From: Lachnoclostridium sp. An196 | GTDB taxonomy: Bacteria > Bacillota > Clostridia > Lachnospirales > Lachnospiraceae | DNA length: 64,000 nucleotides | Assembly: GCF_002160135.1 (NCBI RefSeq) | Contig: NZ_NFJZ01000002.1 | Coordinates: forward strand, 310,001 to 374,000 | Direction: 5' to 3' | In this document: positions 1 to 64,000 of the stretch, piece after piece | Layout of the letters: every line of letters begins with the position of its first letter | How positions within the stretch are numbered: the first letter of the stretch is position 1 | Translations under genes and position numbers: made by a program | Notes under the pieces: generated by a model | The model's input: the letters and a program-made list of their open reading frames with translations, nothing else | Told to the model about the DNA's origin: nothing | Database searches by the model: none

Positions 1-1
1 A

Positions 2-130
2 CTGTCTCTTCTGATCCTGGCGGTAAATCTTGCCGCCAAAGGCCTGTTCCATTATATAGCCACGGACAGGCAGAAAATAAAAGTAAAAAGGACGGTGCGC
101 CGTCCGGTGATCTCCAAATCGGCGGGCTGA
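2..130 (+). CDS. ABC transporter permease, C-terminal end (partial)
   Basis: An open frame enters from the left edge and stops at TGA 128-130. The last 42 residues begin with a hydrophobic stretch (LSLLILAVNLAAKGLFHYIA) and end in a basic tail, as expected for the last membrane helix and cytoplasmic end of a binding-protein-dependent transport permease. The genes that follow are for 2-aminoethylphosphonate (AEP) use, so this is probably the AEP importer permease (PhnV or PhnU type). That assignment rests on context, because too little of the protein is present to identify alone. Confidence 0.6.
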   Translation: MSLLILAVNLAAKGLFHYIATDRQKIKVKRTVRRPVISKSAG

Positions 131-175
131 ACAGCTATAACTGAAAAAATCAAAAGAAATGTGAGGAAAAGAAGA

Positions 176-349
176 ATGAAAAATGTAAAAAGATGTACGT
201 CCCTGTTGCTTGCGGCGGCGATGCTGTCCGCGGCAGTTCTGACCGGATGCGGTTCCGGAGCTAATGCGGCTTCCGGAGAAGTGGTGATCTACACCAATGC
301 GGATGACGAAGCGATGGAGGCGATGAAACATGCTCTGGACGCCAATGGA
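176..349 (+). pseudogene. AEP-type ABC substrate-binding lipoprotein, N-terminal stub only
   Basis: ATG 176 follows a GAGGAAAA ribosome binding site. The frame gives a lipoprotein signal peptide with lipobox LTGC, then the start of a mature extracellular solute-binding protein (GEVVIYTNADDEAMEAM). This opening is typical of iron/phosphonate-class binding proteins such as PhnS. After 58 residues (about codon 347) the similarity stops and the DNA continues, in another frame, as the middle of phnW. The stub frame then runs out of frame to a stop at 467-469. About 300 residues of the normal protein are missing, so it cannot bind substrate. The likely cause is a deletion (see findings). Confidence 0.8.
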
Positions 350-1130
350 AGAATTTCATTACGACCAGATCCCGGATGCCGGGCGCGTGGAAGAGATCCT
401 GAAAGAACATCCGGAGATCACCCATGTGTCCATGGTACACAGCGAGACGACTTCGGGAATTCTCAATGATATCGCATCTGTGACAAAAGCAGTAAAGGCA
501 GCCGGAAAAACCATGATCGTGGACGCCATGTCCAGCTTTGCCGGCGTGGATATACCGGTGGGAGAGCTTCAGCTCGATTTTCTGATCAGCAGCGCCAACA
601 AATGTATTCAAGGTGTGCCGGGATTCTCTTTTATCATCTGCCGCAGGAAGGCGCTGGACCAATGTGAGGGGAAGGCCAGGAGCCTGTCCCTGGATCTGTA
701 CGATCAGTGGAAGACCATGCAGGCGGACGGAAAATGGAGATTTACTTCCCCCACGCATGTGGTGCTTGCATTCGCGAAAGCCCTGGAGGAATTGGACGAG
801 GAAGGCGGTATCGAAGCCCGCAGCCGTCGTTACCAGGAAAATAACCGCTATCTGATCAGTCATATGAAGGCTATGGGATTTATCCCTTATGTGTCGGAAG
901 AACACCAGGGACCGATTATCACTACTTTCTTCTATCCGGAGAACAGGAACTACACTTTTGATGAGATGTACCGTTACATCAAAGAGAGAGGCTATGCGAT
1001 TTATCCCGGCAAAGTGACGGATGCAGATACTTTCCGCATCGGAAATATCGGGGAGATCTATCTGGAAGATATGGAAAAACTCTGCCGGATTTTCCGGGAG
1101 TTTCTTCAGGCAAAGGGGGCGGCGGCATGA
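345..1130 (+). pseudogene. phnW: 2-aminoethylphosphonate-pyruvate transaminase, 5'-truncated
   Basis: From ATG 345 (MEEFHYDQIPD) the frame reads as the C-terminal two thirds of PhnW. It carries the VHSETTSGILND segment, the DAMSSFAG segment and the PLP-lysine motif SSANKCIQG. PhnW normally has about 365 residues and moves the amino group of AEP to pyruvate, giving phosphonoacetaldehyde. Here about 100 N-terminal residues are absent and the frame starts inside the remnant of the upstream binding-protein gene. An ATG at 330 in this frame could start a 266-residue product, but without the N-terminal part of the PLP fold it is unlikely to work. Its TGA overlaps the phnX start (ATGA). Confidence 0.85.
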
Positions 1131-1891
1131 AATGTGAAGCGGTGATCTTTGACTGGGCCGGGACGACGGTTGACTATGGATGTTTTGCTCCGATGCAGGC
1201 TTTTATGGAAATCTTCCGCGCATACGGAATCGAACCGACGATGGAAGAAACAAGAAGACCCATGGGTATGCTGAAATGGGACCATATCAAGACTATGCTG
1301 CAGATGGAGCGCATCGGGGAAGAATTCCGCCGGATTCACGGCAGAGATTTCACGGATGTGGATGTAGACGCCATGCACAACCGTTTTCAGGAGATGCTTC
1401 TCGGCATCCTGGACAGGTTCTCCGATCCGAAAGATTATGTGAGAGAAACGGTGGAGGCGCTTCGCAGGAAAGGGATCCGGATTGGATCTACTACCGGATA
1501 TACCGACGTCATGATGGAAATCGTGACCAGAGAGGCAGCGAAGAAAGGTTATGAACCGGATTGCTGGTTCAGTCCGGATTCTGTCCAGCATATGGGGCGT
1601 CCCTATCCGTATATGATTTTCCGGAATATGGAAATGCTCCGGGTCGCGTCCGTAAAAAATGTGATCAAAGTGGGCGATACCATTTCTGATATAAAAGAAG
1701 GCAGAAACGCGGGCGTGTTCACTGTGGGAATCGTCGAAGGGAGCTCTGAGATGGGGCTGACCAAAGAGGAGTACGAAGCCCTGGACGATGAAACCAGAGA
1801 GCAGATGATCCGCAGAGTAACGGACCGCTATATGGAAGCTGGCGCAGATCGGGTAATCCGGGATATCCGCGGGGTGCTGGAGCTGGTTTAG
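1127..1891 (+). CDS. phnX: Phosphonoacetaldehyde hydrolase
   Basis: This 254-residue HAD-superfamily enzyme cleaves the C-P bond of phosphonoacetaldehyde to acetaldehyde and phosphate. The nucleophile motif is IFDWAGTTVD (Asp9). Lys50 in MGMLKWDHIK sits where PhnX has its Schiff-base lysine. The conserved GSTTGYT and KVGDTISDIKEGRNAG segments complete the HAD core, and the length is normal. The start overlaps the phnW stop by ATGA, so translation was coupled to phnW. The enzyme itself looks intact although its upstream partner is broken, so the pathway may survive only if a second phnW exists elsewhere. Confidence 0.93.
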   Translation: MKCEAVIFDWAGTTVDYGCFAPMQAFMEIFRAYGIEPTMEETRRPMGMLKWDHIKTMLQMERIGEEFRRIHGRDFTDVDVDAMHNRFQEMLLGILDRFSDPKDYVRETVEALRRKGIRIGSTTGYTDVMMEIVTREAAKKGYEPDCWFSPDSVQHMGRPYPYMIFRNMEMLRVASVKNVIKVGDTISDIKEGRNAGVFTVGIVEGSSEMGLTKEEYEALDDETREQMIRRVTDRYMEAGADRVIRDIRGVLELV

Positions 1892-1921
1892 CCGAAATAA
1901 GAATGAAAAATGGAACAGAAA

Positions 1922-1954
1922 GGTGTCCTGTGCATTGCGCAGGCCCTTTTTTTT
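1922..1954 (+). terminator. Intrinsic terminator after phnX
   Basis: The arms CCTGTGC and GCGCAGG pair with one G-U step around a short loop and are followed by eight T residues. It closes the phosphonate operon and separates it from ribokinase. Confidence 0.65.
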
Positions 1955-2030
1955 ATGTAAAATTTATTTGACTTATAATTTACAGTTTAAGGAATATTTT
2001 GGAAAGAAACAGAAGGGCAGGGATGAAAGG

Positions 2031-3023
2031 ATGAAAAGAAAACCCAGGATATTAGTGGCAGGCAGCTTCGTCATGGACCAGATCGCATCGACAGAAGTCT
2101 TCCCCGGCGAAGGAGAGACTGTGCTGGGGAGATCGTTTCAGAAAGCTCCTGGAGGAAAGGGAGCGAACCAGGCCGTACAGGCGGCCAGACTTGGAGCGGA
2201 GGTGACCATGTTCGGAAAACTGGGCAGGGACGCGAACGGGGAGGAGATGCTGGAAACGTGCCGGAAGGCGGGAATCCATACCGAAGACGTTCTGTTTGAT
2301 CCGGTGCTGGCTTCCGGCTGTTCTGTGATAATCTTGGAAGAGAAGCCTGGGGAATCCACAAAAAACCGGATTATTGTAATTTCAGGATCTAACATGAGCA
2401 TTACAAAAACAGAAGCAGAGTCCCTGAGAGATAAGATCCGGAATTATGACCTGCTGATGCTGCAGCTGGAGATTCCCATGGAGATCAACGAGTATCTTGC
2501 GGAGATGGCCTTTGAAAACGGAGTGCCGGTCATGCTGAATTCGGCGCCAAGCGCTCCACTCTCGGATTCCTTGCTTTCCCATCTTGCCTTTATTTCGCCG
2601 AATGAGCATGAAGCGGAAGATCTGACAGGGATTCCGATCCGCCGGGAAGGGGATCATGTGAATCTGGAAGATGCAAGAACGGCTGCGGAAGCGCTGAGAG
2701 AGAAAGGAGTTCAGAACGTACTGATCACGCTGGGGTCCGGAGGAGCGGTACTGCTGGGTCCGGACGGATTTGTACACAGTCCGTGCGTGGAGGGCATCAC
2801 AGCCGTGGACCCCACAGCTGCGGGAGATTCCTTTGTGGGAGCCTTCTGTGTGGGAACCTGCTGTGGATGGACGAATCAGGAACTGCTGCAGTTTGCCAAC
2901 CATACGGCGGCATTGACAGTTTCCGCCATGGGAGCGATGCCTTCACTTCCTTCTCTTGAAAAAGTGGAACGGTTCATGGCTCAGAAAAATATTCTTCTTC
3001 CGGATATTTCCGTATTGAAGTAA
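2031..3023 (+). CDS. rbsK: Ribokinase (PfkB family)
   Basis: This 330-residue PfkB-family sugar kinase probably phosphorylates ribose at O5. The N-terminal motif APGGKGANQAVQAARLG is the ribokinase-type signature, and the C-terminal DPTAAGDSFVGAF carries the catalytic Asp and anion hole. The start at ATG 2031 (MKRKPRILVAGSFVMDQ) was chosen because the fold begins there and a purine-rich stretch precedes it; an earlier in-frame codon would add an unrelated extension. No ribose transporter or LacI regulator lies beside it, so the physiological substrate is inferred. Other PfkB sugars cannot be excluded. Confidence 0.88.
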   Translation: MKRKPRILVAGSFVMDQIASTEVFPGEGETVLGRSFQKAPGGKGANQAVQAARLGAEVTMFGKLGRDANGEEMLETCRKAGIHTEDVLFDPVLASGCSVIILEEKPGESTKNRIIVISGSNMSITKTEAESLRDKIRNYDLLMLQLEIPMEINEYLAEMAFENGVPVMLNSAPSAPLSDSLLSHLAFISPNEHEAEDLTGIPIRREGDHVNLEDARTAAEALREKGVQNVLITLGSGGAVLLGPDGFVHSPCVEGITAVDPTAAGDSFVGAFCVGTCCGWTNQELLQFANHTAALTVSAMGAMPSLPSLEKVERFMAQKNILLPDISVLK

Positions 3024-3106
3024 AAAGTACTTACATGCATATTCTTTTGTGTGGTAGACTGAATATAGAAACGATGATGTGGCGTACAGGACAAGGAGGA
3101 TTGAGT

Positions 3107-3328
3107 ATGCATGAATATGAGATTATTCACGAGATTGTGAATGCCTGCGGGGGAGCGGGAAGAGCGGAGACCGCGATCATCGAGGCAGACGCGGAGAGTC
3201 CGGAAGCGTACATGAAAAGTGTTCATCCGGATGACTTCGATAAGGCGGTAAGCTCCGAAAAAGACGGAGCCGTCGTCTATACGCTGGCGCTAGGCGCGGT
3301 GACACACAAGTACACATTTCAGGAATAA
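3107..3328 (+). CDS. Small hypothetical protein, 73 residues
   Basis: An ideal AAGGAGGA ribosome binding site precedes ATG 3107 (MHEYEIIHEIVNACGG). The protein is soluble and acidic, has one cysteine and shows no signal peptide or membrane segment. I do not recognise the family. The gene stands alone, is followed by a good terminator, and converges with the histidine kinase on the other strand. The strong translation signal and separate terminator argue that it is a real expressed gene. Confidence 0.72.
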   Translation: MHEYEIIHEIVNACGGAGRAETAIIEADAESPEAYMKSVHPDDFDKAVSSEKDGAVVYTLALGAVTHKYTFQE

Positions 3329-3332
3329 GGAT

Positions 3333-3370
3333 GGAGCAGCTTTCATTAAGAAGGCTGCTCCGGTTCTTTT
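3333..3370 (+). terminator. Terminator after the 73-residue gene
   Basis: GGAGCAGC (3333-3340) pairs perfectly with GCTGCTCC (3354-3361), followed by a T-rich tail. The stop codon of the convergent histidine kinase (3346-3348) lies inside the hairpin loop. Confidence 0.75.
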
Positions 3371-4731
3371 CCCGGCCATATATGAATTGTGTGATTGTCT
3401 GTGAACCGTATGGTCCAGCCATGCGCCTGGAAGATCTGGCATACGATGCGCAGTCCCATAATGTGGGGCGTGCCGGGTGGCTGTTCGGATGCGGAGGGTA
3501 CAGAGACATCCCGGTTCAGCAGTCGGATGATTTCGCCGGGAATGCCGCAGCCGTCGTCAGAGACCTGAAAACAGATCCCTTCCGCGTCCGGGCAAGCGGT
3601 AACCGTGACCGTACAGCCCTGGGGATTGTGCCGGATACTGTTGTGGAGCAGATTGCGGAACGCTCTCAGGATCAGCTGGCGGTCTCCTTTGACCAGCATT
3701 TTTTCCACGCCCGGATCAATATACAGATCAAAAGCATAACGGTCAGGCAGCCCCTGGTTGTAGAATCCGCTGACGATCTCGCGCAGCAGTCCCGCAGGAG
3801 AAAAGGAGGACAGGCGCAGGGGCTGCATGTCATATTCCAGTTTGGACGTCAGATTCAGGTCCTCGATCAGCTGCTTGATCTGAAGACTTTGTTCTTCGAT
3901 CAGCCGGGCCTGCTGTCTGTGGTCCGGACTCAGAGCCGGATCCCCTTTCATGGTATCGGCATATCCCATGATCAGCGAAAGGGGCGTGCGGATATCGTGA
4001 GAGACGCCGGAGATCCAGGCAGTCCGGGCGTCGTCCCTTTTCTTCAGATGCTTTTTCTGCTGTTCCAGAATCCGGGACGTCTGATTCAGCTGCCGCGCCA
4101 GCAGCTCCGTCATACCCTTTTCCGGAAGCCGGATCGCTTCCTGCCGGGAAAGCCGCTCGATTCCCACTGCCACAGAGCGCAGAGAACGGTAGAAGAAAAA
4201 TCCCAGCAGCAGGCACAGAACCGCGACAAAAAGCAGGTTGCAGATCAGCCCCGCCCCTATGGCATTGGGGATCTTGTGCAGAAAAGACAAGGATTCGCTG
4301 ACATTGTATTTCCAGATGGTATCCCTGGGGTGGGCAGTGACCAGAAGACCGTAATCGGTGACCCTGGTCGTCACGGGATAATCGTCCAGGTACCATTTAC
4401 TGAAAGCGGAGACCTGGGGAACTGTATAGGAATGGCCCAGATTCTCCGGAAGCTGCCATTGCCATACGATGTTCCCGGCGTCGTCCAGAAGCATGGCCCA
4501 GGAATAGTCTCCTTCCAGATAGTCATATCCCTCTTCTGAAAGGGCGGGGCGCCCGTCTTCTTCCGAAATCTCTGAAGCGATCTGTCCGGTGGTGCGGCTG
4601 ATGAAATTGGTGGACCGGATGATCTGGAATCCGATGATGACGTAAAGCACTACGTTGAACAGGAGTACGCTCAGCACGATCAGCACGGCCGTGGCCAGAT
4701 AGTGGAAAAGAATCTTGGAAAGGCTTTTCAT
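3346..4731 (-). CDS. Sensor histidine kinase, module 1 (LanK/CprK-like)
   Basis: This 461-residue membrane kinase has a helix near residues 9-33, an extracytoplasmic sensor of roughly 130 residues, a second helix, and a cytoplasmic HisKA-HATPase core. The phospho-accepting His lies in GVSHDIRTPLSLIMGYA, the N box is NLLHNSIRHNPQG and the G1 box is DDGCGIP. The sensor carries WAMLLDDAGNIVWQ and FSKWYLDDYPV, and the kinase at 31921-33288 has nearly the same strings, so the two are paralogues. The start was placed at ATG 4731 because it overlaps the regulator stop as ATGA. The family usually detects antimicrobial peptides and controls the adjacent transporter; the ligand is unknown here. Confidence 0.92.
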   Translation of the reverse strand: MKSLSKILFHYLATAVLIVLSVLLFNVVLYVIIGFQIIRSTNFISRTTGQIASEISEEDGRPALSEEGYDYLEGDYSWAMLLDDAGNIVWQWQLPENLGHSYTVPQVSAFSKWYLDDYPVTTRVTDYGLLVTAHPRDTIWKYNVSESLSFLHKIPNAIGAGLICNLLFVAVLCLLLGFFFYRSLRSVAVGIERLSRQEAIRLPEKGMTELLARQLNQTSRILEQQKKHLKKRDDARTAWISGVSHDIRTPLSLIMGYADTMKGDPALSPDHRQQARLIEEQSLQIKQLIEDLNLTSKLEYDMQPLRLSSFSPAGLLREIVSGFYNQGLPDRYAFDLYIDPGVEKMLVKGDRQLILRAFRNLLHNSIRHNPQGCTVTVTACPDAEGICFQVSDDGCGIPGEIIRLLNRDVSVPSASEQPPGTPHIMGLRIVCQIFQAHGWTIRFTDNHTIHIWPGKEPEQPS

Positions 4732-5456
4732 GATCCGGTCTTCCCCCCTTTTGCCAGCTTGTATCCCAGTCCCCGGACGGTCAGAAGCCATGCCGGGTGA
4801 GAGGGGTCTTCTTCAATCTTTTCCCTCAGGCGGCGGATGTGGACCATCAGGGTATTTTCATATCCGTAATAATTTTCACCCCATACCGCATCGGAAAGAG
4901 CGTCGAAAGTGACGATGTTGCCGCGGTTCTCATTCAGTTTTTTCAGGAGTGCCAGCTCTTTTGCGGTCATGGAAGTCTCCTTTCCGTCTTTCTGTCTTAC
5001 GATTCCGCTTTCCAGATAGACGGTGCGGTTTCCCAAATGCAGTTCCGGCGACGGCGATTCCTGATGGAGCGAGGAAAAGTAGGTGCGTTTCAGGATGGCG
5101 GTAAGACGCAGTGCCAGCTCGTCGGGGAGAAACGGCTTTGTGATATAGTCGTCGGCACCCAGTCCCAGGCCGAAGAGCCGGTCATTGTCCTCGTCTTTGG
5201 CAGACAGAAAAAGTACCGGAACGTCGGAAGACATCCGAAACTCCCGCATAAGAGAGAACCCGTCTCCGTCCGGAAGCATAACGTCAAGAATCATGAGCTC
5301 CGGCTGAAAAGTGCGGAACTTTTCTTTTGCCTGTCCGCAGCAGGAAGCGGTCTCAATAGAAAGGAATCCTTTGCGGGACAGGATATTCTTCAGCATTTCT
5401 AAAATATCGGCATTGTCGTCCACGATCAGGATTCTGCTTTCGTACAGATTGGTCAT
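4728..5456 (-). CDS. OmpR/PhoB-family response regulator, module 1
   Basis: This 242-residue regulator has an N-terminal receiver with acceptor Asp in LMILDVMLPDGDGF and the conserved Lys in ITKPFLPDEL. Its C-terminal winged helix ends in the recognition and wing segments LMVHIRRLREKIEEDP and VRGLGYKL. It is cotranscribed with the kinase (4-nt overlap) and divergent from the ABC genes at 5635. A TATAAT on the minus strand (5503-5498), 17 bp from CTGAAA (5526-5521), is a plausible promoter. The likely target is the four-repeat site at 5543-5580 in front of the ABC operon. Confidence 0.94.
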   Translation of the reverse strand: MTNLYESRILIVDDNADILEMLKNILSRKGFLSIETASCCGQAKEKFRTFQPELMILDVMLPDGDGFSLMREFRMSSDVPVLFLSAKDEDNDRLFGLGLGADDYITKPFLPDELALRLTAILKRTYFSSLHQESPSPELHLGNRTVYLESGIVRQKDGKETSMTAKELALLKKLNENRGNIVTFDALSDAVWGENYYGYENTLMVHIRRLREKIEEDPSHPAWLLTVRGLGYKLAKGGKTGS

Positions 5457-5542
5457 GTGTATCGTCCTCCTTTGCGAAACCCCGCGGCTTCTGTATTATT
5501 ATAAGAGTTTTTCCGCCTGTTTTCAGCAGAAAACCGAAAAAT

Positions 5543-5595
5543 TAAGGAAATTGTAAGGGAGCCTTAAAGGGCCGGTAAGAGAGATCCTGTATGAT
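5543..5595 (+). promoter_or_regulatory. Four 11-bp-spaced pentamers plus -10, module 1 ABC promoter
   Basis: TAAGG 5543, TAAGG 5554, TAAAG 5565 and TAAGA 5576 start exactly 11 bp apart, one helical turn. They are followed by a -10 TATGAT at 5590-5595 and no good -35. Direct repeats on one face of the helix, next to a lone -10, are the usual binding pattern of OmpR/PhoB-class activators. From memory, the SpaR 'spa box' is likewise a pentamer with a 6-nt spacer. Binding by the module 1 regulator is inferred. Confidence 0.66.
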
Positions 5596-5634
5596 GATCA
5601 TGAACCGAAAAGGAAAAAGAAAGGCGGAAGAAAT

Positions 5635-6549
5635 ATGAAGTATATGATCGAGACAAACGGCCTCTGCAAGAAGTACGGGGACAAATATTCAGTGAAAAAA
5701 TGCAGTCTGAAAATACGTCCGGGCTGTGTCTATGGATTTTTGGGCCCCAACGGAGCTGGCAAGTCCACGACGATGAAAATGATCCTGGGCCTGGTACAGC
5801 CTACGGCAGGAGAGATCCGGATCTTTGGAGAAGAAATAACGGAAAGGAACCGGATCGAAATTCTGCGGGATACAGGGTCATTGATTGAATCGCCTTCCTA
5901 TTATGGGCATCTGACGGGAAGAGAGAACCTGGAAATCATCCGGACCCTGAAAGGGGTGCCCGAAAAGGAGATCGATGAAGTACTGCAGATCGTGCGGCTG
6001 GAGGGACAGCAGAAGAAAAAGGTAAGGGAGTATTCCCTGGGTATGAAGCAGAGACTGGGACTGGCCGCCGCGCTTCTGGGCAGGCCCAGGCTGCTTTTGC
6101 TGGACGAACCGACCAACGGGCTGGATCCCGCGGGGATCCAGGAGATGAGGGATCTGATCTCCGGTCTGCCGGAGCATTACGGGATGACGGTCATGGTATC
6201 CAGCCATCTGCTCAGCGAGATGGACCAGATGGCCACGGATGTGGGAATCATCGATAAAGGAAAGATGATCTACCAGGGCAGTCTGGAAAAACTGCATGAA
6301 CAGGCGAAAGGGAGCCTGAGAGTCCATGCCCTGAACCAGGGGACAGCGGTCCGGATCCTGGATGAACACCGGGAAAAGTACCGTATCGACGGCGCGGATC
6401 TGCTGCTTCCGGAGCGAAGCGAACGGGAAGTGGCCGATGTGGTGACGATGCTGGCGGCCGAAGGGGCGCAGATCACCCATGTGGAGATGCAGCAGAAGAG
6501 CCTGGAGGACATCTTCCTGGCATTAACCGGAAGGCAGGTGAGTCTGTGA
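5635..6549 (+). CDS. Peptide ABC transporter ATPase, module 1 (LanF/CprA/BcrA-like)
   Basis: This 304-residue nucleotide-binding subunit has Walker A GPNGAGKST, signature YSLGMKQRLG in place of LSGGQ, Walker B LLLLDEPTNGLDP, and the switch His in SSHLLSEMD. The Q-loop position reads LIESP. A Glu there (the 'E-loop') is reported for lantibiotic-immunity ATPases such as NukF. The last 80 residues form the BcrA-type C-terminal extension. It overlaps the next permease, so the three genes form one operon. With its two permeases it should expel or shed membrane-active peptides, protecting the cell; no bacteriocin structural gene is nearby, so resistance rather than self-immunity is likely. Confidence 0.92.
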   Translation: MKYMIETNGLCKKYGDKYSVKKCSLKIRPGCVYGFLGPNGAGKSTTMKMILGLVQPTAGEIRIFGEEITERNRIEILRDTGSLIESPSYYGHLTGRENLEIIRTLKGVPEKEIDEVLQIVRLEGQQKKKVREYSLGMKQRLGLAAALLGRPRLLLLDEPTNGLDPAGIQEMRDLISGLPEHYGMTVMVSSHLLSEMDQMATDVGIIDKGKMIYQGSLEKLHEQAKGSLRVHALNQGTAVRILDEHREKYRIDGADLLLPERSEREVADVVTMLAAEGAQITHVEMQQKSLEDIFLALTGRQVSL

Positions 6550-7307
6550 TGCTGAGAGAATGGAAAACAGAATGGATGAAAGTCAGGCGAAGAAAGATCG
6601 GACTTCTGGTCGGCGCGTTTGTGGTCCTGATCTTTGCCTGGATTACCTGGGCGATCGGCGACTCGTCGGAAGAGCAGATCTATGACGGCTGGAGAGTATG
6701 CTTCCTGCAGTTTGCTCTGATTAATACGATCCTGCTTCCCACGATGATCGCCATGCTTGCCAGCCGGCTGTGCGACGCGGAGGTCAAAGGGAATACTTTG
6801 AAACTGCTGTGTACCATGGAGAAGAAAGGACGGCTGTTTGACCTGAAGCTATTAACAGGAGCGGTCTATCTGCTGCTTTTTATAATCGCGGAATATGCGA
6901 TGATGTTTTTCCTGTCTGCAGCGCTGGGATTTGGCCGTCCGGCAGAAACGCGGCACCTGGTATATTTTTTCCTGGAGAATTATACGTCAAGTATATTGCT
7001 GCTGCTCCTGCAGCAGGTACTGTCGTTTTTCTATGAGAACCAGATCATACCGCTGGCAGCCGGGCTGTTTGGATCTTTCGCGGGCCTGTTTTCCTGGTTT
7101 TTGCCGGGAGCTCCCGTCTGGTATCTGATACCCTGGGGATATTATTCCGAGCTTGCGTACATCAGTTACACCTGGGATGAAGCGACGCGGATCACGACCT
7201 ATTATAATGCGCCGTTTAATTTTCCGGGGCTTCTGATCCTGCTGGCAATCATCGCGGCAGGCTATGCGGCGGGCAGATATTTGTTTGTGACGAGAAAGGA
7301 GATCTGA
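6549..7307 (+). CDS. ABC-2 type permease, module 1, first subunit (LanE/CprB-like)
   Basis: About 252 residues with six predicted hydrophobic segments, starting with a basic cytoplasmic leader (MLREWKTEWMKVRRRKIG) that is typical of LanE/LanG permeases. ATG 6549 overlaps the ATPase stop by one base; a GTG at 6546 is an alternative start. It has no recognisable catalytic motif, as expected for an ABC-2 permease. It should dimerise with the next gene product to form the membrane channel of the peptide-resistance transporter. Confidence 0.86.
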   Translation: MLREWKTEWMKVRRRKIGLLVGAFVVLIFAWITWAIGDSSEEQIYDGWRVCFLQFALINTILLPTMIAMLASRLCDAEVKGNTLKLLCTMEKKGRLFDLKLLTGAVYLLLFIIAEYAMMFFLSAALGFGRPAETRHLVYFFLENYTSSILLLLLQQVLSFFYENQIIPLAAGLFGSFAGLFSWFLPGAPVWYLIPWGYYSELAYISYTWDEATRITTYYNAPFNFPGLLILLAIIAAGYAAGRYLFVTRKEI

Positions 7308-7308
7308 C

Positions 7309-8040
7309 ATGCTGGCAACTTGTATAAGAATGGAACAGAAAAAACTAAAGCATTCCCATCTCTGGCTGGTCTTTGCCGTGATACCGGTGATCCCGGCAGT
7401 GATGGGAGCGGGCAACTATATGCAGAATCTGGAGCTGCTGAAGTCCGGCTGGTATTCTCTCTGGACGCAGGTGTCCCTGTTTTACGCGAATTTCTTCTAC
7501 GCTCCTTTGATCGCGGTCTACTGCTCCTATATCTGGAGGGTGGAGCATATGAATTATAACTGGAATACACTGATGACCATGCCCGTGCCCAGAAGAGACA
7601 TTTTCCTGTCCAAACTGCTCTTATCCCTGGAGTGTACGGTGGGGCTGCAGCTCTGGCTCTGGATCCTCTACCTGATCACCGGCAAATATTGCGGACTTCC
7701 GGGTATGCCGCCCATCCAGATCCTGATCTGGCTTCTGAGAGGAAGCATCGGAGGCCTTGCCATCGCGGCGCTGCAGATGTGCCTGTCCATGGTGATCCGC
7801 AGTTTCGCCGTACCTGTCGCGCTGGCGCTGATTGGAAGTATTCTCGGACTGCTGGCCTCCAACAGCGGGCTGGGACTGTTCTGGCCATACTCGCTGATGA
7901 TGATGGGGATGAACGCCAACAGGCAGGAAGATATGGTCGGCAATCTGGGCGGGTTCCTGGCCGCCGCGCTGATCTTCCTGGTTTTGTTTGTTTCCTTTGG
8001 AGTCCTCTGGCTGAAGAAAAAAGATGTGACGGCGGGCTGA
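7309..8040 (+). CDS. ABC-2 type permease, module 1, second subunit (LanG/CprC-like)
   Basis: A 243-residue membrane protein with six hydrophobic segments and a short cytoplasmic N-terminus (MLATCIRMEQKKLKHSHLW). Its ATG lies one base after the previous stop, and AAAGGAG stands in front. Size and hydrophobic profile match the LanG/CprC subunit. It ends with LKKKDVTAG and closes the operon; I see no clear terminator in the following 130 bp. The order ATPase-permease-permease with a divergent kinase/regulator pair is repeated at 31.9-36.7 kb. Confidence 0.86.
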   Translation: MLATCIRMEQKKLKHSHLWLVFAVIPVIPAVMGAGNYMQNLELLKSGWYSLWTQVSLFYANFFYAPLIAVYCSYIWRVEHMNYNWNTLMTMPVPRRDIFLSKLLLSLECTVGLQLWLWILYLITGKYCGLPGMPPIQILIWLLRGSIGGLAIAALQMCLSMVIRSFAVPVALALIGSILGLLASNSGLGLFWPYSLMMMGMNANRQEDMVGNLGGFLAAALIFLVLFVSFGVLWLKKKDVTAG

Positions 8041-8172
8041 GAAATATTCATTTCCTGAAATTCGGGTATTGCTCCTTGTGTTTTCTGACAACGCTAAATA
8101 TAATAAAAGAGTAATTGCGAAACATCAACTTTACCCGGAGACTCAAAGAGTTTGTCAGGAGATCAAAACAGC

Positions 8173-10032
8173 ATGAAGATCACAGACCTGTATATTCACA
8201 ATTTTAAATTTATCCATAACATGCAGATCCGGAATATCGAGAATGCCCTGATCCTGGTAGGCCAGAACAATACCGGCAAGACGACGGTGCTGGATGCGGT
8301 CCGCGCTGTGGGAGGGGAGTATGAGATCACGCCGGAGGATTTCGGAGAGGACGGGGCCAACGTCGAGATTTCGGTGACGCTGGAATTTACCCCGGAAGAT
8401 CTGGAATTATTGCACCGGGGCGGTATGGTCAGCCAGTATCGCAGAAAAGACGCCTGGCTTCAGGATTTTCAGAAAAAACTGCCGTCATTTCGGGATGGCC
8501 GCCTGTCCTTCACCATGACGGCGAACAGGTCCGGACGGGTGCGCTGTCAGGACGGCGTAAGAAAACATAATCCGTATCTGCAGGAAGTTTTTCCGAAGAT
8601 TTATTATGTGGATACAGAACGGAACCTGGAGGCGCTGCAGGGCGATCTGCTGCTCCTGCAGGAGGATGAGATCCTGCAGAGAATGCGGTCCGGATGCTGT
8701 ATGTTCAATCAGGCGAAGAAGTGCAATTACTGCTTCAGCTGTATCGGGCTGATCGAGAAGAAAGCGCCGGGGGAACTGGATGTGTTTGAGACGGCGAAGC
8801 TGCTGGATTATAAACTGTATCAGCTGAACCTGGACGACTTCGCCAGACGCGTGAATCAGAGCTTCCGGAAGAACGGCGGCCGGGACCAGATCCTGTATTC
8901 CATGAACCGGGATGTGGAACAGATGCTTCATGTAACAACTGAATTCCGGAATCCGGCCCAGAATCTGGCCCGCCCCATTTCACGGATGGGCAAGGGCATG
9001 CGATGCATTTATCTGTTTTCTCTGCTGGAAGCGTATACGGAGATTGAAGAAAATCTGCCGAGCATTATCCTGATTGAAGATCCGGAGATTTTCCTTCACC
9101 CCAGACTGCAGAAAGTATCAGGAGAGATCCTGTACCGGCTGTCCAGGAAAAACCAGGTGATTTTTACAACCCATTCGCCCAACCTGCTGTCTAATTTTAA
9201 CAGCCGCCAGATCCGCCAGATGGTGATCCGGGAGGACGGCTCTTCGGATATCCGGGAGAAAACAGATATCAGCGCGATCCTGGACGACCTCGGATATACT
9301 GCGGGCGATCTGATGAACGTGAACTTTGTATTTATCGTAGAAGGAAAACAGGATAAAAGCCGCCTTCCCCTGCTGCTTCAGAAATATTATTCGGAAGTGT
9401 ACGACGCGGAGGGCAGGCTCTCCCGAGTCGCGATCATTACCACCAACAGCTGTACGAATATCAAGACCTACGCCAACCTGAAATACATGAACCAGATCTA
9501 TCTGCGGGATCAGTTCCTGATGATCCGGGACGGGGACGGCGAGGATCCGGCCGTGCTGGGACGCCAGCTTTGCCGGTACTATGAGGAGCGGAACCTGGAG
9601 GATATGGACCGGCTGCCCAGAGTGCGTCCGGAAAATGTGCTGATTCTCAGATATTACTCCTTTGAAAATTATTTCCTGAATCCCAAAGTGATGACGCAGC
9701 TGGGAGTGGTAGAATCCGAAGAGTCATTCTATCAGATACTGCTGGAGAAATGGAAGGAGTATCTGCACCGGATCACCAGCGGGAGACATTTGCGGGAGAT
9801 ATTGGGAAAAGATCTGGAAACGGCGGATGATGTAAAGCAGCATATGGAGGAGATCCGCACTTATGTGCGCGGCCACAATCTGTTTGACATTTTCTATGGG
9901 AAATACAAAGAGGAAGAGACAGAACTTCTGAAGAAATATATCGATCTGGCGCCCAGAGAGGACTTCCGGGACATCCTGGAAGCCATGGAACGTTTCCCTT
10001 ATTTTGAAAGCCATAAGAAGGAAGACGCATGA
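8173..10032 (+). CDS. OLD-family AAA ATPase with TOPRIM nuclease domain
   Basis: A 619-residue protein starting at ATG 8173 behind AGGAGA; a TTG at 8152 would add seven residues. It opens with a RecF/SMC-like ATPase (KITDLYIHNFKF, Walker A GQNNTGKTT, Walker B ILIEDPEIFLHP, TTHSPNLL). An apparently complete TOPRIM domain follows: FIVEGKQD near residue 388 and IRDGDGED near 452 supply the acidic metal ligands. OLD proteins are ATP-regulated DNA nucleases in phage exclusion or repair. An unusual cysteine group (Cys175, 176, 184, 187, 190, with CNYCFSC) sits within the ATPase part and may bind zinc or an Fe-S cluster. No UvrD-type partner is adjacent, so it is not a standard Gabija pair. Confidence 0.85.
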   Translation: MKITDLYIHNFKFIHNMQIRNIENALILVGQNNTGKTTVLDAVRAVGGEYEITPEDFGEDGANVEISVTLEFTPEDLELLHRGGMVSQYRRKDAWLQDFQKKLPSFRDGRLSFTMTANRSGRVRCQDGVRKHNPYLQEVFPKIYYVDTERNLEALQGDLLLLQEDEILQRMRSGCCMFNQAKKCNYCFSCIGLIEKKAPGELDVFETAKLLDYKLYQLNLDDFARRVNQSFRKNGGRDQILYSMNRDVEQMLHVTTEFRNPAQNLARPISRMGKGMRCIYLFSLLEAYTEIEENLPSIILIEDPEIFLHPRLQKVSGEILYRLSRKNQVIFTTHSPNLLSNFNSRQIRQMVIREDGSSDIREKTDISAILDDLGYTAGDLMNVNFVFIVEGKQDKSRLPLLLQKYYSEVYDAEGRLSRVAIITTNSCTNIKTYANLKYMNQIYLRDQFLMIRDGDGEDPAVLGRQLCRYYEERNLEDMDRLPRVRPENVLILRYYSFENYFLNPKVMTQLGVVESEESFYQILLEKWKEYLHRITSGRHLREILGKDLETADDVKQHMEEIRTYVRGHNLFDIFYGKYKEEETELLKKYIDLAPREDFRDILEAMERFPYFESHKKEDA

Positions 10033-10034
10033 AA

Positions 10035-10065
10035 AGCTGCGCGGTGTCTGCCGCGCGGCTTTTTT
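10035..10065 (+). terminator. Terminator after the OLD-type gene
   Basis: AGCTGCGCGG (10035-10044) pairs with CCGCGCGGCT (10051-10060), with one G-U step and a 6-nt loop, followed by five T residues. Confidence 0.85.
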
Positions 10066-10109
10066 ATGTAGAAAATCCCGCGTACTGCGTCATATACAGT
10101 TCTAAGTAA

Positions 10110-10150
10110 TTGCAAACCGGTTGCAAACCGGGTATTCTCCGCGATATACT
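10110..10150 (+). promoter_or_regulatory. Promoter of the ATL-nagZ-helicase operon with a duplicated -35 block
   Basis: The 11-mer TTGCAAACCGG occurs twice in tandem (10110-10120, 10121-10131). The second copy offers a -35 TTGCAA with an 18-bp spacer to TATACT at 10145-10150. The ATL start codon lies 25 bp downstream of the -10. The duplication may be a regulator site or a small tandem copy. Confidence 0.6.
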
Positions 10151-10174
10151 ACGGATAGAACCGGGGTGAACAGA

Positions 10175-10540
10175 ATGGATATTTATAAGAGAATAGAGAT
10201 TGTGTGCCGTAATATTCCTTATGGAAAAGCGGCAACCTATGGACAGATCGCGCTGCTGTGCGGAAAACCCCGCAATGCCCGCCAGGTGGGATACGCCCTT
10301 GGCCGGGGCAGGCTGGGCGAAGGGATTCCGGCGCACCGGATCGTGAATGCCAGAGGAATCTTAAGCGGAGCGGCCTCATTTGATGTGTACGACCTGCAGA
10401 AGCGTCTGCTGGAAGCAGAGGGCGTGGAAGTCCGGGATACGGAGGACGGGTGGCAGGTGGATCTGAAAAAAGACGGCTGGAACCATACACTGGAGGATGC
10501 CCTGCGTTTCCGGGAGATCTTCGAGGAGAAAGGAATATGA
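10175..10540 (+). CDS. Alkyltransferase-like (ATL) protein, cysteine-less MGMT homologue
   Basis: This 121-residue protein has the DNA-binding wing of O6-alkylguanine methyltransferases (IPYGKAATYGQIALLCG, RQVGYALGRG). The active-site motif PCHR is replaced by PAHRIV (Pro52-Ala53), so it cannot accept an alkyl group. ATL proteins bind O6-alkylguanine and direct it to nucleotide excision repair; most carry Trp in this position, and an Ala form is known from Thermus. The start ATG 10175 has GGGGTGA upstream. It overlaps the GH3 gene by ATGA and opens an operon with a helicase-nuclease at its end, consistent with a DNA-damage role. Confidence 0.9.
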   Translation: MDIYKRIEIVCRNIPYGKAATYGQIALLCGKPRNARQVGYALGRGRLGEGIPAHRIVNARGILSGAASFDVYDLQKRLLEAEGVEVRDTEDGWQVDLKKDGWNHTLEDALRFREIFEEKGI

Positions 10541-11805
10541 GAAAATCGATTTTATACGCGGGATTGCTGTCCCTTTTCTGTATGTCGCTGCTGCCGGGAT
10601 GCCGAAACGCCGAAGCGCCTGTCAGGAAGAACAATGAGGCCGCACCTGTTCAGGAGAGCAGTGAGACAGCCGCGGCGGACGCCGCGGATATCGCAGACGC
10701 TTCTGCCGATTCAGCCGGGGCCGCGCAGGATGCGGATACGGAAGAAATTCAGCAGATTCTGGAGAACATGACGCTGGAGGAAAAGGTGTGCCAGCTTTTC
10801 ATCATCACACCGGAGCAGCTGACAGGCGTGGATACTGCGGTCCAGGCAGGGGACGCCACCAGAGAAGCCTATGAGAATTGTCCGGTGGGCGGGCTGGTGT
10901 ACTTTGCCAAAAATCTGCAGAATCCGGAACAGACAAAGACCATGCTGGAAAATACCGCCCGGTATGCAAAAGAACGTATAGGGTTGCCGGTTTTCCTGAC
11001 GGTAGATGAAGAGGGAGGCCAGGTGACCCGCGTTGCAGGAAATCCGGCGTTTGACGTGCCGGAATTCCCGAACTTAAGTGAGATCGGGGCCGCTGGGGAC
11101 ACAGACGAGGCTTATGAGCTGGGTGAACAGATTGGATCTTATCTGAAAGAACTGGGATTCAATATGGATATGGCTCCGGTGGCGGACGTACTTACGAATC
11201 CGGAGAATACAGTGGTAAAGGAACGCGCCTTCAGTTCAGATCCGGAGACTGCCGGCAGGATGGCCCTGGCAGAATGGCGGGGGCTTAAGAGTCAGGGAAT
11301 CCTGGGAGTATACAAGCATTTCCCCGGACACGGAGGTACGACAGGGGATTCTCATAACGGTTACGCATACGTGGATGATACGCTGGAAGAATTGAAAAGC
11401 GGCGCTCTTATTCCTTTTCAGGAAGGAATTGACGCGGGGATTTCAGTGATCATGGCCGGTCATATTTCCTGTCCGCAGGTGACGGGAGACGATACGCCGG
11501 CGACGATGTCGTATACTCTGATTTCAGAGATCCTGCGCGGCGATATGGGATTTGACGGGATTGTAGTCACAGACGCGTTGAATATGGGCGCGGTTACGGA
11601 GCAGTATACGTCCGGCGAGGTGGCGCTGACGGCGCTGAACGCCGGTGCGGATCTCCTGCTGATGCCGGAGGATTTCCAGGATGCGTACCAGGCAGTCCTG
11701 CAGGCGGCAGAAAACGGAGAACTGTCGGAAGCTCGTATTGACGAGTCGGCAGAACGGATCCTGAGGGTGAAAATACAGATGATCGGAGAGGGAGTGGCGG
11801 AATGA
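10537..11805 (+). CDS. GH3 beta-N-acetylhexosaminidase lipoprotein (NagZ-type)
   Basis: A 422-residue exported protein. It has a signal peptide with lipobox LLPGC, then an Ala/Asp/Glu-rich linker to about residue 65, then a glycoside hydrolase family 3 barrel. The GH3 signature KHFPGHGGTTGDSHNG supplies the Asp-His catalytic dyad of NagZ enzymes, and VVTDALNMGAV carries the nucleophile Asp. It probably removes N-acetylglucosamine from peptidoglycan fragments outside the membrane. It sits between a DNA-repair protein and a helicase with 4-nt overlaps at both ends, so it is tightly cotranscribed with genes of apparently unrelated function. Confidence 0.88.
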   Translation: MRKSILYAGLLSLFCMSLLPGCRNAEAPVRKNNEAAPVQESSETAAADAADIADASADSAGAAQDADTEEIQQILENMTLEEKVCQLFIITPEQLTGVDTAVQAGDATREAYENCPVGGLVYFAKNLQNPEQTKTMLENTARYAKERIGLPVFLTVDEEGGQVTRVAGNPAFDVPEFPNLSEIGAAGDTDEAYELGEQIGSYLKELGFNMDMAPVADVLTNPENTVVKERAFSSDPETAGRMALAEWRGLKSQGILGVYKHFPGHGGTTGDSHNGYAYVDDTLEELKSGALIPFQEGIDAGISVIMAGHISCPQVTGDDTPATMSYTLISEILRGDMGFDGIVVTDALNMGAVTEQYTSGEVALTALNAGADLLLMPEDFQDAYQAVLQAAENGELSEARIDESAERILRVKIQMIGEGVAE

Positions 11806-14800
11806 ATCCCATATACCGTGATGTGTTTCAGGCAATTCATGAAGGAAAGTGGATGACCATAGAGTACCGGAACCGGGAAGGACAGGTCACCCGCTATTGG
11901 ATCGGAATCCAGGATCTGGATCCCAGGCGGAAAACTCTGAAGGTGGAAGGTATGCATCTGGGGCTGTACCGTATCGAGGAATTTCCTGCCATATACCTGG
12001 ATTCTATCCTCTCTTCGGAGATATTGGAAGGGACATGGTATCCGGTCAATGAATGGCTGGTAAAGGATATCAGCCGGAACCCGCATAAATACCGTCCGCT
12101 GTTTGAGCATGCTCCTAATTTGAAGATATTAAACTATCTGGAAGACTGCAGCCGGATGGACGCGACGCCCTATAAGGCGGATTTTGCCCTGGTCAGCCAT
12201 CTTGACAGAGATAGTTTTCATGGAGAGCAGTATTCGCTGGACGATGAACAATTCCGGGAAATCGTCCGCGATTTTCAGATCCGCGCCAGACGGGGCCGCG
12301 ACCGGAAAGAAAACGGCAAAATCGTCATCCAGCAGCTGGCTATGAACGTGACGAGCCTTTACACATCAAAGGGACTGTATGTGCTTGCCTACCGCAGAAT
12401 GCGGCTGGACGTGAAACAGAGATGCCTCCGGCCGGATGAGGATATCACGGTCTGCAGGGAATTTACGGTGGGCGGATACATGGAGAGCATCCGACGGTTT
12501 CTGGATGCAGAAGACTATGAGCTTCTGGATGATTTTGAGGGAAATCAGGAGCAGATCAAGGATGCGCTGACGCGTGCGGCAGGCGGGAAGACGGTCGTGG
12601 ACGATCTGCCCTACCTGATCGGACTGGGTATGGATCTGCCGATGGATCTCCATAAAGAGTATAACGGGATCCTGGAGATGTACCGCAAAGGGGAGGTGAC
12701 CGTTCCCATAAAAGCATTTTTCGGAGAACTGCTGGACCGTCCCAGGGGGAGCAGGCCGGTCCCCTTCGCCCTCCTGAACCAGAGACTGAATCTGGACCAG
12801 CTGCTGGCGATCCACAATGCCATGAAATATCCGGTGGCTTATATCCAGGGGCCGCCCGGAACGGGAAAGACAAATACAATCCTCAATACGGTATTGACGG
12901 CGTTTTTCAACGAGAAGACAGTGCTTCTGGCCTCTTACAATAACCATCCCATCGACGGCGTGGTGGAAAAACTGGAAAACCTGAGATACAGAGGGAAAAA
13001 GATCCCGTTTCCGGTCATCCGCCTGGGAAACCAGGAAAAGGTGAAAGAAGCGCTGAAGCGGATGCGGGAATTGTACGAAAGTACGGAGAAGATTACGGTC
13101 TACACCTCCACCCTGGAACGGAACCGGGACGGACGGGCAGAGCGGGCCAAGAGGCTGTCCGGTCTGCTGCGCCGGTATGAGGAACTGCTGGATCTGAAGG
13201 AGAGAAAAGAAGCCATTGACCGGCTGCTGGAATACCATGAACAGCATGGAATGTCCGTGCAGCAGCTGCCTTTTGAGGCTGACCTGAAAGGACGCCAGCT
13301 GGAAGGTGTAGAACGCCGCATGGAAAAGGTAGGAGAGGTTACGGATGAGGATGCGTGGGCGCTTCTGACGGATGACAAGGAGGATTTGTATAAATATCTT
13401 TATTACATATCCGTGAAGTATATCCGACGGATCGGTGATGACCAGAACCGGAAACTGAGAGAGATCCTGTATATGGAAGAAGAACGGGAACAGATGGAGG
13501 CGTTCGGGACCTATCTTGGCAGTGAGGAGAACCTGAAGCGTTTCCAGAAAATCTTCCCGGTCATTGCCACTACCTGCATATCAGCCCATCGGCTGGGACC
13601 GCCGGAACCCTGCTTCGATATGACGGTCATGGACGAGGCAAGCCAGTGTAATACCGCAGTCTCTCTTACCCCTATTGTCCGGGGTAAAAAATTGATGCTG
13701 GTGGGAGATCCGCAGCAGCTTAATCCCGTGATCCTGCTGGATGAGACCTCCAACGAACGGCTGCGCCGCAAGTATATGGTGCCGGATGAGTATGACTATC
13801 GTAAAAATTCGATCTATAAAACCTATCTGGCGTGCGACCCGGTCAGTGACGAGGTGCTGCTGCGCTATCATTACCGGTGTAGCCCGAAGATCATAGAATT
13901 CAATAATAAGAAGTATTACAATTCCAGACTGCTGATCCGTTCTCAGGAAAAGGAAGATTCGCCTCTGGTCTATATGGATATGGAGGATGGAAAAACGGAT
14001 TATAAAAATACAGCGCCGGCGGAAGTGGAAGAGGTCATTCGCTACGCGGAGACACACAAGGATCAGAGTATCGGCGTCATCACGCCATTTGTCAATCAAA
14101 GAAAGGCCATTGAGGACCGGTTGAAAGAAAAGCATCTGACACATGTGTCCTGCGGTACCGTGCATGCATTTCAGGGGGACGAAAAGGATGTGGTGCTGTT
14201 TTCCACGGCATTGACGGACGAAACCTATGCAGGTACTTATGAATGGCTGAAAAACAACCGGGAACTGATCAATGTGGCCGTATCCCGCGCCAGGGACCGT
14301 CTGATCGTCCTGTCCAGCACCAGGAATCTGGAACGGCTGCATCAGGAAGGGAGCGAAGATGATCTGTATGACCTGATCCGGTATGTGCAGACCAACGGAC
14401 AGTCCCAGGTGGCGCCCAAGGAAGTACGTTCCAGGGCGCTGGGGGTGAAGCCGTTCAGTACGGCCACGGAGGAAGCCTTCCTCACCACTTTGAATCACGC
14501 GCTGGATAACCTCTGGCTGTCTCAGAACCGTTTTTCGGTGGAAAAAGAGGTGGCAGTGTCCCAGGTATTCCAGGAGAATGTAAATTACAGCGACCTTTTT
14601 TATTCAGGACGGTTTGATTTCGTAGTATACGAACAACGCGGAAACGGGAAATATCCGGTCCTTGTGATCGAGCTGGACGGAAAAGAGCATTTTGAAGAGG
14701 AAACGGTGAAGGCAAGGGACCGGAAGAAACAGGCGATCTGCAAAGCACATGATATGGAACTGATCCGGGTGGAAAATTCCTATGCCAGACGGTATCAGTA

Positions 14801-14843
14801 TATGAAGGATATTCTGGCGACTTACTTTGCGGTGAGGCATTAA
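11802..14843 (+). CDS. WYL-like domain / SF1 helicase / endonuclease fusion
   Basis: A 1013-residue, three-part protein. Residues 1-85 resemble a WYL domain (AIHEGKWMTIEYRNREG ... GLYRIEEF), a ligand sensor common in defence and repair regulators. Residues about 320-870 form a DNA2/NAM7-type superfamily 1 helicase with Walker A GPPGTGKT (about 350), DEASQ (about 611), GDPQQLNP, VHAFQGDEKDVVLFS and NVAVSRARDR, all intact. Residues about 885-1013 look like a DUF2726/PD-(D/E)XK nuclease (GRFDFVVYE, VLVIELDGKEHF, then a conserved Arg/Lys helix). It should unwind and cut nucleic acid. It follows nagZ by overlap. A role in repair or phage defence is inferred from the domains. Confidence 0.85.
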   Translation: MNPIYRDVFQAIHEGKWMTIEYRNREGQVTRYWIGIQDLDPRRKTLKVEGMHLGLYRIEEFPAIYLDSILSSEILEGTWYPVNEWLVKDISRNPHKYRPLFEHAPNLKILNYLEDCSRMDATPYKADFALVSHLDRDSFHGEQYSLDDEQFREIVRDFQIRARRGRDRKENGKIVIQQLAMNVTSLYTSKGLYVLAYRRMRLDVKQRCLRPDEDITVCREFTVGGYMESIRRFLDAEDYELLDDFEGNQEQIKDALTRAAGGKTVVDDLPYLIGLGMDLPMDLHKEYNGILEMYRKGEVTVPIKAFFGELLDRPRGSRPVPFALLNQRLNLDQLLAIHNAMKYPVAYIQGPPGTGKTNTILNTVLTAFFNEKTVLLASYNNHPIDGVVEKLENLRYRGKKIPFPVIRLGNQEKVKEALKRMRELYESTEKITVYTSTLERNRDGRAERAKRLSGLLRRYEELLDLKERKEAIDRLLEYHEQHGMSVQQLPFEADLKGRQLEGVERRMEKVGEVTDEDAWALLTDDKEDLYKYLYYISVKYIRRIGDDQNRKLREILYMEEEREQMEAFGTYLGSEENLKRFQKIFPVIATTCISAHRLGPPEPCFDMTVMDEASQCNTAVSLTPIVRGKKLMLVGDPQQLNPVILLDETSNERLRRKYMVPDEYDYRKNSIYKTYLACDPVSDEVLLRYHYRCSPKIIEFNNKKYYNSRLLIRSQEKEDSPLVYMDMEDGKTDYKNTAPAEVEEVIRYAETHKDQSIGVITPFVNQRKAIEDRLKEKHLTHVSCGTVHAFQGDEKDVVLFSTALTDETYAGTYEWLKNNRELINVAVSRARDRLIVLSSTRNLERLHQEGSEDDLYDLIRYVQTNGQSQVAPKEVRSRALGVKPFSTATEEAFLTTLNHALDNLWLSQNRFSVEKEVAVSQVFQENVNYSDLFYSGRFDFVVYEQRGNGKYPVLVIELDGKEHFEEETVKARDRKKQAICKAHDMELIRVENSYARRYQYMKDILATYFAVRH

Positions 14844-14868
14844 CGTTCACAATTTTTTCACAAAAAAA

Positions 14869-14911
14869 TTAGCACTCAGGGGTTGACAGTGCTAATGATT
14901 GGTGTTATAGT
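14869..14911 (+). promoter_or_regulatory. CIRCE element over the hsp20 promoter
   Basis: TTAGCACTC (14869-14877), nine bases, then CAGTGCTAA (14887-14895) match the CIRCE operator with a single mismatch in the second arm. The -35 TTGACA (14883-14888) lies inside the operator, and the -10 TATAGT (14906-14911) follows at exactly 17 bp. HrcA should repress this promoter until heat or misfolded protein occupies GroEL. hrcA itself is not in this window. Confidence 0.92.
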
Positions 14912-14924
14912 ACAGATAGAACAA

Positions 14925-15017
14925 AGGAAAGGGAAACGATGAGACATCTGAGACGGACCCGCGGATCTCCTTTCCTGATGTTCTTTGAAACTGTAATGAG
15001 AGTTGTTGAAAGGAGAT
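14925..15017 (+). promoter_or_regulatory. hsp20 leader with two mutually exclusive pairings (candidate RNA thermometer)
   Basis: The leader segment at 14965-14974 (ATCTCCTTTC) is the exact reverse complement of the Shine-Dalgarno region GAAAGGAGAT at 15008-15017, so a 10-bp helix would hide the ribosome binding site. An overlapping part of the same segment (CCTTTCCT, 14969-14976) is also exactly complementary to AGGAAAGG at 14925-14932. Only one helix can form at a time, which suggests a two-state switch on top of CIRCE control. Seen directly as base complementarity; function is inferred. Confidence 0.6.
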
Positions 15018-15024
15018 ATGACTT

Positions 15025-15471
15025 ATGTTGATGCCTAGTATTTTTGGAGAAAACTTATTTGACGACTGGATGGATTTCCCATTTGACAGCTTTTTTGAAA
15101 AGAAGAATCCGTTGTATGGTAAACATGCAAGGAATATGATGAAGACCGATGTACGTGAAACAGACGATTCTTATGAAGTAGATATCGATCTGCCTGGATT
15201 TAAGAAAGATGAGATTCAGGCGCAGCTGAAAGATGGTTATCTGACCGTATCCGCTGCAAAAGGATTGGATAAAGACGAGAAAGATAAAAAAGGAAATTAC
15301 ATCCGCCAGGAGCGCTATGCCGGAGCTATGAGCCGTAGTTTCTATGTGGGTGACGGCGTTACCCAGGAAGAGATCAAGGCGAAATACGAGGATGGTATTC
15401 TGAAACTGTCCATTCCAAAGAAATCCGGCGAAAAAGTGGAGGCAAAGAACAAGATCGCCATTGAAGGCTGA
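15025..15471 (+). CDS. Hsp20 / alpha-crystallin small heat-shock protein
   Basis: A 148-residue ATP-independent holdase. A hydrophobic N-terminal arm with paired FD/FF (residues 1-45) is followed by the alpha-crystallin domain, from DVRETDDSYEVDIDLPGF to YEDGILKLSIPKK. The usual I-x-I type tail is present as NKIAIEG at the end. It protects unfolding proteins during stress in the cytoplasm. The ribosome binding site GAAAGGAGAT lies eight bases before ATG 15025. Expression is set by a CIRCE promoter and perhaps by its structured leader. The gene is monocistronic and is followed by a strong terminator. Confidence 0.95.
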   Translation: MLMPSIFGENLFDDWMDFPFDSFFEKKNPLYGKHARNMMKTDVRETDDSYEVDIDLPGFKKDEIQAQLKDGYLTVSAAKGLDKDEKDKKGNYIRQERYAGAMSRSFYVGDGVTQEEIKAKYEDGILKLSIPKKSGEKVEAKNKIAIEG

Positions 15472-15488
15472 TTTTAACCCTTATAATG

Positions 15489-15542
15489 GGAGCCGCTGCA
15501 AAACGGAAGAGAAATCACTTCCGGGAGCAGCGGCTCCTTTTT
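15489..15542 (+). terminator. Terminator after hsp20
   Basis: GGAGCCGCTGC (15489-15499) pairs perfectly with GCAGCGGCTCC (15527-15537). An inner CGGAAG/CTTCCG helix extends the stem, and five T residues follow. Confidence 0.9.
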
Positions 15543-15567
15543 ACTTCCGGCAGGCTGATAAAGATGT

Positions 15568-16110
15568 TCATTTAACAGAAATCAGCGTATGCGCGGTTCT
15601 GAGAAAATCCGTTTCTACACTCTGCCAGTTCCGTTCGGATATATCAGGCAGAGCGCACAATTCCGGTGCGGCCAAATCTTCTTCTCCGGATATCAGATTT
15701 TTCAATTCATAATACAGCATTTCATCGTCGATCTGCTTCCACATTCTGCGCTCACCTTCGGTGAGGTCGGAAAGGTTGAATTTTTCCAGGATTTTTTCCA
15801 TAATCTGGCTTTCGATCTCAAGGTAGTTGCTCAGGTTCGCCTTGACCGGACGTATGATATCCGAGATGTACGCTTCGCTGGCGTCGTGAAGGAGACAGGC
15901 AAGTTGGAGTTTTCCGGACCAGCCTCTGGCTTTGGCCTCTGCGGAGCAGTTGAGAGAGTGCTGTGCTACGGAATAAAAATATTTCAGGTGTCCCCCGCCC
16001 CGGCATGTCAGGCTCAGAGCATGGGCAATGTCTTCCATGCAGATGTCTTCTGTTTTGATCTGCATAGGATCAAAATGTCTGCCGGTAAAGGTTGTCATGG
16101 TATTCTTCAT
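15568..16110 (-). CDS. HD-domain phosphohydrolase (YfbR-like)
   Basis: A 180-residue soluble protein with the HD metal-binding pattern: His in VAQHSLNCS, the adjacent His-Asp in LACLLHDASEAY, and a later Asp in KQIDDEMLYYE. The opening MTTFTGRHFDPMQI and the SDIIRPVK segment fit the YfbR/HDDC2-like 5'-nucleotidase group, which removes phosphate from dNMPs, but the substrate is not proven. The start ATG 16110 has TAGGAGGCG upstream. The gene is convergent with hsp20 and divergent from the DUF134-NifX gene. Confidence 0.85.
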   Translation of the reverse strand: MKNTMTTFTGRHFDPMQIKTEDICMEDIAHALSLTCRGGGHLKYFYSVAQHSLNCSAEAKARGWSGKLQLACLLHDASEAYISDIIRPVKANLSNYLEIESQIMEKILEKFNLSDLTEGERRMWKQIDDEMLYYELKNLISGEEDLAAPELCALPDISERNWQSVETDFLRTAHTLISVK

Positions 16111-16152
16111 AAAACGCCTCCTAAATACAGTAATTTTATTATCTCTTTTTTG

Positions 16153-16180
16153 TTGACATATGTCAATAATGAGTTATAAT
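16153..16180 (+). promoter_or_regulatory. Promoter with 14-bp palindrome at -35
   Basis: TTGACA (16153-16158), a 16-bp spacer and TATAAT (16175-16180) form a near-consensus promoter. The -35 lies in the perfect palindrome TTGACATATGTCAA (16153-16166), so a dimeric repressor bound there would block RNA polymerase. The downstream gene begins with a DUF134 helix-turn-helix domain, which is a candidate for autoregulation. Confidence 0.75.
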
Positions 16181-16211
16181 CATCTTATAAAATGATGATG
16201 GAGGGATCAGG

Positions 16212-16982
16212 ATGCCAAGACCATGTAAGCGGCGGAGGGTCTGCGGACGTCCGGTTTATACCTGTTTTGGACCTCTGGGACAAGGGCGGTCCCTGGGGGG
16301 AACCTCCGTATCCATGACGTTGGATGAATATGAATGTATCCGGCTGATGGATCTGGAGGGACTGACTCAGGAACAGTGCGCGGCGCAGATGGAAGTGGCG
16401 CGGACGACGGTTCAGTCTATTTATCAGAGCGCGCGGAAGAAACTGGCCCTGTGCCTTGCCAAAGGTCTGGAACTGAGGATCGGCGGAGGTAATTATGTAT
16501 TTTGCCGGGAGCGGGAAAAGTGCTGCAGACGGCACTGTCAAGGCATGCCTGAAAACTCGGCAGGTAAAGGAGAAGAAAAAATGAAGATTGGTGTAACTTA
16601 TGAAAACGGGGAAATTTTTCAGCATTTTGGACATACGGAACAATTCAAGATTTATCAGGTAGAGGACGGAAAAGTAGTATCCTCGGAAGTGGTAGATACC
16701 AATGGAAGCGGACACGGCGCGCTGGCGGGATTTCTTCAGGAACACCAGGTGGACGCGCTGATCTGCGGCGGTATCGGAGGCGGAGCGCAGAATGCGCTGG
16801 CAGCTGCGGGGATCCGGCTGTACGCGGGATGTTCGGGAAAAGCAGATGAAGCAGTGGATGCGTTTCTGAAAAATGAACTGGAATACCATACAGATGCCAC
16901 CTGCGACCATCACGGAGAACATCATCATGACGGCAGCTGCGGGGATCATGGCTGCGGCGGACACAGCTGCGGGGACCATTAA
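16212..16982 (+). CDS. DUF134 regulator fused to NifX/NifB-type cofactor-binding domain
   Basis: This 256-residue protein has two parts. Residues 1-105 are DUF134 (MPRPCKRRRVCGRP, then a sigma-70-like helix-turn-helix LTQEQCAAQMEVARTTVQSIY). Residues 124-225 are a dinitrogenase iron-molybdenum cofactor family domain (KIGVTYENGEIFQHFGH, ICGGIGGGAQNAL). The tail is a His/Cys-rich stretch (DHHGEHHHDGSCGDHGCGG) that likely binds metal. No nitrogenase genes are present, and such proteins occur widely in anaerobes, so a metal-responsive role is the best guess. An internal AAAGGAG with ATG at 16581 could also make the NifX part alone. It heads an operon with the SGNH and OGG genes. Confidence 0.88.
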   Translation: MPRPCKRRRVCGRPVYTCFGPLGQGRSLGGTSVSMTLDEYECIRLMDLEGLTQEQCAAQMEVARTTVQSIYQSARKKLALCLAKGLELRIGGGNYVFCREREKCCRRHCQGMPENSAGKGEEKMKIGVTYENGEIFQHFGHTEQFKIYQVEDGKVVSSEVVDTNGSGHGALAGFLQEHQVDALICGGIGGGAQNALAAAGIRLYAGCSGKADEAVDAFLKNELEYHTDATCDHHGEHHHDGSCGDHGCGGHSCGDH

Positions 16983-16986
16983 GGAG

Positions 16987-17625
16987 ATGAATGTGGAGAG
17001 GACAACGAAGAAGACAGTAATATGTTTTGGAGATTCCAACACTTTCGGATACATTCCGGACGGAAGCGGACGTTTTTCCCGGCGGGAACGCTGGCCGGGA
17101 CGTCTGCAGGAGCTGTTGGGAGATGAGTATCTGGTAGCAGAGGAAGGAGTTTGTGGAAGGACCACTATTTTCCGGGAGGAAGGGAATCCGGGAATCTGCG
17201 GCCTGGATTGCGTGGAAGACGCGCTGAACCGGAATCAGCCGGCAGACATGCTGATCGTGATGCTGGGGACCAACGACTGCAAGACAGAATACCATGCGTC
17301 TGTGTCTCAGATTGCCCGGGGAGCGGAACGGATCGTGGAGCGGGCGAAAGCCTGCGCGGCCGCGCCCGCCCGTATTCTTCTGATCGCACCGGCCTGGTTG
17401 GGCGCGAGAGTGGAGACTTCTGTATGGGGATGTGATTTTGACGGAGAATCCCGTCGGAAATCCATGGCGCTGGCATCCGCGTACAAGGCCGTGGCAGAGC
17501 ATCAGGGCTGCCTGTTTCTGGACGCGTCCAGAGTGATCCGGGCAAGCGGGACCGATCAGGTGCATCTGGACCGGGAGGCACACGCGGCTCTGGCAGAGGC
17601 CGCAGCGGAGCTGGTACGAGGATGA
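16987..17625 (+). CDS. SGNH/GDSL-type hydrolase (arylesterase-like)
   Basis: About 212 residues. Block I ICFGDSNTFGY holds the nucleophile Ser, block III is MLGTNDCK, and block V is the C-terminal DQVHLDREAH with the Asp and His of the triad. It resembles cytoplasmic arylesterase/acyl-hydrolase SGNH enzymes, and there is no signal peptide. AAGGAG touches ATG 16987, so GTG 16993, with six bases of spacing, may be the true start. It overlaps the OGG gene by ATGA. The natural ester substrate cannot be read from sequence. Confidence 0.88.
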   Translation: MNVERTTKKTVICFGDSNTFGYIPDGSGRFSRRERWPGRLQELLGDEYLVAEEGVCGRTTIFREEGNPGICGLDCVEDALNRNQPADMLIVMLGTNDCKTEYHASVSQIARGAERIVERAKACAAAPARILLIAPAWLGARVETSVWGCDFDGESRRKSMALASAYKAVAEHQGCLFLDASRVIRASGTDQVHLDREAHAALAEAAAELVRG

Positions 17626-18440
17626 TACGAAAGACTATATCGAACTTTGACCTTTCCCAGATCTGTGCGTCCGGTCAGTGCTTTCGCATGAGGGAAACGG
17701 CTCCCGGAACTTACGTGATCCCGTCGGGAGAGCGCCTTGTGAGGGTGATGCAGAACGGAGAAGACTGTGTCTTTGACTGTCCGGAACAGGAATTTGATGT
17801 ATACTGGAAAGATTATTTTGATCTGGAAAATGACTATGCCGGATACATAGAGCAGATTAATCCGCGGGATACTTATCTGAGAGAAGCGGCGGCACTGGGA
17901 GGAGGCATCCGGATCCTCAGACAGGATCTGTGGGAAACCATCGTCTCTTTCCTGATCTCCCAGCAGAACCATATCGCGAGGATCCGGCGCTGTATAGAGA
18001 ATATCTGTGCGGAATACGGGAGCAGGCAGGTCAGCGCCTGGGGAGAAGAATATTATGGATTTCCGCGCCCGGAAGCGTTGGCGGGACTTTCGGAGGACGC
18101 GCTGAAAGCCTGCAATCTGGGATACCGCAGCAAGTATGTGGTCCGCGCGGCAAAAAGCGTGCTGTCCGGTGGAATTGATCTGGAGAGGCTCTCCCAGATG
18201 CCGTATAGAAAGGCGAGAGAAGAACTTCTGAAATTATACGGCGTGGGAGAAAAAGTGGCGGACTGTATCTGTCTGTTTGCCCTGCATCACCTGGAGGCCT
18301 TTCCCGTGGATACGCATATCCGTCAGGCTCTGGAGCGGCATTACCGGAGGGGATTCCCCAACAGAAGATACCGGGGCTTTCAGGGAGTGATGCAGCAATA
18401 TATATTTTATTATGAACTTACCGGCAGTCCGGACCGATGA
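17622..18440 (+). CDS. ogg: 8-oxoguanine DNA glycosylase/AP lyase (OGG1 family)
   Basis: A 272-residue base-excision repair enzyme. The N-terminal OGG domain (FDLSQICASGQCFRM) is followed by a helix-hairpin-helix-GPD core. The hairpin LYGVGEKVADCICLF carries the Schiff-base Lys near residue 209, and PVDTHIRQ carries the catalytic Asp near 229. QDLWETIVSFLISQQNHI is typical of the clostridial OGG1-like group. It should remove 8-oxoguanine paired with C. It is translationally coupled to the SGNH gene (ATGA overlap). Confidence 0.92.
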   Translation: MIRKTISNFDLSQICASGQCFRMRETAPGTYVIPSGERLVRVMQNGEDCVFDCPEQEFDVYWKDYFDLENDYAGYIEQINPRDTYLREAAALGGGIRILRQDLWETIVSFLISQQNHIARIRRCIENICAEYGSRQVSAWGEEYYGFPRPEALAGLSEDALKACNLGYRSKYVVRAAKSVLSGGIDLERLSQMPYRKAREELLKLYGVGEKVADCICLFALHHLEAFPVDTHIRQALERHYRRGFPNRRYRGFQGVMQQYIFYYELTGSPDR

Positions 18441-18446
18441 CGGCGG

Positions 18447-19577
18447 TCAGCAATATTCCGTCAGGATCTCCAGATACATATCCACGATGGTCTCCAGGAT
18501 CCTGTCATTGAAATCATAATCGGTACTGTGCAAAGGCGCATAGTCTGTCCCGTTGCCCACATAAAAGATGGCGCCGGGACATTTTTTTGTATAATATCCA
18601 AAATCCTCGGAGGCTCTCCAGGGCTCCGGAAGTTCGATCCTCTCTTTGCCGAGACGTTTCGCAGCCTGTTCGACGGCAGTTATGGCAGAGTCGTGATTCC
18701 GGGTCTCGGGAAAAGGATCCGCGATCTGATATTCCATGGAAAGACCGTCCGCCGCCGCGAGACCGGCGGCTTTCTCCCTCAGAAGCTGTTCCAGAAGTTC
18801 CAGATCAGATTCCTGATTCGCGCGGATGGTAAAGGAGATCTCGCCTTCCCCCGGAGCGATGCCGAAGTCCTTTTCTCCCATATGTATGCGGATGACCGTA
18901 CAGAGTACCTTTTCCCGGAAAATATGGGAATGCGGAAGGCTCTGGCTGTAAGAAACCATCCGCGAGAGCGCGCCTGCGGGACTGAGTCCGTCTTCCGGCT
19001 GGCTGGCATGAGACGCCCGTCCGTGAAAATACAGGGTCAGTCCGCGGGACGCGCACTGTGTCAGCCCCCTCCGGCAGATAATACTGTTTTCCGGATATCC
19101 GCTGAGATTGTGGACCGCGTATACGGCCGCGCAGCCTGCATCCGCCAGAGATTCGGCACATTCCCGGCCGCCTTGTCCGGTCTCCTCTGCGTGCTGGAAA
19201 AGAAAGCAGACGTTGACGGATGGCTGTTTCTGCCAGACTTCCAGGGCAAATCCCGCAAGGGCCGCGCAGTGGCCGTCATGGCCGCATTTGTGGCTGACGC
19301 CCGGATGCAGGGACGCGTGATCCTTCGGGACAGCATCGCCTTCCGGTATGGGGAGCGCATCCATGTCGGCGCGGAATGCGATCATGGGAGCGCCGGGAAC
19401 CGGAGCATGATACAGCGCGCAGAACCAGTGCCCGTATTCGCGGATTTCCAGCCGGGTATATTTTTTTAGAAAATCTATCAGGAAGTGCCGGGTATTTATC
19501 TCCTGCATGGAAAGTTCCGGATTCGCATGAAGAAGATGCCTCAGTGAGATGATTTTATCTTTATTTTCCGAATTCAT
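18447..19577 (-). CDS. M20 family metallopeptidase / amidohydrolase
   Basis: A 376-residue enzyme of the M20D group (hippuricase/N-acyl amino acid amidohydrolase type). Metal ligands are visible in HKCGHDGHCAAL, FLFQHAEETGQGG and the C-terminal PLHSTDYDFND, and RADMDALPI is the usual lead motif. Of two start codons, ATG 19577 has better spacing from AGGAGG than ATG 19583. There is no signal peptide, so it acts in the cytoplasm on N-acyl amino acids or peptides; the substrate is not defined. The gene stands alone and converges with ogg. Confidence 0.9.
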   Translation of the reverse strand: MNSENKDKIISLRHLLHANPELSMQEINTRHFLIDFLKKYTRLEIREYGHWFCALYHAPVPGAPMIAFRADMDALPIPEGDAVPKDHASLHPGVSHKCGHDGHCAALAGFALEVWQKQPSVNVCFLFQHAEETGQGGRECAESLADAGCAAVYAVHNLSGYPENSIICRRGLTQCASRGLTLYFHGRASHASQPEDGLSPAGALSRMVSYSQSLPHSHIFREKVLCTVIRIHMGEKDFGIAPGEGEISFTIRANQESDLELLEQLLREKAAGLAAADGLSMEYQIADPFPETRNHDSAITAVEQAAKRLGKERIELPEPWRASEDFGYYTKKCPGAIFYVGNGTDYAPLHSTDYDFNDRILETIVDMYLEILTEYC

Positions 19578-19718
19578 GATCATGCCTCCTTTGCGATCTT
19601 ATCTATTATAACAGAAGATATTCCGGACAGCCAGTCCGGCGGAGCGAATGAAACAAGGCGGTTGAGAAGACGCCTGCCGGGGAATCCTTATAAAAATAAA
19701 AAGTGAAAGGAAATGAAA

Positions 19719-21305
19719 ATGAAAAAACTATATCATGGAGGAAAAATCCTGACTATGGAGGACCGGATGCCGGCAGAGGCGGTCCTGACGGACGGAGCAA
19801 AAGTTATTGGCGTTGGAAAAAAGGAAGAACTGTTAAGGATGGCTCCGGATGCTGAGCCGGTGGATCTGGACGGGAAGACAATGCTTCCGGGATTCATAGA
19901 CGCGCACAGCCATTTTACACAGGTGGCCATGGGTTTTTTACAGGTATCGTTGGACGGCGCCGGATCCGTAGAGGAGATCCATAATCGTATCCTGGAATTT
20001 ATTCAGAGAGAAAAGATTCGTCCCGGCTCATGGGTGCAGGCGAGAGATTATGACCATAATCTTCTGCCGGACGGGAAACATCTGACTGTGGATGAAATAG
20101 AAAGTCTGGCTCCCGAGCATGCTCTGGTGATCCAGCACAAGTCCGGACATTCCGGACTTATGAATCGGATGGCGCTCCGACATGTCGGGATTACCACGGA
20201 TACGGAATCTCCGGAGGGAGGGTATATCGGGAAGGATACGAAAGGACTGACCGGTTATCTGGAAGAAAACGCCTATTTTGATGCGGCGAAGAAAGTGCCT
20301 ATGCCCGGCCCGGAGGAACTTCTTCATGCATATGAAATGGCACAGGAACAATATGCCTCTTTTGGAATCACCACCATTCAGGAAGGTATGCTGGTGGACG
20401 AAATGCTTCCGTTGTATCAATTGTTGTTAAATGCCCGTATTTTGAAGCTGGATCTGGCTGTATATCCGGATAAAGAGACGTTAGCGGCCGCAGAGCAGCA
20501 GATAGGAATGTACGGGACCGGCTATCACAGCCATGTGCGGATCGGCGGAATCAAGATTTTTCTGGACGGTTCTCCGCAAGGGCGTACAGCCTGGATGACA
20601 GAACCTTACCAGGGAGATGAGGATTACCGTGGATATGGAACGATGACGGATATGGAAGTATTGGATGCATTAAGAGAAGCAGGAAAAAGGAAGGTGCAGA
20701 TCATCGCTCACTGCAACGGGGACGCGGCTGCGGAGCAGTTCCTGAACTGTCTGGAAACAGCGGAACAGGAATATCCGGTTTTACGGACGCTTCGTCCTGT
20801 GATTATTCATGGACAGTTTATGCGGCCGGATCAGATGCTGAAAGCGAGAGATCTGGGGGCGGTTGTTTCCTTTTTCACCGCGCACACCTGGTACTGGGGA
20901 GACGTACATGTACAGAACTTCGGACTGGAAAGGGCTTCCCGGATCAGCGCGGCGGCCTCGGCTCTGGCATGCGGCCTGCCTTTTACTTTTCATCAGGACG
21001 CGCCGGTAATTCTGCCGGATATGCTGGAGACCATATGGTGCGCTGTGAACCGTCGGACTAAAAACGGGATTATTTTAGGAGCGGATCAAAGGATTTCTGT
21101 CTGGGAGGCGTTGAAAGCGGTAACTGTCAATGCGGCTTATCAGTATTTTGAAGAGGATCAGAAAGGAAGCATCGCTCCGGGGAAGCGCGCGGATTTTGTG
21201 ATCTTGTCAGAAAATCCGCTGGAGGTTCCAAAGGACCGGATCCGGAAGATCCGGGTTCTGGAAACAATCAAGGATGGAGAGAGTATCTTTTGTCAGGGGC
21301 ATTGA
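19719..21305 (+). CDS. Amidohydrolase family 3 protein (YtcJ-like)
   Basis: About 528 residues. Metal-binding motifs are GFIDAHSHFTQ near the N-terminus, HCNGDAAAEQFL and HGQFMRPDQM in the middle, and FHQDAPVILPDM near the end, followed by the usual GSIAPGKRADFVILSENPL closing segment. It belongs to the metal-dependent exoenzyme group related to YtcJ and N-substituted formamide deformylase; the substrate is unknown. ATG 19719 is eight bases from AAAGG and preferred over ATG 19713. No operon partner is evident. Confidence 0.88.
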   Translation: MKKLYHGGKILTMEDRMPAEAVLTDGAKVIGVGKKEELLRMAPDAEPVDLDGKTMLPGFIDAHSHFTQVAMGFLQVSLDGAGSVEEIHNRILEFIQREKIRPGSWVQARDYDHNLLPDGKHLTVDEIESLAPEHALVIQHKSGHSGLMNRMALRHVGITTDTESPEGGYIGKDTKGLTGYLEENAYFDAAKKVPMPGPEELLHAYEMAQEQYASFGITTIQEGMLVDEMLPLYQLLLNARILKLDLAVYPDKETLAAAEQQIGMYGTGYHSHVRIGGIKIFLDGSPQGRTAWMTEPYQGDEDYRGYGTMTDMEVLDALREAGKRKVQIIAHCNGDAAAEQFLNCLETAEQEYPVLRTLRPVIIHGQFMRPDQMLKARDLGAVVSFFTAHTWYWGDVHVQNFGLERASRISAAASALACGLPFTFHQDAPVILPDMLETIWCAVNRRTKNGIILGADQRISVWEALKAVTVNAAYQYFEEDQKGSIAPGKRADFVILSENPLEVPKDRIRKIRVLETIKDGESIFCQGH

Positions 21306-21320
21306 CGGATTTTTATAAAA

Positions 21321-22247
21321 TTACAGAAAATGCTTCTTTTTACAGAGATAAATACACAGAGAAACCGTGGCGGCACTCAGAATGATTACCGCCGCATAGC
21401 CGTATTTCCAGTTCAGTTCCGGCATGGCGGTAAAATTCATGCCGTACCATCCGGCGATTAACGTCAACGGCATGAAGACAGTGGTGACAACGGTGAGGAT
21501 TTTCATAATATTATTCTGCCGTATATCAATCTGGGACTGATATACCTCCCGGACTTGTGTGGAATATTCTCTTAGCATCAACGCTTCTTCATGCAGGCGT
21601 CCGATTCGTTCGCTGAACAGACGCAGGGCTGTTAATTCGCTGTCCGTGAAGAAATCGGAACCGTTCTGCTGAAGAATGCTGCCTATGTCGGCCAGCTGCA
21701 GGTAGTAGTGAGAATATACCAGGATCTGCCTGCGGCATGCCGACAGTTTTTGATTAAACTGATCCAGTTTCCCGGAAAGTACATCATCTTCCAGATGTGC
21801 CAGTTCGTTTTCAATTTTGATCAGGCGCTCCAGATCATGCTCGATCAGGGTTTCCATAAATGCGGCCAGAAAAAGACCAAGCCCTGCATGGCTGCCGTCA
21901 AAAGATTCGGACAGGCGGCGCAGTATTTTTGAAACGTGGCTGCCTTCTTCCAGAAAAATAAGTTTCCCGCCTGCCAGCAGATAGCTGAAACGCCCGTTTT
22001 TTTCATGGACTTTAGGGGAGGGAAGCGCGAAAGTACCGCATAAAAATCCCATATGGGTTTCTGCCTTACAAAAATGTGCCTGACCGAAAAGATGGAGATT
22101 CTGCAGATGATATTTTTGCAGAAACATATTTCCAGAAGCTTCTTTGGGAGACAACACTGCTACTTTTGGGATTCCGGTCTCTTGAGAATTAAATTCATCT
22201 TCGGTGATACTGGTGAGCTTCGGCTGGATCCGGTAATATTCTGCCAT
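21321..22247 (-). CDS. CorA-family divalent cation channel
   Basis: A 308-residue protein starting at ATG 22247 (MAEYYRIQPKL) behind GGAGGAAA; an upstream in-frame start would add 17 residues without a ribosome binding site. A soluble alpha/beta and long-helix cytoplasmic domain is followed by two C-terminal helices, with the pore signature YGMNF at the end of the first. The last loop is acidic (PELNW). CorA pentamers import Mg2+ or other divalent ions. This is the shorter, divergent type common in Firmicutes. It is convergent with the amidohydrolase. Confidence 0.9.
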   Translation of the reverse strand: MAEYYRIQPKLTSITEDEFNSQETGIPKVAVLSPKEASGNMFLQKYHLQNLHLFGQAHFCKAETHMGFLCGTFALPSPKVHEKNGRFSYLLAGGKLIFLEEGSHVSKILRRLSESFDGSHAGLGLFLAAFMETLIEHDLERLIKIENELAHLEDDVLSGKLDQFNQKLSACRRQILVYSHYYLQLADIGSILQQNGSDFFTDSELTALRLFSERIGRLHEEALMLREYSTQVREVYQSQIDIRQNNIMKILTVVTTVFMPLTLIAGWYGMNFTAMPELNWKYGYAAVIILSAATVSLCIYLCKKKHFL

Positions 22248-22362
22248 AATGATTTCCTCCTTATTGTCCAGTATAATGACAGGTACAGTGTATAGCAAGA
22301 CATATTTCCTTTTTATGTCTGGAAAGGCTGCCGTGAGGCGGCCTCTTTTGCATGACGGAAAT

Positions 22363-22403
22363 TTTACCTGTATTTTACGTTCTGCACAGATAGATTCTAT
22401 ATC
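22363..22403 (+). promoter_or_regulatory. PhoP-box-like direct repeat and promoter of the PIN-PhoH gene
   Basis: TTTACC (22363-22368) and TTTACG (22374-22379) start 11 bp apart. The second can serve as a weak -35 with an 18-bp spacer to TATATC (22398-22403). The spacing equals the repeat unit of PhoP/PhoB boxes, and similar pairs occur at 26862 and 57845. Regulator identity is inferred only. Confidence 0.42.
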
Positions 22404-22466
22404 TCCCTGCTAAAGTAAAATAACATCATAGATGTATTTTCAGAGAAGGCGAGGAGAAGATAACAG

Positions 22467-23837
22467 ATGGTGAAAACTTATGTCATCGATACGAACGTAT
22501 TGATTCAGGCGCCTTACGCCATGCAGTGCTTTGAAGAAAATCAGGTGGTACTGCCTCTGGTGGTCCTGGAGGAACTGGACGGACTTAAAAAAGCGGACGG
22601 AGAGCGGGGAGCAAATGCCAGAAGGGCTATCCGTTTTCTGGAAAAACTGCGCGGGCGGGGCGATCTTCTGCAGGGAGTGCCGCTGGATAACGGCGGATTT
22701 CTGCGGGTGGAAGCGAACTGCGTGGATGTGGAACTGCCGGAAAGCCTGCCGGAAGACAAGGCGGATAACCGGATCCTGAAGGTATGCCGTGGAATTGAAC
22801 GGGAAGGGATTCCCACCGTATTGGTGACAAAAGACCTGGTGCTCCGGATCAAAGCGCAGATCATGGGACTGGAAGCGGAAGACTTCAGCACGGAGCAGGT
22901 GATCCCGGAAGAAGAGCAGTACTGCGGGCGGATTCAGTGCTATGTGCCGGAAGAGCGGTTTAAAGAATTTAAGAAAAAAGGCGTGTCCTGCAGCGAACTG
23001 TATCTTTCGGACGAGGAAGGCAACCGGAGCTGCCCGGAACTGACGGAGAATGAATTCGTGATCCTGAAAGCGGATCAGTCACTGAAAAAAACACATTTAG
23101 GAAGAGTGAAGGGCACAAAGGTGGTGCCGCTGGAATACCAGAAGAGCGAACCGTACGGAGTATCTCCCCGGAACGCAGGCCAGTATTTTCTGCAGGAAGC
23201 GCTGATGCAGCCGGCAAAGGACGCTCCGCTGGTGATCGTGAAAGGAATGGCCGGTACGGCGAAGACATTTTATTCCCTGGCCGTAGGACTGGAAAAAATC
23301 GTAAATAATCCTACAAAAGAATACCGTCGTATCCTGATCTGCCGTCCCAACGCCCAGTTCGATTCGGATATCGGATTCCTGCCCGGAGATGAGCAGGAGA
23401 AGATATCTCCGTTGATGCGTCCCATCATTGACAATCTGGAGCAGCTGATTGATTCCAATGAGCAGGAACGGTACCGCGATGAGCGGGAGCTTCAAGGGAA
23501 AATAGAAGAGATCTTTAACCGGGGCATCATTCAGACAGAGGCCATGAATTTTATCAGGGGACGCTCTTTTGTGAATACTTATCTGATTATTGACGAAGCG
23601 CAGAACATGACGCCGAACCAGGTAAAAGGCATCATTACGCGCGCCGGCAAAGGGACCAAGATCATTTTATTGGGGGACCCCAATCAGATTGACAAGCCGT
23701 TTCTGGATGAAAGGACCAACGGACTCAGCTATGCTTCTGAATATATGAAAGGAAGCCCGCTCTGCTGGCAGATCACTATGACGACGGAAGAATGCGAGCG
23801 GTCGGACCTGGCAATGGACGCCGTTCGAAGACTATAA
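22467..23837 (+). CDS. PIN domain-PhoH fusion ATPase (YlaK-like)
   Basis: A 456-residue protein. Residues 1-135 form a PIN ribonuclease domain (TYVIDTNVLIQAP, VVLEELDGLKK, and Asp-rich segments to LVTKDLVLR). After a linker, residues about 240-456 form a PhoH-like P-loop helicase/ATPase with Walker A-like GMAGTAKTF and Walker B TYLIIDEAQNMTP, then LLGDPNQIDKP. PhoH2-type PIN-PhoH proteins are RNA helicase-nucleases. The gene starts at ATG 22467 after GGCGAGGAG and is followed after 22 bp by an HD-domain gene, probably in one transcript. Confidence 0.93.
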   Translation: MVKTYVIDTNVLIQAPYAMQCFEENQVVLPLVVLEELDGLKKADGERGANARRAIRFLEKLRGRGDLLQGVPLDNGGFLRVEANCVDVELPESLPEDKADNRILKVCRGIEREGIPTVLVTKDLVLRIKAQIMGLEAEDFSTEQVIPEEEQYCGRIQCYVPEERFKEFKKKGVSCSELYLSDEEGNRSCPELTENEFVILKADQSLKKTHLGRVKGTKVVPLEYQKSEPYGVSPRNAGQYFLQEALMQPAKDAPLVIVKGMAGTAKTFYSLAVGLEKIVNNPTKEYRRILICRPNAQFDSDIGFLPGDEQEKISPLMRPIIDNLEQLIDSNEQERYRDERELQGKIEEIFNRGIIQTEAMNFIRGRSFVNTYLIIDEAQNMTPNQVKGIITRAGKGTKIILLGDPNQIDKPFLDERTNGLSYASEYMKGSPLCWQITMTTEECERSDLAMDAVRRL

Positions 23838-23859
23838 AGACAGAAAGAGAAGAAACACG

Positions 23860-24525
23860 ATGGAAAAGATTACTTATAAAAAAATCAAGCAGATGCAGGA
23901 GGTAAATGCTTATATAGAACAGGGAAATCATGTACTGGGAGTGCTCGGCTACACAGAGCACTCCCTGAAACATGCGGCGAAAGTAGCCGAAACGGCCGGG
24001 AAAATCCTTCAGAAGCTGGATTTTGACGATCATACGGTTGAATTGGCCAGGATCGCCGGATATATGCACGACATGGGCAACAGCATCAACCGGGCGGACC
24101 ATGCCCATACGGGGGCTTTGATGGCGTTTCAGATGCTCCGGGAATGGGGAATGCCGCCGGAGGACATCGCGGTAGTCGTCAGCGCCATCGGCCAGCATGA
24201 CGAGTCAAGCGGATCCGCGGTAGATCCGGTGTCGGCGGCACTGATTCTGGCGGACAAGACAGATGTACGCCGCAACCGGGTGCGCAATCGGATTAAATCC
24301 AGCTTTGACAAACATGACCGGGTCAATTACGCCGCTTTAAGTTCCAATCTCCGGGTAGACGCCGGGAAAAAAGTGATCACGCTGGAGATTGAACTGGACG
24401 AAGATATCTGCTCTATGATGGATTATTTCGAGATTTTCCTGCAGCGGATGCTGATGTGCAAACGCGCTGCGGAACTTCTGGGACTGAAATTTAAAGTGAC
24501 CGCAAACGGGAATAAGATCTGCTGA
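23860..24525 (+). CDS. HD-domain phosphohydrolase
   Basis: A 221-residue soluble protein with HD-family ligands: YTEHSLKHAAKVAETA, AGYMHDMGNSINR and HAHTGALMAFQML, then Asp in ALILADKTDVRR. The motif set resembles HD phosphohydrolases acting on nucleotides or other phosphorylated molecules; the exact substrate is unknown. It begins 22 bp after the PIN-PhoH gene and probably shares its promoter. A second, unrelated-looking HD protein is at 15568-16110. Confidence 0.85.
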   Translation: MEKITYKKIKQMQEVNAYIEQGNHVLGVLGYTEHSLKHAAKVAETAGKILQKLDFDDHTVELARIAGYMHDMGNSINRADHAHTGALMAFQMLREWGMPPEDIAVVVSAIGQHDESSGSAVDPVSAALILADKTDVRRNRVRNRIKSSFDKHDRVNYAALSSNLRVDAGKKVITLEIELDEDICSMMDYFEIFLQRMLMCKRAAELLGLKFKVTANGNKIC

Positions 24526-24534
24526 TTTTCAAAT

Positions 24535-24599
24535 TGCATTTCTCTTTCCCTGATGTTATCATTATTCCATAACGAATTTTGGAAAGTAAGTATCCAAAA
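24535..24599 (+). promoter_or_regulatory. HxlR operon promoter with inverted-repeat operator
   Basis: TTGCAT (24535-24540), a 16-bp spacer and TATCAT (24557-24562) are a plausible promoter. Just downstream, TTTTGGA (24577-24583) and TCCAAAA (24593-24599) form a perfect inverted repeat around AAGTAAGTA. This is the expected geometry for the dimeric HxlR regulator encoded next, suggesting autorepression at the transcription start. Confidence 0.58.
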
Positions 24600-24624
24600 G
24601 TAACGAATAAGAGGAATGATGACT

Positions 24625-24969
24625 ATGCAGGAAATCAAAGAACTGCCGGCATGTCCGGTAGAGACCACGCTTATGCTGATTGGCGACAAATGGAAAGTAC
24701 TCATATTGCGGGATCTGATGCCGGGGACAAAACGTTTCGGAGAATTGAAAAAATCCATCGGCAATGTGTCGCAGAAGGTATTGACCGCGCAGCTGCGGGA
24801 TATGGAGGAAAACGGTCTTGTCAGCCGGAAGGCCTATGCGGAAGTGCCGCCGCGGGTGGAATACAGCCTGACGGAGCTGGGACGGAGTCTGAAACCGATC
24901 CTTGACGCCATGCAGGACTGGGGCGAAGGTTATAAAGCGCAGAACGGACAGAATATCGGGAGGGGATAA
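24625..24969 (+). CDS. HxlR-family transcriptional regulator
   Basis: A 114-residue winged-helix regulator. It opens with the conserved single Cys in ELPACPVETTLMLIGDKWKVLILRDL. The helix-turn-helix and wing follow (GTKRFGELKKSIGNVSQKVLTAQLRDMEENGLVSR, then PPRVEYSLTELG). ATG 24625 lies nine bases from GAGGA and is preferred to ATG 24616. HxlR proteins often sense electrophiles or redox state through that Cys, as in YodB/HypR. It leads a three-gene operon. Confidence 0.93.
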   Translation: MQEIKELPACPVETTLMLIGDKWKVLILRDLMPGTKRFGELKKSIGNVSQKVLTAQLRDMEENGLVSRKAYAEVPPRVEYSLTELGRSLKPILDAMQDWGEGYKAQNGQNIGRG

Positions 24970-24971
24970 AA

Positions 24972-25304
24972 GTGCTCATTGAAAACAATCCAAAAGAAAT
25001 TGCAGCCATGAAGGAATTTCACAAGGGAAACCGTGCGGAAGGACTGCGCCTGCAAGAAGAGTTCGCGTCCGAGTTTCGTGAGGAATATCAGGATAAGGAT
25101 CATTGTCCCTGTCAGAAGGCGTGCCGTTATCACGGAAACTGTAAAGAATGTGTGGCAATTCACAGAGCGCACCAGGAGCATGTTCCCAACTGTATGAGGC
25201 CGCTTCTGAATAAAAAACTCAAGATTCTGTCAGAACTTACGGAGCACACGCTGGCCAATGAGATCCAACCGCCCAGAGAAGTGCTGAGAAAAGAGTTCCA
25301 GTAA
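24972..25304 (+). CDS. Cysteine-motif small protein, 110 residues
   Basis: A GTG start at 24972 behind GGGAGGGG, right after the HxlR gene. The centre carries a spaced cysteine set (CPCQKACRYHGNCKECVAIHRAHQEH, Cys at six positions, plus VPNCMRP), which suggests a zinc or Fe-S site. The flanks are charged helices without signal peptide or membrane span. I recognise no named family. Its place behind an HxlR regulator suggests a redox- or metal-related stress role. Confidence 0.75.
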   Translation: MLIENNPKEIAAMKEFHKGNRAEGLRLQEEFASEFREEYQDKDHCPCQKACRYHGNCKECVAIHRAHQEHVPNCMRPLLNKKLKILSELTEHTLANEIQPPREVLRKEFQ

Positions 25305-25331
25305 AAGACTGCCGATAAAGAGGTCAGACAA

Positions 25332-25682
25332 ATGGATAATGAAAAAGTGTATCGGATGAAATTTTCATCGGTTTACCCTCTGCTGGTAAATAAAGCTGTG
25401 AGAAAGGGCCGCACGCAGGAAGAAGTGGATGAAGTCATTTCCTGGCTCACCGGTTATGACCGGGATGCGATCAAAACACTTTCCGTCTCGGATATAGATT
25501 ACGCTTCTTTTTTTCAGAAGGTGCCCGAATTAAATCCGCGAAGAGAACTCATCAAAGGAGTCATATGCGGAATCAGAGTGGAAGAGATTGAAGAACCGCT
25601 CATGAAAGAAATCCGCTATCTGGATAAACTGGTGGATGAACTGGCAAAAGGGAAGGCAATGGATAAAATTTTAAGGGGATAG
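25332..25682 (+). CDS. DUF2200 family protein
   Basis: A 116-residue soluble protein whose whole length matches my knowledge of DUF2200 ([51 protein letters not shown]). The family is small, widespread in gut Firmicutes and of unknown function. It is the third gene of the HxlR operon, with a 27-bp gap from the cysteine-motif gene, and is followed by a strong terminator. Confidence 0.88.
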
Positions 25683-25704
25683 TAATTCCCCGCAAAGGAA
25701 TAAG

Positions 25705-25734
25705 AAAACCCTCGGACCGCCATCTGAGGGTTTT
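25705..25734. terminator. Bidirectional terminator
   Basis: AAAACCCTC (25705-25713) and GAGGGTTTT (25726-25734) pair perfectly and give a T run in both directions. It serves DUF2200 on the plus strand and azlCD on the minus strand. Confidence 0.9.
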
Positions 25735-25740
25735 CGTTAA

Positions 25741-26067
25741 TCAAAATACCAGCTGCACCAGCAGCATATAACACACAGTCCCGCCCGCGATAGACAGGAG
25801 CATCTGCCTTTTCCACAGATGGAGCGCCACTACGAGGGCGATGGACAGCATCTCCGGAATGGCGTGGGAACCGGTGAAGATACTGACGTTTTTCAGGCAG
25901 TAGATGACCAGCATGCCGAATACGGCGGGCGGGAGGACTTTGCCCAGGTACCGGACATATTTCGGCGTAGGCTTTCCTGCCGGAAACAGCAGGAAGGGCA
26001 GAAAGCGGGTCAGCATGGTACCCAGTACGACTATGGCGATCGTGATGATCTGCTGCGTCAGCGTCAT
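25741..26067 (-). CDS. azlD: AzlD-type branched-chain amino acid exporter subunit
   Basis: A 108-residue membrane protein with about four hydrophobic helices ([43 protein letters not shown]). It matches AzlD, the small partner of AzlC in LIV-E exporters of branched-chain amino acids. It overlaps azlC by 4 nt, so the two subunits are made together. Confidence 0.9.
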
Positions 26068-26804
26068 GAGATTTCACCGCCTTTCTCAAGAGGCTTTCTG
26101 AGAAATGTCAGAACGCCTAAAATGGCGATCATAGATGGAATAATAAAGTTATCGGCTCCAAATGCCAGCAGGCAGAGAAATGAGATCCCCAGTCCTAAAA
26201 GCGAGCTGATATGCCGTTCTTCTTTCAGCCACTGATCCATGAAAATGACTACGAACATGGCGGTCATGACAAAGTCAAGCCCTTCCGTGTTGAAGGTGAT
26301 CAGGGAACCGAAGATGCCGCCTAGGGTAGCCCCGGTAAACCAGTAGATCTGATTGAGCAGTGTTACAAAGAACATGAACCATCCGGAGTCTACGTTGTCC
26401 GGAATGCGGGCAGAGTAATTGATAGAAAAACTCTCGTCGCACATGCCGAAGATCAGATAGAATTTCTTCCATCCGGTTCCCCGGTACCTGTCCAGCATGG
26501 AGAGCCCGTAAAACAGGTGGCGGGCATTGATCATCAGGGTCATGGCCAGCGCCTGAAGAGGGTTGAACGCGCCCAGCAGCATGTTGACGGCCACAAATTC
26601 GACAGAACCTGCAAAGATGGTCAGACTCATCAGCATAGGGTACCAGAAGCTGAAGCCGGAAACATTCATATAGATGCCGTATGTAATCCCCAGAAACCAG
26701 AATCCTGCAAAGATCGGGATGGTATGGGGAAATGCGGCGAGAAACGCCTTTTTTATTTTGCCGTCTTTTCTTGCGGAGACGGCTCCCGCGCTTATCTCAT
26801 TCAT
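26064..26804 (-). CDS. azlC: AzlC-type branched-chain amino acid exporter subunit
   Basis: A 246-residue integral membrane protein. ATG 26804 ([14 protein letters not shown]) follows GCGAGGTG; a start 14 codons upstream lacks such a site. Family segments include [30 protein letters not shown] and the conserved [12 protein letters not shown]. Together with AzlD it exports leucine, valine, isoleucine or analogues. Confidence 0.92.
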
Positions 26805-26861
26805 AGATTTCACCTCGCGCAACGATCCCATTGTACTACAGATCATCCAATTTGAGCAATA

Positions 26862-26899
26862 TTTACATAAATTTTACCTGATTTTCAGGCGGGTATGAT
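26862..26899 (+). promoter_or_regulatory. PhoP-box-like repeats before the VWA/TelA operon
   Basis: TTTACA (26862-26867), TTTACC (26873-26878) and the weaker TTCAGG (26884-26889) start 11 bp apart and lead into a -10 TATGAT (26894-26899) with no good -35. The layout fits an activator of the OmpR/PhoP class. Transcription would start about 100 bp before the VWA gene. Confidence 0.42.
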
Positions 26900-27006
26900 A
26901 GAAGCAGGCAGAAGCATCTGCCATAATAAGAACAGAAGCGGTCGGGGCATGCGTTTGCTGCATGCTCCTGTTTTTCATACCGGTGTGAGAAAAAGGGAGG
27001 TATCAT

Positions 27007-28635
27007 ATGCCGAAATATCTGAAGATCTGTCTGTTGTCTGTCTGTCTGCTGCTGACTGTGGGCCTGCTGTCTGCCTGCGGAAGCAGCGGAGCCGAAGAGT
27101 CCTCCGGGACATGGCAGACTTTCAGGACGAGAGGGGCGCATGAGACGATCCGGATCCTGTCCGGTTCAGAGAATCAGGAACTGGCATCCATATTGGAGCA
27201 GTGCGCGTCTGAGACGAAGGTAGATATTGAGATCGAGTACAAGGGATCGCTGGATATCATGCGGGAACTGCAGCAGGGCGCTGAAGATTATGACGCGGTC
27301 TGGCCTGCGAGCAGCCTTTGGATCTCCATGGGAGATACGGGATATCTGGTAAAACATGCGGAGTCTGTCTCCATGACGCCGGTGGTATTCGGGATCCGTG
27401 ACAGCCTGGCGGAAGAACTGGGATTTAAAGGCAGAGACGTGTCGGTAAACGAAATCCTGGAGGCGATCCGTTCCGGCCGGATGTCATTCTGTATGACCAG
27501 CGCCACCCAGTCCAATTCCGGGGCCAGCGCCTATATCGGTTTTCTGTACGCTCTGATGGGCAAACAGGACAGTATGACGGAGGAAGATCTGGATAATGAA
27601 GAACTGAAACAGGAAATTACAGAACTGCTGTCCGGTATTGAACGAAGTTCCGGAAGTTCTGACTGGCTGAAAGATATGTTCCTGAACGGCGACTATGACG
27701 CCATGGTCAATTATGAGTGCCTGATGATCAGCGCCAATCAGCAGCTGGAAGCAGAGGGAAAAGAAACTTTGTACGTGGTCTATCCCTACGATGGACTGAG
27801 TATCGCGGACTCGCCGTTCGGGTATGTGGATCATGGCGACAGCGGCAAAGAGGAAGCGTTTCTGAAAGTGCAGGAATACCTGCTGTCGGACGAAGCTCAG
27901 AATGCGATTCAGCGTACCGGGCGCAGAACCGGCTATGAAGGCGTGAAGGAAGAAAATCTGGATGTATTCCGCAGCGACTGGGGTATCGATACGGAGCGGA
28001 TCCTTTCACCGATCGTGATGCCCTCTTCGGAGGTCCTGCTGAAGGCATTGAATCTGTATCAGACAGAATTTAAAAAACCGTCGTTGAACGTGTATTGTCT
28101 GGATTTTTCCGGAAGCATGATCGGGGAAGGAAACCGTCAGCTGGTGGAAGCTATGCAGCAGATCCTGGATCAGGACTACGCCCGCCAGAACCTTCTTCAG
28201 GCAAACCAGGGCGAAGTAAATGTCGTAATTACATTCAGCGATGAAATCAATAATATCTATGTGGTAAATGATTCCACAGATGAGAATCTGCTGGAATTGT
28301 ACGAAACGGTTGCCTCAGAGGATTGTACCGGCGGAACAGACATCTATGACGCCGCGCTGACGGGGCTGCAGATGATAGAAGAGGATTATGACGCAAGCCA
28401 GTATACGCCTGCGATTATTCTGATGACGGACGGCAGATCCAACGGCGGCATGGACTATTCGGATTTCGCGGAGGCATATCAGGACTACGGAAGCGATATC
28501 CCGGTATTTTCTATTATGTTCGGAGACGCCAGAGAGGATCAGCTGGAAGAACTGGCCAATCTTACGAATGCCAGAGTGTTCGATGGAAGAGAAGATCTGA
28601 TAGGGGCTTTCCGAAGCGTGAAAGGATATAACTAG
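27007..28635 (+). CDS. Lipoprotein with substrate-binding-like and von Willebrand A domains
   Basis: A 542-residue exported lipoprotein (signal peptide, lipobox LLSAC, then a Ser/Gly linker). Residues about 45-340 resemble a type 2 periplasmic-binding fold (TIRILSGSENQELASILEQ, DYDAVWPASSLWIS, TSATQSNSGASAYIGFLYAL). Residues about 350-540 are a VWA domain with a full MIDAS (DFSGSMIGEG, CTGGTDIYDA, LMTDGRSNGG). It should bind a ligand and a metal-dependent protein partner on the outer face. It heads a four-gene operon with XpaC-like, membrane-anchored binding-protein-like and TelA proteins; no ABC permease or ATPase is present. Confidence 0.88.
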   Translation: MPKYLKICLLSVCLLLTVGLLSACGSSGAEESSGTWQTFRTRGAHETIRILSGSENQELASILEQCASETKVDIEIEYKGSLDIMRELQQGAEDYDAVWPASSLWISMGDTGYLVKHAESVSMTPVVFGIRDSLAEELGFKGRDVSVNEILEAIRSGRMSFCMTSATQSNSGASAYIGFLYALMGKQDSMTEEDLDNEELKQEITELLSGIERSSGSSDWLKDMFLNGDYDAMVNYECLMISANQQLEAEGKETLYVVYPYDGLSIADSPFGYVDHGDSGKEEAFLKVQEYLLSDEAQNAIQRTGRRTGYEGVKEENLDVFRSDWGIDTERILSPIVMPSSEVLLKALNLYQTEFKKPSLNVYCLDFSGSMIGEGNRQLVEAMQQILDQDYARQNLLQANQGEVNVVITFSDEINNIYVVNDSTDENLLELYETVASEDCTGGTDIYDAALTGLQMIEEDYDASQYTPAIILMTDGRSNGGMDYSDFAEAYQDYGSDIPVFSIMFGDAREDQLEELANLTNARVFDGREDLIGAFRSVKGYN

Positions 28636-29250
28636 ATGAAGCGAAAAGAAGAGGTACGAAGCATATTGTCAGGACTGGCGGCGGCAGTGTTTTTCCTGGC
28701 GGCGTTTCTGGGACTTCACTGGAATTTCTTCCTCTGCATCGTTCTGGCGGTGCTGCTGTTTGAAGGCGTATATCTGCTGAGCCGCCCCAGACGGAGGATC
28801 GGAAAGATCATCGTGGAAGATCTGGAGAATGGGGAGGAGCTGGAGAAGAAACTGGAAGAAGCCAGAGAAGACTTTGAGAATATACGCAGATCCATGAAAC
28901 AGATCGAAGACGCTGAACTGCGGGAACAGTCGGAACAGCTGCATGAGACGGCGGCCCGCATCCTGAAGTATCTGGAAAAACATCCGGAGAAGATCGGCAT
29001 GGCCAGACGGTTCATCGACTACTATCAGGATACCGCGTCTTCTCTGCTGGGGAAATATGTGGAACTGCAGGAGAGCAGTCTGAAGACAGAGGAAGCGCTG
29101 CGTCTGAAAGAGGACACCAAAGGCGCGATCAAGACTTTGAACCGTGCTTTTGAACAGCAGTTCCAGCGCCTGATGAGCAGTGAAATGCTGGATATGGACG
29201 CAGAGATCAAACTGCTGGAAAAAATGCGAAAGATGGAGGGGATCACATGA
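28636..29250 (+). CDS. XpaC-like membrane protein
   Basis: A 204-residue protein starting one base after the VWA stop. Two adjacent hydrophobic helices (residues about 10-48) anchor it, followed by a long charged cytoplasmic coiled coil rich in Glu, Lys and Leu. It resembles the XpaC/YceG-side family that is regularly paired with TelA; the XpaC name comes from a 5-bromo-4-chloroindolyl phosphate hydrolysis phenotype and its biochemical role is unknown. It overlaps the next gene by 4 nt. Confidence 0.8.
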   Translation: MKRKEEVRSILSGLAAAVFFLAAFLGLHWNFFLCIVLAVLLFEGVYLLSRPRRRIGKIIVEDLENGEELEKKLEEAREDFENIRRSMKQIEDAELREQSEQLHETAARILKYLEKHPEKIGMARRFIDYYQDTASSLLGKYVELQESSLKTEEALRLKEDTKGAIKTLNRAFEQQFQRLMSSEMLDMDAEIKLLEKMRKMEGIT

Positions 29251-30302
29251 AATCCAGAGCACTGGGAATCATTCTTCTCGCGGTAGTGATCCTGGCTTCC
29301 GGAGGATACTATCTGTATTCTTCCCAGAGCAGGGTGACCGTGCTGGACGGATATCTGGGCGGAGAGAAGATCGGGCTTTTTGAAGATGAAGAGGCGGCGG
29401 AGATCCTGAGAAGGGAGTACCATCTGGAATTTCAATATTCCAGAGCAGGCTCCCTGGATATGGTGACTGCCGATCAGACGGGGATGGACTATCTGTTCCC
29501 TTCCAGCCAGACGGCGCTGGCATATTATGAAGACGAGAAAGGGCAGCCGGTGCAGGATGAGATCATATTCAATACGCCGATTGTTCTTTATACACATCAG
29601 CTTGTCCTGGACGCGCTGATGAGGGAAGGCATCGTGGAAGAAGAGGAGGGGGTCTATTATGCGGATATGGTGAAGCTGACAGATCTGATCATGGCAGACA
29701 CTTCCTGGGCGGATCTGGGGGTTCCGGAGCTCTACGGGAAAGTCTCTGTGGACACGACAGATCCTGCCAAATCCAATTCCGGAAATATGTTCGCGGCGCT
29801 GCTGGCAAATGTGCTAAACGGCGGGGAGACGGTGGACGAGACTACCGTGGAAAACGTTATTCCGAAACTTCAGGAGATCTTTGCCAGACTGGGATATATG
29901 GAGACGTCGTCTTCTGATCTGTTCAATCAGTTCCTGCGGATGGGAGTGGGCGCGAAGCCGATGATCGCCGGATATGAGAGCCAGCTTCTGGAATTCGCGG
30001 TGGAAAATCCGGAGGATTATGAACAGATGAAGGATGATCTGGTGATGATCTATCCGTCTCCTACCGTATGGTCCACACACGTATATATTGCGCTGGACGA
30101 AGCCGGGCGCGCAGGAGCGGAGGCGCTGCTGGACAGAGACATCCAGAAGCTGGCATGGGAAAAGCATGGATTCCGGACCAGCACTTACGGGGCGGCAAGC
30201 CAGAGTTTTGAAGGAATAATAGAAGAAATGGCGCCGGAGGTGACCAGAGTGATGCAGGTGCCGGATTATCCGGCCATGAGGCGGATCATAGACAGTCTGT
30301 AG
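29247..30302 (+). CDS. Membrane-anchored extracellular binding-protein-like protein
   Basis: A 351-residue protein with an N-terminal signal anchor (ALGIILLAVVILASGGYYLY) lacking a lipobox Cys, then an extracytoplasmic type 2 binding fold. The core (GSLDMVTADQTGMDYLFPSS, STDPAKSNSGNMFAALLANV-like segments, MIAGYESQLLEFA) is parallel to the binding-like half of the VWA lipoprotein two genes upstream. The two may be related and bind the same class of ligand. With no transporter encoded, sensing or assembly is more likely than uptake. Confidence 0.78.
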   Translation: MKSRALGIILLAVVILASGGYYLYSSQSRVTVLDGYLGGEKIGLFEDEEAAEILRREYHLEFQYSRAGSLDMVTADQTGMDYLFPSSQTALAYYEDEKGQPVQDEIIFNTPIVLYTHQLVLDALMREGIVEEEEGVYYADMVKLTDLIMADTSWADLGVPELYGKVSVDTTDPAKSNSGNMFAALLANVLNGGETVDETTVENVIPKLQEIFARLGYMETSSSDLFNQFLRMGVGAKPMIAGYESQLLEFAVENPEDYEQMKDDLVMIYPSPTVWSTHVYIALDEAGRAGAEALLDRDIQKLAWEKHGFRTSTYGAASQSFEGIIEEMAPEVTRVMQVPDYPAMRRIIDSL

Positions 30303-30316
30303 AAAAGGAGAAGAAA

Positions 30317-31453
30317 ATGGGAGAGATTACATTGGCAGATCTGGCGCGGGCCAGAGGACAGCAGGAGACTGCGGATACGGAACAGGGAGAACTCACAGAA
30401 GTAAAATCGCAGATGCCTGTTTTTACGGAAGAGGAACAGAAGAAGATCCGTGAAATCCGGGAATCGATTGATTTGATGGATTCTCAGGCGGTGATACAGT
30501 ACGGCGTAGGCGCGCAGCGGAACCTCTCGGATTTCGCGGATACGGTTCTGGGGAATGTCCGCAGTAAAGATACCGGTTATGTGGGAGGTCTTTTATCCGA
30601 TCTGGTTATCCAGGTGAAGGGTATGGATATCACGAAGCCGGGAGACGGGGAAGGGATCCTGGATAAAATCCCGTTTGTACGCAACGCCCGGAACAGTCTG
30701 GAAAAATTCCGGGAACGCTATGCGAAAGTGGAAGTTCAGATAGACCGGATTGAAGGCGAACTGGAAAAAGCCCGGGTCAGCATGCTGAAAGATATCGGCA
30801 TGTTTGATGCCATGTATGAAAAAAACCTGGAATATTTCAGGGAACTGCAGATCTATATTGAAGCAGGGGAAGAAAAACTGACCGAGCTGCGGGAAAAAAC
30901 GCTGCCGGGCCTCAGGGCGGAAGCAGAGCGTTCGGATGATCCTATGGCGGCGCAGCTGGTGAATGACTTTGAGGAGACGGTGAGCAGATTTGAGAAAAAA
31001 CTGTATGATCTCAAACTGAGCCGTACGATTGCCATCCAGACGGCGCCGCAGATCAAACTGATCCAGAATAATGACAAACTGCTGGTAGAACGTATTCAGA
31101 CGGCTGTCATGAACACGATTCCTGTATGGAAAGGCCAGATCGTCATCGCATTGGGACTGTACCGTCAGGAAAAGACCTTGAAGATGCAGAAAGAAGTGAT
31201 GAATACGACGAACGAGCTTCTGAAAAAGAATTCAGAGCTGTTGAAATCCAATACGGTGGAGACGGCAAGAGCATCGGAGGCCGGGATCGTGGAAATCGAT
31301 ACCCTGCGCAAAGTAAACGAGAACCTGATCTCCACGATTGAGGAGACTCTTCGGATCCAGCAGGAAGGAAGACAGAAACGACAGGCGGCAGAACAGGAAC
31401 TGGCAAGACTGGAAGACGAGTTAAGAAACAAACTGATGGCCGCAAGAGAATAA
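30317..31453 (+). CDS. telA: TelA/KlaA family toxic-anion resistance protein
   Basis: A 378-residue, mostly helical soluble protein with the TelA pattern: SIDLMDSQAVIQYGVGAQRNLSDFAD at the start, then long coiled coils (RNSLEKFRERYAKVEVQIDRIE), QTAPQIKLIQNNDKLLVERIQ, and WKGQIVIALGLYRQEKTLKMQ near the end. TelA proteins are linked to tellurite and envelope-stress resistance, but the mechanism is not known. It is the fourth gene of the operon, 14 bp after the binding-like gene with AAAGGAG. Confidence 0.93.
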   Translation: MGEITLADLARARGQQETADTEQGELTEVKSQMPVFTEEEQKKIREIRESIDLMDSQAVIQYGVGAQRNLSDFADTVLGNVRSKDTGYVGGLLSDLVIQVKGMDITKPGDGEGILDKIPFVRNARNSLEKFRERYAKVEVQIDRIEGELEKARVSMLKDIGMFDAMYEKNLEYFRELQIYIEAGEEKLTELREKTLPGLRAEAERSDDPMAAQLVNDFEETVSRFEKKLYDLKLSRTIAIQTAPQIKLIQNNDKLLVERIQTAVMNTIPVWKGQIVIALGLYRQEKTLKMQKEVMNTTNELLKKNSELLKSNTVETARASEAGIVEIDTLRKVNENLISTIEETLRIQQEGRQKRQAAEQELARLEDELRNKLMAARE

Positions 31454-31476
31454 CAAAGAATCAGAACGCTTGATAC

Positions 31477-31506
31477 GGCCGGGGGAGCTTGAAAGTTTCC
31501 CCGGCC
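31477..31506 (+). terminator. GC-rich hairpin after telA
   Basis: GGCCGGGGGA (31477-31486) pairs with TCCCCGGCC (31498-31506) around an 11-nt loop. The T run is poor (TGTTATAT), so termination may be incomplete and the HPt gene may receive read-through. Confidence 0.5.
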
Positions 31507-31563
31507 TGTTATATGATGAAAGAAAACGGACCGCAGATAAATGGTCCGGGATCGGAGAGAAAG

Positions 31564-31917
31564 ATGACGCCGGAAGAATTCTATAAAGAGATTGGAGCGG
31601 ATTATCAGACCGCGTTGTCCAGGATGATGGGAAATCAGGGGCTGCTTGCGCGGATGCTGAAAAAATTTGAGAATGACAGGAACTATGAGGCGCTGGAAAA
31701 AGCCATGGAAGAAAATGACTATGAAGGGATCTTTGCCGCCGCCCATACGCTGAAAGGTGTGGCGGGAAATCTGGAGCTTACGCCGCTTTATGAAACGTGT
31801 ACGCGTCTGTCCGACGCCACCCGCGGCGGGAAAAAAGACGGCGATGTGCAGGGCCTTTTTCTCGCGGTACGGGAGGCATATCGGAATGTGATGGAGAATG
31901 TGAAAAAGCTGGCATAG
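31564..31917 (+). CDS. Orphan HPt (histidine phosphotransfer) domain protein
   Basis: A 117-residue four-helix protein starting at ATG 31564 behind GGAGAG. The phosphorylatable His lies in FAAAHTLKGVAGNLEL, which matches the HPt consensus HxLKG. HPt proteins relay phosphate in multi-step phosphorelays that need a hybrid kinase. No hybrid kinase is in the window; the adjacent kinase is a classical one. The gene is convergent with that kinase, with only three bases between the stops, and lies 110 bp after telA. Its partner is unknown. Confidence 0.9.
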   Translation: MTPEEFYKEIGADYQTALSRMMGNQGLLARMLKKFENDRNYEALEKAMEENDYEGIFAAAHTLKGVAGNLELTPLYETCTRLSDATRGGKKDGDVQGLFLAVREAYRNVMENVKKLA

Positions 31918-31920
31918 CTT

Positions 31921-33288
31921 TCATGATTTTATAGGCAGGAAAACTTTTACAGTCAGCCCGTGAGGGACAGTATCAGAAAACTGTATCTTTCCCTGATGGG
32001 CGCGGACGATCTGCCGCACCAGTTTTAACCCCAGTCCATGTTCAAGTTTTCCGCCGCAGTTTCGGGTGCTGGAAATGTCCTGTCCCTGGTTCAGCGCGGC
32101 AAGCAGCGCCGGAGAAAGTCCGATACCGTCGTCCGATACCGTGTAGAGATAATATCCGTCTTCCTCTCCGGCAGAAAGGATGATCCTGCATCCCTGCGGA
32201 TTGTGAATCACACTGTTTCGGATCAGATTATCTAGCATTCGCAGAAGAAGGCTGCTGTCTCCGGAAAAAGGAAGGCTTCGTCCCGGCCGTGCCTCGGAAA
32301 ATGTAATCTCATACTGCTGCGGCAGACCGCTGTTAAGCGCCTCACCGGCAGCCAGACGGCCTGTTTCTGCCAGATCGACATTTTTGACCTGGACAGGCTG
32401 AAGCGCGTATTCCAGTTTGGTGGTCAGATTCAGATCATCGATCAGCCTTTTCATTTTTTCACTTTCCAGGCGGATAATCCCGGCCTGTTTCCTGGCTTCC
32501 TGCGGAAGTACATCGTTTTCTTCCAGCTCGCTGGCGTATCCCAGTACGATGGAAAGCGGCGTGCGGATATCATGGGACACGCCGCGGATCCATTCGGCTC
32601 TTGTATTATCTTTCCGGCTCATATAGTCGGCTGCCCGGTTCAGACCCCTGCTGATTTCAGCCAGTTCCCCCTGCTCTTCCAGATGCCGCGGTTTGCCGCG
32701 GCTCAGATCCTGAATGCCCTGTAAGATGGGAGTCATGGCTTTCTCTACTTTGCGGGTATTGCGCAGGATCAGAAAAATAATCAGAAACAGATTGCACAGG
32801 AAGACTGCGGCGATTCCGCCTGCCATAACTTCTATATAGGGCCATTCCAGAGAATAGTAAAATTTTACCAGGGTCCGGGGCTGCAGACCGGCTACCATCA
32901 GGCTGCCGTCCTCCCGCGCCCATATCTTTACCGGATAACTGTCCAGATACCAGCGGCTGAAGGAGGCAATGTCCGCGCTTGTATAAGACCGCGGCAGATC
33001 TTCCGGCAGATCCTGCTGCCAGACAACATTCCCGTTCTCATCCAGCAGCATGGCCCACGCGTCGTTTTCCCGCAGTATGGAAAGGGCGGCATTGTCGGCG
33101 GTCCAGGCGCTGTCCTGCCATACCACGCCGTCTGAAAGATCCCGGACAGAGAGAGAGGTCCCGGAACCGCTCATACTCCCTATGACCATGACTGCAAAAA
33201 AGAGCGCGATATTGATACCCAGGAATAAAAATATGATTCCGATCATGGAAAGAATATAACGTCGGAAGAAACGCTGTACAGAATTCAT
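31921..33288 (-). CDS. Sensor histidine kinase, module 2 (LanK/CprK-like)
   Basis: A 455-residue membrane kinase with two transmembrane helices (about 13-37 and 155-180) and an extracytoplasmic sensor between. The HisKA box is GVSHDIRTPLSIVLGYAS, the N box is NLIRNSVIHNPQG and the G1 box is DDGIGLSP. The sensor strings WAMLLDENGNVVWQ, LPEDLPRSYT and FSRWYLDSYPV closely match the module 1 kinase at 3346-4731. It overlaps the response regulator by ATGA. It should sense a membrane-active peptide and control the divergent ABC operon. Confidence 0.92.
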   Translation of the reverse strand: MNSVQRFFRRYILSMIGIIFLFLGINIALFFAVMVIGSMSGSGTSLSVRDLSDGVVWQDSAWTADNAALSILRENDAWAMLLDENGNVVWQQDLPEDLPRSYTSADIASFSRWYLDSYPVKIWAREDGSLMVAGLQPRTLVKFYYSLEWPYIEVMAGGIAAVFLCNLFLIIFLILRNTRKVEKAMTPILQGIQDLSRGKPRHLEEQGELAEISRGLNRAADYMSRKDNTRAEWIRGVSHDIRTPLSIVLGYASELEENDVLPQEARKQAGIIRLESEKMKRLIDDLNLTTKLEYALQPVQVKNVDLAETGRLAAGEALNSGLPQQYEITFSEARPGRSLPFSGDSSLLLRMLDNLIRNSVIHNPQGCRIILSAGEEDGYYLYTVSDDGIGLSPALLAALNQGQDISSTRNCGGKLEHGLGLKLVRQIVRAHQGKIQFSDTVPHGLTVKVFLPIKS

Positions 33289-33980
33289 GATGCGCCCTCC
33301 TTAAGATGGAGACGGTAACCGATTCCTTTTACCGTCACCAGAGAAACCGGCCTGGAGGGGTTTTCTTCTATCTTTTCTCTCAGGTGCCGGATGTGGGTGG
33401 AAAGGGTAGTCTCGTATCCTTGCCAGAACTCTCCGCATATGGTCTCGCACAAGGCTCCTGTAGTGACGATTCGCCCTGCGTTTTCATACAGTTTTTCAAA
33501 GAGCTGCAGCTCTTTCGCCGTCAATGATATTCGTTCTCCGTTTTTCCATACTTCCGCATTCGCCATATCCACGGTGGAACCGGCCAGCGCCACCTGCTCT
33601 TTCCGCTCCGGGTAGGCGCGGCTTAAGATGGCGCCTGCCCGCAGGAGCAGTTCTTTCGGCAAAAAAGGCTTGGGAAGATAGTCGTCCGCGCCGTTTTCCA
33701 ATCCCTCAATGCGGTCTTCGGCTTCGCCACGGGCGGTGAGCATCAGGACGGGAACACGGCTTGCGCGGCGTATCTCTCTCAGGACAGAAAATCCGTCCAT
33801 ACCCGGCATCATCACATCCAGGACAACCAGATCCGGCTGCTCTTCACGCCAGAGGCGGAGCGCCTCGAGCCCTGACGAGGCGGTGAGAAGGTCATGGTAG
33901 CCTGCCCGCCGGAAAATAGAGAGAAGCATTTCCAGAAGCCCCCGGTCATCATCGGCCAGTAATATTCTATAATCTGCCAT
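33285..33980 (-). CDS. OmpR/PhoB-family response regulator, module 2
   Basis: A 231-residue regulator. The acceptor Asp is in LVVLDVMMPGMDGF, the conserved Lys in LPKPFLPKEL, and the winged-helix output contains YETTLSTHIRHLREKIEENP and VKGIGYRL. It is a paralogue of the module 1 regulator. A minus-strand TATAAT (34020-34015) lies 35 bp upstream of ATG. The likely target is the CTCAG repeat array at 34059-34096 in front of the divergent ABC genes. Confidence 0.94.
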   Translation of the reverse strand: MADYRILLADDDRGLLEMLLSIFRRAGYHDLLTASSGLEALRLWREEQPDLVVLDVMMPGMDGFSVLREIRRASRVPVLMLTARGEAEDRIEGLENGADDYLPKPFLPKELLLRAGAILSRAYPERKEQVALAGSTVDMANAEVWKNGERISLTAKELQLFEKLYENAGRIVTTGALCETICGEFWQGYETTLSTHIRHLREKIEENPSRPVSLVTVKGIGYRLHLKEGAS

Positions 33981-34058
33981 AAATCATTCCCCTTTATCAT
34001 CCGTTGTTATCTGTATTATACCCTCCCCAATGTCATTCGGCTATTCTTCGGTGAAAAT

Positions 34059-34113
34059 CTCAGAGATAAATCAAGGTTGGCTCAGCGTTATCTCAGAACA
34101 GAGATGCTATCTT
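34059..34113 (+). promoter_or_regulatory. Four 11-bp-spaced pentamers plus -10, module 2 ABC promoter
   Basis: CTCAG at 34059, ATCAA at 34070, CTCAG at 34081 and CTCAG at 34092 start exactly 11 bp apart (three identical, one divergent). An extended -10 TGC-TATCTT follows (34105-34113) and no -35 is visible. The architecture equals that of module 1 but the pentamer sequence differs, which would insulate the two regulators from each other. Confidence 0.66.
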
Positions 34114-34142
34114 ATAGGCAGCACGAAAGGAGATATCTGATT

Positions 34143-35066
34143 ATGAGCAATTATATCATCGAGACCCGCGGTCTCACGAAAAAGTATGGAGAGCAGACCA
34201 GCGTATCCAAATTGTCTCTTCATGTGAGAAAAGGGCGTATCTACGGGCTCCTGGGACGGAACGGAGCCGGTAAAACGACAACCATGCGGATGCTTCTGGG
34301 GCTGACGGAGCCGACTTCCGGAGACGTGAAAATCTTCGGCAAACCGCTTCGCGGCAATGAGAAAAAGATCCTGCCCCGTATCGGCTCCCTGATCGAATCG
34401 CCGGGGTTTTATCCGAATCTGACCGGGACGGAAAACCTGCGGATTTTTGCCGATCTGAGAGGGTTGAAAGGTCCGAAATATATCAAGAATGCCATGGAAC
34501 TGGTCAATCTGCCTTATAAAGACAAAAAATTGTTTTCCCAGTATTCTCTCGGCATGAAACAGCGTCTGGCGATTGCCCTGGCCGTCATGCACAATCCCGA
34601 GCTCCTGATACTGGACGAACCGATCAACGGGCTTGACCCCATCGGTATCGCGGAGGTGCGTGATTTCATACGGAATCTGTGCGACGCCACGGGAAAAACC
34701 ATCCTGATTTCCAGCCATATACTTTCCGAGATCTCTCTGCTGGCCGACGATATCGGCATTATTGACCATGGCGTTCTGCTGGAGGAAGAAAGTCTGGAAG
34801 AACTGGAGAAGAAGAATGGAAAATATTTTCGATTTACGGTGTCCAACGCGGCGGCGGCATCCGGACTGCTTCAGGACAGGATGGGTATCCGGAATATGGA
34901 AATAGACAGTTCCACGAAACTGACCGTCCGGGATTCCCGGTTGGATGCGGGCACGGCTGTCCGCCTGTTTGTGGACGAGGGGCTGACCGTATCCGACGCG
35001 CATCTCTATGAGGATACTCTGGAGGATTACTTTAAAAAAGTTACGGGAGGTGAGGGTATTGCTTAG
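34143..35066 (+). CDS. Peptide ABC transporter ATPase, module 2 (LanF/CprA/BcrA-like)
   Basis: A 307-residue ATPase from ATG 34143 (MSNYIIETRGLTKKYG) behind AAAGGAG. It has Walker A GRNGAGKTT, the E-loop LIESP, signature YSLGMKQRLA, Walker B LLILDEPINGLDP, and switch His in SSHILSEIS. It is clearly related to the module 1 ATPase over its whole length, including the C-terminal extension. The last codons overlap the TTG start of the first permease. It should power removal of antimicrobial peptides from the membrane. Confidence 0.92.
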   Translation: MSNYIIETRGLTKKYGEQTSVSKLSLHVRKGRIYGLLGRNGAGKTTTMRMLLGLTEPTSGDVKIFGKPLRGNEKKILPRIGSLIESPGFYPNLTGTENLRIFADLRGLKGPKYIKNAMELVNLPYKDKKLFSQYSLGMKQRLAIALAVMHNPELLILDEPINGLDPIGIAEVRDFIRNLCDATGKTILISSHILSEISLLADDIGIIDHGVLLEEESLEELEKKNGKYFRFTVSNAAAASGLLQDRMGIRNMEIDSSTKLTVRDSRLDAGTAVRLFVDEGLTVSDAHLYEDTLEDYFKKVTGGEGIA

Positions 35067-35862
35067 ACTGCTGCGATGTGAATTTGCCAAGCTGAAACGC
35101 AGGCCCCTGTTCTTCGGGGCGGCGGCTGTCTCGGCCCTGATCCCGTTGGGGTGCGCGCTGTTCCTGCCGGATTTCAAAGCGTTTACAAGCGGCGCGGAAG
35201 CGGTGGACAGGATGATGGCCTCTTTATTCCAGATGAGCGCGTATATGCTGCTCATGCCCGCGCTGGTGGTGCTTGCTTCCAATCTGCTTTTTGAGGAGCA
35301 GGACAACGACACGCTGAAAAATTTGATTACCGTTCCGGTGAACAAGTCTGCTCTGGCACTGGCGAAGATGGCCCTGCTGTTCTTATTTGCGGCGGCTTTC
35401 ATGGCGGCAGGCGGCCTGGTCATCCTGGTGATTGTGCTGGCGGCAGGATGGGAACCGGTGGGATTCTGGAGGCTTTTCTGGGTAGGCATCGGTCAGGGGA
35501 TCATGATGTGGGCCGGGTCGCTGCCCTGTATCCTTCTGGTGGTATTTTTGAATCGCAGTTATATTATCTCTGTGATCATCACCTTCTTTTATACAACGGT
35601 CAATTACATCTGCAGTATGAATGATGCGTTCATCATGCAGCCGTTTGGATTCAACCTGGGCACGCTGCTGCCCGGTCCCTTAAGTTTTCGCTGGTATTAT
35701 CAGTATTTTGATACATCAAAGATCGGCGCGGAGACGGCGGCGCTGGTGGAGCGGATCAGTCCTTATTTTGTAACCGTCCCGCAGGCGTTTTTCATAGTCT
35801 GCATAGAAGCGGCGCTGTTTTTGACTCTGATCGCGTGGGTCTATAAGCGCCAGGGCTGTTAA
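35059..35862 (+). CDS. ABC-2 type permease, module 2, first subunit
   Basis: About 267 residues with six hydrophobic segments. The best start is TTG 35059 (MLRLLRCEFAKLKRRP), five bases after GGAGGTGA and overlapping the ATPase stop; GTG 35050 is an alternative. The basic leader followed by a first helix (LFFGAAAVSALIPLGCALF) is the LanE/LanG pattern. Partner of the next permease. Confidence 0.85.
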   Translation: MLRLLRCEFAKLKRRPLFFGAAAVSALIPLGCALFLPDFKAFTSGAEAVDRMMASLFQMSAYMLLMPALVVLASNLLFEEQDNDTLKNLITVPVNKSALALAKMALLFLFAAAFMAAGGLVILVIVLAAGWEPVGFWRLFWVGIGQGIMMWAGSLPCILLVVFLNRSYIISVIITFFYTTVNYICSMNDAFIMQPFGFNLGTLLPGPLSFRWYYQYFDTSKIGAETAALVERISPYFVTVPQAFFIVCIEAALFLTLIAWVYKRQGC

Positions 35863-35875
35863 GGAGGTGAGAAGC

Positions 35876-36682
35876 ATGCGGAGTATTATCAAAGGCGAAT
35901 GGCGGAAGCTGCGGCGGTGCCAGATCCTGCTGGTAGGGATCGTGGCCCTGGCTCTCTGCCCTGTGGTGCAATACGGTTCCCAACTGGTCATGAATCCCGA
36001 GCTGCGGGACCCCGGTTATAATTTTGTAAGTCTTTTCAACAGTGTCATATGGGGAAACACCCAGATCTTTCTGCCCATCTCGCTTGTGATGATCGGAGGA
36101 TGGATCATAGACCGGGAAAACACGAATGATACCATGAAAAATCTGCTTACGGTTCCGGTCTCTTATCCCAGACTGATGGGCGGAAAACTGACGATAACCG
36201 TAATCCTGTCGTTGATATTTGGAGTATACAGCGTATTTGTGACGCTTCTGACCGGAACCGCGGCAGGCCTGGACGGATTATCCCCGGCGGTTCTTGCAGG
36301 CCAGGGCGCGCAGGTGATCGGAGCCGCTTTCAACACCTGCCTGGTGTGCATGCCGGTCATCCTGATATTCGGCCAGATTCGGGGAGCTTATCTCGGAGGA
36401 TCGCTTCTGACCTTCTTTCTCGGATACTGCATCCTGTTTTTTAAAAGCGGTTTCCTGCTCTCCGCCTATCCCTTTTCCGCGGCGCTGGTTCTCACCGGGT
36501 TCGATATGCAGGAGTATAACGGCGCCACAGAAGCCCCCGGTATCCCGCTGGCGTTTTTGGGGATGGCGGCAGTCATTGCCCTGACCATGGCGCTTCTGCT
36601 GTTTTCTCATCCCGGCAGCAAAACGGGGACGGCTAAGAAGAAAAAGAAAAGAGGGCGCGGGAGACGGTACTCGGGCAGATAA
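35876..36682 (+). CDS. ABC-2 type permease, module 2, second subunit
   Basis: A 268-residue membrane protein starting at ATG 35876 (MRSIIKGEWRKLRRCQ) nine bases from AAGGAGG. It has six hydrophobic segments and ends in a strikingly basic tail (KKKKKRGRGRRYSGR), which the module 1 permeases lack. Together with the preceding gene it forms the channel of the second peptide-resistance transporter. Confidence 0.85.
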   Translation: MRSIIKGEWRKLRRCQILLVGIVALALCPVVQYGSQLVMNPELRDPGYNFVSLFNSVIWGNTQIFLPISLVMIGGWIIDRENTNDTMKNLLTVPVSYPRLMGGKLTITVILSLIFGVYSVFVTLLTGTAAGLDGLSPAVLAGQGAQVIGAAFNTCLVCMPVILIFGQIRGAYLGGSLLTFFLGYCILFFKSGFLLSAYPFSAALVLTGFDMQEYNGATEAPGIPLAFLGMAAVIALTMALLLFSHPGSKTGTAKKKKKRGRGRRYSGR

Positions 36683-36734
36683 AGTGCGTTACAATTTTTT
36701 AAAAGCGGACGAAAATACCGGGAGGAGAATGGAC

Positions 36735-37193
36735 ATGAGGAAAATAATACTTTTACTGCTGATGATGTGCTGTCTGATATCCATGACAGCATGCTCGAAA
36801 GATGAAATCATTGAACAATACAATCAGGCATTGCAGGCACTGCCCGATACCGGGCTGACAGATAAGAAGGAGCTGCAGGGGAAACGCAGTCCGGGTACAG
36901 ACAGCTATGTGGGAACTTACGAAGCGAACTATGAAGATTTTTCCGGCGAAGAGGTCCTTTTCGGAGGCACCGCGCTTGAACGGGACGGCGGAAACGAAAT
37001 AGAAATCTCCTGTCATATGGATACGGAAAGCGGAACATTGAAACTGATCCTGCAGACAGGGGCAGACGAGCCGGAGATCCTGTGCGATACGGAAGATTCA
37101 TATTCCGGAACAATTGATCTGCCCTCGGCAAGCAACTATATTACCGTGGTGGCGGAGCACTATACAGGGACATTGGAATTAGTGGTTCAATAA
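36735..37193 (+). CDS. Small lipoprotein after module 2
   Basis: A 152-residue lipoprotein: signal peptide MRKIILLLLMMCCLISMTAC with the lipobox Cys, then an acidic mature part predicted as mostly beta strands. ATG 36735 has nine bases to GGAGG; ATG 36729 is also possible. It lies 50 bp after the permease on the same strand with no terminator between, so it may belong to the module. Lantibiotic immunity loci often add a lipoprotein (LanI) to LanFEG, and the position fits, but I see no recognisable NisI or SpaI sequence. Module 1 has no counterpart. Confidence 0.75.
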   Translation: MRKIILLLLMMCCLISMTACSKDEIIEQYNQALQALPDTGLTDKKELQGKRSPGTDSYVGTYEANYEDFSGEEVLFGGTALERDGGNEIEISCHMDTESGTLKLILQTGADEPEILCDTEDSYSGTIDLPSASNYITVVAEHYTGTLELVVQ

Positions 37194-37237
37194 GATAAAA
37201 AGCCCTGATAAGCTTTATCGACTTATCCCCCTTTCTG

Positions 37238-37246
37238 TGATATGAT
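37238..37246 (+). promoter_or_regulatory. Extended -10 promoter of the GTPase-NYN gene
   Basis: TGA-TATGAT (37238-37246) is an extended -10 element with no convincing -35, 38 bp before ATG 37285. AAAGG lies nine bases before the start codon. Confidence 0.5.
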
Positions 37247-37284
37247 TACGGATATACGATCATAAAACGGAAAGGGGTATTTCT

Positions 37285-40041
37285 ATGGGAAATACGTCTG
37301 ATAATAAAGATACCAGACCGGCTGCGCAGCAGCCGGTCAACATCGGCATCCTCGCCCATGTGGACGCGGGCAAGACTACGCTCTCGGAAGCGATGCTCTA
37401 CCGCAGCGGCGCGATCCGCAGCCTGGGACGTGTGGACAACAGGGACGCGTTCCTGGATACTTATGAGCTGGAGCGGAATCGGGGGATTACGATTTTTTCC
37501 AAGCAGGCGAGGCTTCGTCTGGGGGAAAAGCCGGTGACGCTTCTGGATACGCCGGGGCATGTGGATTTTTCCGCGGAGATGGAACGGACGCTGCAGGTGA
37601 TCGATTACGCGGTGCTGGTGATCAGCGGAGCGGACGGCGTCCAGGGACATACCAGGACGCTCTGGAAACTGCTGAAGCGGTATCAGGTGCCCACATTTTT
37701 GTTTGTCAATAAGATGGACCAGCAGGGGACAGACAGGGGAAAGCTTCTGGAAGAACTGCGCCGGCTGCTGGATGACCGGTGCGTGGATTTTGGCGCCGGA
37801 CAGGACCGGGAGACTTTTCTGGAGAACATAGCGGTCTGCGGGGAAGAAGCGATGGAGAGTTACCTGGAGACCGGAGAGATCCCGCAGGATGAGATCAACC
37901 GGCTGATCTGCCGGAGAGATCTGTTCCCATGCTGGTTTGGATCGGCGCTGAAACTGGAAGGGGTGGACGAATTCCTTCACGGTCTGGAAATCTGTATGGC
38001 TGTGCCCGAGTATGGAGAACAGTTCGGCGCCAGGGTATATAAGATCGGACGGGACGAACAGGGAAACCGTCTGACTTATCTGAAAGTGACCGGCGGAGCC
38101 CTGAAGGTAAAGGATCTCCTGAGCGGAGGCCGGGGCGAAGACGCGTGGGAAGAAAAGGTCAACCAGATACGCCTTTATTCCGGATCCAGATATGAGACGG
38201 CAGGAGAAGCCGCTGCCGGTACGGTCTGTGCAGTGACCGGACTTATCCATACCTATCCGGGAGAGGGGCTGGGAGCGGAAGAAGGTTCTAATCTGCCGGT
38301 TCTGGAACCGGTATTGTCCTGCAGCATCCTGCTTCCCCGGGGATGTGATCCTGTGCAGATGGTAGGAAAGTTAAGGACACTGGAGGAAGAAGAACCGGAA
38401 CTCCATATCCGGTGGGATGAAAAGCAAAGAGAGATCCAGGCGCAGCTCATGGGAGAAGTGCAGATGGATGTGCTGAAGACCATGATCCGGGAACGTTTTG
38501 ATGTGTCGGTGGATTTCGGAGAAGGCAGCATTGTATATAAAGAAACCATTGCGGATACGGTGGAGGGTGTGGGGCATTTTGAGCCTCTGCGCCATTATGC
38601 GGAAGTGCACCTTTTGCTGGAACCGGGAGAGCCGGGCAGCGGCCTGCAGTTTGCTTCGGCCTGCAGCGAGGACCAGCTGAGCAGGAACTGGCAGCGCCTG
38701 ATACTGACCCATCTGGAAGAGAAGACGCATGTGGGTGTGCTGACCGGATCAGAACTTACGGATGTACGGATCACGCTGATTTCCGGAAAAGCACATTTGA
38801 AACATACAGAAGGAGGGGATTTTCGGCAGGCGACTTACCGCGCAGTCCGGCAGGGGCTGATGCAGGCGCAGAATGTTCTGCTGGAGCCTTATTATGAATT
38901 CCGTCTGGAGATTCCGCTGGAAAATGTGGGACGGGCCATGACAGATCTGGAAAAGATGCACGCGTCTTTTGAACAGCCGGAGACGGAAGGAGAGATGTCG
39001 GTTTTATCCGGATCCGCGCCGGTGTCTGCCATGCGGAATTATCAGCAGGAAGTCACTTCCTATACAAAAGGAAGAGGGCATCTTTCCTGCATGCCCGGAG
39101 GTTACGCGCCATGCAGGGATGCGGAAGAGGTGATCCGGAGTATTGGCTATGATCCGGAGGCAGATGTGGAAAATACGCCGGACTCCGTATTCTGTTATCA
39201 TGGCGCAGGCACGGTCATACCCTGGTATGAAGTAAAAGAACATATGCATCTGGCGGATCTGACAGACAGCGGGGCAGACGGAGGGAAAGCAGAGGCAGAA
39301 CCGGCTCCCCGCCGGAGAGAACGCGCGCCGCTGGGAACCGCGGAAGAAGAAAAAGAACTGGAAGAGATCTTTGCGCGTACCTTTGGCGCTCCCAAGAGGA
39401 GGCTTCCCGGCGCGGAAGACAGGGTCCGCGTCTATGGAGCGGAAGAAAAAAGTAATTCGGAATATGTCCCGGGAAAGCACAGATCTTCCAGGGCAAAAGA
39501 AAATCCGGAAGAGTATCTTCTTGTGGACGGCTATAACGTGATCTTTGCCTGGGACGAACTGAGCGAGATGGCAAAGACCAATATAGACGGGGCCAGGGGA
39601 AAGCTCATGGACGTACTGTGCAACTATCAGGGATTCCGAAAATGCAACCTCATACTGGTATTTGACGCGTACCGTGTGGAGGGGCATGTGGAGGAAACGG
39701 TGAAATACCACAACATTTATGTGGTTTACACGAAAGAAGCAGAGACGGCGGACCAGTATATTGAGCGTACAGCCCATACGATCGGGAGAAAGTATCAGGT
39801 GACTGTGGCTACTTCCGACGGTCTGGAGCAGATTATTATCCGGGGGCAGGGATGCCGCACTATGTCTGCCAGAGAACTGAAAGAAGAGACAGAACGCATC
39901 AGCAGGGAGATACGGGCAGAGTATCTGGACCGTTTTCCGAACAGCGGCAATTATCTGTTTGATTATCTGCCGGAGGAACTGGCGGAACATCTGAATGATG
40001 TGAGGCTGGGCAGAAAAAGCCTGAGCGGGGAAGAGGAGTGA
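37285..40041 (+). CDS. Ribosome-protection GTPase (TetM/EF-G-like) fused to Rae1/YacP NYN nuclease
   Basis: A 918-residue fusion. Residues 18-640 follow the TetM/TetO ribosomal-protection plan: G1 AHVDAGKTT, G2 ERNRGITIF, G3 DTPGHVDF, G4 NKMD, G5 GSALK, then EF-G-like domains II-V. After a charged linker (about 665-740), residues 742-905 form an NYN domain like Rae1/YacP with its acidic set (LLVDGYNVIF, LILVFDAYRVEG, ETADQYIERTA, VATSDGLEQ). In Bacillus subtilis Rae1 is a separate protein that cuts mRNA in the ribosomal A site. The fusion suggests one factor that enters the A site with GTP and cleaves the message. Tetracycline resistance is not implied. It overlaps the YkgJ-type gene. Confidence 0.9.
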   Translation: MGNTSDNKDTRPAAQQPVNIGILAHVDAGKTTLSEAMLYRSGAIRSLGRVDNRDAFLDTYELERNRGITIFSKQARLRLGEKPVTLLDTPGHVDFSAEMERTLQVIDYAVLVISGADGVQGHTRTLWKLLKRYQVPTFLFVNKMDQQGTDRGKLLEELRRLLDDRCVDFGAGQDRETFLENIAVCGEEAMESYLETGEIPQDEINRLICRRDLFPCWFGSALKLEGVDEFLHGLEICMAVPEYGEQFGARVYKIGRDEQGNRLTYLKVTGGALKVKDLLSGGRGEDAWEEKVNQIRLYSGSRYETAGEAAAGTVCAVTGLIHTYPGEGLGAEEGSNLPVLEPVLSCSILLPRGCDPVQMVGKLRTLEEEEPELHIRWDEKQREIQAQLMGEVQMDVLKTMIRERFDVSVDFGEGSIVYKETIADTVEGVGHFEPLRHYAEVHLLLEPGEPGSGLQFASACSEDQLSRNWQRLILTHLEEKTHVGVLTGSELTDVRITLISGKAHLKHTEGGDFRQATYRAVRQGLMQAQNVLLEPYYEFRLEIPLENVGRAMTDLEKMHASFEQPETEGEMSVLSGSAPVSAMRNYQQEVTSYTKGRGHLSCMPGGYAPCRDAEEVIRSIGYDPEADVENTPDSVFCYHGAGTVIPWYEVKEHMHLADLTDSGADGGKAEAEPAPRRRERAPLGTAEEEKELEEIFARTFGAPKRRLPGAEDRVRVYGAEEKSNSEYVPGKHRSSRAKENPEEYLLVDGYNVIFAWDELSEMAKTNIDGARGKLMDVLCNYQGFRKCNLILVFDAYRVEGHVEETVKYHNIYVVYTKEAETADQYIERTAHTIGRKYQVTVATSDGLEQIIIRGQGCRTMSARELKEETERISREIRAEYLDRFPNSGNYLFDYLPEELAEHLNDVRLGRKSLSGEEE

Positions 40042-40046
40042 ACGAT

Positions 40047-40682
40047 ATGGAACGGGAAATTGATATGAAAGAAGTATCTGACGGCAGGCTGTATACTTCC
40101 AATGATCTGGTGAAGGCGGACTGCGGCGGATGCGAAGGCTGTTCGTCGTGCTGTACGGGGATGGGCAGTTCCATTACACTGGATCCCCTGGATGTTTTCC
40201 GGCTGTGCGCGGCAACCGGGAAAGATTTTGAATCCATGCTGGACCGGCAGATAGAACTGAATATTGTAGATGGTGTGATTCTGCCGAATCTGAAGATGGC
40301 AGGAGACGGGGAGCGATGCCCGTTCCTGAATCCGGAAGGACGCTGCAGTATTCATGAATACCGGCCGGGCATCTGCCGGCTGTTCCCGCTGGGCAGGATC
40401 TATGAGGACGGAGATTTCCGGTACTTTCTGCAGGTCCATGAATGTCCGAAGAAAAAGACGAAAGTCAGAGTCAGAAAATGGCTGGATACGCCGGACCTGA
40501 AACGCTACGAACAGTTTGTGCGCGACTGGCATTATTATCTGAAAGACCTGCAGAAGGAGACAGAGAAAGCCCCGGATCAGATCAGGGAGCTGAGCATGAG
40601 CGTGCTCAGACTTTTCTACATGCTTCCCTACGACCGGAACCGGGACTTTTATGATCAGTTTTATGAACGCTTCCGCAGGTGA
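40047..40682 (+). CDS. YkgJ-family cysteine cluster protein
   Basis: A 211-residue protein with the family's Cys pattern: CGGCEGCSSCCTGMG near residue 30, then CPFLNPEGRCSIHEYRPGICRLFPLG, probably holding a zinc or Fe-S centre. The C-terminal half is helical and basic. ATG 40047 has AGGAG nine bases upstream; a GTG at 40038 overlaps the previous stop. The tight coupling to the GTPase-NYN gene suggests a joint role, though YkgJ-type function is unknown. Confidence 0.88.
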   Translation: MEREIDMKEVSDGRLYTSNDLVKADCGGCEGCSSCCTGMGSSITLDPLDVFRLCAATGKDFESMLDRQIELNIVDGVILPNLKMAGDGERCPFLNPEGRCSIHEYRPGICRLFPLGRIYEDGDFRYFLQVHECPKKKTKVRVRKWLDTPDLKRYEQFVRDWHYYLKDLQKETEKAPDQIRELSMSVLRLFYMLPYDRNRDFYDQFYERFRR

Positions 40683-40687
40683 AGAGA

Positions 40688-41902
40688 TCAGTTCTTTCCT
40701 GCAAACAATTCCTCGAAACGTTTCATGGCTTCAGAGGTATTTTCATAGGTGCCGAAAGAAGTCAGGCGGAAATAGTTTTTTCCGTTCTCTCCGAATCCTG
40801 CGCCGGGGGTGCCCACTACCTGAATGTTTTCCAGCAGGTAATCAAAGCATTCCCAGGATTCCATTCCGTTCGGGCACTCAAACCAGATATAAGGAGAATT
40901 GACGCCGCCGAAGAAACGGATGTTCAGACGGGTCAGCGTATCAGCGATCACTTTCGCGTTTTTCTTATAATATCCGATATTCTCCTGGCATTCACGGATG
41001 CCTTCCTCGGAGAACACGGCTTCCGCGCCTTTCTGCACAATATAGGATACGCCGTTGAACTTGGTGCTCTGACGGCGGTTCCACATGGCGTTCAGAGACA
41101 TCTCCTGTCCGTTTGACGCCTGGAATACCAGTTCTTTCGGGACGACCGTGTAACCGCAGCGGGTACCTGTGAATCCTGCGGTCTTGGACAGGGAGCAGAA
41201 CTCAATCGCGCATTTTTTCGCGCCTTCCACCGCGTAGATACTTCTGGGCAGATCCGGCTCGGATACGAAGGCTTCGTAAGCGGAGTCGAACAGGATGACC
41301 GCCTGGTTGGCGATGGCGTAATCCACCCATTCTTTTAACTGGGCCTTGGTGTAACATGCGCCGGTAGGATTGTTGGGCGAGCAGATATAGATGATATCCG
41401 CGTGCTGTGACGGATCCGGCATGGGGAGGAAATTATTTTCCGTAGTCCCTGCGATATAGGTGACCTGATTGCCGCACATAATATTGGAATCCACATAGAC
41501 CGGATAAACCGGATCCGGAATCAGAATCACATTGTCATGGCCGAACAGGTCGGTGATGTTTCCGGTGTCGCTCTTGGCTCCGTCGGAGATGAAAATGTCG
41601 CCCGGATCCACTTCGATGCCGTTCTTTTTATAATAGGCGGAGATGGCTTCTCTGGTTTCCGCGTAACCCTGCTCCGGGCCGTATCCGTGGAAAGTCTCGG
41701 TTTTACCCATGGCGTCCACACCCTCATGGAGCGCTTCCAGTACTGCTTTTCCTAGAGGACGGGTAACATCGCCGATTCCCAGACGGATGATGCGGGCGCC
41801 TTTTTCCGGATTCTTTTTGGCATAGGCCGCTGTGCGGTGGGCGATCTCTGAAAACAGATAGCTTTCTTTCAGGTTCAGATAATTTTCATTTAATCTTGGC
41901 AT
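40688..41902 (-). CDS. dapL: LL-diaminopimelate aminotransferase
   Basis: A 404-residue fold-type I PLP enzyme that converts tetrahydrodipicolinate straight to LL-diaminopimelate, for lysine and peptidoglycan synthesis. Signatures are RLGIGDVTRPLG, FHGYGPEQGYAETREAIS, SDGAKSDTGNI, ICSPNNPTGA and the PLP lysine in SLSKTAGFTGTRCGY. Length is normal. DapL replaces the succinylase route in many Clostridia. It is monocistronic, convergent with the YkgJ-type gene, and has a good AAAGGATT ribosome site before ATG 41902. Confidence 0.96.
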   Translation of the reverse strand: MPRLNENYLNLKESYLFSEIAHRTAAYAKKNPEKGARIIRLGIGDVTRPLGKAVLEALHEGVDAMGKTETFHGYGPEQGYAETREAISAYYKKNGIEVDPGDIFISDGAKSDTGNITDLFGHDNVILIPDPVYPVYVDSNIMCGNQVTYIAGTTENNFLPMPDPSQHADIIYICSPNNPTGACYTKAQLKEWVDYAIANQAVILFDSAYEAFVSEPDLPRSIYAVEGAKKCAIEFCSLSKTAGFTGTRCGYTVVPKELVFQASNGQEMSLNAMWNRRQSTKFNGVSYIVQKGAEAVFSEEGIRECQENIGYYKKNAKVIADTLTRLNIRFFGGVNSPYIWFECPNGMESWECFDYLLENIQVVGTPGAGFGENGKNYFRLTSFGTYENTSEAMKRFEELFAGKN

Positions 41903-42068
41903 ATGTTCAATCCTTTCTCAAAAGAAATATTTTATAACAACGGTTCATGGGTATTTTAACAAAGCGTCCGCACAGGTGTCAATAAAACCGCCGGAAAACC
42001 TTGTAATTTGAAAAAATATTGCCTATACTGAATCTGGCGGCAAATGTCGTATTTTGGAGGATGTATGA

Positions 42069-42908
42069 ATGGAAAACAGAACAGAAAAAAATATCCGGCT
42101 GGTAGCGCTGGATTTAGATGAAACAACGCTGCGAACAGGAGGAAATCTGTCGGAATATACCCGTCATGCTCTGGAAGAAGCAGACCGGAACGGAATACAG
42201 ATCGTGGCAGCCAGCGGGAGGGCGTTTTCCGCTCTGCCGAAAGCGGTGACAGACCTTCCGTTTGTGGAATATGCCATCGCGTCCAACGGGGCCAATATCT
42301 ATGAAGTAAAAACCGGAAAACGGGTAATGGCAAAGTTCCTGGAAAAGGAGGCGGCAGGCCGGATCCTGGATATTGCGCGGGAAGAGGGGCTGCTGGTGGA
42401 AGGATTCATCGACGGAGTTCCCTATTCCCAGCGGAATTATGTGGAAGATACAGACAGATTGAACCGGACCGGACGCAATGCCCGGTATGTGCAGAGTACC
42501 AGAAGACCGGTGGAGGATATTTTTGCTTTTCTGCGGCAGGCGGAGTGCCTGGACAGCGTTAATCTGCTGGTAGAAGAACAGGAGAGAAAACCCGCTGTCC
42601 GCAAGAGGTTGGAAGAAGTGAAAGGCATCTATCTGACCACATCTGCAGATGTGCTTCTGGAGACGGCCAATAAAGACGCCGGGAAAGGACCGGCTCTTCG
42701 GGATCTGGCTAAGATGCTGGGAATCGGTCGGGAGGAGATCGCTGCCTTCGGAAATGCCGAAAATGACATCGATATGATCCGTTTTGCCGGAACAGGAGTC
42801 GCGGTAGCGAACGCGGCAGAAGAGGTCCGGGCCGCGGCGGACGAGGTGACAGAGTCCAATGACGAAGACGGCGTGGCACGGTGGATCATGAGATATCTGG
42901 GAAAATAA
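42069..42908 (+). CDS. Cof-type HAD phosphatase
   Basis: A 279-residue HAD IIB hydrolase. Motif I is LVALDLDETTLRTGG, motif II is AASGRAFSALP, the Lys motif is TANKDAGKGPALRDL, and motif IV is AFGNAENDIDMIRFAGTGVAVANA. It should be a cytosolic phosphatase for sugar phosphates or cofactors; the substrate is not predictable. It is divergent from dapL and has its own terminator. Confidence 0.92.
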   Translation: MENRTEKNIRLVALDLDETTLRTGGNLSEYTRHALEEADRNGIQIVAASGRAFSALPKAVTDLPFVEYAIASNGANIYEVKTGKRVMAKFLEKEAAGRILDIAREEGLLVEGFIDGVPYSQRNYVEDTDRLNRTGRNARYVQSTRRPVEDIFAFLRQAECLDSVNLLVEEQERKPAVRKRLEEVKGIYLTTSADVLLETANKDAGKGPALRDLAKMLGIGREEIAAFGNAENDIDMIRFAGTGVAVANAAEEVRAAADEVTESNDEDGVARWIMRYLGK

Positions 42909-42953
42909 GTATTTTGTGTAGTAAATGAACAGAAGCATACGTTTTATATGTAG

Positions 42954-42994
42954 GAATCACTATTCAGGACAAAACAGAATGGTGATTCTTTTTT
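42954..42994 (+). terminator. Terminator after the Cof-type gene
   Basis: AATCAC with ATTC pairs with GAAT and GTGATT across a one-base mismatch, and six T residues follow (42989-42994). Confidence 0.78.
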
Positions 42995-43033
42995 ACTTCT
43001 AAAATCACAGCCGTTCGAAAGGGAGGATGCAAA

Positions 43034-45145
43034 ATGAAGAAAAAATGGATGAAAAGAGGTTCGGCAGCGGCGCTGGCAGCGGTTGTGTGTCTGAACGGAT
43101 GCGGTATGCGGGCCGGGCAGGAAATGGAAAACGGGGGATACAAAAGTCAGACGAACGTGAAGGAGCCTGAGGCGATCGCTTTTGACGATGTGGAAGGAAG
43201 GATCGCCCGCCGCGAAGAAAACCAGGTGCCGGAAAGTTTTCTGGAAGCGGTCAGGCAGTTTTCCTGGGGCTCGGCGGCGCTGCTGTTGGAGGAAACCGAG
43301 GAAAACAGAAACTATTCTCCTCTGTCTCTCTATTATGCGCTGGCGCTTGCTGCTCAGGGGGCGTCGGGAACGACGGAACAGGAATTTTTAGACCTGCTGG
43401 GTGTGGGTGACAGGGAAGAGCTGGCGGAATCATGTGGAAAACTGTACCGGCTGCTGTATACGGATAATGAAATCGGACAGCTGAAACTTGCGGATTCTCT
43501 GTGGATGTCCGGAAAAAGTAAGTTTAAAAAAGACTTTATACAGAAGGCGCAGGACGACTTCTATTCGGACTTGTTCCTGGTGGACTTTGGCGATGAAGAG
43601 ACCGGAAAAGCCATGGGAGAATGGATCGTGGAACACACGAACGGCACTCTGGCGCCGCAGATTGCCACCTCCGAAGAGGATGCGCTGGCGGTGCTGAATA
43701 CAGTTTATCTGTATGACGAATGGTCGAGCCGGTTCGGGGAGGAACAGAATACAGAGGGAGCATTTACAACTCTTTCGGGAGAAGAATCGGATGTCACTTA
43801 CATGAACCAGGAGTTTGATTTCCTTCCCTGGCTGATCGGAGACGGGTATACGGGAACCAGCCTGGGACTGAAAAACGGCGGAAGCATGGTGCTGATCCTG
43901 CCGGAGGAAGGGACGGATATCCGGGAACTTTTCACTGCGGAAAAACTGGAGGAAATGTTCGGGGATACGGAAGGAGAGACCGGGAAAGTGAATCTGTCTC
44001 TTCCGAAGTTTACCTTTGGGGACAGCATGGAACTGATCCCGGCGCTGAGAGAGATGGGAATGGAATCAGCTTTCGGAGACGAGGCGGATTTCTCTAATAT
44101 GACGGACGAAGATATATTGATCTCGCAGATCCGGCAGGAGACACATATCGGCCTGGAAGAGGAAGGGGTGGAGGCGTCGGCTTATACAGAACTGATGCTC
44201 ACCGGGACTTCGATGCCGGCGGAAGAAGCGGCGCTGCAGCTCTGTTTTGACCGGCCGTTTCTGTACGGAATCCTGGACAGCACAGGAGTGCCCCTGTTTC
44301 TGGGACTTTGCGGGAACCCGGATGACGCGGGCGGGGCGGAACCCGGAGAGGGGACGCAGAAAAATACGTCGGAGCCAGGGACTGCAGATACCGCCGGGGG
44401 ATCTGACGGGCTGCCGGAGCATATGGGCGGAGCGGAAGGAGTGGACTTCGGGTGTGCCGGTTCTGCCAGGCCGTCGGGAGGAGAGTTCCGGTTTTCTTTA
44501 GCGGAAGGTCATGAAAACGAGGTCTGGTATTACGACGAATTTTTCTCCATAGAACAGTACGCGGACGGAGCCTGGGGTCCGCTGCCGGTCCAGGGCGGTT
44601 TCTGCGGCGTTACTTCATACTGGAAGATCGGAGAAGATCCGGAGACGGACTGCCTGAATATCGTCTGGGACTCCATCTACGAAACATTGCAGCCGGGAAT
44701 CTATTGTGTGAGCAAAGAGGTGTTTCCGGAAGGAGCAGAGGGCGGGCCGGATCTGGAAAATGGAAAGCAGGTATATGCGGTGTTCGAGATCGAAGATCCT
44801 ATGGGACTGAGTCTGGAGATCCGGGACGTGACGCCGACGGGCCTTACCATGCAGTTTGCGAGAAAGGGAGGGAATCCCACAGGCGAGCTTGAGTACGGAA
44901 AAGAATACTGGCTGGAACGACTGGAGGATGGACGCTGGGTGCGTCTGGATGGAGACATGAATTGGGAAGCCGTCGCGTTTCTGATCGGGGAGAACGGAGG
45001 AGAGAAAGAAGAGGTAAACTGGGAAAGGTACTATGGAACACTGCCGGAAGGGAAATACCGGTTCTGCAAGGAAGTGACGGATTACCGGGGAGCCGGAGAT
45101 TATGATACTTATGTATACAAGGCGGAATTTGAGATAGGGATATGA
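43034..45145 (+). CDS. Serpin lipoprotein with C-terminal Ig-like repeats
   Basis: A 703-residue exported protein (signal with lipobox LNGC). Residues about 55-435 form a serpin: NYSPLSLYYALALAAQGASG, DSLWMSGKSKFKKDF, NTVYLYDEW, LSLPKFTFGDSMEL, then the hinge and reactive loop EEEGVEASAYTELM and the closing FDRPFLYGILD. The hinge is of inhibitory type (Glu-Gly-x-Glu-Ala), so it may trap serine proteases. Residues about 440-480 are a Gly/Glu/Ser-rich linker. The remainder holds two similar beta-rich units, each with a 'GxYxxxKEV' core (GIYCVSKEV, GKYRFCKEV), reminiscent of Big_14-type bacterial Ig domains. Probably protects the cell from host or gut proteases. Confidence 0.88.
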   Translation: MKKKWMKRGSAAALAAVVCLNGCGMRAGQEMENGGYKSQTNVKEPEAIAFDDVEGRIARREENQVPESFLEAVRQFSWGSAALLLEETEENRNYSPLSLYYALALAAQGASGTTEQEFLDLLGVGDREELAESCGKLYRLLYTDNEIGQLKLADSLWMSGKSKFKKDFIQKAQDDFYSDLFLVDFGDEETGKAMGEWIVEHTNGTLAPQIATSEEDALAVLNTVYLYDEWSSRFGEEQNTEGAFTTLSGEESDVTYMNQEFDFLPWLIGDGYTGTSLGLKNGGSMVLILPEEGTDIRELFTAEKLEEMFGDTEGETGKVNLSLPKFTFGDSMELIPALREMGMESAFGDEADFSNMTDEDILISQIRQETHIGLEEEGVEASAYTELMLTGTSMPAEEAALQLCFDRPFLYGILDSTGVPLFLGLCGNPDDAGGAEPGEGTQKNTSEPGTADTAGGSDGLPEHMGGAEGVDFGCAGSARPSGGEFRFSLAEGHENEVWYYDEFFSIEQYADGAWGPLPVQGGFCGVTSYWKIGEDPETDCLNIVWDSIYETLQPGIYCVSKEVFPEGAEGGPDLENGKQVYAVFEIEDPMGLSLEIRDVTPTGLTMQFARKGGNPTGELEYGKEYWLERLEDGRWVRLDGDMNWEAVAFLIGENGGEKEEVNWERYYGTLPEGKYRFCKEVTDYRGAGDYDTYVYKAEFEIGI

Positions 45146-45183
45146 GACCGTTTTTTGAAGACCGTTTTTTGTCCGGTTGGCTG

Positions 45184-45212
45184 TTGAAAACGAGAAAAAG
45201 TTATGTTATAAT
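45184..45212 (+). promoter_or_regulatory. Promoter of tRNA-Val
   Basis: TTGAAA (45184-45189), exactly 17 bp, then TATAAT (45207-45212). The tRNA begins nine bases after the -10. Confidence 0.85.
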
Positions 45213-45220
45213 CGGCGCAT

Positions 45221-45293
45221 GGAGATATAGCTCAGCTGGGAGAGCATCTGCTTGACGTGTAGAGGGTCACAGGTTCGAGTCCTGCTATCTCCA
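45221..45293 (+). tRNA. tRNA-Val (anticodon GAC)
   Basis: The acceptor stem GGAGATA pairs with TATCTCC and the discriminator base is A45293. The D arm GCTC/GAGC, the anticodon stem TCTGC/GTAGA with loop TTGACGT (anticodon GAC at 45254-45256), and the T arm with GGTTCGAGTCC are all present. CCA is not encoded and must be added. It stands alone between its own promoter and terminator. Confidence 0.96.
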
Positions 45294-45299
45294 TGCGGA

Positions 45300-45327
45300 A
45301 ACCCTTTGAGAAATCAGAGGGTTTTTT
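45300..45327 (+). terminator. Terminator after tRNA-Val
   Basis: AACCCTTTGA (45300-45309) pairs with TCAGAGGGTT (45314-45323) with one G-T step and a GAAA loop, followed by a T run. Confidence 0.88.
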
Positions 45328-45370
45328 GTTACACAGGGAAAATGCTTCTTAAACGTGAAAGGGAAAATCA

Positions 45371-45637
45371 ATGGTAAGAAGACATATTTTTTTCTATGGA
45401 CGGGTGCAGGGCGTAGGTTTCCGCTGGCATGCCGTCAGCAAAGCCAGGCTTTTGGGTTTGACCGGATGGGTAAGAAATCTTTCAGACGGCAGTGTGGAGA
45501 TGGAAGTCCAGGGAACACAGACCCGGATCGGAGAATTGCTGGGATATCTGTATGAGCAGAGATACATCAGGATCGAAGATATTAAATCAGAGGACATGGA
45601 ACTGAAAGAAGAGTCTTCGTTTCGGGAACGCTGGTAG
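45371..45637 (+). CDS. acyP: Acylphosphatase
   Basis: An 88-residue enzyme that hydrolyses acyl phosphates. The signature FYGRVQGVGFRWHAV holds the phosphate-binding Arg, and GWVRNLSDGSVEMEVQG holds the catalytic Asn. ATG 45371 is preceded by AAAGGGA. Length is normal. It is followed after 14 bp by a DUF3786 gene, probably in one transcript. Confidence 0.95.
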   Translation: MVRRHIFFYGRVQGVGFRWHAVSKARLLGLTGWVRNLSDGSVEMEVQGTQTRIGELLGYLYEQRYIRIEDIKSEDMELKEESSFRERW

Positions 45638-45651
45638 AAGGAGAGACTGAC

Positions 45652-46293
45652 ATGAGCGTAAATTACCATGCCTTTCAGAGCAGAGGCGTATTGTTTTCCG
45701 AATATGAAAAAGTGTGCAGACAATGGAAGGACGCGTTTGCCGGACTGGATCCTTCCCGGCTGGAAGAGATCCTGCATCTGGAGTCGGATCCGGAATACTT
45801 GTATGTGGATTATTTCCGGACGCCGTACCGGTTGAAGCTGGCAGACGGAAGCCTGGAGAAAAAGCAGGAAGACGGCTGGACTTCCGAGCTGTATTTTAAC
45901 GAATCTATGGCGATTTATCACCTGTTCTTTTTTACAAAAGACCATCCGGTGATCTCCGGGAAATGGGTGCCCAGCCATACCATAGACGGGGTTGTATCAA
46001 GAACCCGTGTGCCGGATCCGCTGCTGGATCCTTTTGCCCGCCGGTATACCGGGCATTTACAGGAATTGGAAACGGCTTGTGAAAAAATGGGAGGAAAGAA
46101 GATTCCCAAGGGTGATGCGGGATATGAGTTTGAGGCTTTCCCTTGTATGCATCTTTGTCTGGTATTCTGGGATGCGGATGAAGATTTTCCTGCGCAGGCG
46201 CAAATTCTGGTGGATCAGAATGTGACGGATTTTCTGCACTACGAGACGGTTGGCTGCGTGATTTCGGATTTGCTGGAGAAGCTGGAAGTGTAA
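45652..46293 (+). CDS. DUF3786 family protein
   Basis: A 213-residue soluble protein. Segments NESMAIYHLFFFTK, PVISGKWVPSHTIDG, FEAFPCMHLCLVFWDADEDFPAQAQILVDQNVTDFLHYET match DUF3786, a family of anaerobes with unknown function that is sometimes near corrinoid or Fe-S proteins. A conserved Cys (PCMHLC) is present. It starts 14 bp after acylphosphatase behind AAGGAGAGA and is closed by a terminator. Confidence 0.87.
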   Translation: MSVNYHAFQSRGVLFSEYEKVCRQWKDAFAGLDPSRLEEILHLESDPEYLYVDYFRTPYRLKLADGSLEKKQEDGWTSELYFNESMAIYHLFFFTKDHPVISGKWVPSHTIDGVVSRTRVPDPLLDPFARRYTGHLQELETACEKMGGKKIPKGDAGYEFEAFPCMHLCLVFWDADEDFPAQAQILVDQNVTDFLHYETVGCVISDLLEKLEV

Positions 46294-46296
46294 AAA

Positions 46297-46340
46297 AGGA
46301 CTGCCCGGCGGCCTGAGAGGCCAAAGGGCGGTCCTTTTTT
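46297..46340 (+). terminator. Terminator after the DUF3786 gene
   Basis: AGGACTGCCC (46297-46306) pairs with GGGCGGTCCT (46326-46335), with an inner GGCC(T)/GGCC helix, and six T residues end it. Confidence 0.88.
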
Positions 46341-46350
46341 GACGAGAATT

Positions 46351-47076
46351 TTAGCGCTGGGGATCGTTTTCGGGCTGCAGGACGGACCAGGTATCGACAG
46401 AGTCGGTGATGACCTGATTAATCCGATCGTAGTCCCGGGCTTTGATCACGTCAAGGATAGATTTATGTACCTGATAGACAATTTCGCCTTTCTGATTTTT
46501 GTGACTGGCGATGATAGAAGGCTCCATAAAGTCTATAACGAAACCATACACCCGTTCCATCAGGGGATTTTTTGTACAGCTCCCCAACAGACGGTGAAAT
46601 TCCAGATCATTTTCTCTCAGGTCCTGGGAAGTCGCACCGGTTTTCATCATTTCTTTCAGGCTGTTCAGATTGTTTTCCAGAGCGGTCCGTTCGGGCCCGT
46701 TTTCATCGTAGTGTTTTAATATCATTTCCAGCACGTCAATCTCAAATACATGGCGAAATTCATACAGATTTTCCAGATCAGGATTAGAAACAAAAAAGCT
46801 GAACAGAAGAGAGTCCATCAGAGAATTCCCGGGAGTTTCGCAAACATAGGTACCATTTCCGATTTTAATATCCACCAGTCCAAAGGCTGAAAGTATTTTC
46901 ATGGCTTCCCGCACGGATCCGCGGCTCACATTCATACCTTCTGAGATTTCCAGTTCGCTGGGGAGCCGGTCGCCGGGTTTCAGTTTTTTTTCTATCAGGA
47001 GCTGTTTGATATTGTTGACAACAAGATCAACAGCAGATTCCCGCTTATTAGCACGAAATAATTCATTCACTTCCAT
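46351..47076 (-). CDS. FadR-subfamily GntR transcriptional regulator
   Basis: A 241-residue regulator from ATG 47076 (MEVNELFRANKRESAVD) behind GAGGGAGG. The N-terminal winged helix contains LKPGDRLPSELEISEGMNVSRGSVREAMKIL, and the C-terminal FCD domain carries the metal ligands in FRHVFEIDVLEM, ENDLEFHRLLG and HKSILDVIKARD. It is divergent from a glycerate kinase gene, with a hydroxyacid dehydrogenase stub between them, so a glycerate-type acid is a possible effector. Confidence 0.93.
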   Translation of the reverse strand: MEVNELFRANKRESAVDLVVNNIKQLLIEKKLKPGDRLPSELEISEGMNVSRGSVREAMKILSAFGLVDIKIGNGTYVCETPGNSLMDSLLFSFFVSNPDLENLYEFRHVFEIDVLEMILKHYDENGPERTALENNLNSLKEMMKTGATSQDLRENDLEFHRLLGSCTKNPLMERVYGFVIDFMEPSIIASHKNQKGEIVYQVHKSILDVIKARDYDRINQVITDSVDTWSVLQPENDPQR

Positions 47077-47326
47077 ATTTCGAATCCTCCCTCTATATGT
47101 AATCGATACCACTCAAATTATGTGCTTATTATAACATGAAAAAGTAAAACGTCAAACAACGATTCTATAGGTCTTTGAAAAAACACTCTCTTTTATAGAA
47201 AAGATGCACAACAAATAACTTATGAATAGATGCATTATTCATAAAAAAGTTTTTTAAAAGATTATTTATTTGAAAACTATTTATAAATCTGATATTTTGT
47301 GATATACATAAAACATCAGATGTTTA
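47077..47326. other. AT-rich intergenic region before the dehydrogenase stub
   Basis: This 250-bp stretch is strongly AT-rich and carries no credible gene. It must hold the GntR promoter on the minus strand and, before the deletion, the promoter of the hydroxyacid dehydrogenase gene. The short inverted repeat CATCAGATG near 47313 is visible, but I cannot assign a site with confidence. Confidence 0.4.
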
Positions 47327-47452
47327 ATGAATTTGGAAAAAGGAACAGTATCTGTACGAAGAATTGGAAAGCGGGAAAGAATTATGCAGACGACCGCAGA
47401 AAACATACAGTCTGTAATTGACGGCACACCCAGGAATGTGGTAAATAAGTAG
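47327..47452 (+). pseudogene. 3' stub of a D-2-hydroxyacid dehydrogenase
   Basis: The frame from ATG 47327 ends at TAG 47450-47452. Its last 25 residues, RIMQTTAENIQSVIDGTP then RNVVNK, are the typical C-terminus of D-isomer specific 2-hydroxyacid dehydrogenases (the 'NVVN' ending). The catalytic and NAD-binding parts are absent, so nearly all of the gene has been lost. Glycerate kinase begins 24 bp later, so the lost enzyme was probably a glycerate/hydroxypyruvate dehydrogenase feeding that kinase. The first residues may be unrelated sequence. Confidence 0.62.
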
Positions 47453-47476
47453 TAAAACAGACAGGCGGGTAATAGG

Positions 47477-48616
47477 ATGAAAATAGTGATTGCGATCGAT
47501 TCTTTAAAGGGGAGCCTGAGCTCCATGGAGGCGGGAAATGCCATCAAAGAAGGCGTCTTGAAGGTGTCTCCGGAGGCACAGGTCCTGGTAAAACCACTGG
47601 CGGACGGAGGGGAAGGCACGACGGAGGCTTTATCGGAAGGACTGGGCGGAGAAATGGTGCAGGTGGAAGTGCATGGGCCGATGGATGTCCCGGTGACTGC
47701 CGCGTATGGCTGGATCAGGGAAAGCAAAACAGCGGTGATGGAGATGGCAGCCGCAGCGGGTGTCACTCTGGCAGGAAAGGAAAAACAGCCGCTGCATGCT
47801 ACGACTTATGGGGTCGGCGAGATGATTCGCGACGCGGTGAAACGGGGATGCCGCAATTTTGTCATCGGAATCGGCGGGAGCGCTACCAACGACTGCGGGA
47901 TCGGTATGCTGACGGCGCTGGGGTTTGAGTTTCTGGATGCGTCGGGAAATCCTGTGGGAATCGACGCGGACGCGCTGAAAGATGTGGCGCGGATCCGGAC
48001 AGACCATGTCATGCCGGAACTGGAGGAGTGCAGTTTTCGCGTGGCATGCGATGTGACCAATCCTTTGTGCGGTTCAAACGGCGCTACCTTTATCTACGGA
48101 CCTCAGAAGGGCGTGACGGAGGAGATGAAGGAAAAGCTGGATCAGGATCTGGGACATTTTGCGGAAGTGACGAAAAGATGCCTGAACGCAGACTGTGCCG
48201 ACGTGGAAGGCGCAGGCGCGGCGGGCGGGCTGGGATACGCGTTTATGGCTTATCTGAAAGCTGATCTGAGACCGGGGATTGATCTGGTGCTGGAAGCGGT
48301 GGATATGGATGAGGCGATGAAAGGCGCGGATCTGGTATTTACCGGGGAAGGACGGCTGGACCATCAGACTGCCATGGGGAAGGCTCCGGTTGGAATTGCC
48401 GCGCTTGCAAAGAAGCATGGAGCGGCGGTGATCGCATTTGCAGGATCAGTGGCAGACGGTGCAGAGGCGTGCAATGAGAAAGGGATCGATGCGTATTTTC
48501 CCATATTGCGCCAGGTAGTAACGCTGGATGAAGCCATGGAGCCGCAGACAGCCCGCCGGAATATGATAAAGACAGCGGAACAGGTCATGCGGCTGGTAAG
48601 AGCTGTAAAGAAATAA
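47477..48616 (+). CDS. Glycerate 2-kinase (GlxK/GarK type)
   Basis: A 379-residue kinase of the GckA/GlxK family. It opens with KIVIAIDSLKGSLSSMEAG, then has PLADGGEGTTEAL, VIGIGGSATNDCGIGML and VFTGEGRLDHQTAMGKAP, which are the family landmarks. It phosphorylates D-glycerate to 2-phosphoglycerate for entry into glycolysis. It lies next to a divergent FadR-type regulator and behind a decayed 2-hydroxyacid dehydrogenase, so it may now act on glycerate from another source. Confidence 0.94.
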   Translation: MKIVIAIDSLKGSLSSMEAGNAIKEGVLKVSPEAQVLVKPLADGGEGTTEALSEGLGGEMVQVEVHGPMDVPVTAAYGWIRESKTAVMEMAAAAGVTLAGKEKQPLHATTYGVGEMIRDAVKRGCRNFVIGIGGSATNDCGIGMLTALGFEFLDASGNPVGIDADALKDVARIRTDHVMPELEECSFRVACDVTNPLCGSNGATFIYGPQKGVTEEMKEKLDQDLGHFAEVTKRCLNADCADVEGAGAAGGLGYAFMAYLKADLRPGIDLVLEAVDMDEAMKGADLVFTGEGRLDHQTAMGKAPVGIAALAKKHGAAVIAFAGSVADGAEACNEKGIDAYFPILRQVVTLDEAMEPQTARRNMIKTAEQVMRLVRAVKK

Positions 48617-48663
48617 GGATAGGGTTTGTTGCCGCGAAAATAAAGAGACAGAAGATGAGACCA

Positions 48664-49446
48664 TCACTGCGGCATGTCTGTAACCGCCGCGGCGATGGTC
48701 TGTTCATTCATGACCGCTTCCGCAATATTTTCCGCAAGCAGGGACTGATATTCGGAAGTAGCCAGTTTCCTGCACTCTGATGAGTTGGAAAAGTATCCCA
48801 GTTCGATCAGGACAGCGGGCATTTCTGTGCGGAGAAGGACCCGGTAGTCGGCCGTCCTGGCGCCGCGGCTGACTGTCTGATCTATAGTATCCATCTGATC
48901 GGAGATAGTTTCTGCCAGGATCTGGCCGCCTGTACTGTCTTTGCTGTAATAGCATTCCAGACCCTGTACGGAAGCGTCGTCTTCGCAATAATTGCAGTGG
49001 ACGCTGATAAAAAGGTCTGCTTTTGCATCATTTGCCAGTTGAGCCCGTTCTTCCAGCCCTATATAGGTATCGGCTGTTCTGGTCATAATCACCTGTGCGC
49101 CGGCTTTTTCCAGATTTTTGGCGAGAAGCCTGGCCACAGACAAATTCACATCTTTTTCCAAAATGTCCTGCGAGTTGGTTCCCTGGTCTTTGCCGCCATG
49201 CCCGGCATCCACTACAACTGTCAGAGTGTCGGAGGAGCCTGTATCCGATAAAATGCGGGAAGCGCCGGCAAATACAGGTTCTTCTTCCTGAAATTTCCGA
49301 CTGATGAGAATCACGCTTTGCGCTATTGCACAGATTATTAAAAGCGACACGGACAAGAAGAAAATTCTGGCCGTCCATGCGCGGATAATCCTCTGCCGTC
49401 TTTTATCTTTTCTGGTTCTTCCTGCATGTCTTTTCCTTTGTTTCAT
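48664..49446 (-). CDS. N-acetylmuramoyl-L-alanine amidase (Amidase_3)
   Basis: A 260-residue protein with a very basic N-terminus, one signal-anchor helix (about 27-50) and an Amidase_3 domain. Zinc ligands appear in VVDAGHGGKDQG, the following Glu in KDVNLSVARLL, and SVHCNYCED, with the catalytic Glu in AVLIELGYFSN. It cleaves the stem peptide from muramic acid outside the membrane, in cell separation or wall turnover. It is monocistronic and convergent with glycerate kinase. Confidence 0.93.
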   Translation of the reverse strand: MKQRKRHAGRTRKDKRRQRIIRAWTARIFFLSVSLLIICAIAQSVILISRKFQEEEPVFAGASRILSDTGSSDTLTVVVDAGHGGKDQGTNSQDILEKDVNLSVARLLAKNLEKAGAQVIMTRTADTYIGLEERAQLANDAKADLFISVHCNYCEDDASVQGLECYYSKDSTGGQILAETISDQMDTIDQTVSRGARTADYRVLLRTEMPAVLIELGYFSNSSECRKLATSEYQSLLAENIAEAVMNEQTIAAAVTDMPQ

Positions 49447-49567
49447 AGAGGGCGTTCCTTTTCTTTTTCTTGTGAGTCAGGTCTATTGTACACCAGTAAG
49501 AGCTATTTTGTTTCTTAAATTTTATGAAGGTTTTGTATCTGAAAAGTATCTTCCCATGAAATGATTC

Positions 49568-49623
49568 TTGACAGGTGTAGAAAAACTTATATAATAAGCA
49601 TTGTTATTATAAGAATTCTTATA
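49568..49623 (+). promoter_or_regulatory. Promoter and palindromic operator of the MarR-YczE operon
   Basis: TTGACA (49568-49573), 16 bp, TATAAT (49590-49595) form a strong promoter. The perfect 16-bp palindrome TATAAGAATTCTTATA (49608-49623) sits over the expected start of transcription, as for an autorepressing MarR dimer. Confidence 0.82.
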
Positions 49624-49641
49624 GTGAGGTAGTTTATTTCT

Positions 49642-50064
49642 ATGGAGAGTCTGCATTATTTATTGATGAAATCGCATTTAATGCTTTCCAGGAAGATTCT
49701 GGCGGAAGCGGCAAAAATCGGACTTACGGCAGGGCAGCCGAAAGTGCTGGATTTTTTACGGGTTCATGAAGAGGCAGATCAAAAAACGATTGCCTCTTAT
49801 TGTGAAATCGAGCAGGCGACAGCCGGGAGTATTCTTCTGCGGATGGAGAAAGCCGGTCTGATTGTCCGCAGACAGCATGAAGGAAACCGCCGCTCCCTTT
49901 TTGTGTCCCTTACAGATAAAGGTAAAGAGGCGGCCCGGCAAACGGAACTTATTTTCCGACAGGCTGAAGAACCTGTTGCGGCTGTGCTGACAGAGGAGGA
50001 GCAGGAGATGCTTAAAGAACTTTTGATAAAAGTGAACAATGCGATTTCAGATCACACATCTTGA
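49642..50064 (+). CDS. MarR-family transcriptional regulator
   Basis: A 140-residue winged-helix regulator. The core is GLTAGQPKVLDFLRVHEEADQKTIASYCEIEQATAGSILLRMEKAGLIVRR, with wing GNRRSLFVSLTDKG. The ribosome site is weak (GAGGTAG). A strong promoter with a palindromic operator lies upstream, so autorepression is likely. It is followed by a YczE-type membrane protein, which it probably controls. Confidence 0.94.
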   Translation: MESLHYLLMKSHLMLSRKILAEAAKIGLTAGQPKVLDFLRVHEEADQKTIASYCEIEQATAGSILLRMEKAGLIVRRQHEGNRRSLFVSLTDKGKEAARQTELIFRQAEEPVAAVLTEEEQEMLKELLIKVNNAISDHTS

Positions 50065-50078
50065 GGAGGACATAAATT

Positions 50079-50735
50079 ATGAAAGAACAAAAAAATCTGA
50101 ATCACATACTGGCACGCATCGTTCTCTTATGTGCCGGTTTGTCGGTTATGGCTATTGGCGTGGCGTTTTCCATTAAGGCGGCACTGGGGACTTCACCCAT
50201 TTCCAGCGTACCTTTTGTAACCGGAACGATTTCCGGCCTTTCAGTGGGAACAACCACAGTCATTATGAACTGTGTGTTTGTGCTGATTCAGATTCTTATC
50301 CTGAGAAAGCGGTTTGATTGGTTCCAGCTGCTCCAGATTCCTGCATCTTTTCTGTTTGGAATAATGATCGATGTGGGAGGAGTTGTCCTTCGGATAATTC
50401 CCTGCAATAACTATCTTGAACAATGGGCGCTTTGTATTGCAGGGATTGTACTGCTTGCTTTCGGCGTGAGTATGGAGATCACAGCCCGCCTGATCACCAA
50501 TGCCGGAGAAGGCGTGGTGTTGGCGGTCTGTAAAGTGCTGCCGGTTAAATTTGGCGATATGAAAGTTATATTTGATTTGACCCTTGTCTGTATCTCCATA
50601 CTGATCGGGCTGCTTTTGCTGGGCCATCTGGAAGGAGTACGGGAAGGGACCATCGCAGCAGCTCTCTGCGTAGGACTTATCACGAAAAGGTTTAACAAAC
50701 CTATGGCTCGTCTGGAAGAAAAATATCTGATGTAA
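50079..50735 (+). CDS. YczE/YitT-type membrane protein
   Basis: A 218-residue integral membrane protein with five or six hydrophobic helices. It begins with the typical LCAGLSVMAIGVAFSIKAALGTSPISSVPFV and has ITNAGEGVVLAVCKVLPVKFGDMKVIFD. This matches the YczE/YyaS/DUF6198 group, of unknown function and possibly a transporter. It starts 14 bp after the MarR gene behind GAGGAGGA, so the pair is a regulator-effector unit. Confidence 0.85.
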   Translation: MKEQKNLNHILARIVLLCAGLSVMAIGVAFSIKAALGTSPISSVPFVTGTISGLSVGTTTVIMNCVFVLIQILILRKRFDWFQLLQIPASFLFGIMIDVGGVVLRIIPCNNYLEQWALCIAGIVLLAFGVSMEITARLITNAGEGVVLAVCKVLPVKFGDMKVIFDLTLVCISILIGLLLLGHLEGVREGTIAAALCVGLITKRFNKPMARLEEKYLM

Positions 50736-50738
50736 CAG

Positions 50739-51632
50739 TCAGTTCTTTTTTTTCAATATAAGATTATAATTGGAATCATAATACAATCCTAAATCCTGGC
50801 AGATCCGGTCATTCAGGCTCATAAGAGCTTCTCGATATTCTCTGTATTTTGGAGACAGTTCCACCATGGCGGGTATAAAGATGTCGTAATATCCGCAGTC
50901 CTTCAGGCGCTTCATAAACCGTCTCTGCGCGATGAACGCCGGATGATATTTCATGGGGCCGGTTTTCAGACGGACATTCTGCAGTGTTTTTTTCTTCAGC
51001 GCGGCATATTCTTCCGCAGTGGGATTCAGATACATCCGGATCTGATCGTCCATCTTCCGAATCATCTGATCCAGCGCCGGCCTGGGAGTCAGACGGTACA
51101 TGGGCCATGTCATAAGCGTCATAAAAAGCGGGGGATGAAGCCGGGTCTGGTCCCAGAAGTCCAGAATCGTCCGGTATGCTTCCTGCTGTTCGGGCGTGGA
51201 GATCCGGATCTGCAGATAGGGCTGGAAATGCTGCATAAAATAGTAACCGTAATAACCGGGGACCATATCCAGCATGGCCTGACCGATGGTCTGATAGTCC
51301 ACCTCCTGGTAAGCAGCTTCTATGTCATGGCCTTCGATAAATGCTTTCAGTGCATCCAGTTCTTTCGTCTCTGTCTGAAGAGACGCTTTTTTACTTTCAT
51401 AGATATTTTCCAGGAGTTTTTCTTCTTTCCCTTCCAGAATTCGTTTGATATCGGGGATGCTGATCCCCAGTTTCCGGTAGACGGAGATTTCTTTCAGGCG
51501 CTGTATATCTTCTTCTGTATAGTTGCGGTATCCGTTGGAGTCCTTGGACGGCTTTATAAGTCCCTTTTCCTCATAAAATTTGACCGCGCGGCGGGTCAGA
51601 TCCACCTGCCGGATGACTTCGTTGATCAACAT
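50739..51632 (-). CDS. MerR-family transcriptional regulator with large effector domain
   Basis: A 297-residue regulator. Residues 1-75 are the MerR winged helix (VDLTRRAVKFYEEKGLIKPSKDSNGYRNY, EDIQRLKEISVYRKLGISIPDIKRIL). A coiled coil and a roughly 190-residue C-terminal domain follow, rich in Tyr, Trp and Met (GYYGYYFMQHFQPYLQ, FMTLMTWPMYRLTP). That looks like a hydrophobic-ligand pocket, as in multidrug-sensing MerR proteins. It is divergent from the ABC-F gene, whose leader starts about 100 bp away, so a drug-response role is plausible. Confidence 0.9.
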   Translation of the reverse strand: MLINEVIRQVDLTRRAVKFYEEKGLIKPSKDSNGYRNYTEEDIQRLKEISVYRKLGISIPDIKRILEGKEEKLLENIYESKKASLQTETKELDALKAFIEGHDIEAAYQEVDYQTIGQAMLDMVPGYYGYYFMQHFQPYLQIRISTPEQQEAYRTILDFWDQTRLHPPLFMTLMTWPMYRLTPRPALDQMIRKMDDQIRMYLNPTAEEYAALKKKTLQNVRLKTGPMKYHPAFIAQRRFMKRLKDCGYYDIFIPAMVELSPKYREYREALMSLNDRICQDLGLYYDSNYNLILKKKN

Positions 51633-51663
51633 GTATGGTGCCTCCTTTTCTGATTATGAGTTC

Positions 51664-51694
51664 AGTATATACGTGTACGCTGCGTACAGGTCAA
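51664..51694 (-). promoter_or_regulatory. MerR-type promoter with dyad in a 19-bp spacer
   Basis: On the minus strand, -35 TTGACC (51694-51689) and -10 TATACT (51669-51664) are 19 bp apart, as in promoters that MerR proteins remodel. The spacer holds the perfect dyad TGTACGC-T-GCGTACA (51674-51688). A 17-bp alternative -10 (TATATA, 51671-51666) also exists. Autoregulation is likely. Confidence 0.68.
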
Positions 51695-51723
51695 GAAGAT
51701 TCTGAAAAATTTCAGAAACCGAC

Positions 51724-51752
51724 TTGCCATATCAGCTGCACTATGTTATAGT
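51724..51752 (+). promoter_or_regulatory. Promoter of the ABC-F leader
   Basis: TTGCCA (51724-51729), 17 bp, then an extended -10 TGT-TATAGT (51744-51752). Transcription would start near 51759, leaving a leader of about 285 nt before the ABC-F gene. Confidence 0.75.
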
Positions 51753-51810
51753 GGCGAAAGATGCGGTGGGAAGAATTTCACTGTAAATATGAAGAGAAAA
51801 GGGTGAAAAG

Positions 51811-51822
51811 ATGAGGAGATAA
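51811..51822 (+). CDS. Possible three-codon leader peptide Met-Arg-Arg
   Basis: ATG AGG AGA TAA stands in the ABC-F leader behind AAAAGGG at about seven bases' spacing. Very short Arg-containing leader peptides can stall ribosomes with macrolides in erm-type leaders. The peptide is too short to judge by coding statistics, and the purine-rich stretch could be coincidental. Confidence 0.3.
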   Translation: MRR

Positions 51823-51837
51823 TCCGGATTTCGCGTA

Positions 51838-51887
51838 AACAGAAACATGATTACAGGACTGTCTGCAGACAGCCCCGGGTTTCTGTT
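51838..51887 (+). promoter_or_regulatory. Leader hairpin upstream of the ABC-F attenuator
   Basis: AACAGAAAC (51838-51846) pairs perfectly with GTTTCTGTT (51879-51887), enclosing the 14-bp palindrome CTGTCTGCAGACAG (51859-51872). A further helix CTGTTTTC/GAGAACAG lies downstream (about 51919-51950). These are candidates for the alternative folds that control the terminator at 51971. Confidence 0.5.
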
Positions 51888-51970
51888 GCCGGATGTCGGA
51901 TGTATCGCCTTGTCTGCTCTGTTTTCGGATCATTTGCGGTCGGAGAACAGGGCGGCTCTTTGCGCGCAGA

Positions 51971-52003
51971 CTGCTTCCGGGACAGAATCCGGAAGCAGTT
52001 TTT
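51971..52003 (+). terminator. Intrinsic terminator in the ABC-F leader (attenuator)
   Basis: CTGCTTCCGG (51971-51980) pairs perfectly with CCGGAAGCAG (51989-51998), followed by TTTTTG. It stands 40 bp before the ABC-F start and after its promoter, so most transcripts should end here unless an alternative fold or a stalled ribosome prevents it. Confidence 0.88.
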
Positions 52004-52042
52004 GTATGGGAACCTTGCGGACAGTCGGATGGGAGGGATTCG

Positions 52043-53578
52043 ATGTTACAGATTCAAAATCTGACGATTACACATAAAAAAGACCTGCGGGAACTGGTGA
52101 GGGATTTTTCATTCTGCCTGAATCCGGGGGACCGGGCGGCGTTGATCGGGGAGGAAGGAAACGGAAAGTCCACACTGCTGAAGCTGATTTATGACGAGCA
52201 TCTGACGGAAGGTTATGTAGAGTTCACAGGAACCATCTCAAAAAACGGGATGAAGCTGGGATATTTGCCGCAGGAGCTGGAAGCGGAAGAGAAGGAACAG
52301 AGCGTTTATGAATTCTGTTCCGGAAGGCCGGGGTTCCTGGAATGCTCGCCGAAAGAGCTGGCGCGTACGGCGGGAAAAATGGGCCTGGATCCGGGTTTGT
52401 TTTATTCAGAACAGAAGATGGGCAGCCTGTCCGGCGGCGAGAAGGTAAAGCTGCAGCTTGCCTGTATTCTTCTGGACGGGCCGGACGCGCTGCTCCTGGA
52501 TGAGCCGTCCAACGATCTTGACCTTCCTACGCTGGATTTCCTGGAAAAACTGATTCTGGAGAGCCGGGTTCCGGTGCTTTATATCTCCCACGACGAGGTG
52601 CTGCTGGAGCGCACTGCAAATCTGATCATTCACATGGAGCAGGTGCGGCGCAAGACGGTGTCCAGAGTGACTGTGCAGCGGAGCGGTTATCGGGAATATG
52701 TGGAGCGCAGGCTGACGGTCCTGGAGAAGCAGGAGCAGCAGGCGAAAAATGAGAGAAAGGAATATGCAAAACAGCAGGAACGTTTTCGGCAGATCCAGCA
52801 GAAAGTAGAACACGGACTGCGGTCGGTCAGCCGCCAGGATCCGCACAGCGGTTATCTGATGAAAAAGAAAATGCGTGCGGTGAAAGCGCAGGAGAGACGT
52901 TTCGACAAGGAAGCGGAGACGTTCACCGAATTTCCGGATACGGAAGACGCCATGTTTATCCAACTGGGCGGACAGATGCAGATGCCGAACGGAAAGCGGG
53001 TTCTGGAATACGAAAAACAGGAACTGGCCGTGGAAGGGCGCGTGCTGTCCCGCCATATCCGGCTGGAAGTCCGGGGACCGGAGAGGGTCTGCATCATCGG
53101 GAAAAACGGGGCCGGGAAGTCCACGCTGCTGAGAGAGATCGCAGAACAGCTTCTGGCGCGTACGGATCTGCATGCGGGCTATATGCCGCAGAATTATGAA
53201 GACCTGCTCGATCTGTCACAGACGCCGGCGGAGTTTCTGGCGGTCAGCGGGGCGAAAGAGGAACAGGACCGGATCCGTACTTACCTGGGGAGTATGAAGT
53301 ATACAGCGGATGAGATGGACCGCCCGATCCGGGAGCTGTCCGGCGGACAGAAAGCCAAGCTTCTGCTTTTGAAACTGTCCATGCAGACGTGCGACGTGCT
53401 GGTTCTGGATGAACCCACGCGCAATTTCTCGCCGCTGTCCGCGCCGGTGATCCGGAAGATACTGAACGCGTTTCCGGGAGCGGTCATCAGCGTGTCCCAC
53501 GACCGAAAATTTATTCAGGAAGTATGCACGGCGGTCTATGAACTGGACGGGGAAGGACTGCACCGGAGAGAACCGTAA
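52043..53578 (+). CDS. ABC-F family ATPase
   Basis: A 511-residue soluble protein with two ABC cassettes and no membrane domain. First cassette: GEEGNGKST, LSGGEKVKL, ALLLDEPSNDLDL. Second: GKNGAGKST, LSGGQKAKL, VLVLDEPTRNF. The charged linker between (about 205-330) has the helical EQQAKNERKEYAKQQERF pattern of the P-site tRNA-interaction motif. ABC-F factors act on the ribosome; the leader terminator suggests the antibiotic-resistance class. The second Walker B ends in RNFSPLS rather than NHLD, which is a variation. ATG 52043 follows GGGAGGG. Confidence 0.92.
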   Translation: MLQIQNLTITHKKDLRELVRDFSFCLNPGDRAALIGEEGNGKSTLLKLIYDEHLTEGYVEFTGTISKNGMKLGYLPQELEAEEKEQSVYEFCSGRPGFLECSPKELARTAGKMGLDPGLFYSEQKMGSLSGGEKVKLQLACILLDGPDALLLDEPSNDLDLPTLDFLEKLILESRVPVLYISHDEVLLERTANLIIHMEQVRRKTVSRVTVQRSGYREYVERRLTVLEKQEQQAKNERKEYAKQQERFRQIQQKVEHGLRSVSRQDPHSGYLMKKKMRAVKAQERRFDKEAETFTEFPDTEDAMFIQLGGQMQMPNGKRVLEYEKQELAVEGRVLSRHIRLEVRGPERVCIIGKNGAGKSTLLREIAEQLLARTDLHAGYMPQNYEDLLDLSQTPAEFLAVSGAKEEQDRIRTYLGSMKYTADEMDRPIRELSGGQKAKLLLLKLSMQTCDVLVLDEPTRNFSPLSAPVIRKILNAFPGAVISVSHDRKFIQEVCTAVYELDGEGLHRREP

Positions 53579-53603
53579 ATTTTATGTTTTTTAAAAAGAA
53601 GGA

Positions 53604-53628
53604 GAGGCGGCGTTGCCGTCTCTTTTTT
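53604..53628 (+). terminator. Terminator after the ABC-F gene
   Basis: GAGGCGGC (53604-53611) pairs with GCCGTCTC (53615-53622), with one G-T step and a 3-nt loop, followed by six T residues. Confidence 0.83.
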
Positions 53629-53667
53629 CGGCCTTTATAATAGAAGAAAAACAAGGGGGACGGCAGT

Positions 53668-56232
53668 ATGGCGGCATTTGACAGGGTAAAATCCGGGATC
53701 CCGGCGATGGACCAGGCGTTGGATTATATACGTCTGGGTGATAATGTGGTGCTTCAGGTCAGCAGGATGGAAGAATTCTGTTTTTTTGTGGAGCCCTATG
53801 TGAGACAGGCGAAAGAGGACGGGCGCAATCTGATCTATTTTCGCTTTGCCGGACATGCGCCGCTGGTAAAAGAGGAGGATGCGAAACGGTACTGCCTGGA
53901 CCCGGGAGAGGGATTTGAACAGTTTACGGTAAAGGTACACCGGATCATTGAAAAGGAAGGATATGACGCGTTCTACGTATTTGACTGTCTGTCGGAGCTG
54001 CAGGAGGTCTGGGCGGCAGATCTGATGATGGGAAATTTTTTCCGGGTGACCTGTCCGTTTCTGTTTCAGCTGGATACGGTAGCCATGTTCCCGCTTCTGA
54101 GAGGAAACCATTCCTATGAGGCAGTGGCGAGGATTCAGGAGACGACGCAGCTGTTTCTGGACATATATTCGGATGAAGAAAATATTTATTTACACCCGGT
54201 CAAAGTATGGAACCGGTATTCTGCGACGATGTTCCTGCCCCACAGGGCGGATCGGCAGACCGGAGAGTTCCGGACACTGACCGACGCTGTGGGGATGAGC
54301 AGGTATTATGCGGCGGTCAGCCGGTACCTGAATGAGGAAGACCAGAATCTGGACAGCTGGGAGCGGTATTTTCAGAAATGTTCCAGAGAGCGAGGCGAGA
54401 TGGATCATCCGGAGACCTACCGGCGGCTCTGCGGCATGATGATGACGAAGGACGAACAGATCGGCCGGATGTTTGAGAAATTTTACCGGCTGGAAGATTA
54501 TCTCCGGGTAAAAAAACGGATGATCGGCACGGGGAAAATCGGCGGGAAATCTTGCGGTATGCTGCTGGCGCGGAGCATTGTGGAAAAATGTCTGCCGGAT
54601 CTTGCGGAGCGTTTGGAGCCCCATGATTCCTTCTTCATCGGGGATCATGTGTTTTATACCTACCTGGTTTACAATGGCCTGTGGGACCTGCACATCGCGC
54701 AGAAGGACGAGGACGGCTATTACCGTCTGAGCGACCAGCTGTCCGAGGGCATCATGAAAGGCGTGTTTCCGGAAAACATCCGGGAACAGTTCCGGCGGAT
54801 GCTGGAGTATTTTGGCCAGGCGCCGATCATTGTGCGGTCCAGCAGCATCCTGGAGGATGGGTTTGGAAATGCGTTTGCCGGGAAATATGAGTCGGTTTTC
54901 TGCGCGAATCAGGGAAGCGGGGAAGAACGTCTGAAAAAACTGGAGGAAGCGGTGCGCATCGTATATGCCAGCACGGTGGATCCGTCTGCGCTGGAATACA
55001 GGGAGACCCGGGGGCTGGACGGTGTGGAAGAGCAGATGGCGATTCTGGTACAGCGCGTGTCCGGATCTCTGCACGGGAAATATCTGTTCCCGTCGGCGGC
55101 AGGAGTCGGATATTCTTATGACACTTATGGATGGAGCCAGAACATGGATCCGGAAAAAGGGATGCTCCGGATGGTGCTGGGACTGGGCACCCGTGCCGTG
55201 GACCGGACGGACCGGGACTATCCCAGGATCATTCACATCGACCAGCCGGAGCATACGTATCTGACCACAATGGATGAAAAGGTGCGGTTCTCCCAGCGAA
55301 GAGTGGATGTGATCGATCTGGAGAAAAACAGCCTGACGGAAGTACCGCTGGAAGAGATCATGGCGTGCACCCCGTACTGGTACCATAATCTGGTGCTGGA
55401 ACATGATTATGAAGTGGAGCGCCGTCTTTATGACCAGGGCAGACGGCGGGATGTGTGTTTTGGTACCTGCCGGGGATATGTGAAGGACCCGCGGTTTATC
55501 TCCGACATGGGAAGGATCCTGGCGGTGCTTCAGAAGGAGTACTCTTATCCGGTGGATATTGAGTTCACCGTCAACTCCAATGAGAAGAAGGAGTATGTGA
55601 TCTGCCTGCTCCAGTGCCGCCCGCTGCAGACTTTTTCCGAACGGACACGGGTAGAGATCCCGCCGGCGGCTGAAGATCAGACGCTGTTCCGCGTCTGCCA
55701 TGCATCCATGGGAATCCCGCAGAAAAAGCGGATTGACCAGGTGATTTATATCGATCCGGCGGCCTACTATGCGTATCCGTATCCGCGCAAAGCTACGGTG
55801 GCGGCCATGCTGACAGACATAAATCTGAGTTTCCGGGACAGCGGGAAAAATATTCTGCTTATGGCGCCGGGACGCATTGGGACGTCTTCTCCGGAACTGG
55901 GAGTCCCGGTGAAATTTTCCGGGATCTCGCATTTCTGCGCGATTGTGGAGATGGATGAAGAAGGCTCCCTGTATGCGCCGGAACTGTCTTTCGGAAGTCA
56001 TATGTTTCAGGATCTGGTGGAGGCGGAGATCTTTTACACGGCTCTGTTTCATGTGACCAGAGAGGATGAAGCGCTGCGAAAAGAGTTTTTCCGGAAGTAT
56101 GCGAAAACACTCCCGCTGCCGGAACAGTTTGCGGAGCTGTCACATATGGTGAATATTTATGATTTTTCGGGAAGCGGGCTCATGCTGTATTACGATATCC
56201 GGAGCGGTGAAACGCTCTGTGCGGTTGTATAA
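53668..56232 (+). CDS. PEP/pyruvate-binding (PPDK_N) protein with degenerate KaiC-like N-terminus
   Basis: An 854-residue protein. Residues 1-185 follow the KaiC/RecA outline (VKSGIPAMDQALDYIRLGDNVVLQ, YDAFYVFDCLSEL), but the Walker A loop is replaced by VSRMEEFCF, so nucleotide binding there is unlikely. Residues about 285-680 are an ATP-grasp PPDK_N domain (GTGKIGGKSCGML, IIVRSSSILEDGFGNAFAGKYESVF, MAILVQRVSG, LLQCRPLQ). The C-terminus has APGRIGTSSPELGVPVKFSGISH. The phosphohistidine and pyruvate-barrel domains of PPDK or PEP synthase are absent. It may phosphorylate another partner; the substrate is unknown. ATG 53668 follows AAGGGGGA. Confidence 0.82.
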   Translation: MAAFDRVKSGIPAMDQALDYIRLGDNVVLQVSRMEEFCFFVEPYVRQAKEDGRNLIYFRFAGHAPLVKEEDAKRYCLDPGEGFEQFTVKVHRIIEKEGYDAFYVFDCLSELQEVWAADLMMGNFFRVTCPFLFQLDTVAMFPLLRGNHSYEAVARIQETTQLFLDIYSDEENIYLHPVKVWNRYSATMFLPHRADRQTGEFRTLTDAVGMSRYYAAVSRYLNEEDQNLDSWERYFQKCSRERGEMDHPETYRRLCGMMMTKDEQIGRMFEKFYRLEDYLRVKKRMIGTGKIGGKSCGMLLARSIVEKCLPDLAERLEPHDSFFIGDHVFYTYLVYNGLWDLHIAQKDEDGYYRLSDQLSEGIMKGVFPENIREQFRRMLEYFGQAPIIVRSSSILEDGFGNAFAGKYESVFCANQGSGEERLKKLEEAVRIVYASTVDPSALEYRETRGLDGVEEQMAILVQRVSGSLHGKYLFPSAAGVGYSYDTYGWSQNMDPEKGMLRMVLGLGTRAVDRTDRDYPRIIHIDQPEHTYLTTMDEKVRFSQRRVDVIDLEKNSLTEVPLEEIMACTPYWYHNLVLEHDYEVERRLYDQGRRRDVCFGTCRGYVKDPRFISDMGRILAVLQKEYSYPVDIEFTVNSNEKKEYVICLLQCRPLQTFSERTRVEIPPAAEDQTLFRVCHASMGIPQKKRIDQVIYIDPAAYYAYPYPRKATVAAMLTDINLSFRDSGKNILLMAPGRIGTSSPELGVPVKFSGISHFCAIVEMDEEGSLYAPELSFGSHMFQDLVEAEIFYTALFHVTREDEALRKEFFRKYAKTLPLPEQFAELSHMVNIYDFSGSGLMLYYDIRSGETLCAVV

Positions 56233-56307
56233 AAGAGACAATATATTTCCTGAATTTGCACGCGGTACCAAAAAATTTAAGAAGTTTGGGTATTTATGCA
56301 AAAAATA

Positions 56308-56336
56308 TTGCATATCCGGGAAATTCGTACTAAAAT
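56308..56336 (+). promoter_or_regulatory. Promoter of gdhA
   Basis: TTGCAT (56308-56313), exactly 17 bp, TAAAAT (56331-56336). An ATGCA/TGCAT inverted repeat (56296-56313) overlaps the -35 and could be an operator. Confidence 0.7.
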
Positions 56337-56366
56337 AAAAAGCTGAAATCCGTAAACACAAAATAA

Positions 56367-57719
<1,353 letters not shown>

Positions 57720-57743
57720 GAGATTTTTTTGAATCATAATGAG

Positions 57744-57783
57744 AAAGTCCTGGGAACGGCTGGTTTCCGGGGCTTTCTTTTTG
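57744..57783 (+). terminator. Terminator after gdhA
   Basis: AAAGTCCTGGGAAC pairs imperfectly with GGTTTCCGGGGCTTT around a short loop and is followed by a T-rich run (CTTTTTG). Confidence 0.75.
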
Positions 57784-57844
57784 CTTTCAGGTGATTGAGA
57801 AACAGGTCTGTCATTTTACGGTCTGCGTGCAGTTCAATATAAAC

Positions 57845-57898
57845 TTTACCCAGATTTTACATGGAAAAGATAGCGCGGGAAAACACATATGGTACAAT
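57845..57898 (+). promoter_or_regulatory. PhoP-box-like pair and -10 before the DUF3592-like gene
   Basis: TTTACC (57845-57850) and TTTACA (57856-57861) start 11 bp apart. A -10 TACAAT (57893-57898) follows only 31 bp later, so the pair is farther from the -10 than in the other two cases. The link to transcription is weak. Confidence 0.35.
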
Positions 57899-57928
57899 GA
57901 TACCAGATTCTATACAGGGAGAAGAGCG

Positions 57929-58864
57929 ATGACGGTTTTCTGGGTTGTTTTGATTTCATTTCTTTTATTTGCCGTTTTTCTGTGTCTGGGCGTCAGCGGG
58001 TTCCGGCGTGCGAAGGAGTGGTATGGTACGGTCAGGACCAACGCCGTAGTGACGGATATCAAGTATCAGGAAACAAGGGAGAGCGCGGGCGTCATTTCGG
58101 ACGCTTCCTCCTATACGGAGGTGAAGTTCCAGTTTATGTGCGAGGGCCTGGTCTGTGAGCGGACGAAAAAATATGATGGGATCATGGACGCGCCTGGTTA
58201 CATAGGCCAAAAGATACCGATCCGTTTCAACCGCAACACAGGCGCCTGGATCCTGCAGAAGGAGCTGCGTCCATACTGGGTCTTTGCATTCATGCTGGCT
58301 CCGGTCTGTCTGTTTTATACGGTGCTTTTCCTTACGCAGGGCGAAAGGTTTCTGTCTTTGCTTGAAGAGTTTACAGTGGAATCGCCGAATATGGCGGGCG
58401 AGATCCTGTATGTGACGTTTGGGAGTGCCTGCTTTGCGGCAGGATGCCTGTGCCTTCGGTATTTTCTGCCGCATATGTTCAAACCGGTCCTTGCCCCGGC
58501 CTGGCGGCTGCTGAAATACATAACCGGTTCTTTTGAACAGGTGGAGGGCAGGTATGTGGGCAGCGTGTGCCAGAGCACCTCTGACAGCAGCAGTTATTTT
58601 CCCATGTTTGCGGTGCCGGGGGCGGAAGGGGAAGCCCGGTGGGTCTCCCTGGATGAAATGCCCAGGAAAAAATATAAGATCGGAAAAAACTATCCCTTGT
58701 ACCGTGACCGGCGTTCCGGCAGATATTATCTGAAATCGTCGGGAACGGACATATCCGGCATGATCTTCGGCCTTCTGCCGCTGGTTTTCAGCCTGCTGTT
58801 TGTCGTCTCCCTTCTGGTATTCGGGGCTGGTCTGACCGTGATGGGTGTGCAGCTTGCACTATGA
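57929..58864 (+). CDS. DUF3592-like membrane protein
   Basis: A 311-residue protein starting at ATG 57929 (MTVFWVVLISFLLFAVF) behind GGGAGAAGAG. The four hydrophobic helices are at about 5-27, 120-140, 160-180 and 275-305. The soluble part after the first helix (NAVVTDIKYQETRESAGVIS, TEVKFQFMCEGLVCERTKKY, GQKIPIRFNRNTGAWI) has the DUF3592 pattern, and a second similar unit follows (EGRYVGSVCQSTSDSSSYFPMFAV, GKNYPLYRDRRSGRYYL). The function is unknown. Earlier in-frame codons lack a ribosome site. Confidence 0.75.
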   Translation: MTVFWVVLISFLLFAVFLCLGVSGFRRAKEWYGTVRTNAVVTDIKYQETRESAGVISDASSYTEVKFQFMCEGLVCERTKKYDGIMDAPGYIGQKIPIRFNRNTGAWILQKELRPYWVFAFMLAPVCLFYTVLFLTQGERFLSLLEEFTVESPNMAGEILYVTFGSACFAAGCLCLRYFLPHMFKPVLAPAWRLLKYITGSFEQVEGRYVGSVCQSTSDSSSYFPMFAVPGAEGEARWVSLDEMPRKKYKIGKNYPLYRDRRSGRYYLKSSGTDISGMIFGLLPLVFSLLFVVSLLVFGAGLTVMGVQLAL

Positions 58865-59179
58865 TTTTGGGTGTGTACAAACCTTCCGCCTGATTCTGTA
58901 ACAGGAATTGGACGGAAGTTTTACTGTATTTATTACGGAAATAGAGTATAATGAGCGCAAGGCGCGAATGAAGGCTTTCCGGTCCTGTTTGCCTTGGATG
59001 AAGTGTTCGGAGAGATGACTGACAGAATGTATATGAGGGAAAGCGGTCTGTGACGGGCAGGAAGAAAATCTGACTGCCGTCTGCTGCCATATCCGCAGGA
59101 AAGGGCCGGAACACAGCATCATCAATACCGGAAAAGAAGATCTGTGTTTGTTAACGATAGTTGTGGAGAGATAAGATTT
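58865..59179. other. 315-bp gap with a TATAAT and no clear gene
   Basis: A good -10 TATAAT (58947-58952) has TTTACT 21 bp upstream, too far for a standard -35. After it come about 220 bp with only very short frames (for example 16 codons from ATG 58969) and an imperfect hairpin around 59051-59082 (GACGGGCAG ... CTGCCGTC). It could be a leader of the next gene or decayed coding sequence at the edge of the degenerate island. I cannot assign it. Confidence 0.4.
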
Positions 59180-59614
59180 ATGAAGCAGTTTTTCGTTCAG
59201 ATGATAGATAATTCCATGTCGTCACAATGGTGGAAAGAGATAATTGAACATTTTGTGAAAGCTGGCGACACATTTGAAATCCGCTGTTGGCGGGAAGAAG
59301 CTGCCGAGATTGGGGAAGCCTCTTTATATGGAACTGTCGTTGCTGATGGATATGAAGTGTCTGTCAAAGGTTCCGTGACAGAAGAACTACTTGGGAAATT
59401 ATTGGCAGAAGCTCCCGCGGATAAGAGTATATATAATAAGATGACAAAGTATTTTACAATTCATGTAAGAAATGATCTATGTGATATCTGGAGCGAACAT
59501 TATGGCACGGAGATGGTCATAGATATCATATCAGATGCAGATATAGAGTTTTTTGAACAGGTAATGGGACAATATCCCGGAAGTTTCAGCATCGGGGAGA
59601 GCAAGAATGGATAG
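59180..59614 (+). CDS. Hypothetical protein, 144 residues
   Basis: ATG 59180 (MKQFFVQMIDNSMSSQWWK) follows GGAGAGA. The protein is soluble and acidic, has a Trp-rich start, and is a mix of predicted strands and helices (FEIRCWREEAAEIGEA, EMVIDIISDADIEFFEQVM). I do not recognise the family; it looks like a small intracellular protein of the immunity or accessory class. The DNA is more AT-rich than the genes to the left. Its last codons overlap a GNAT remnant. Confidence 0.68.
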   Translation: MKQFFVQMIDNSMSSQWWKEIIEHFVKAGDTFEIRCWREEAAEIGEASLYGTVVADGYEVSVKGSVTEELLGKLLAEAPADKSIYNKMTKYFTIHVRNDLCDIWSEHYGTEMVIDIISDADIEFFEQVMGQYPGSFSIGESKNG

Positions 59615-59732
59615 GAATTTTTTCTTAACGACAAACCAGATAGGTTTTTCCAAGCGGCGGAAAGGAGATATTCAATTAGCAGAGCTATTATGGGACGATC
59701 CTGACGTTGCAAGAATAATGAATTTGCTTTGA
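59607..59732 (+). pseudogene. GNAT acetyltransferase, N-terminal stub
   Basis: The frame from ATG 59607 gives 41 residues (FFLTTNQIGFSKRRKGDIQL, then AELLWDDPDVARIM) ending at TGA 59730. The pattern 'F-T-x-x-I-G-F-S ... D-x-x-LA-x-LLW-D-DP-x-V' is the usual opening of GNAT acetyltransferases. The acetyl-CoA-binding motif and everything after it are missing, so it is a dead fragment. Confidence 0.65.
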
Positions 59733-59818
59733 CAATTTACTTTGTTTTTACATTATTGAGATTGCAGGATTCCCTCAGCAATATATAATAAATTTATTAA
59801 AGCTGACAGGGAGGTATT

Positions 59819-60130
59819 ATGCGCTATTTATTGATATTTTTCTTGATTTCAATTATCGTCTCATTGATTATTTCATTGCTCCTGGAAAAATTACTGGAGA
59901 ATGGGGAAAAAATAGACGAGGGCTTTGCCTTTTGTTTTTGGAATCTAAGTAATAGAAGAAAATTTATCAGAACTTTCTGGCTGCTGCCGCTTTTAGCAGT
60001 AGTGATATGTTATCTCCACATTACATACAAATCATATTTACTTACATGTATTGTCGGGGTGATATTAAGTGCCATATTTATTCTTCAAGCTGTTTATTAT
60101 TATAGAAAATGGAAAATGGAGAAAAAATGA
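59819..60130 (+). CDS. Small membrane protein, 103 residues
   Basis: ATG 59819 follows AGGGAGG. There are three hydrophobic helices (LIFFLISIIVSLIISLLLE, WLLPLLAVVICYLHI, LLTCIVGVILSAIFILQAVYY) and a basic end (YYRKWKMEKK). I do not recognise the family. The stop overlaps the next ATG (ATGA), so it is translationally coupled to the uracil-DNA-glycosylase-like gene, which is an odd pairing. Confidence 0.72.
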   Translation: MRYLLIFFLISIIVSLIISLLLEKLLENGEKIDEGFAFCFWNLSNRRKFIRTFWLLPLLAVVICYLHITYKSYLLTCIVGVILSAIFILQAVYYYRKWKMEKK

Positions 60131-60792
60131 ATAATGCCCTGATCAATGCAAAACTAAAGGCCTTATATGACGAGTATACGCCGGCTTTCCTTTCCGCATG
60201 GTCTGATGCGTTTGAGGAGGCGGCCCCTTGCAGGATGAATGAGTTCGGCATTATTGATATTCGCTGTTATGATCCAGAGAATGGAGTTTTATTTATAGGC
60301 CGTGAGACAAACGGGTGGGACGATAAAGATTATGCGGATGGCTGCCTGTTCCGTGAATGGCTGTGTGATATTTCCCGGAATGGCATTCAAGGACGGGGAC
60401 ATATTTCAAAACATCCGAATATGTGGTACAACATCGGCCGTTGGGCACTTCTTCTGCAGAACCCTGAAGTGCCCATAGATTCTCTTGCGTATCTGAAAGA
60501 AAAAGCCGTCGATGCGCTGGGCACGATTGCCTTTACAAATATAAATAAGGTGAGAGGCAAAAATAAGATCGGCAAAGAATATTATAAGCTGGCAAATACC
60601 GACATTGCAAAAAAGCTCATACAAAAAGAAGTTGATATTTTGAAACCAAAGACAGTAGTTGCCTGCGGTACCTGGTGGCCGGCGGCTTCGCTTCTCTCAG
60701 ACTGTAATTGCAGAATGATCCGCATGAACCATCCCGGAGCAAGAAAAAGTTCCAGAGCTATGCTGCAAGAATTAAAGGCGCAGTTGGGATAA
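60127..60792 (+). CDS. Uracil-DNA glycosylase-like superfamily protein
   Basis: A 221-residue protein from ATG 60127 behind GGAG. The core VLFIGRETNGWDD, MWYNIGRWALLLQ, IAFTNINKVRGKNK, KTVVACGTWW and IRMNHPGARKSS follows the UDG-like fold: a strand-end acidic loop, an N-rich strand and a closing 'HPG' motif. It differs from classic UDG in the active loop, so glycosylase activity is not certain. It is coupled to the small membrane protein upstream. Confidence 0.72.
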   Translation: MNNALINAKLKALYDEYTPAFLSAWSDAFEEAAPCRMNEFGIIDIRCYDPENGVLFIGRETNGWDDKDYADGCLFREWLCDISRNGIQGRGHISKHPNMWYNIGRWALLLQNPEVPIDSLAYLKEKAVDALGTIAFTNINKVRGKNKIGKEYYKLANTDIAKKLIQKEVDILKPKTVVACGTWWPAASLLSDCNCRMIRMNHPGARKSSRAMLQELKAQLG

Positions 60793-60854
60793 GCGGATTA
60801 TTCTCATTTATTGGGGAGTTGAGCAGAGCGACAAATCGGAATTAGGAGCAAATG

Positions 60855-61336
60855 ATGATTATTTTAATAACAGGTGCGTCACACACAGGTAAAACTGTGC
60901 TTGCTCAAAAACTACTTGAAAAGTACAAATATCCTTATTTATCGATAGACCATTTGAAAATGGGTTTAATTCGCAGCGGTTATACCAAACTCACACCCGA
61001 AGATGACGACAAACTCACGGAGTATCTATGGCCTATTGTTCGCGAAATAATTAAAACCGCCATAGAAAATAGGCAAAACCTTATTATTGAAGGGTGTTAT
61101 ATCCCTTTTGATTGGGCAAATGATTTTGCAAAAGAATATCTTGATAACATCAGATATTTTTGCCTTATAATGAGCAAAAATTATATTAAAAATCATTTCG
61201 ACAGTATTAAGAAGTATGCAAGTGCCATAGAAAATCGCTTAGACGATAAATGGTGTACTATGGAAATTCAGAGCGTGCTGTGCAATTTCACAAATGGGTA
61301 AATCAAATTGCGAAAGAATATGGAATGGACGTATGA
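60855..61336 (+). pseudogene. P-loop kinase (adenylate-kinase-like), frameshifted near the end
   Basis: The frame from ATG 60855 (or 60852) behind AGGAG has the P-loop ITGASHTGKT, the YLSIDHLKMGLI segment and NLIIEGCYIPFDWA, typical of small AAA/adenylate-kinase-like kinases. Up to about codon 137 (ENRLDDKWCT) the match is good. It then shifts by one base: the original end reads on as YGNSERAVQFHKWVNQIAKE and stops at TGA 61334-61336, while the current frame stops at 61299-61301. A one-base deletion near 61258-61270 explains this. The catalytic core is intact, so activity may remain. Confidence 0.7.
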
Positions 61337-61485
61337 AGGCCTGTCGTGGTGTTGGCGCATCTCTTTCTAAAGAAAAACTAAAAGAATGGGAATCTGAACA
61401 CCTAAAAATGCTTTCCGAAATAGCGCCGGAAGAATTTGATATAAAGCATTATGCAGCACTCGTTGAACTGCAGGCTTGGAAGTAA
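61333..61485 (+). CDS. Short protein or gene remnant, 50 residues
   Basis: ATG 61333 overlaps the original stop of the kinase gene (ATGA). The product is a charged helix (LSKEKLKEWESEHLKMLSEI) followed by APEEFDIKHYAALVELQAWK. It looks like the C-terminal end of a larger soluble protein rather than a complete domain. I do not recognise it and see no good ribosome site. Confidence 0.4.
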   Translation: MKACRGVGASLSKEKLKEWESEHLKMLSEIAPEEFDIKHYAALVELQAWK

Positions 61486-61514
61486 GTAGATTATTATTTG
61501 GAGGTGTGCAGAGA

Positions 61515-61778
61515 TTGTTTGAAGGATTTGATTTTGCGAATTTTTGGGAAGACAGTGCATATGCGCTGAAAGAATATGTCAGTGAAGCGCCTTCCGATGA
61601 ACTGATAGCCAGCGTTGAGCAGGAACTAGGCTACAAGTTGCCGTGCGGCCCACAAGGGGAACCTAAAGTAGTGCATATCGATCAAGAACGGGATTACGAA
61701 ATCACTCCTTTAGCAGATAGTTTTGAGAACTTTATTCGTGGCCTTGTAAACGAATATGATTTTGAGTTAGAAGATTAG
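61515..61778 (+). pseudogene. SMI1/KNR4-family protein with internal deletion
   Basis: The likely start is TTG 61515, ten bases after GGAGG. The first part (FANFWEDSAYALKEYVSEAP, SDELIASVEQELGYKLP) is the opening of a SMI1/KNR4 immunity-type protein. The next residues (CGPQGEPKVVHIDQERDYEI, TPLADSFENFIRGLV) are its C-terminal end. The middle, about 90-100 residues with the conserved Trp/Gly core, is missing in frame between Pro and Cys. The 87-residue product cannot form the normal fold. Confidence 0.72.
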
Positions 61779-61824
61779 CGATTTCTCATTACCAGACACG
61801 ATAAACTCAGGAGGAAACTCGGAA

Positions 61825-62070
61825 ATGAAAAAGATACAATTAAAACATGTACGCATTGTAGGCGGTATTTCCCCCATACTGGGCATTTTTCTTATTTTAC
61901 TGGGCTGCTGGCTGAAGATTGTTTGGTTGATTTACGTTGCAATTTTTGTGATGCTCGCGGCGATTATTTTTCTGGCCGTTTTTAACCGCTGTCCACACTG
62001 CGGACGATTTTTAGGTCATGCCGGCGGAGCTGCATTCTGTCCTCATTGTGGGGACAAGCTGGATGAGTAG
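61825..62070 (+). CDS. Small membrane protein with zinc-ribbon end
   Basis: An 81-residue protein from ATG 61825 behind AGGAGG. There are two hydrophobic helices (about 10-52), then a compact zinc ribbon CPHCGRFLGHAGGAAFCPHCGDKL. Proteins of this shape are common in Lachnospiraceae and have no assigned function. Confidence 0.8.
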   Translation: MKKIQLKHVRIVGGISPILGIFLILLGCWLKIVWLIYVAIFVMLAAIIFLAVFNRCPHCGRFLGHAGGAAFCPHCGDKLDE

Positions 62071-62072
62071 AC

Positions 62073-62121
62073 TATGGAAGAAGCAGATATGTGATCTGCT
62101 TTATTTGATGAAAGAGATATA
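62073..62121 (+). repeat. Remnant copy of the DUF6483-like 3' end (29-bp direct repeat, copy 1)
   Basis: CTATGGAAGAAG (62073-62084) and the 29 bases at 62093-62121 are identical to parts of the 3' end of the gene at 62923-63315 (63231-63242 and 63286-63314). Between them eight bases replace the 43 present in the intact copy. This is a deleted duplicate of that gene's end, lying just before the alpha/beta hydrolase. Confidence 0.8.
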
Positions 62122-62139
62122 AAAAGCGGGGGAGGAATA

Positions 62140-62901
62140 ATGGCATTTTTTCAATATGAGGGGAAATCTGTATTTTATACAGAATATGGAAGTGGAGAGA
62201 CACTGATTTTTTTGCATGGCAACACGGCATCTTCTAAGATGTTTGAACTGCTTATGCCGTTATATGTGGAAAATTTCAGATGCGTTCTGATTGATTTCCT
62301 GGGAAACGGAAAATCTGAAAGAGTGGAAAGTTTTTTGCCGGACATGTGGTACGATGAGGCATTGCAGACGATTGCGCTTGCGGAGCATTTACAGTGCGGG
62401 AAAGTCAGCCTTTGCGGAACCAGCGGAGGCGCATGGGCGGCTGTCAATGCCGCGCTGGAGCGTCCGGATCTTTTCCGCACGGTGACGGCAGACAGTTTTG
62501 ACGGGCGGACGCTCAATGATCATTTTGCCGGAAACTTGCTGACTGAAAGAGAGATGGCGAAGGCTGATCCTCAGGCGAGGCAGTTCTATGAATGGTGTCA
62601 GGGGGCGGACTGGGAAAAGATAGTAGATCTTGATACCAAGGCGCTGATGCGGTGTGCGGAAGAAAGGCGGCCGTTGTTTCATAGACCTCTGGAGAGCCTG
62701 AAAGTTCCGGTTTTATTTATGGGCAGCAAGGAAGACCAGATGTGCCGGAGTAATATGGAAGAAGAATACAGAGAAATGGCAGCGCTGATTGAGAATGCAC
62801 AGGTACATATCTTTCCAAACGGAGGACATCCTGCGATCGCTTCCAATGCGGAAGAGGCGGCACGGCTCATAAAAGATTTTGTTTATATGCATGTTAAATA
62901 A
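62140..62901 (+). CDS. Alpha/beta hydrolase
   Basis: A 253-residue enzyme from ATG 62140 behind GGGGGAGGA. It has the oxyanion strand LIFLHGNTASS, the nucleophile elbow SLCGTSGGAWAAVNA (Ser near residue 95), the acid in VLFMGSKEDQMC and the His in FPNGGHPAI. It is soluble, and its substrate is unknown. It lies between two 29-bp direct repeats with a DUF6483-like gene, so it could be lost or gained by recombination. Confidence 0.9.
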   Translation: MAFFQYEGKSVFYTEYGSGETLIFLHGNTASSKMFELLMPLYVENFRCVLIDFLGNGKSERVESFLPDMWYDEALQTIALAEHLQCGKVSLCGTSGGAWAAVNAALERPDLFRTVTADSFDGRTLNDHFAGNLLTEREMAKADPQARQFYEWCQGADWEKIVDLDTKALMRCAEERRPLFHRPLESLKVPVLFMGSKEDQMCRSNMEEEYREMAALIENAQVHIFPNGGHPAIASNAEEAARLIKDFVYMHVK

Positions 62902-62922
62902 AATATATAGAAGGTGGAAACC

Positions 62923-63315
62923 ATGGGACTTGTTGACGAAAAAGATTATATTATGCGGTTAATTAAAGAAATGGTAAGGGTGCTGTTTTCTTTGCTGTTC
63001 GGGAAAGAGTATGTTTCGGTTGAGCCGGAAAAAGAGAACAAGTATGAGGTGTCGGGAAAACCATTGGGAAACTTTTTAGACATGATTGATGCGGGACAGA
63101 TTAATGAAGCGGAAAATATGCTTCTGGAGAATATTGATTACACAGATAAGGAAGATGTGATGGCGGCAGCTCTTTTTTACCAGTATTTAGGGGAGAAAGA
63201 CGATAAGTTTCTGGAGGATAACTGCTATTCTATGGAAGAAGTGATTTTCGGATTCCGGCAATTATTTGAAAATTCCGGATACGGAGATCTGCTTTATTTG
63301 ATGAAAGAGATATAG
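62923..63315 (+). CDS. DUF6483-like protein
   Basis: A 130-residue soluble helical protein from ATG 62923 (MGLVDEKDYIMRLIKEMVRVLFSLLFGKEY) behind AAGGTGG. The opening matches what I recall of DUF6483, a family of short Lachnospiraceae proteins of unknown role. The C-terminal segment (LENIDYTDKEDVMAAALFYQ) is TPR-like. Its last 29 codon bases are repeated upstream at 62093-62121. Confidence 0.72.
   Translation: MGLVDEKDYIMRLIKEMVRVLFSLLFGKEYVSVEPEKENKYEVSGKPLGNFLDMIDAGQINEAENMLLENIDYTDKEDVMAAALFYQYLGEKDDKFLEDNCYSMEEVIFGFRQLFENSGYGDLLYLMKEI
63286..63314 (+). repeat. 29-bp direct repeat, copy 2
   Basis: Identical to 62093-62121 and 1193 bp from it, in the same orientation. This copy is the intact coding end of the DUF6483-like gene (GDLLYLMKEI, stop). 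Confidence 0.85.
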
Positions 63316-63449
63316 GTAATTAGTTTAGATATATAACAACCCTGGCTGTGATACCTGTCACAGCCTTTTCCTTGCCCATTTTCATTCTCACAGGACGATG
63401 ACAAGGAAATAAGAAAACTTTGGAGAAAACTTTGATTGATAGCAAGGTA

Positions 63450-63493
63450 TTGATTTGAACGTCAAAACATGTTATACTCCTACTTACGTTCAA
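63450..63493 (+). promoter_or_regulatory. Promoter and inverted-repeat operator of the second MarR gene
   Basis: TTGATT (63450-63455), 17 bp, TATACT (63473-63478) form the promoter. TTGAACGT (63455-63462) and ACGTTCAA (63486-63493) are perfect inverted repeats that bracket the -10, with 23 bp between them. The distal arm ends at the ribosome binding site. Autorepression is likely. Confidence 0.72.
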
Positions 63494-63505
63494 GGAGGTA
63501 CGGAC

Positions 63506-63934
63506 ATGGCAGAATGTGAGATGTATGGAGTATTTATCAAGCAGATTCACGATGAACTGGAAAAACAGATTAACAATCAGCTCAGGTCGGAGGATCTGAC
63601 TATGGCCCAGGTGGGAACGCTGGTGATACTGAACCGCACGTCGGAAAGCCGGATGCCTCTGAAGGAACTGGAGAGAAAGCTTCACGTGGCGCAGTCCACG
63701 GCGCTGGGCATTGTATCGCGTCTGGAGAGAAAGGGCCTGGTGGAGTGTTTTGGAGATCCGGCGGACCGCCGGGTCAAGATGGTGCAGATTACCGACAATG
63801 GCATACATTGCTGCCATATGGCGGTGAGGCATGTGAAGATGGCGGAGGAGCATCTTCTCGCCGGACTGGCCGATGAGGAGCGTGCCGTCTTTTATACCCT
63901 GCTTTTAAAACTCTGTAAATCATTTGACAGATGA
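63506..63934 (+). CDS. MarR-family transcriptional regulator
   Basis: A 142-residue winged-helix regulator from ATG 63506 behind AAGGAGG. The core is LTMAQVGTLVILNR, MPLKELERKLHVAQSTALGIVSRLERKGLVECFGDPADRRVKMVQITDNG. It has two adjacent Cys residues (HCCHM) that might sense oxidants. It stands right before a probable CoA-enzyme activase gene, which it may control together with itself. Confidence 0.93.
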   Translation: MAECEMYGVFIKQIHDELEKQINNQLRSEDLTMAQVGTLVILNRTSESRMPLKELERKLHVAQSTALGIVSRLERKGLVECFGDPADRRVKMVQITDNGIHCCHMAVRHVKMAEEHLLAGLADEERAVFYTLLLKLCKSFDR

Positions 63935-63961
63935 ATACAGCAAGATACGGAGGATAAAGTT

Positions 63962-64000
63962 TTGGAAAGAGAGAGACTTCAGATTGGGATTGACATCGGT
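63962..64000 (+). CDS. Start of a probable acyl-CoA dehydratase activase (partial)
   Basis: CGGAGGA is followed by TTG 63962, giving MERERLQIGIDIG before the window ends. 'QIGIDIG' is the phosphate-1 loop that opens ASKHA-fold activases of the 2-hydroxyglutaryl-CoA dehydratase (HgdC/BadF) group. Only 13 codons are present, so other ASKHA kinases such as ROK sugar kinases remain possible. Confidence 0.5.
   Translation, partial: MERERLQIGIDIG

Follow-up and report, generated by a model that had tools for sequence, protein, structure and literature searches.

A conserved clostridial operon encoding two extracytoplasmic PBP-fold proteins, an XpaC-family protein and TelA

The operon and its proteins

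The window analyzed here, a stretch of 64,000 nucleotides from Lachnoclostridium sp. An196 (positions 310001-374000 of contig 12; genome, 3.25 Mb), carries four genes in a row on the + strand between 27007 and 31453 (Table 1). They are separated by gaps of 0, -4, and 14 bp in the ORF calls, exactly the tight packing given in the original prediction. The hairpin that closes the operon has the longest stem of the six terminator-like sites found in the region, where 4.1 were expected. The gene azlC is located upstream in the opposite orientation. Just 5′ of the operon, at 26944-26968, a ten-pair stem-loop followed by TGTTTTTC is terminator-like or attenuator-like. Beyond the operon hairpin lies an Hpt-domain gene (31489-31917), which is adjoined by a histidine kinase and a response regulator on the other strand. 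The operon is approximately 99 % identical to one from an uncultured Lachnoclostridium (L021). Antisense ORFs beneath the XpaC and SBP2 genes (clusters c6, c13, and c37) were set aside as artefacts of longest-frame picking.

Table 1 Features of the operon (positions are those of the window)
Feature	Position	Strand	Product or evidence
SBP-VWA gene; type II PBP domain (~residues 46-340) and C-terminal VWA domain (~360-542)	27007-28635	+	542 aa; Pfam, AF2, Foldseek
Lipobox LSAC, predicted lipidated Cys24	27067-27078	+	C24 is invariant both among 37 Firmicutes sequences and across phyla in the seven-row alignment
SATQSNSG (residues 165-172), helix start in PBP domain; candidate anion-binding loop	27499-27522	+	Conservation
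MIDAS DFSGS (residues 366-370)	28102-28116	+	Completed by T444 (28336-28338) and D475 (28429-28431)
XpaC-family gene (PF10112); N-terminal TM hairpin (~residues 9-49), then helical domain	28636-29250	+	204 aa; Pfam, hydropathy, alignment
SBP2 gene; PBP-fold protein with single N-terminal membrane anchor (~residues 2-27)	29247-30302	+	351 aa; AF2, Foldseek, profile comparison
TTDPAKSNSGN (residues 170-180), counterpart of the SBP-VWA SNSG loop	29754-29786	+	Aligned to SATQSNSG; conserved in 39 sequences
telA; TelA family protein, cytoplasmic, no TM segment	30317-31453	+	378 aa; PF05816, 3.1e-117; hydropathy
Terminator-like hairpin, 13 bp stem	31477-31506	+	24 bp past telA stop, closes operon; consensus match

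The first protein, SBP-VWA, starts with a predicted signal peptide with a lipobox cysteine, as expected of a bacterial lipoprotein. It matches the Pfam families SBP_bac_11 (6.7e-15) and VWA (1.1e-10), and no NCBIfam model scored above its cut-off. Its AF2 model (pLDDT 89.6) resembles FbpA, AfuA, PotF, and the VWA domain of inter-alpha-inhibitor in a Foldseek comparison with the PDB. The MIDAS is complete (D366-S368-S370/T444/D475, the pattern DxSxS...T...D) and invariant in 37 homologues from operons of the same type. It is likewise invariant in a seven-row alignment that takes in Deinococcus, two Proteobacteria (Sphaerotilus and Variovorax), and one actinomycete (Nonomuraea). In the PBP domain, residues S165, T167, Q168, N170, S171, and G172 of the SATQSNSG loop are invariant in the 37 homologues, and N170 and G172 are so across phyla in the seven-row alignment. 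A role of this loop in ligand binding may be inferred from the sequence. Long SBP-VWA frames at three loci (L063, L087, and L098) were considered as N-terminal fusions and rejected: they are open upstream frames with no mutual similarity.

The second gene product belongs to the XpaC family (Pfam PF10112, 2.3e-35), and its TM hairpin was seen both in hydropathy and in an alignment of 28 sequences. The third, SBP2, is recognized by no Pfam family and is devoid of a lipobox; its N-terminal membrane anchor is kept. Profile-profile comparison relates SBP2 to the PBP part of SBP-VWA with a probability of 97.6 (E 3.8e-12) and aligns DPxKSNSG of SBP2 with SATQSNSG. As PDB sequence searches with SBP2 profiles gave nothing useful, the fold assignment of SBP2 rests on its AF2 model (pLDDT 88.8) and on Foldseek, of which the top PDB matches are sulfate-binding proteins (5um2/1sbp) and ModA, with iron-binding PBPs also among the best; at TM values of 0.45-0.6, fold matches do not fix a ligand. 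Sulfate-binding proteins have a similar NPKTSGG loop, which offers a lead. The fourth protein is TelA, so that the window holds a PF10112 gene beside a PF05816 telA gene, though the SBP2 gene sits between them. The original prediction had thus named the fourth gene correctly, and the complete MIDAS it gave for the VWA domain was found with all five residues. Its guess that the third protein has a binding fold is supported by the profile match, the AF2 model, and Foldseek, and the profile comparison also bears out the proposed relatedness of the two outer proteins.

Conservation and related forms

A scan of one genome per species retrieved 242 relatives of the SBP2 gene, of which the best 80 were kept as loci. 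All of these 80 are from Clostridia, many of them from the guts of poultry or other animals. The order SBP-VWA, XpaC, SBP2 on one strand was present in each of the 75 loci with enough upstream DNA, and the exact 4-bp overlap between the XpaC and SBP2 genes was found in 51 of the 80. All four genes are present in 40 loci and only the first three in 35, while 5 are cut by contig ends; some of the 35 trio-only loci lack TelA because the contig ends there. The gene immediately after SBP2 is telA in 44 of the 80 loci. The genes flanking the loci vary by lineage, and since the order has been conserved over 80 loci with differing flanks, the unit is far beyond chance. The original prediction of a four-gene unit is therefore upheld for the invariable order of the first three genes (75/75) and has to be qualified for TelA, which is often outside the locus (35/80 trio); as a consequence, SBP-VWA, XpaC, and SBP2 are taken to be the tight core.

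In 26 of 28 genomes with a locus without TelA, the protein is encoded elsewhere, and in almost all cases examined this non-locus TelA gene lies beside another XpaC-family gene. In a sample of 200 Lachnospiraceae genomes, SBP2 was present in 9 and TelA, over the cut-off, in 100; all nine SBP2 genomes hold TelA (Fisher p 0.003, uncorrected for relatedness). These data support TelA as the usual cytosolic partner of the trio.

Three loci show irregular copies. A decayed operon in L020 (G071:C38, 13349-14603) consists of fused pieces of VWA, XpaC, and SBP2 with internal deletions, and an intact xpaC-telA pair is present elsewhere in that genome (L130). In L107 (G544:C4, 8986-11239), a tandem second SBP-VWA/XpaC copy lies beside a full operon; its SBP-VWA frame is split into two ORFs with an in-frame TGA. 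The in-operon TelA of L018 (G067:C17, 9667-10386) is short (239 aa) and divergent, and a full TelA together with XpaC is encoded elsewhere in the genome (L129).

Relatives outside the Firmicutes were found in plasmid-collection records. In Sphaerotilus, Variovorax, and Nonomuraea, the order is SBP2, TelA, SBP-VWA, and a protein of ~210 aa, and a Deinococcus cassette consists of SBP2, SBP-VWA, and the ~210 aa protein, without TelA. The SBP2 proteins of these other phyla match a profile made from Firmicutes only, at E values of 4e-31 to 9e-55. The ~210 aa protein has hydrophobic N-terminal segments and an XpaC-like topology. On plasmid 2 of Variovorax sp. SRS16 (L113), Wadjet genes are located ~2 kb from the cassette, and a flotillin-domain gene lies close on the other side. 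On a Thiodictyon plasmid (L115, 5803-9834), SBP-VWA precedes a stand-alone SBP_bac_11 protein and a hypothetical protein of 224 aa, an arrangement that is perhaps another form; TelA was not seen in this stretch.

A further, three-gene form encodes a TM-hairpin protein without a Pfam match, a TM-anchored SBP-VWA in which the MIDAS is kept, and TelA. It was found in six of the sampled Lachnospiraceae genomes examined and in other families of Firmicutes (L138-L143, L159, L160, and L162); two further loci (L157 and L161) have no TelA nearby. SBP2 was not found at the three-gene loci, from which it follows that it is neither a universal partner of the VWA protein nor essential to every form. The proposal that the VWA domain grips SBP2 is weakened by the same observation, the MIDAS being kept at loci without SBP2. 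Profile alignment did not establish XpaC and the small TM proteins seen in other forms as homologues (hhalign probabilities of 34 across 18 columns, 44 across 35 columns, and 1.9 for alignment A9 versus A6), and their likeness is therefore claimed for topology only.

In the TelA tree, which has several long branches, the proteins from xpaC-telA pairs form their own clade (100/99), apart from the window TelA, while those of the other-phylum cassettes group with TelA from three-gene loci (100/100) at a good distance from the window type, a placement that is provisional. Lachnospiraceae also have Ter-type telA loci (yceG-telA-terD); these are separate, and their TelA proteins form a further clade. 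The association is found again in Proteobacteria, Actinomycetota, and other Firmicutes, where both the TelA clades and the TM-hairpin proteins are divergent. The partnership must therefore either have been kept across long evolutionary distances or have arisen repeatedly. Judged from these gene arrangements, either history would speak for a function.

No ABC permease or ATPase was found to recur in the flanks of the loci. The ABC systems near some of them are lineage-specific, have a binding protein to themselves, or belong to different types (such as OpuAC glycine-betaine, CbiQ-type, and exporters). The absence of a transporter in the original prediction thus holds at the level of the locus, with no ABC partner conserved across the flanks. 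The neighborhood is conserved and no matching ABC partner came to light in the flanks, the two points on which that prediction had been staked beforehand. The operon is not a standard ABC binding-protein system.

Possible functions of the operon

Two anchored extracytoplasmic PBP-fold proteins, one of them with a VWA domain and its MIDAS, an XpaC hairpin in the membrane, and TelA, a soluble helical protein of the cytosol, are encoded together in one conserved unit. With no transporter in sight, the simplest reading is that the unit couples the two sides of the membrane, either to sense or to protect. The operon may accordingly encode a transporter-independent envelope sensor or guard, in which the PBP and VWA domains outside are linked through an XpaC-type anchor to TelA inside; we give this a probability of about 0.4. 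The ligand of the PBP domains would be small and probably anionic, or else a component of the damaged envelope. Binding might then alter the contacts of the PBPs with each other or with the wall in a metal-dependent manner, via the VWA domain, and the XpaC hairpin could relay the change to its own cytoplasmic helices. These helices might recruit or organize TelA at the membrane, which would in turn raise the tolerance to envelope-active or anionic toxicants, as has been reported for TelA/YaaN elsewhere. Counting against this reading are the loci without TelA, including that of Deinococcus, and the lack of SBP2 in the three-gene form. A wider claim, which we regard as rather doubtful, is that the operon represents a signalling system that is widespread but has not been described: anchored PBP-type receptors, one with a metal-dependent VWA adhesion domain, would act across the membrane to control the TelA membrane-stress machinery without a transporter, kinase, or chemoreceptor, and at least three forms would have evolved (SBP2 with XpaC, SBP2 with a different small TM protein, and the three-gene form).

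The PBP folds could also have lost ligand binding and serve protein contacts, forming together with the VWA domain a surface- or wall-facing scaffold that is positioned by XpaC and TelA for envelope assembly or membrane remodelling. Protein contacts are the usual role of VWA domains, PBP domains are known in non-transport roles, the ligand residues of the two proteins are putative, and the MIDAS is invariant. A structural role of this kind is unlikely, albeit not far-fetched: the polar loops SATQSNSG and DPxKSNSG, typical of PBP sites, are almost invariant in both proteins, which suggests that a ligand site has been kept.

Ligand binding would also be retained if the PBPs acted as an outside decoy that captures a toxic oxyanion or cationic peptide while TelA acts independently inside, with no signalling. 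The nearest folds include sulfate- and molybdate-binding proteins, and TelA is named after toxic-anion resistance. However, a protein that binds toxicants stoichiometrically and does not transport them gives little protection, and the obligate presence of XpaC between the two sides is suggestive of transmembrane coupling, which makes simple sequestration improbable.

Orphan binding proteins are known, and some loci are near ABC genes, so that both binding proteins might work with an ABC permease and ATPase from another part of the genome. Ordinary uptake is nevertheless very improbable: there is no recurrent ABC partner, the ABC genes nearby are lineage-specific and belong to different types (one system has an OpuAC binding protein to itself), the VWA fusion is atypical of transport, and XpaC-like genes always, and telA genes usually, accompany those of the binding proteins. 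We give equally little credence to defence against contact or phage, in which the surface proteins would recognize a phage or a rival's factor and TelA would seal the membrane: a role in blocking the entry of phages or xenobiotics has been proposed for the Ter system, which includes TelA and vWA proteins (PMC7824862), and the Variovorax cassette is close to Wadjet genes, but no solid PADLOC match was obtained (the best, LmuB to TelA at 5.8e-4, is likely due to coiled coil), there was no match among 50,697 phage records, and most loci are in ordinary chromosomal neighborhoods.

TelA and XpaC are common stress proteins, and the operon ties TelA to two outward-facing binding domains. As such, it is a concrete candidate for the trigger of TelA and makes that question testable. 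If the sensor or guard reading is true, a transporter-free use of binding proteins would be added to envelope biology.

Relation to known systems

The phrase "Substrate-binding and VWA domain-containing protein", an automatic NCBI name for homologous proteins of Variovorax and Streptomyces with the same domain order, was in no paper of the openly available literature searched. In a search largely limited to open-access literature, no description of the combination of SBP-VWA, XpaC, SBP2, and TelA was found. With the type II PBPs of ABC importers (Sbp, ModA, and FbpA), the window proteins have the fold in common, and SBP-VWA also SBP_bac_11; they differ from these in having no cognate permease or ATPase, in the VWA fusion, in the TM anchor of one of them, and in being kept with XpaC and TelA. 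The Ter system (TerD, TerC, the vWA protein TerF, TelA, and YceG) has TelA and a VWA-domain protein in common with the operon (PMC7824862), whereas the window VWA domain is extracytoplasmic and fused to a PBP domain. None of TerD, TerC, and YceG turned up among the genes examined near the window operon or among the recurrent neighbors identified.

The XpaC-TelA pair, present as xpaC-yaaN in B. subtilis and lmo1966-lmo1967 in Listeria, likewise combines an XpaC-family protein with TelA. In Bacillus subtilis, xpaC-yaaN is a core sigma-W operon (PMC3498285), and a passage in PMC12791056, citing Collins 2010, states that disruption of lmo1967/TelA in Listeria led to more sensitivity to nisin and tellurite. 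The inner module of the operon and that of the pair are likely the same. Unlike the window operon, the pair comes without extracytoplasmic proteins; the pair-type XpaC, often a longer protein (422 vs 204 aa), gives a weak score against the XpaC model of the operon, and the pair-type TelA falls in a clade of its own, apart from that of the window.

In conclusion, the operon is a relative of the XpaC-TelA pair, and its link to the Ter system is a loose one. It appears to be a previously undescribed variant of the XpaC-TelA module, and that it is a separate system is a real possibility.
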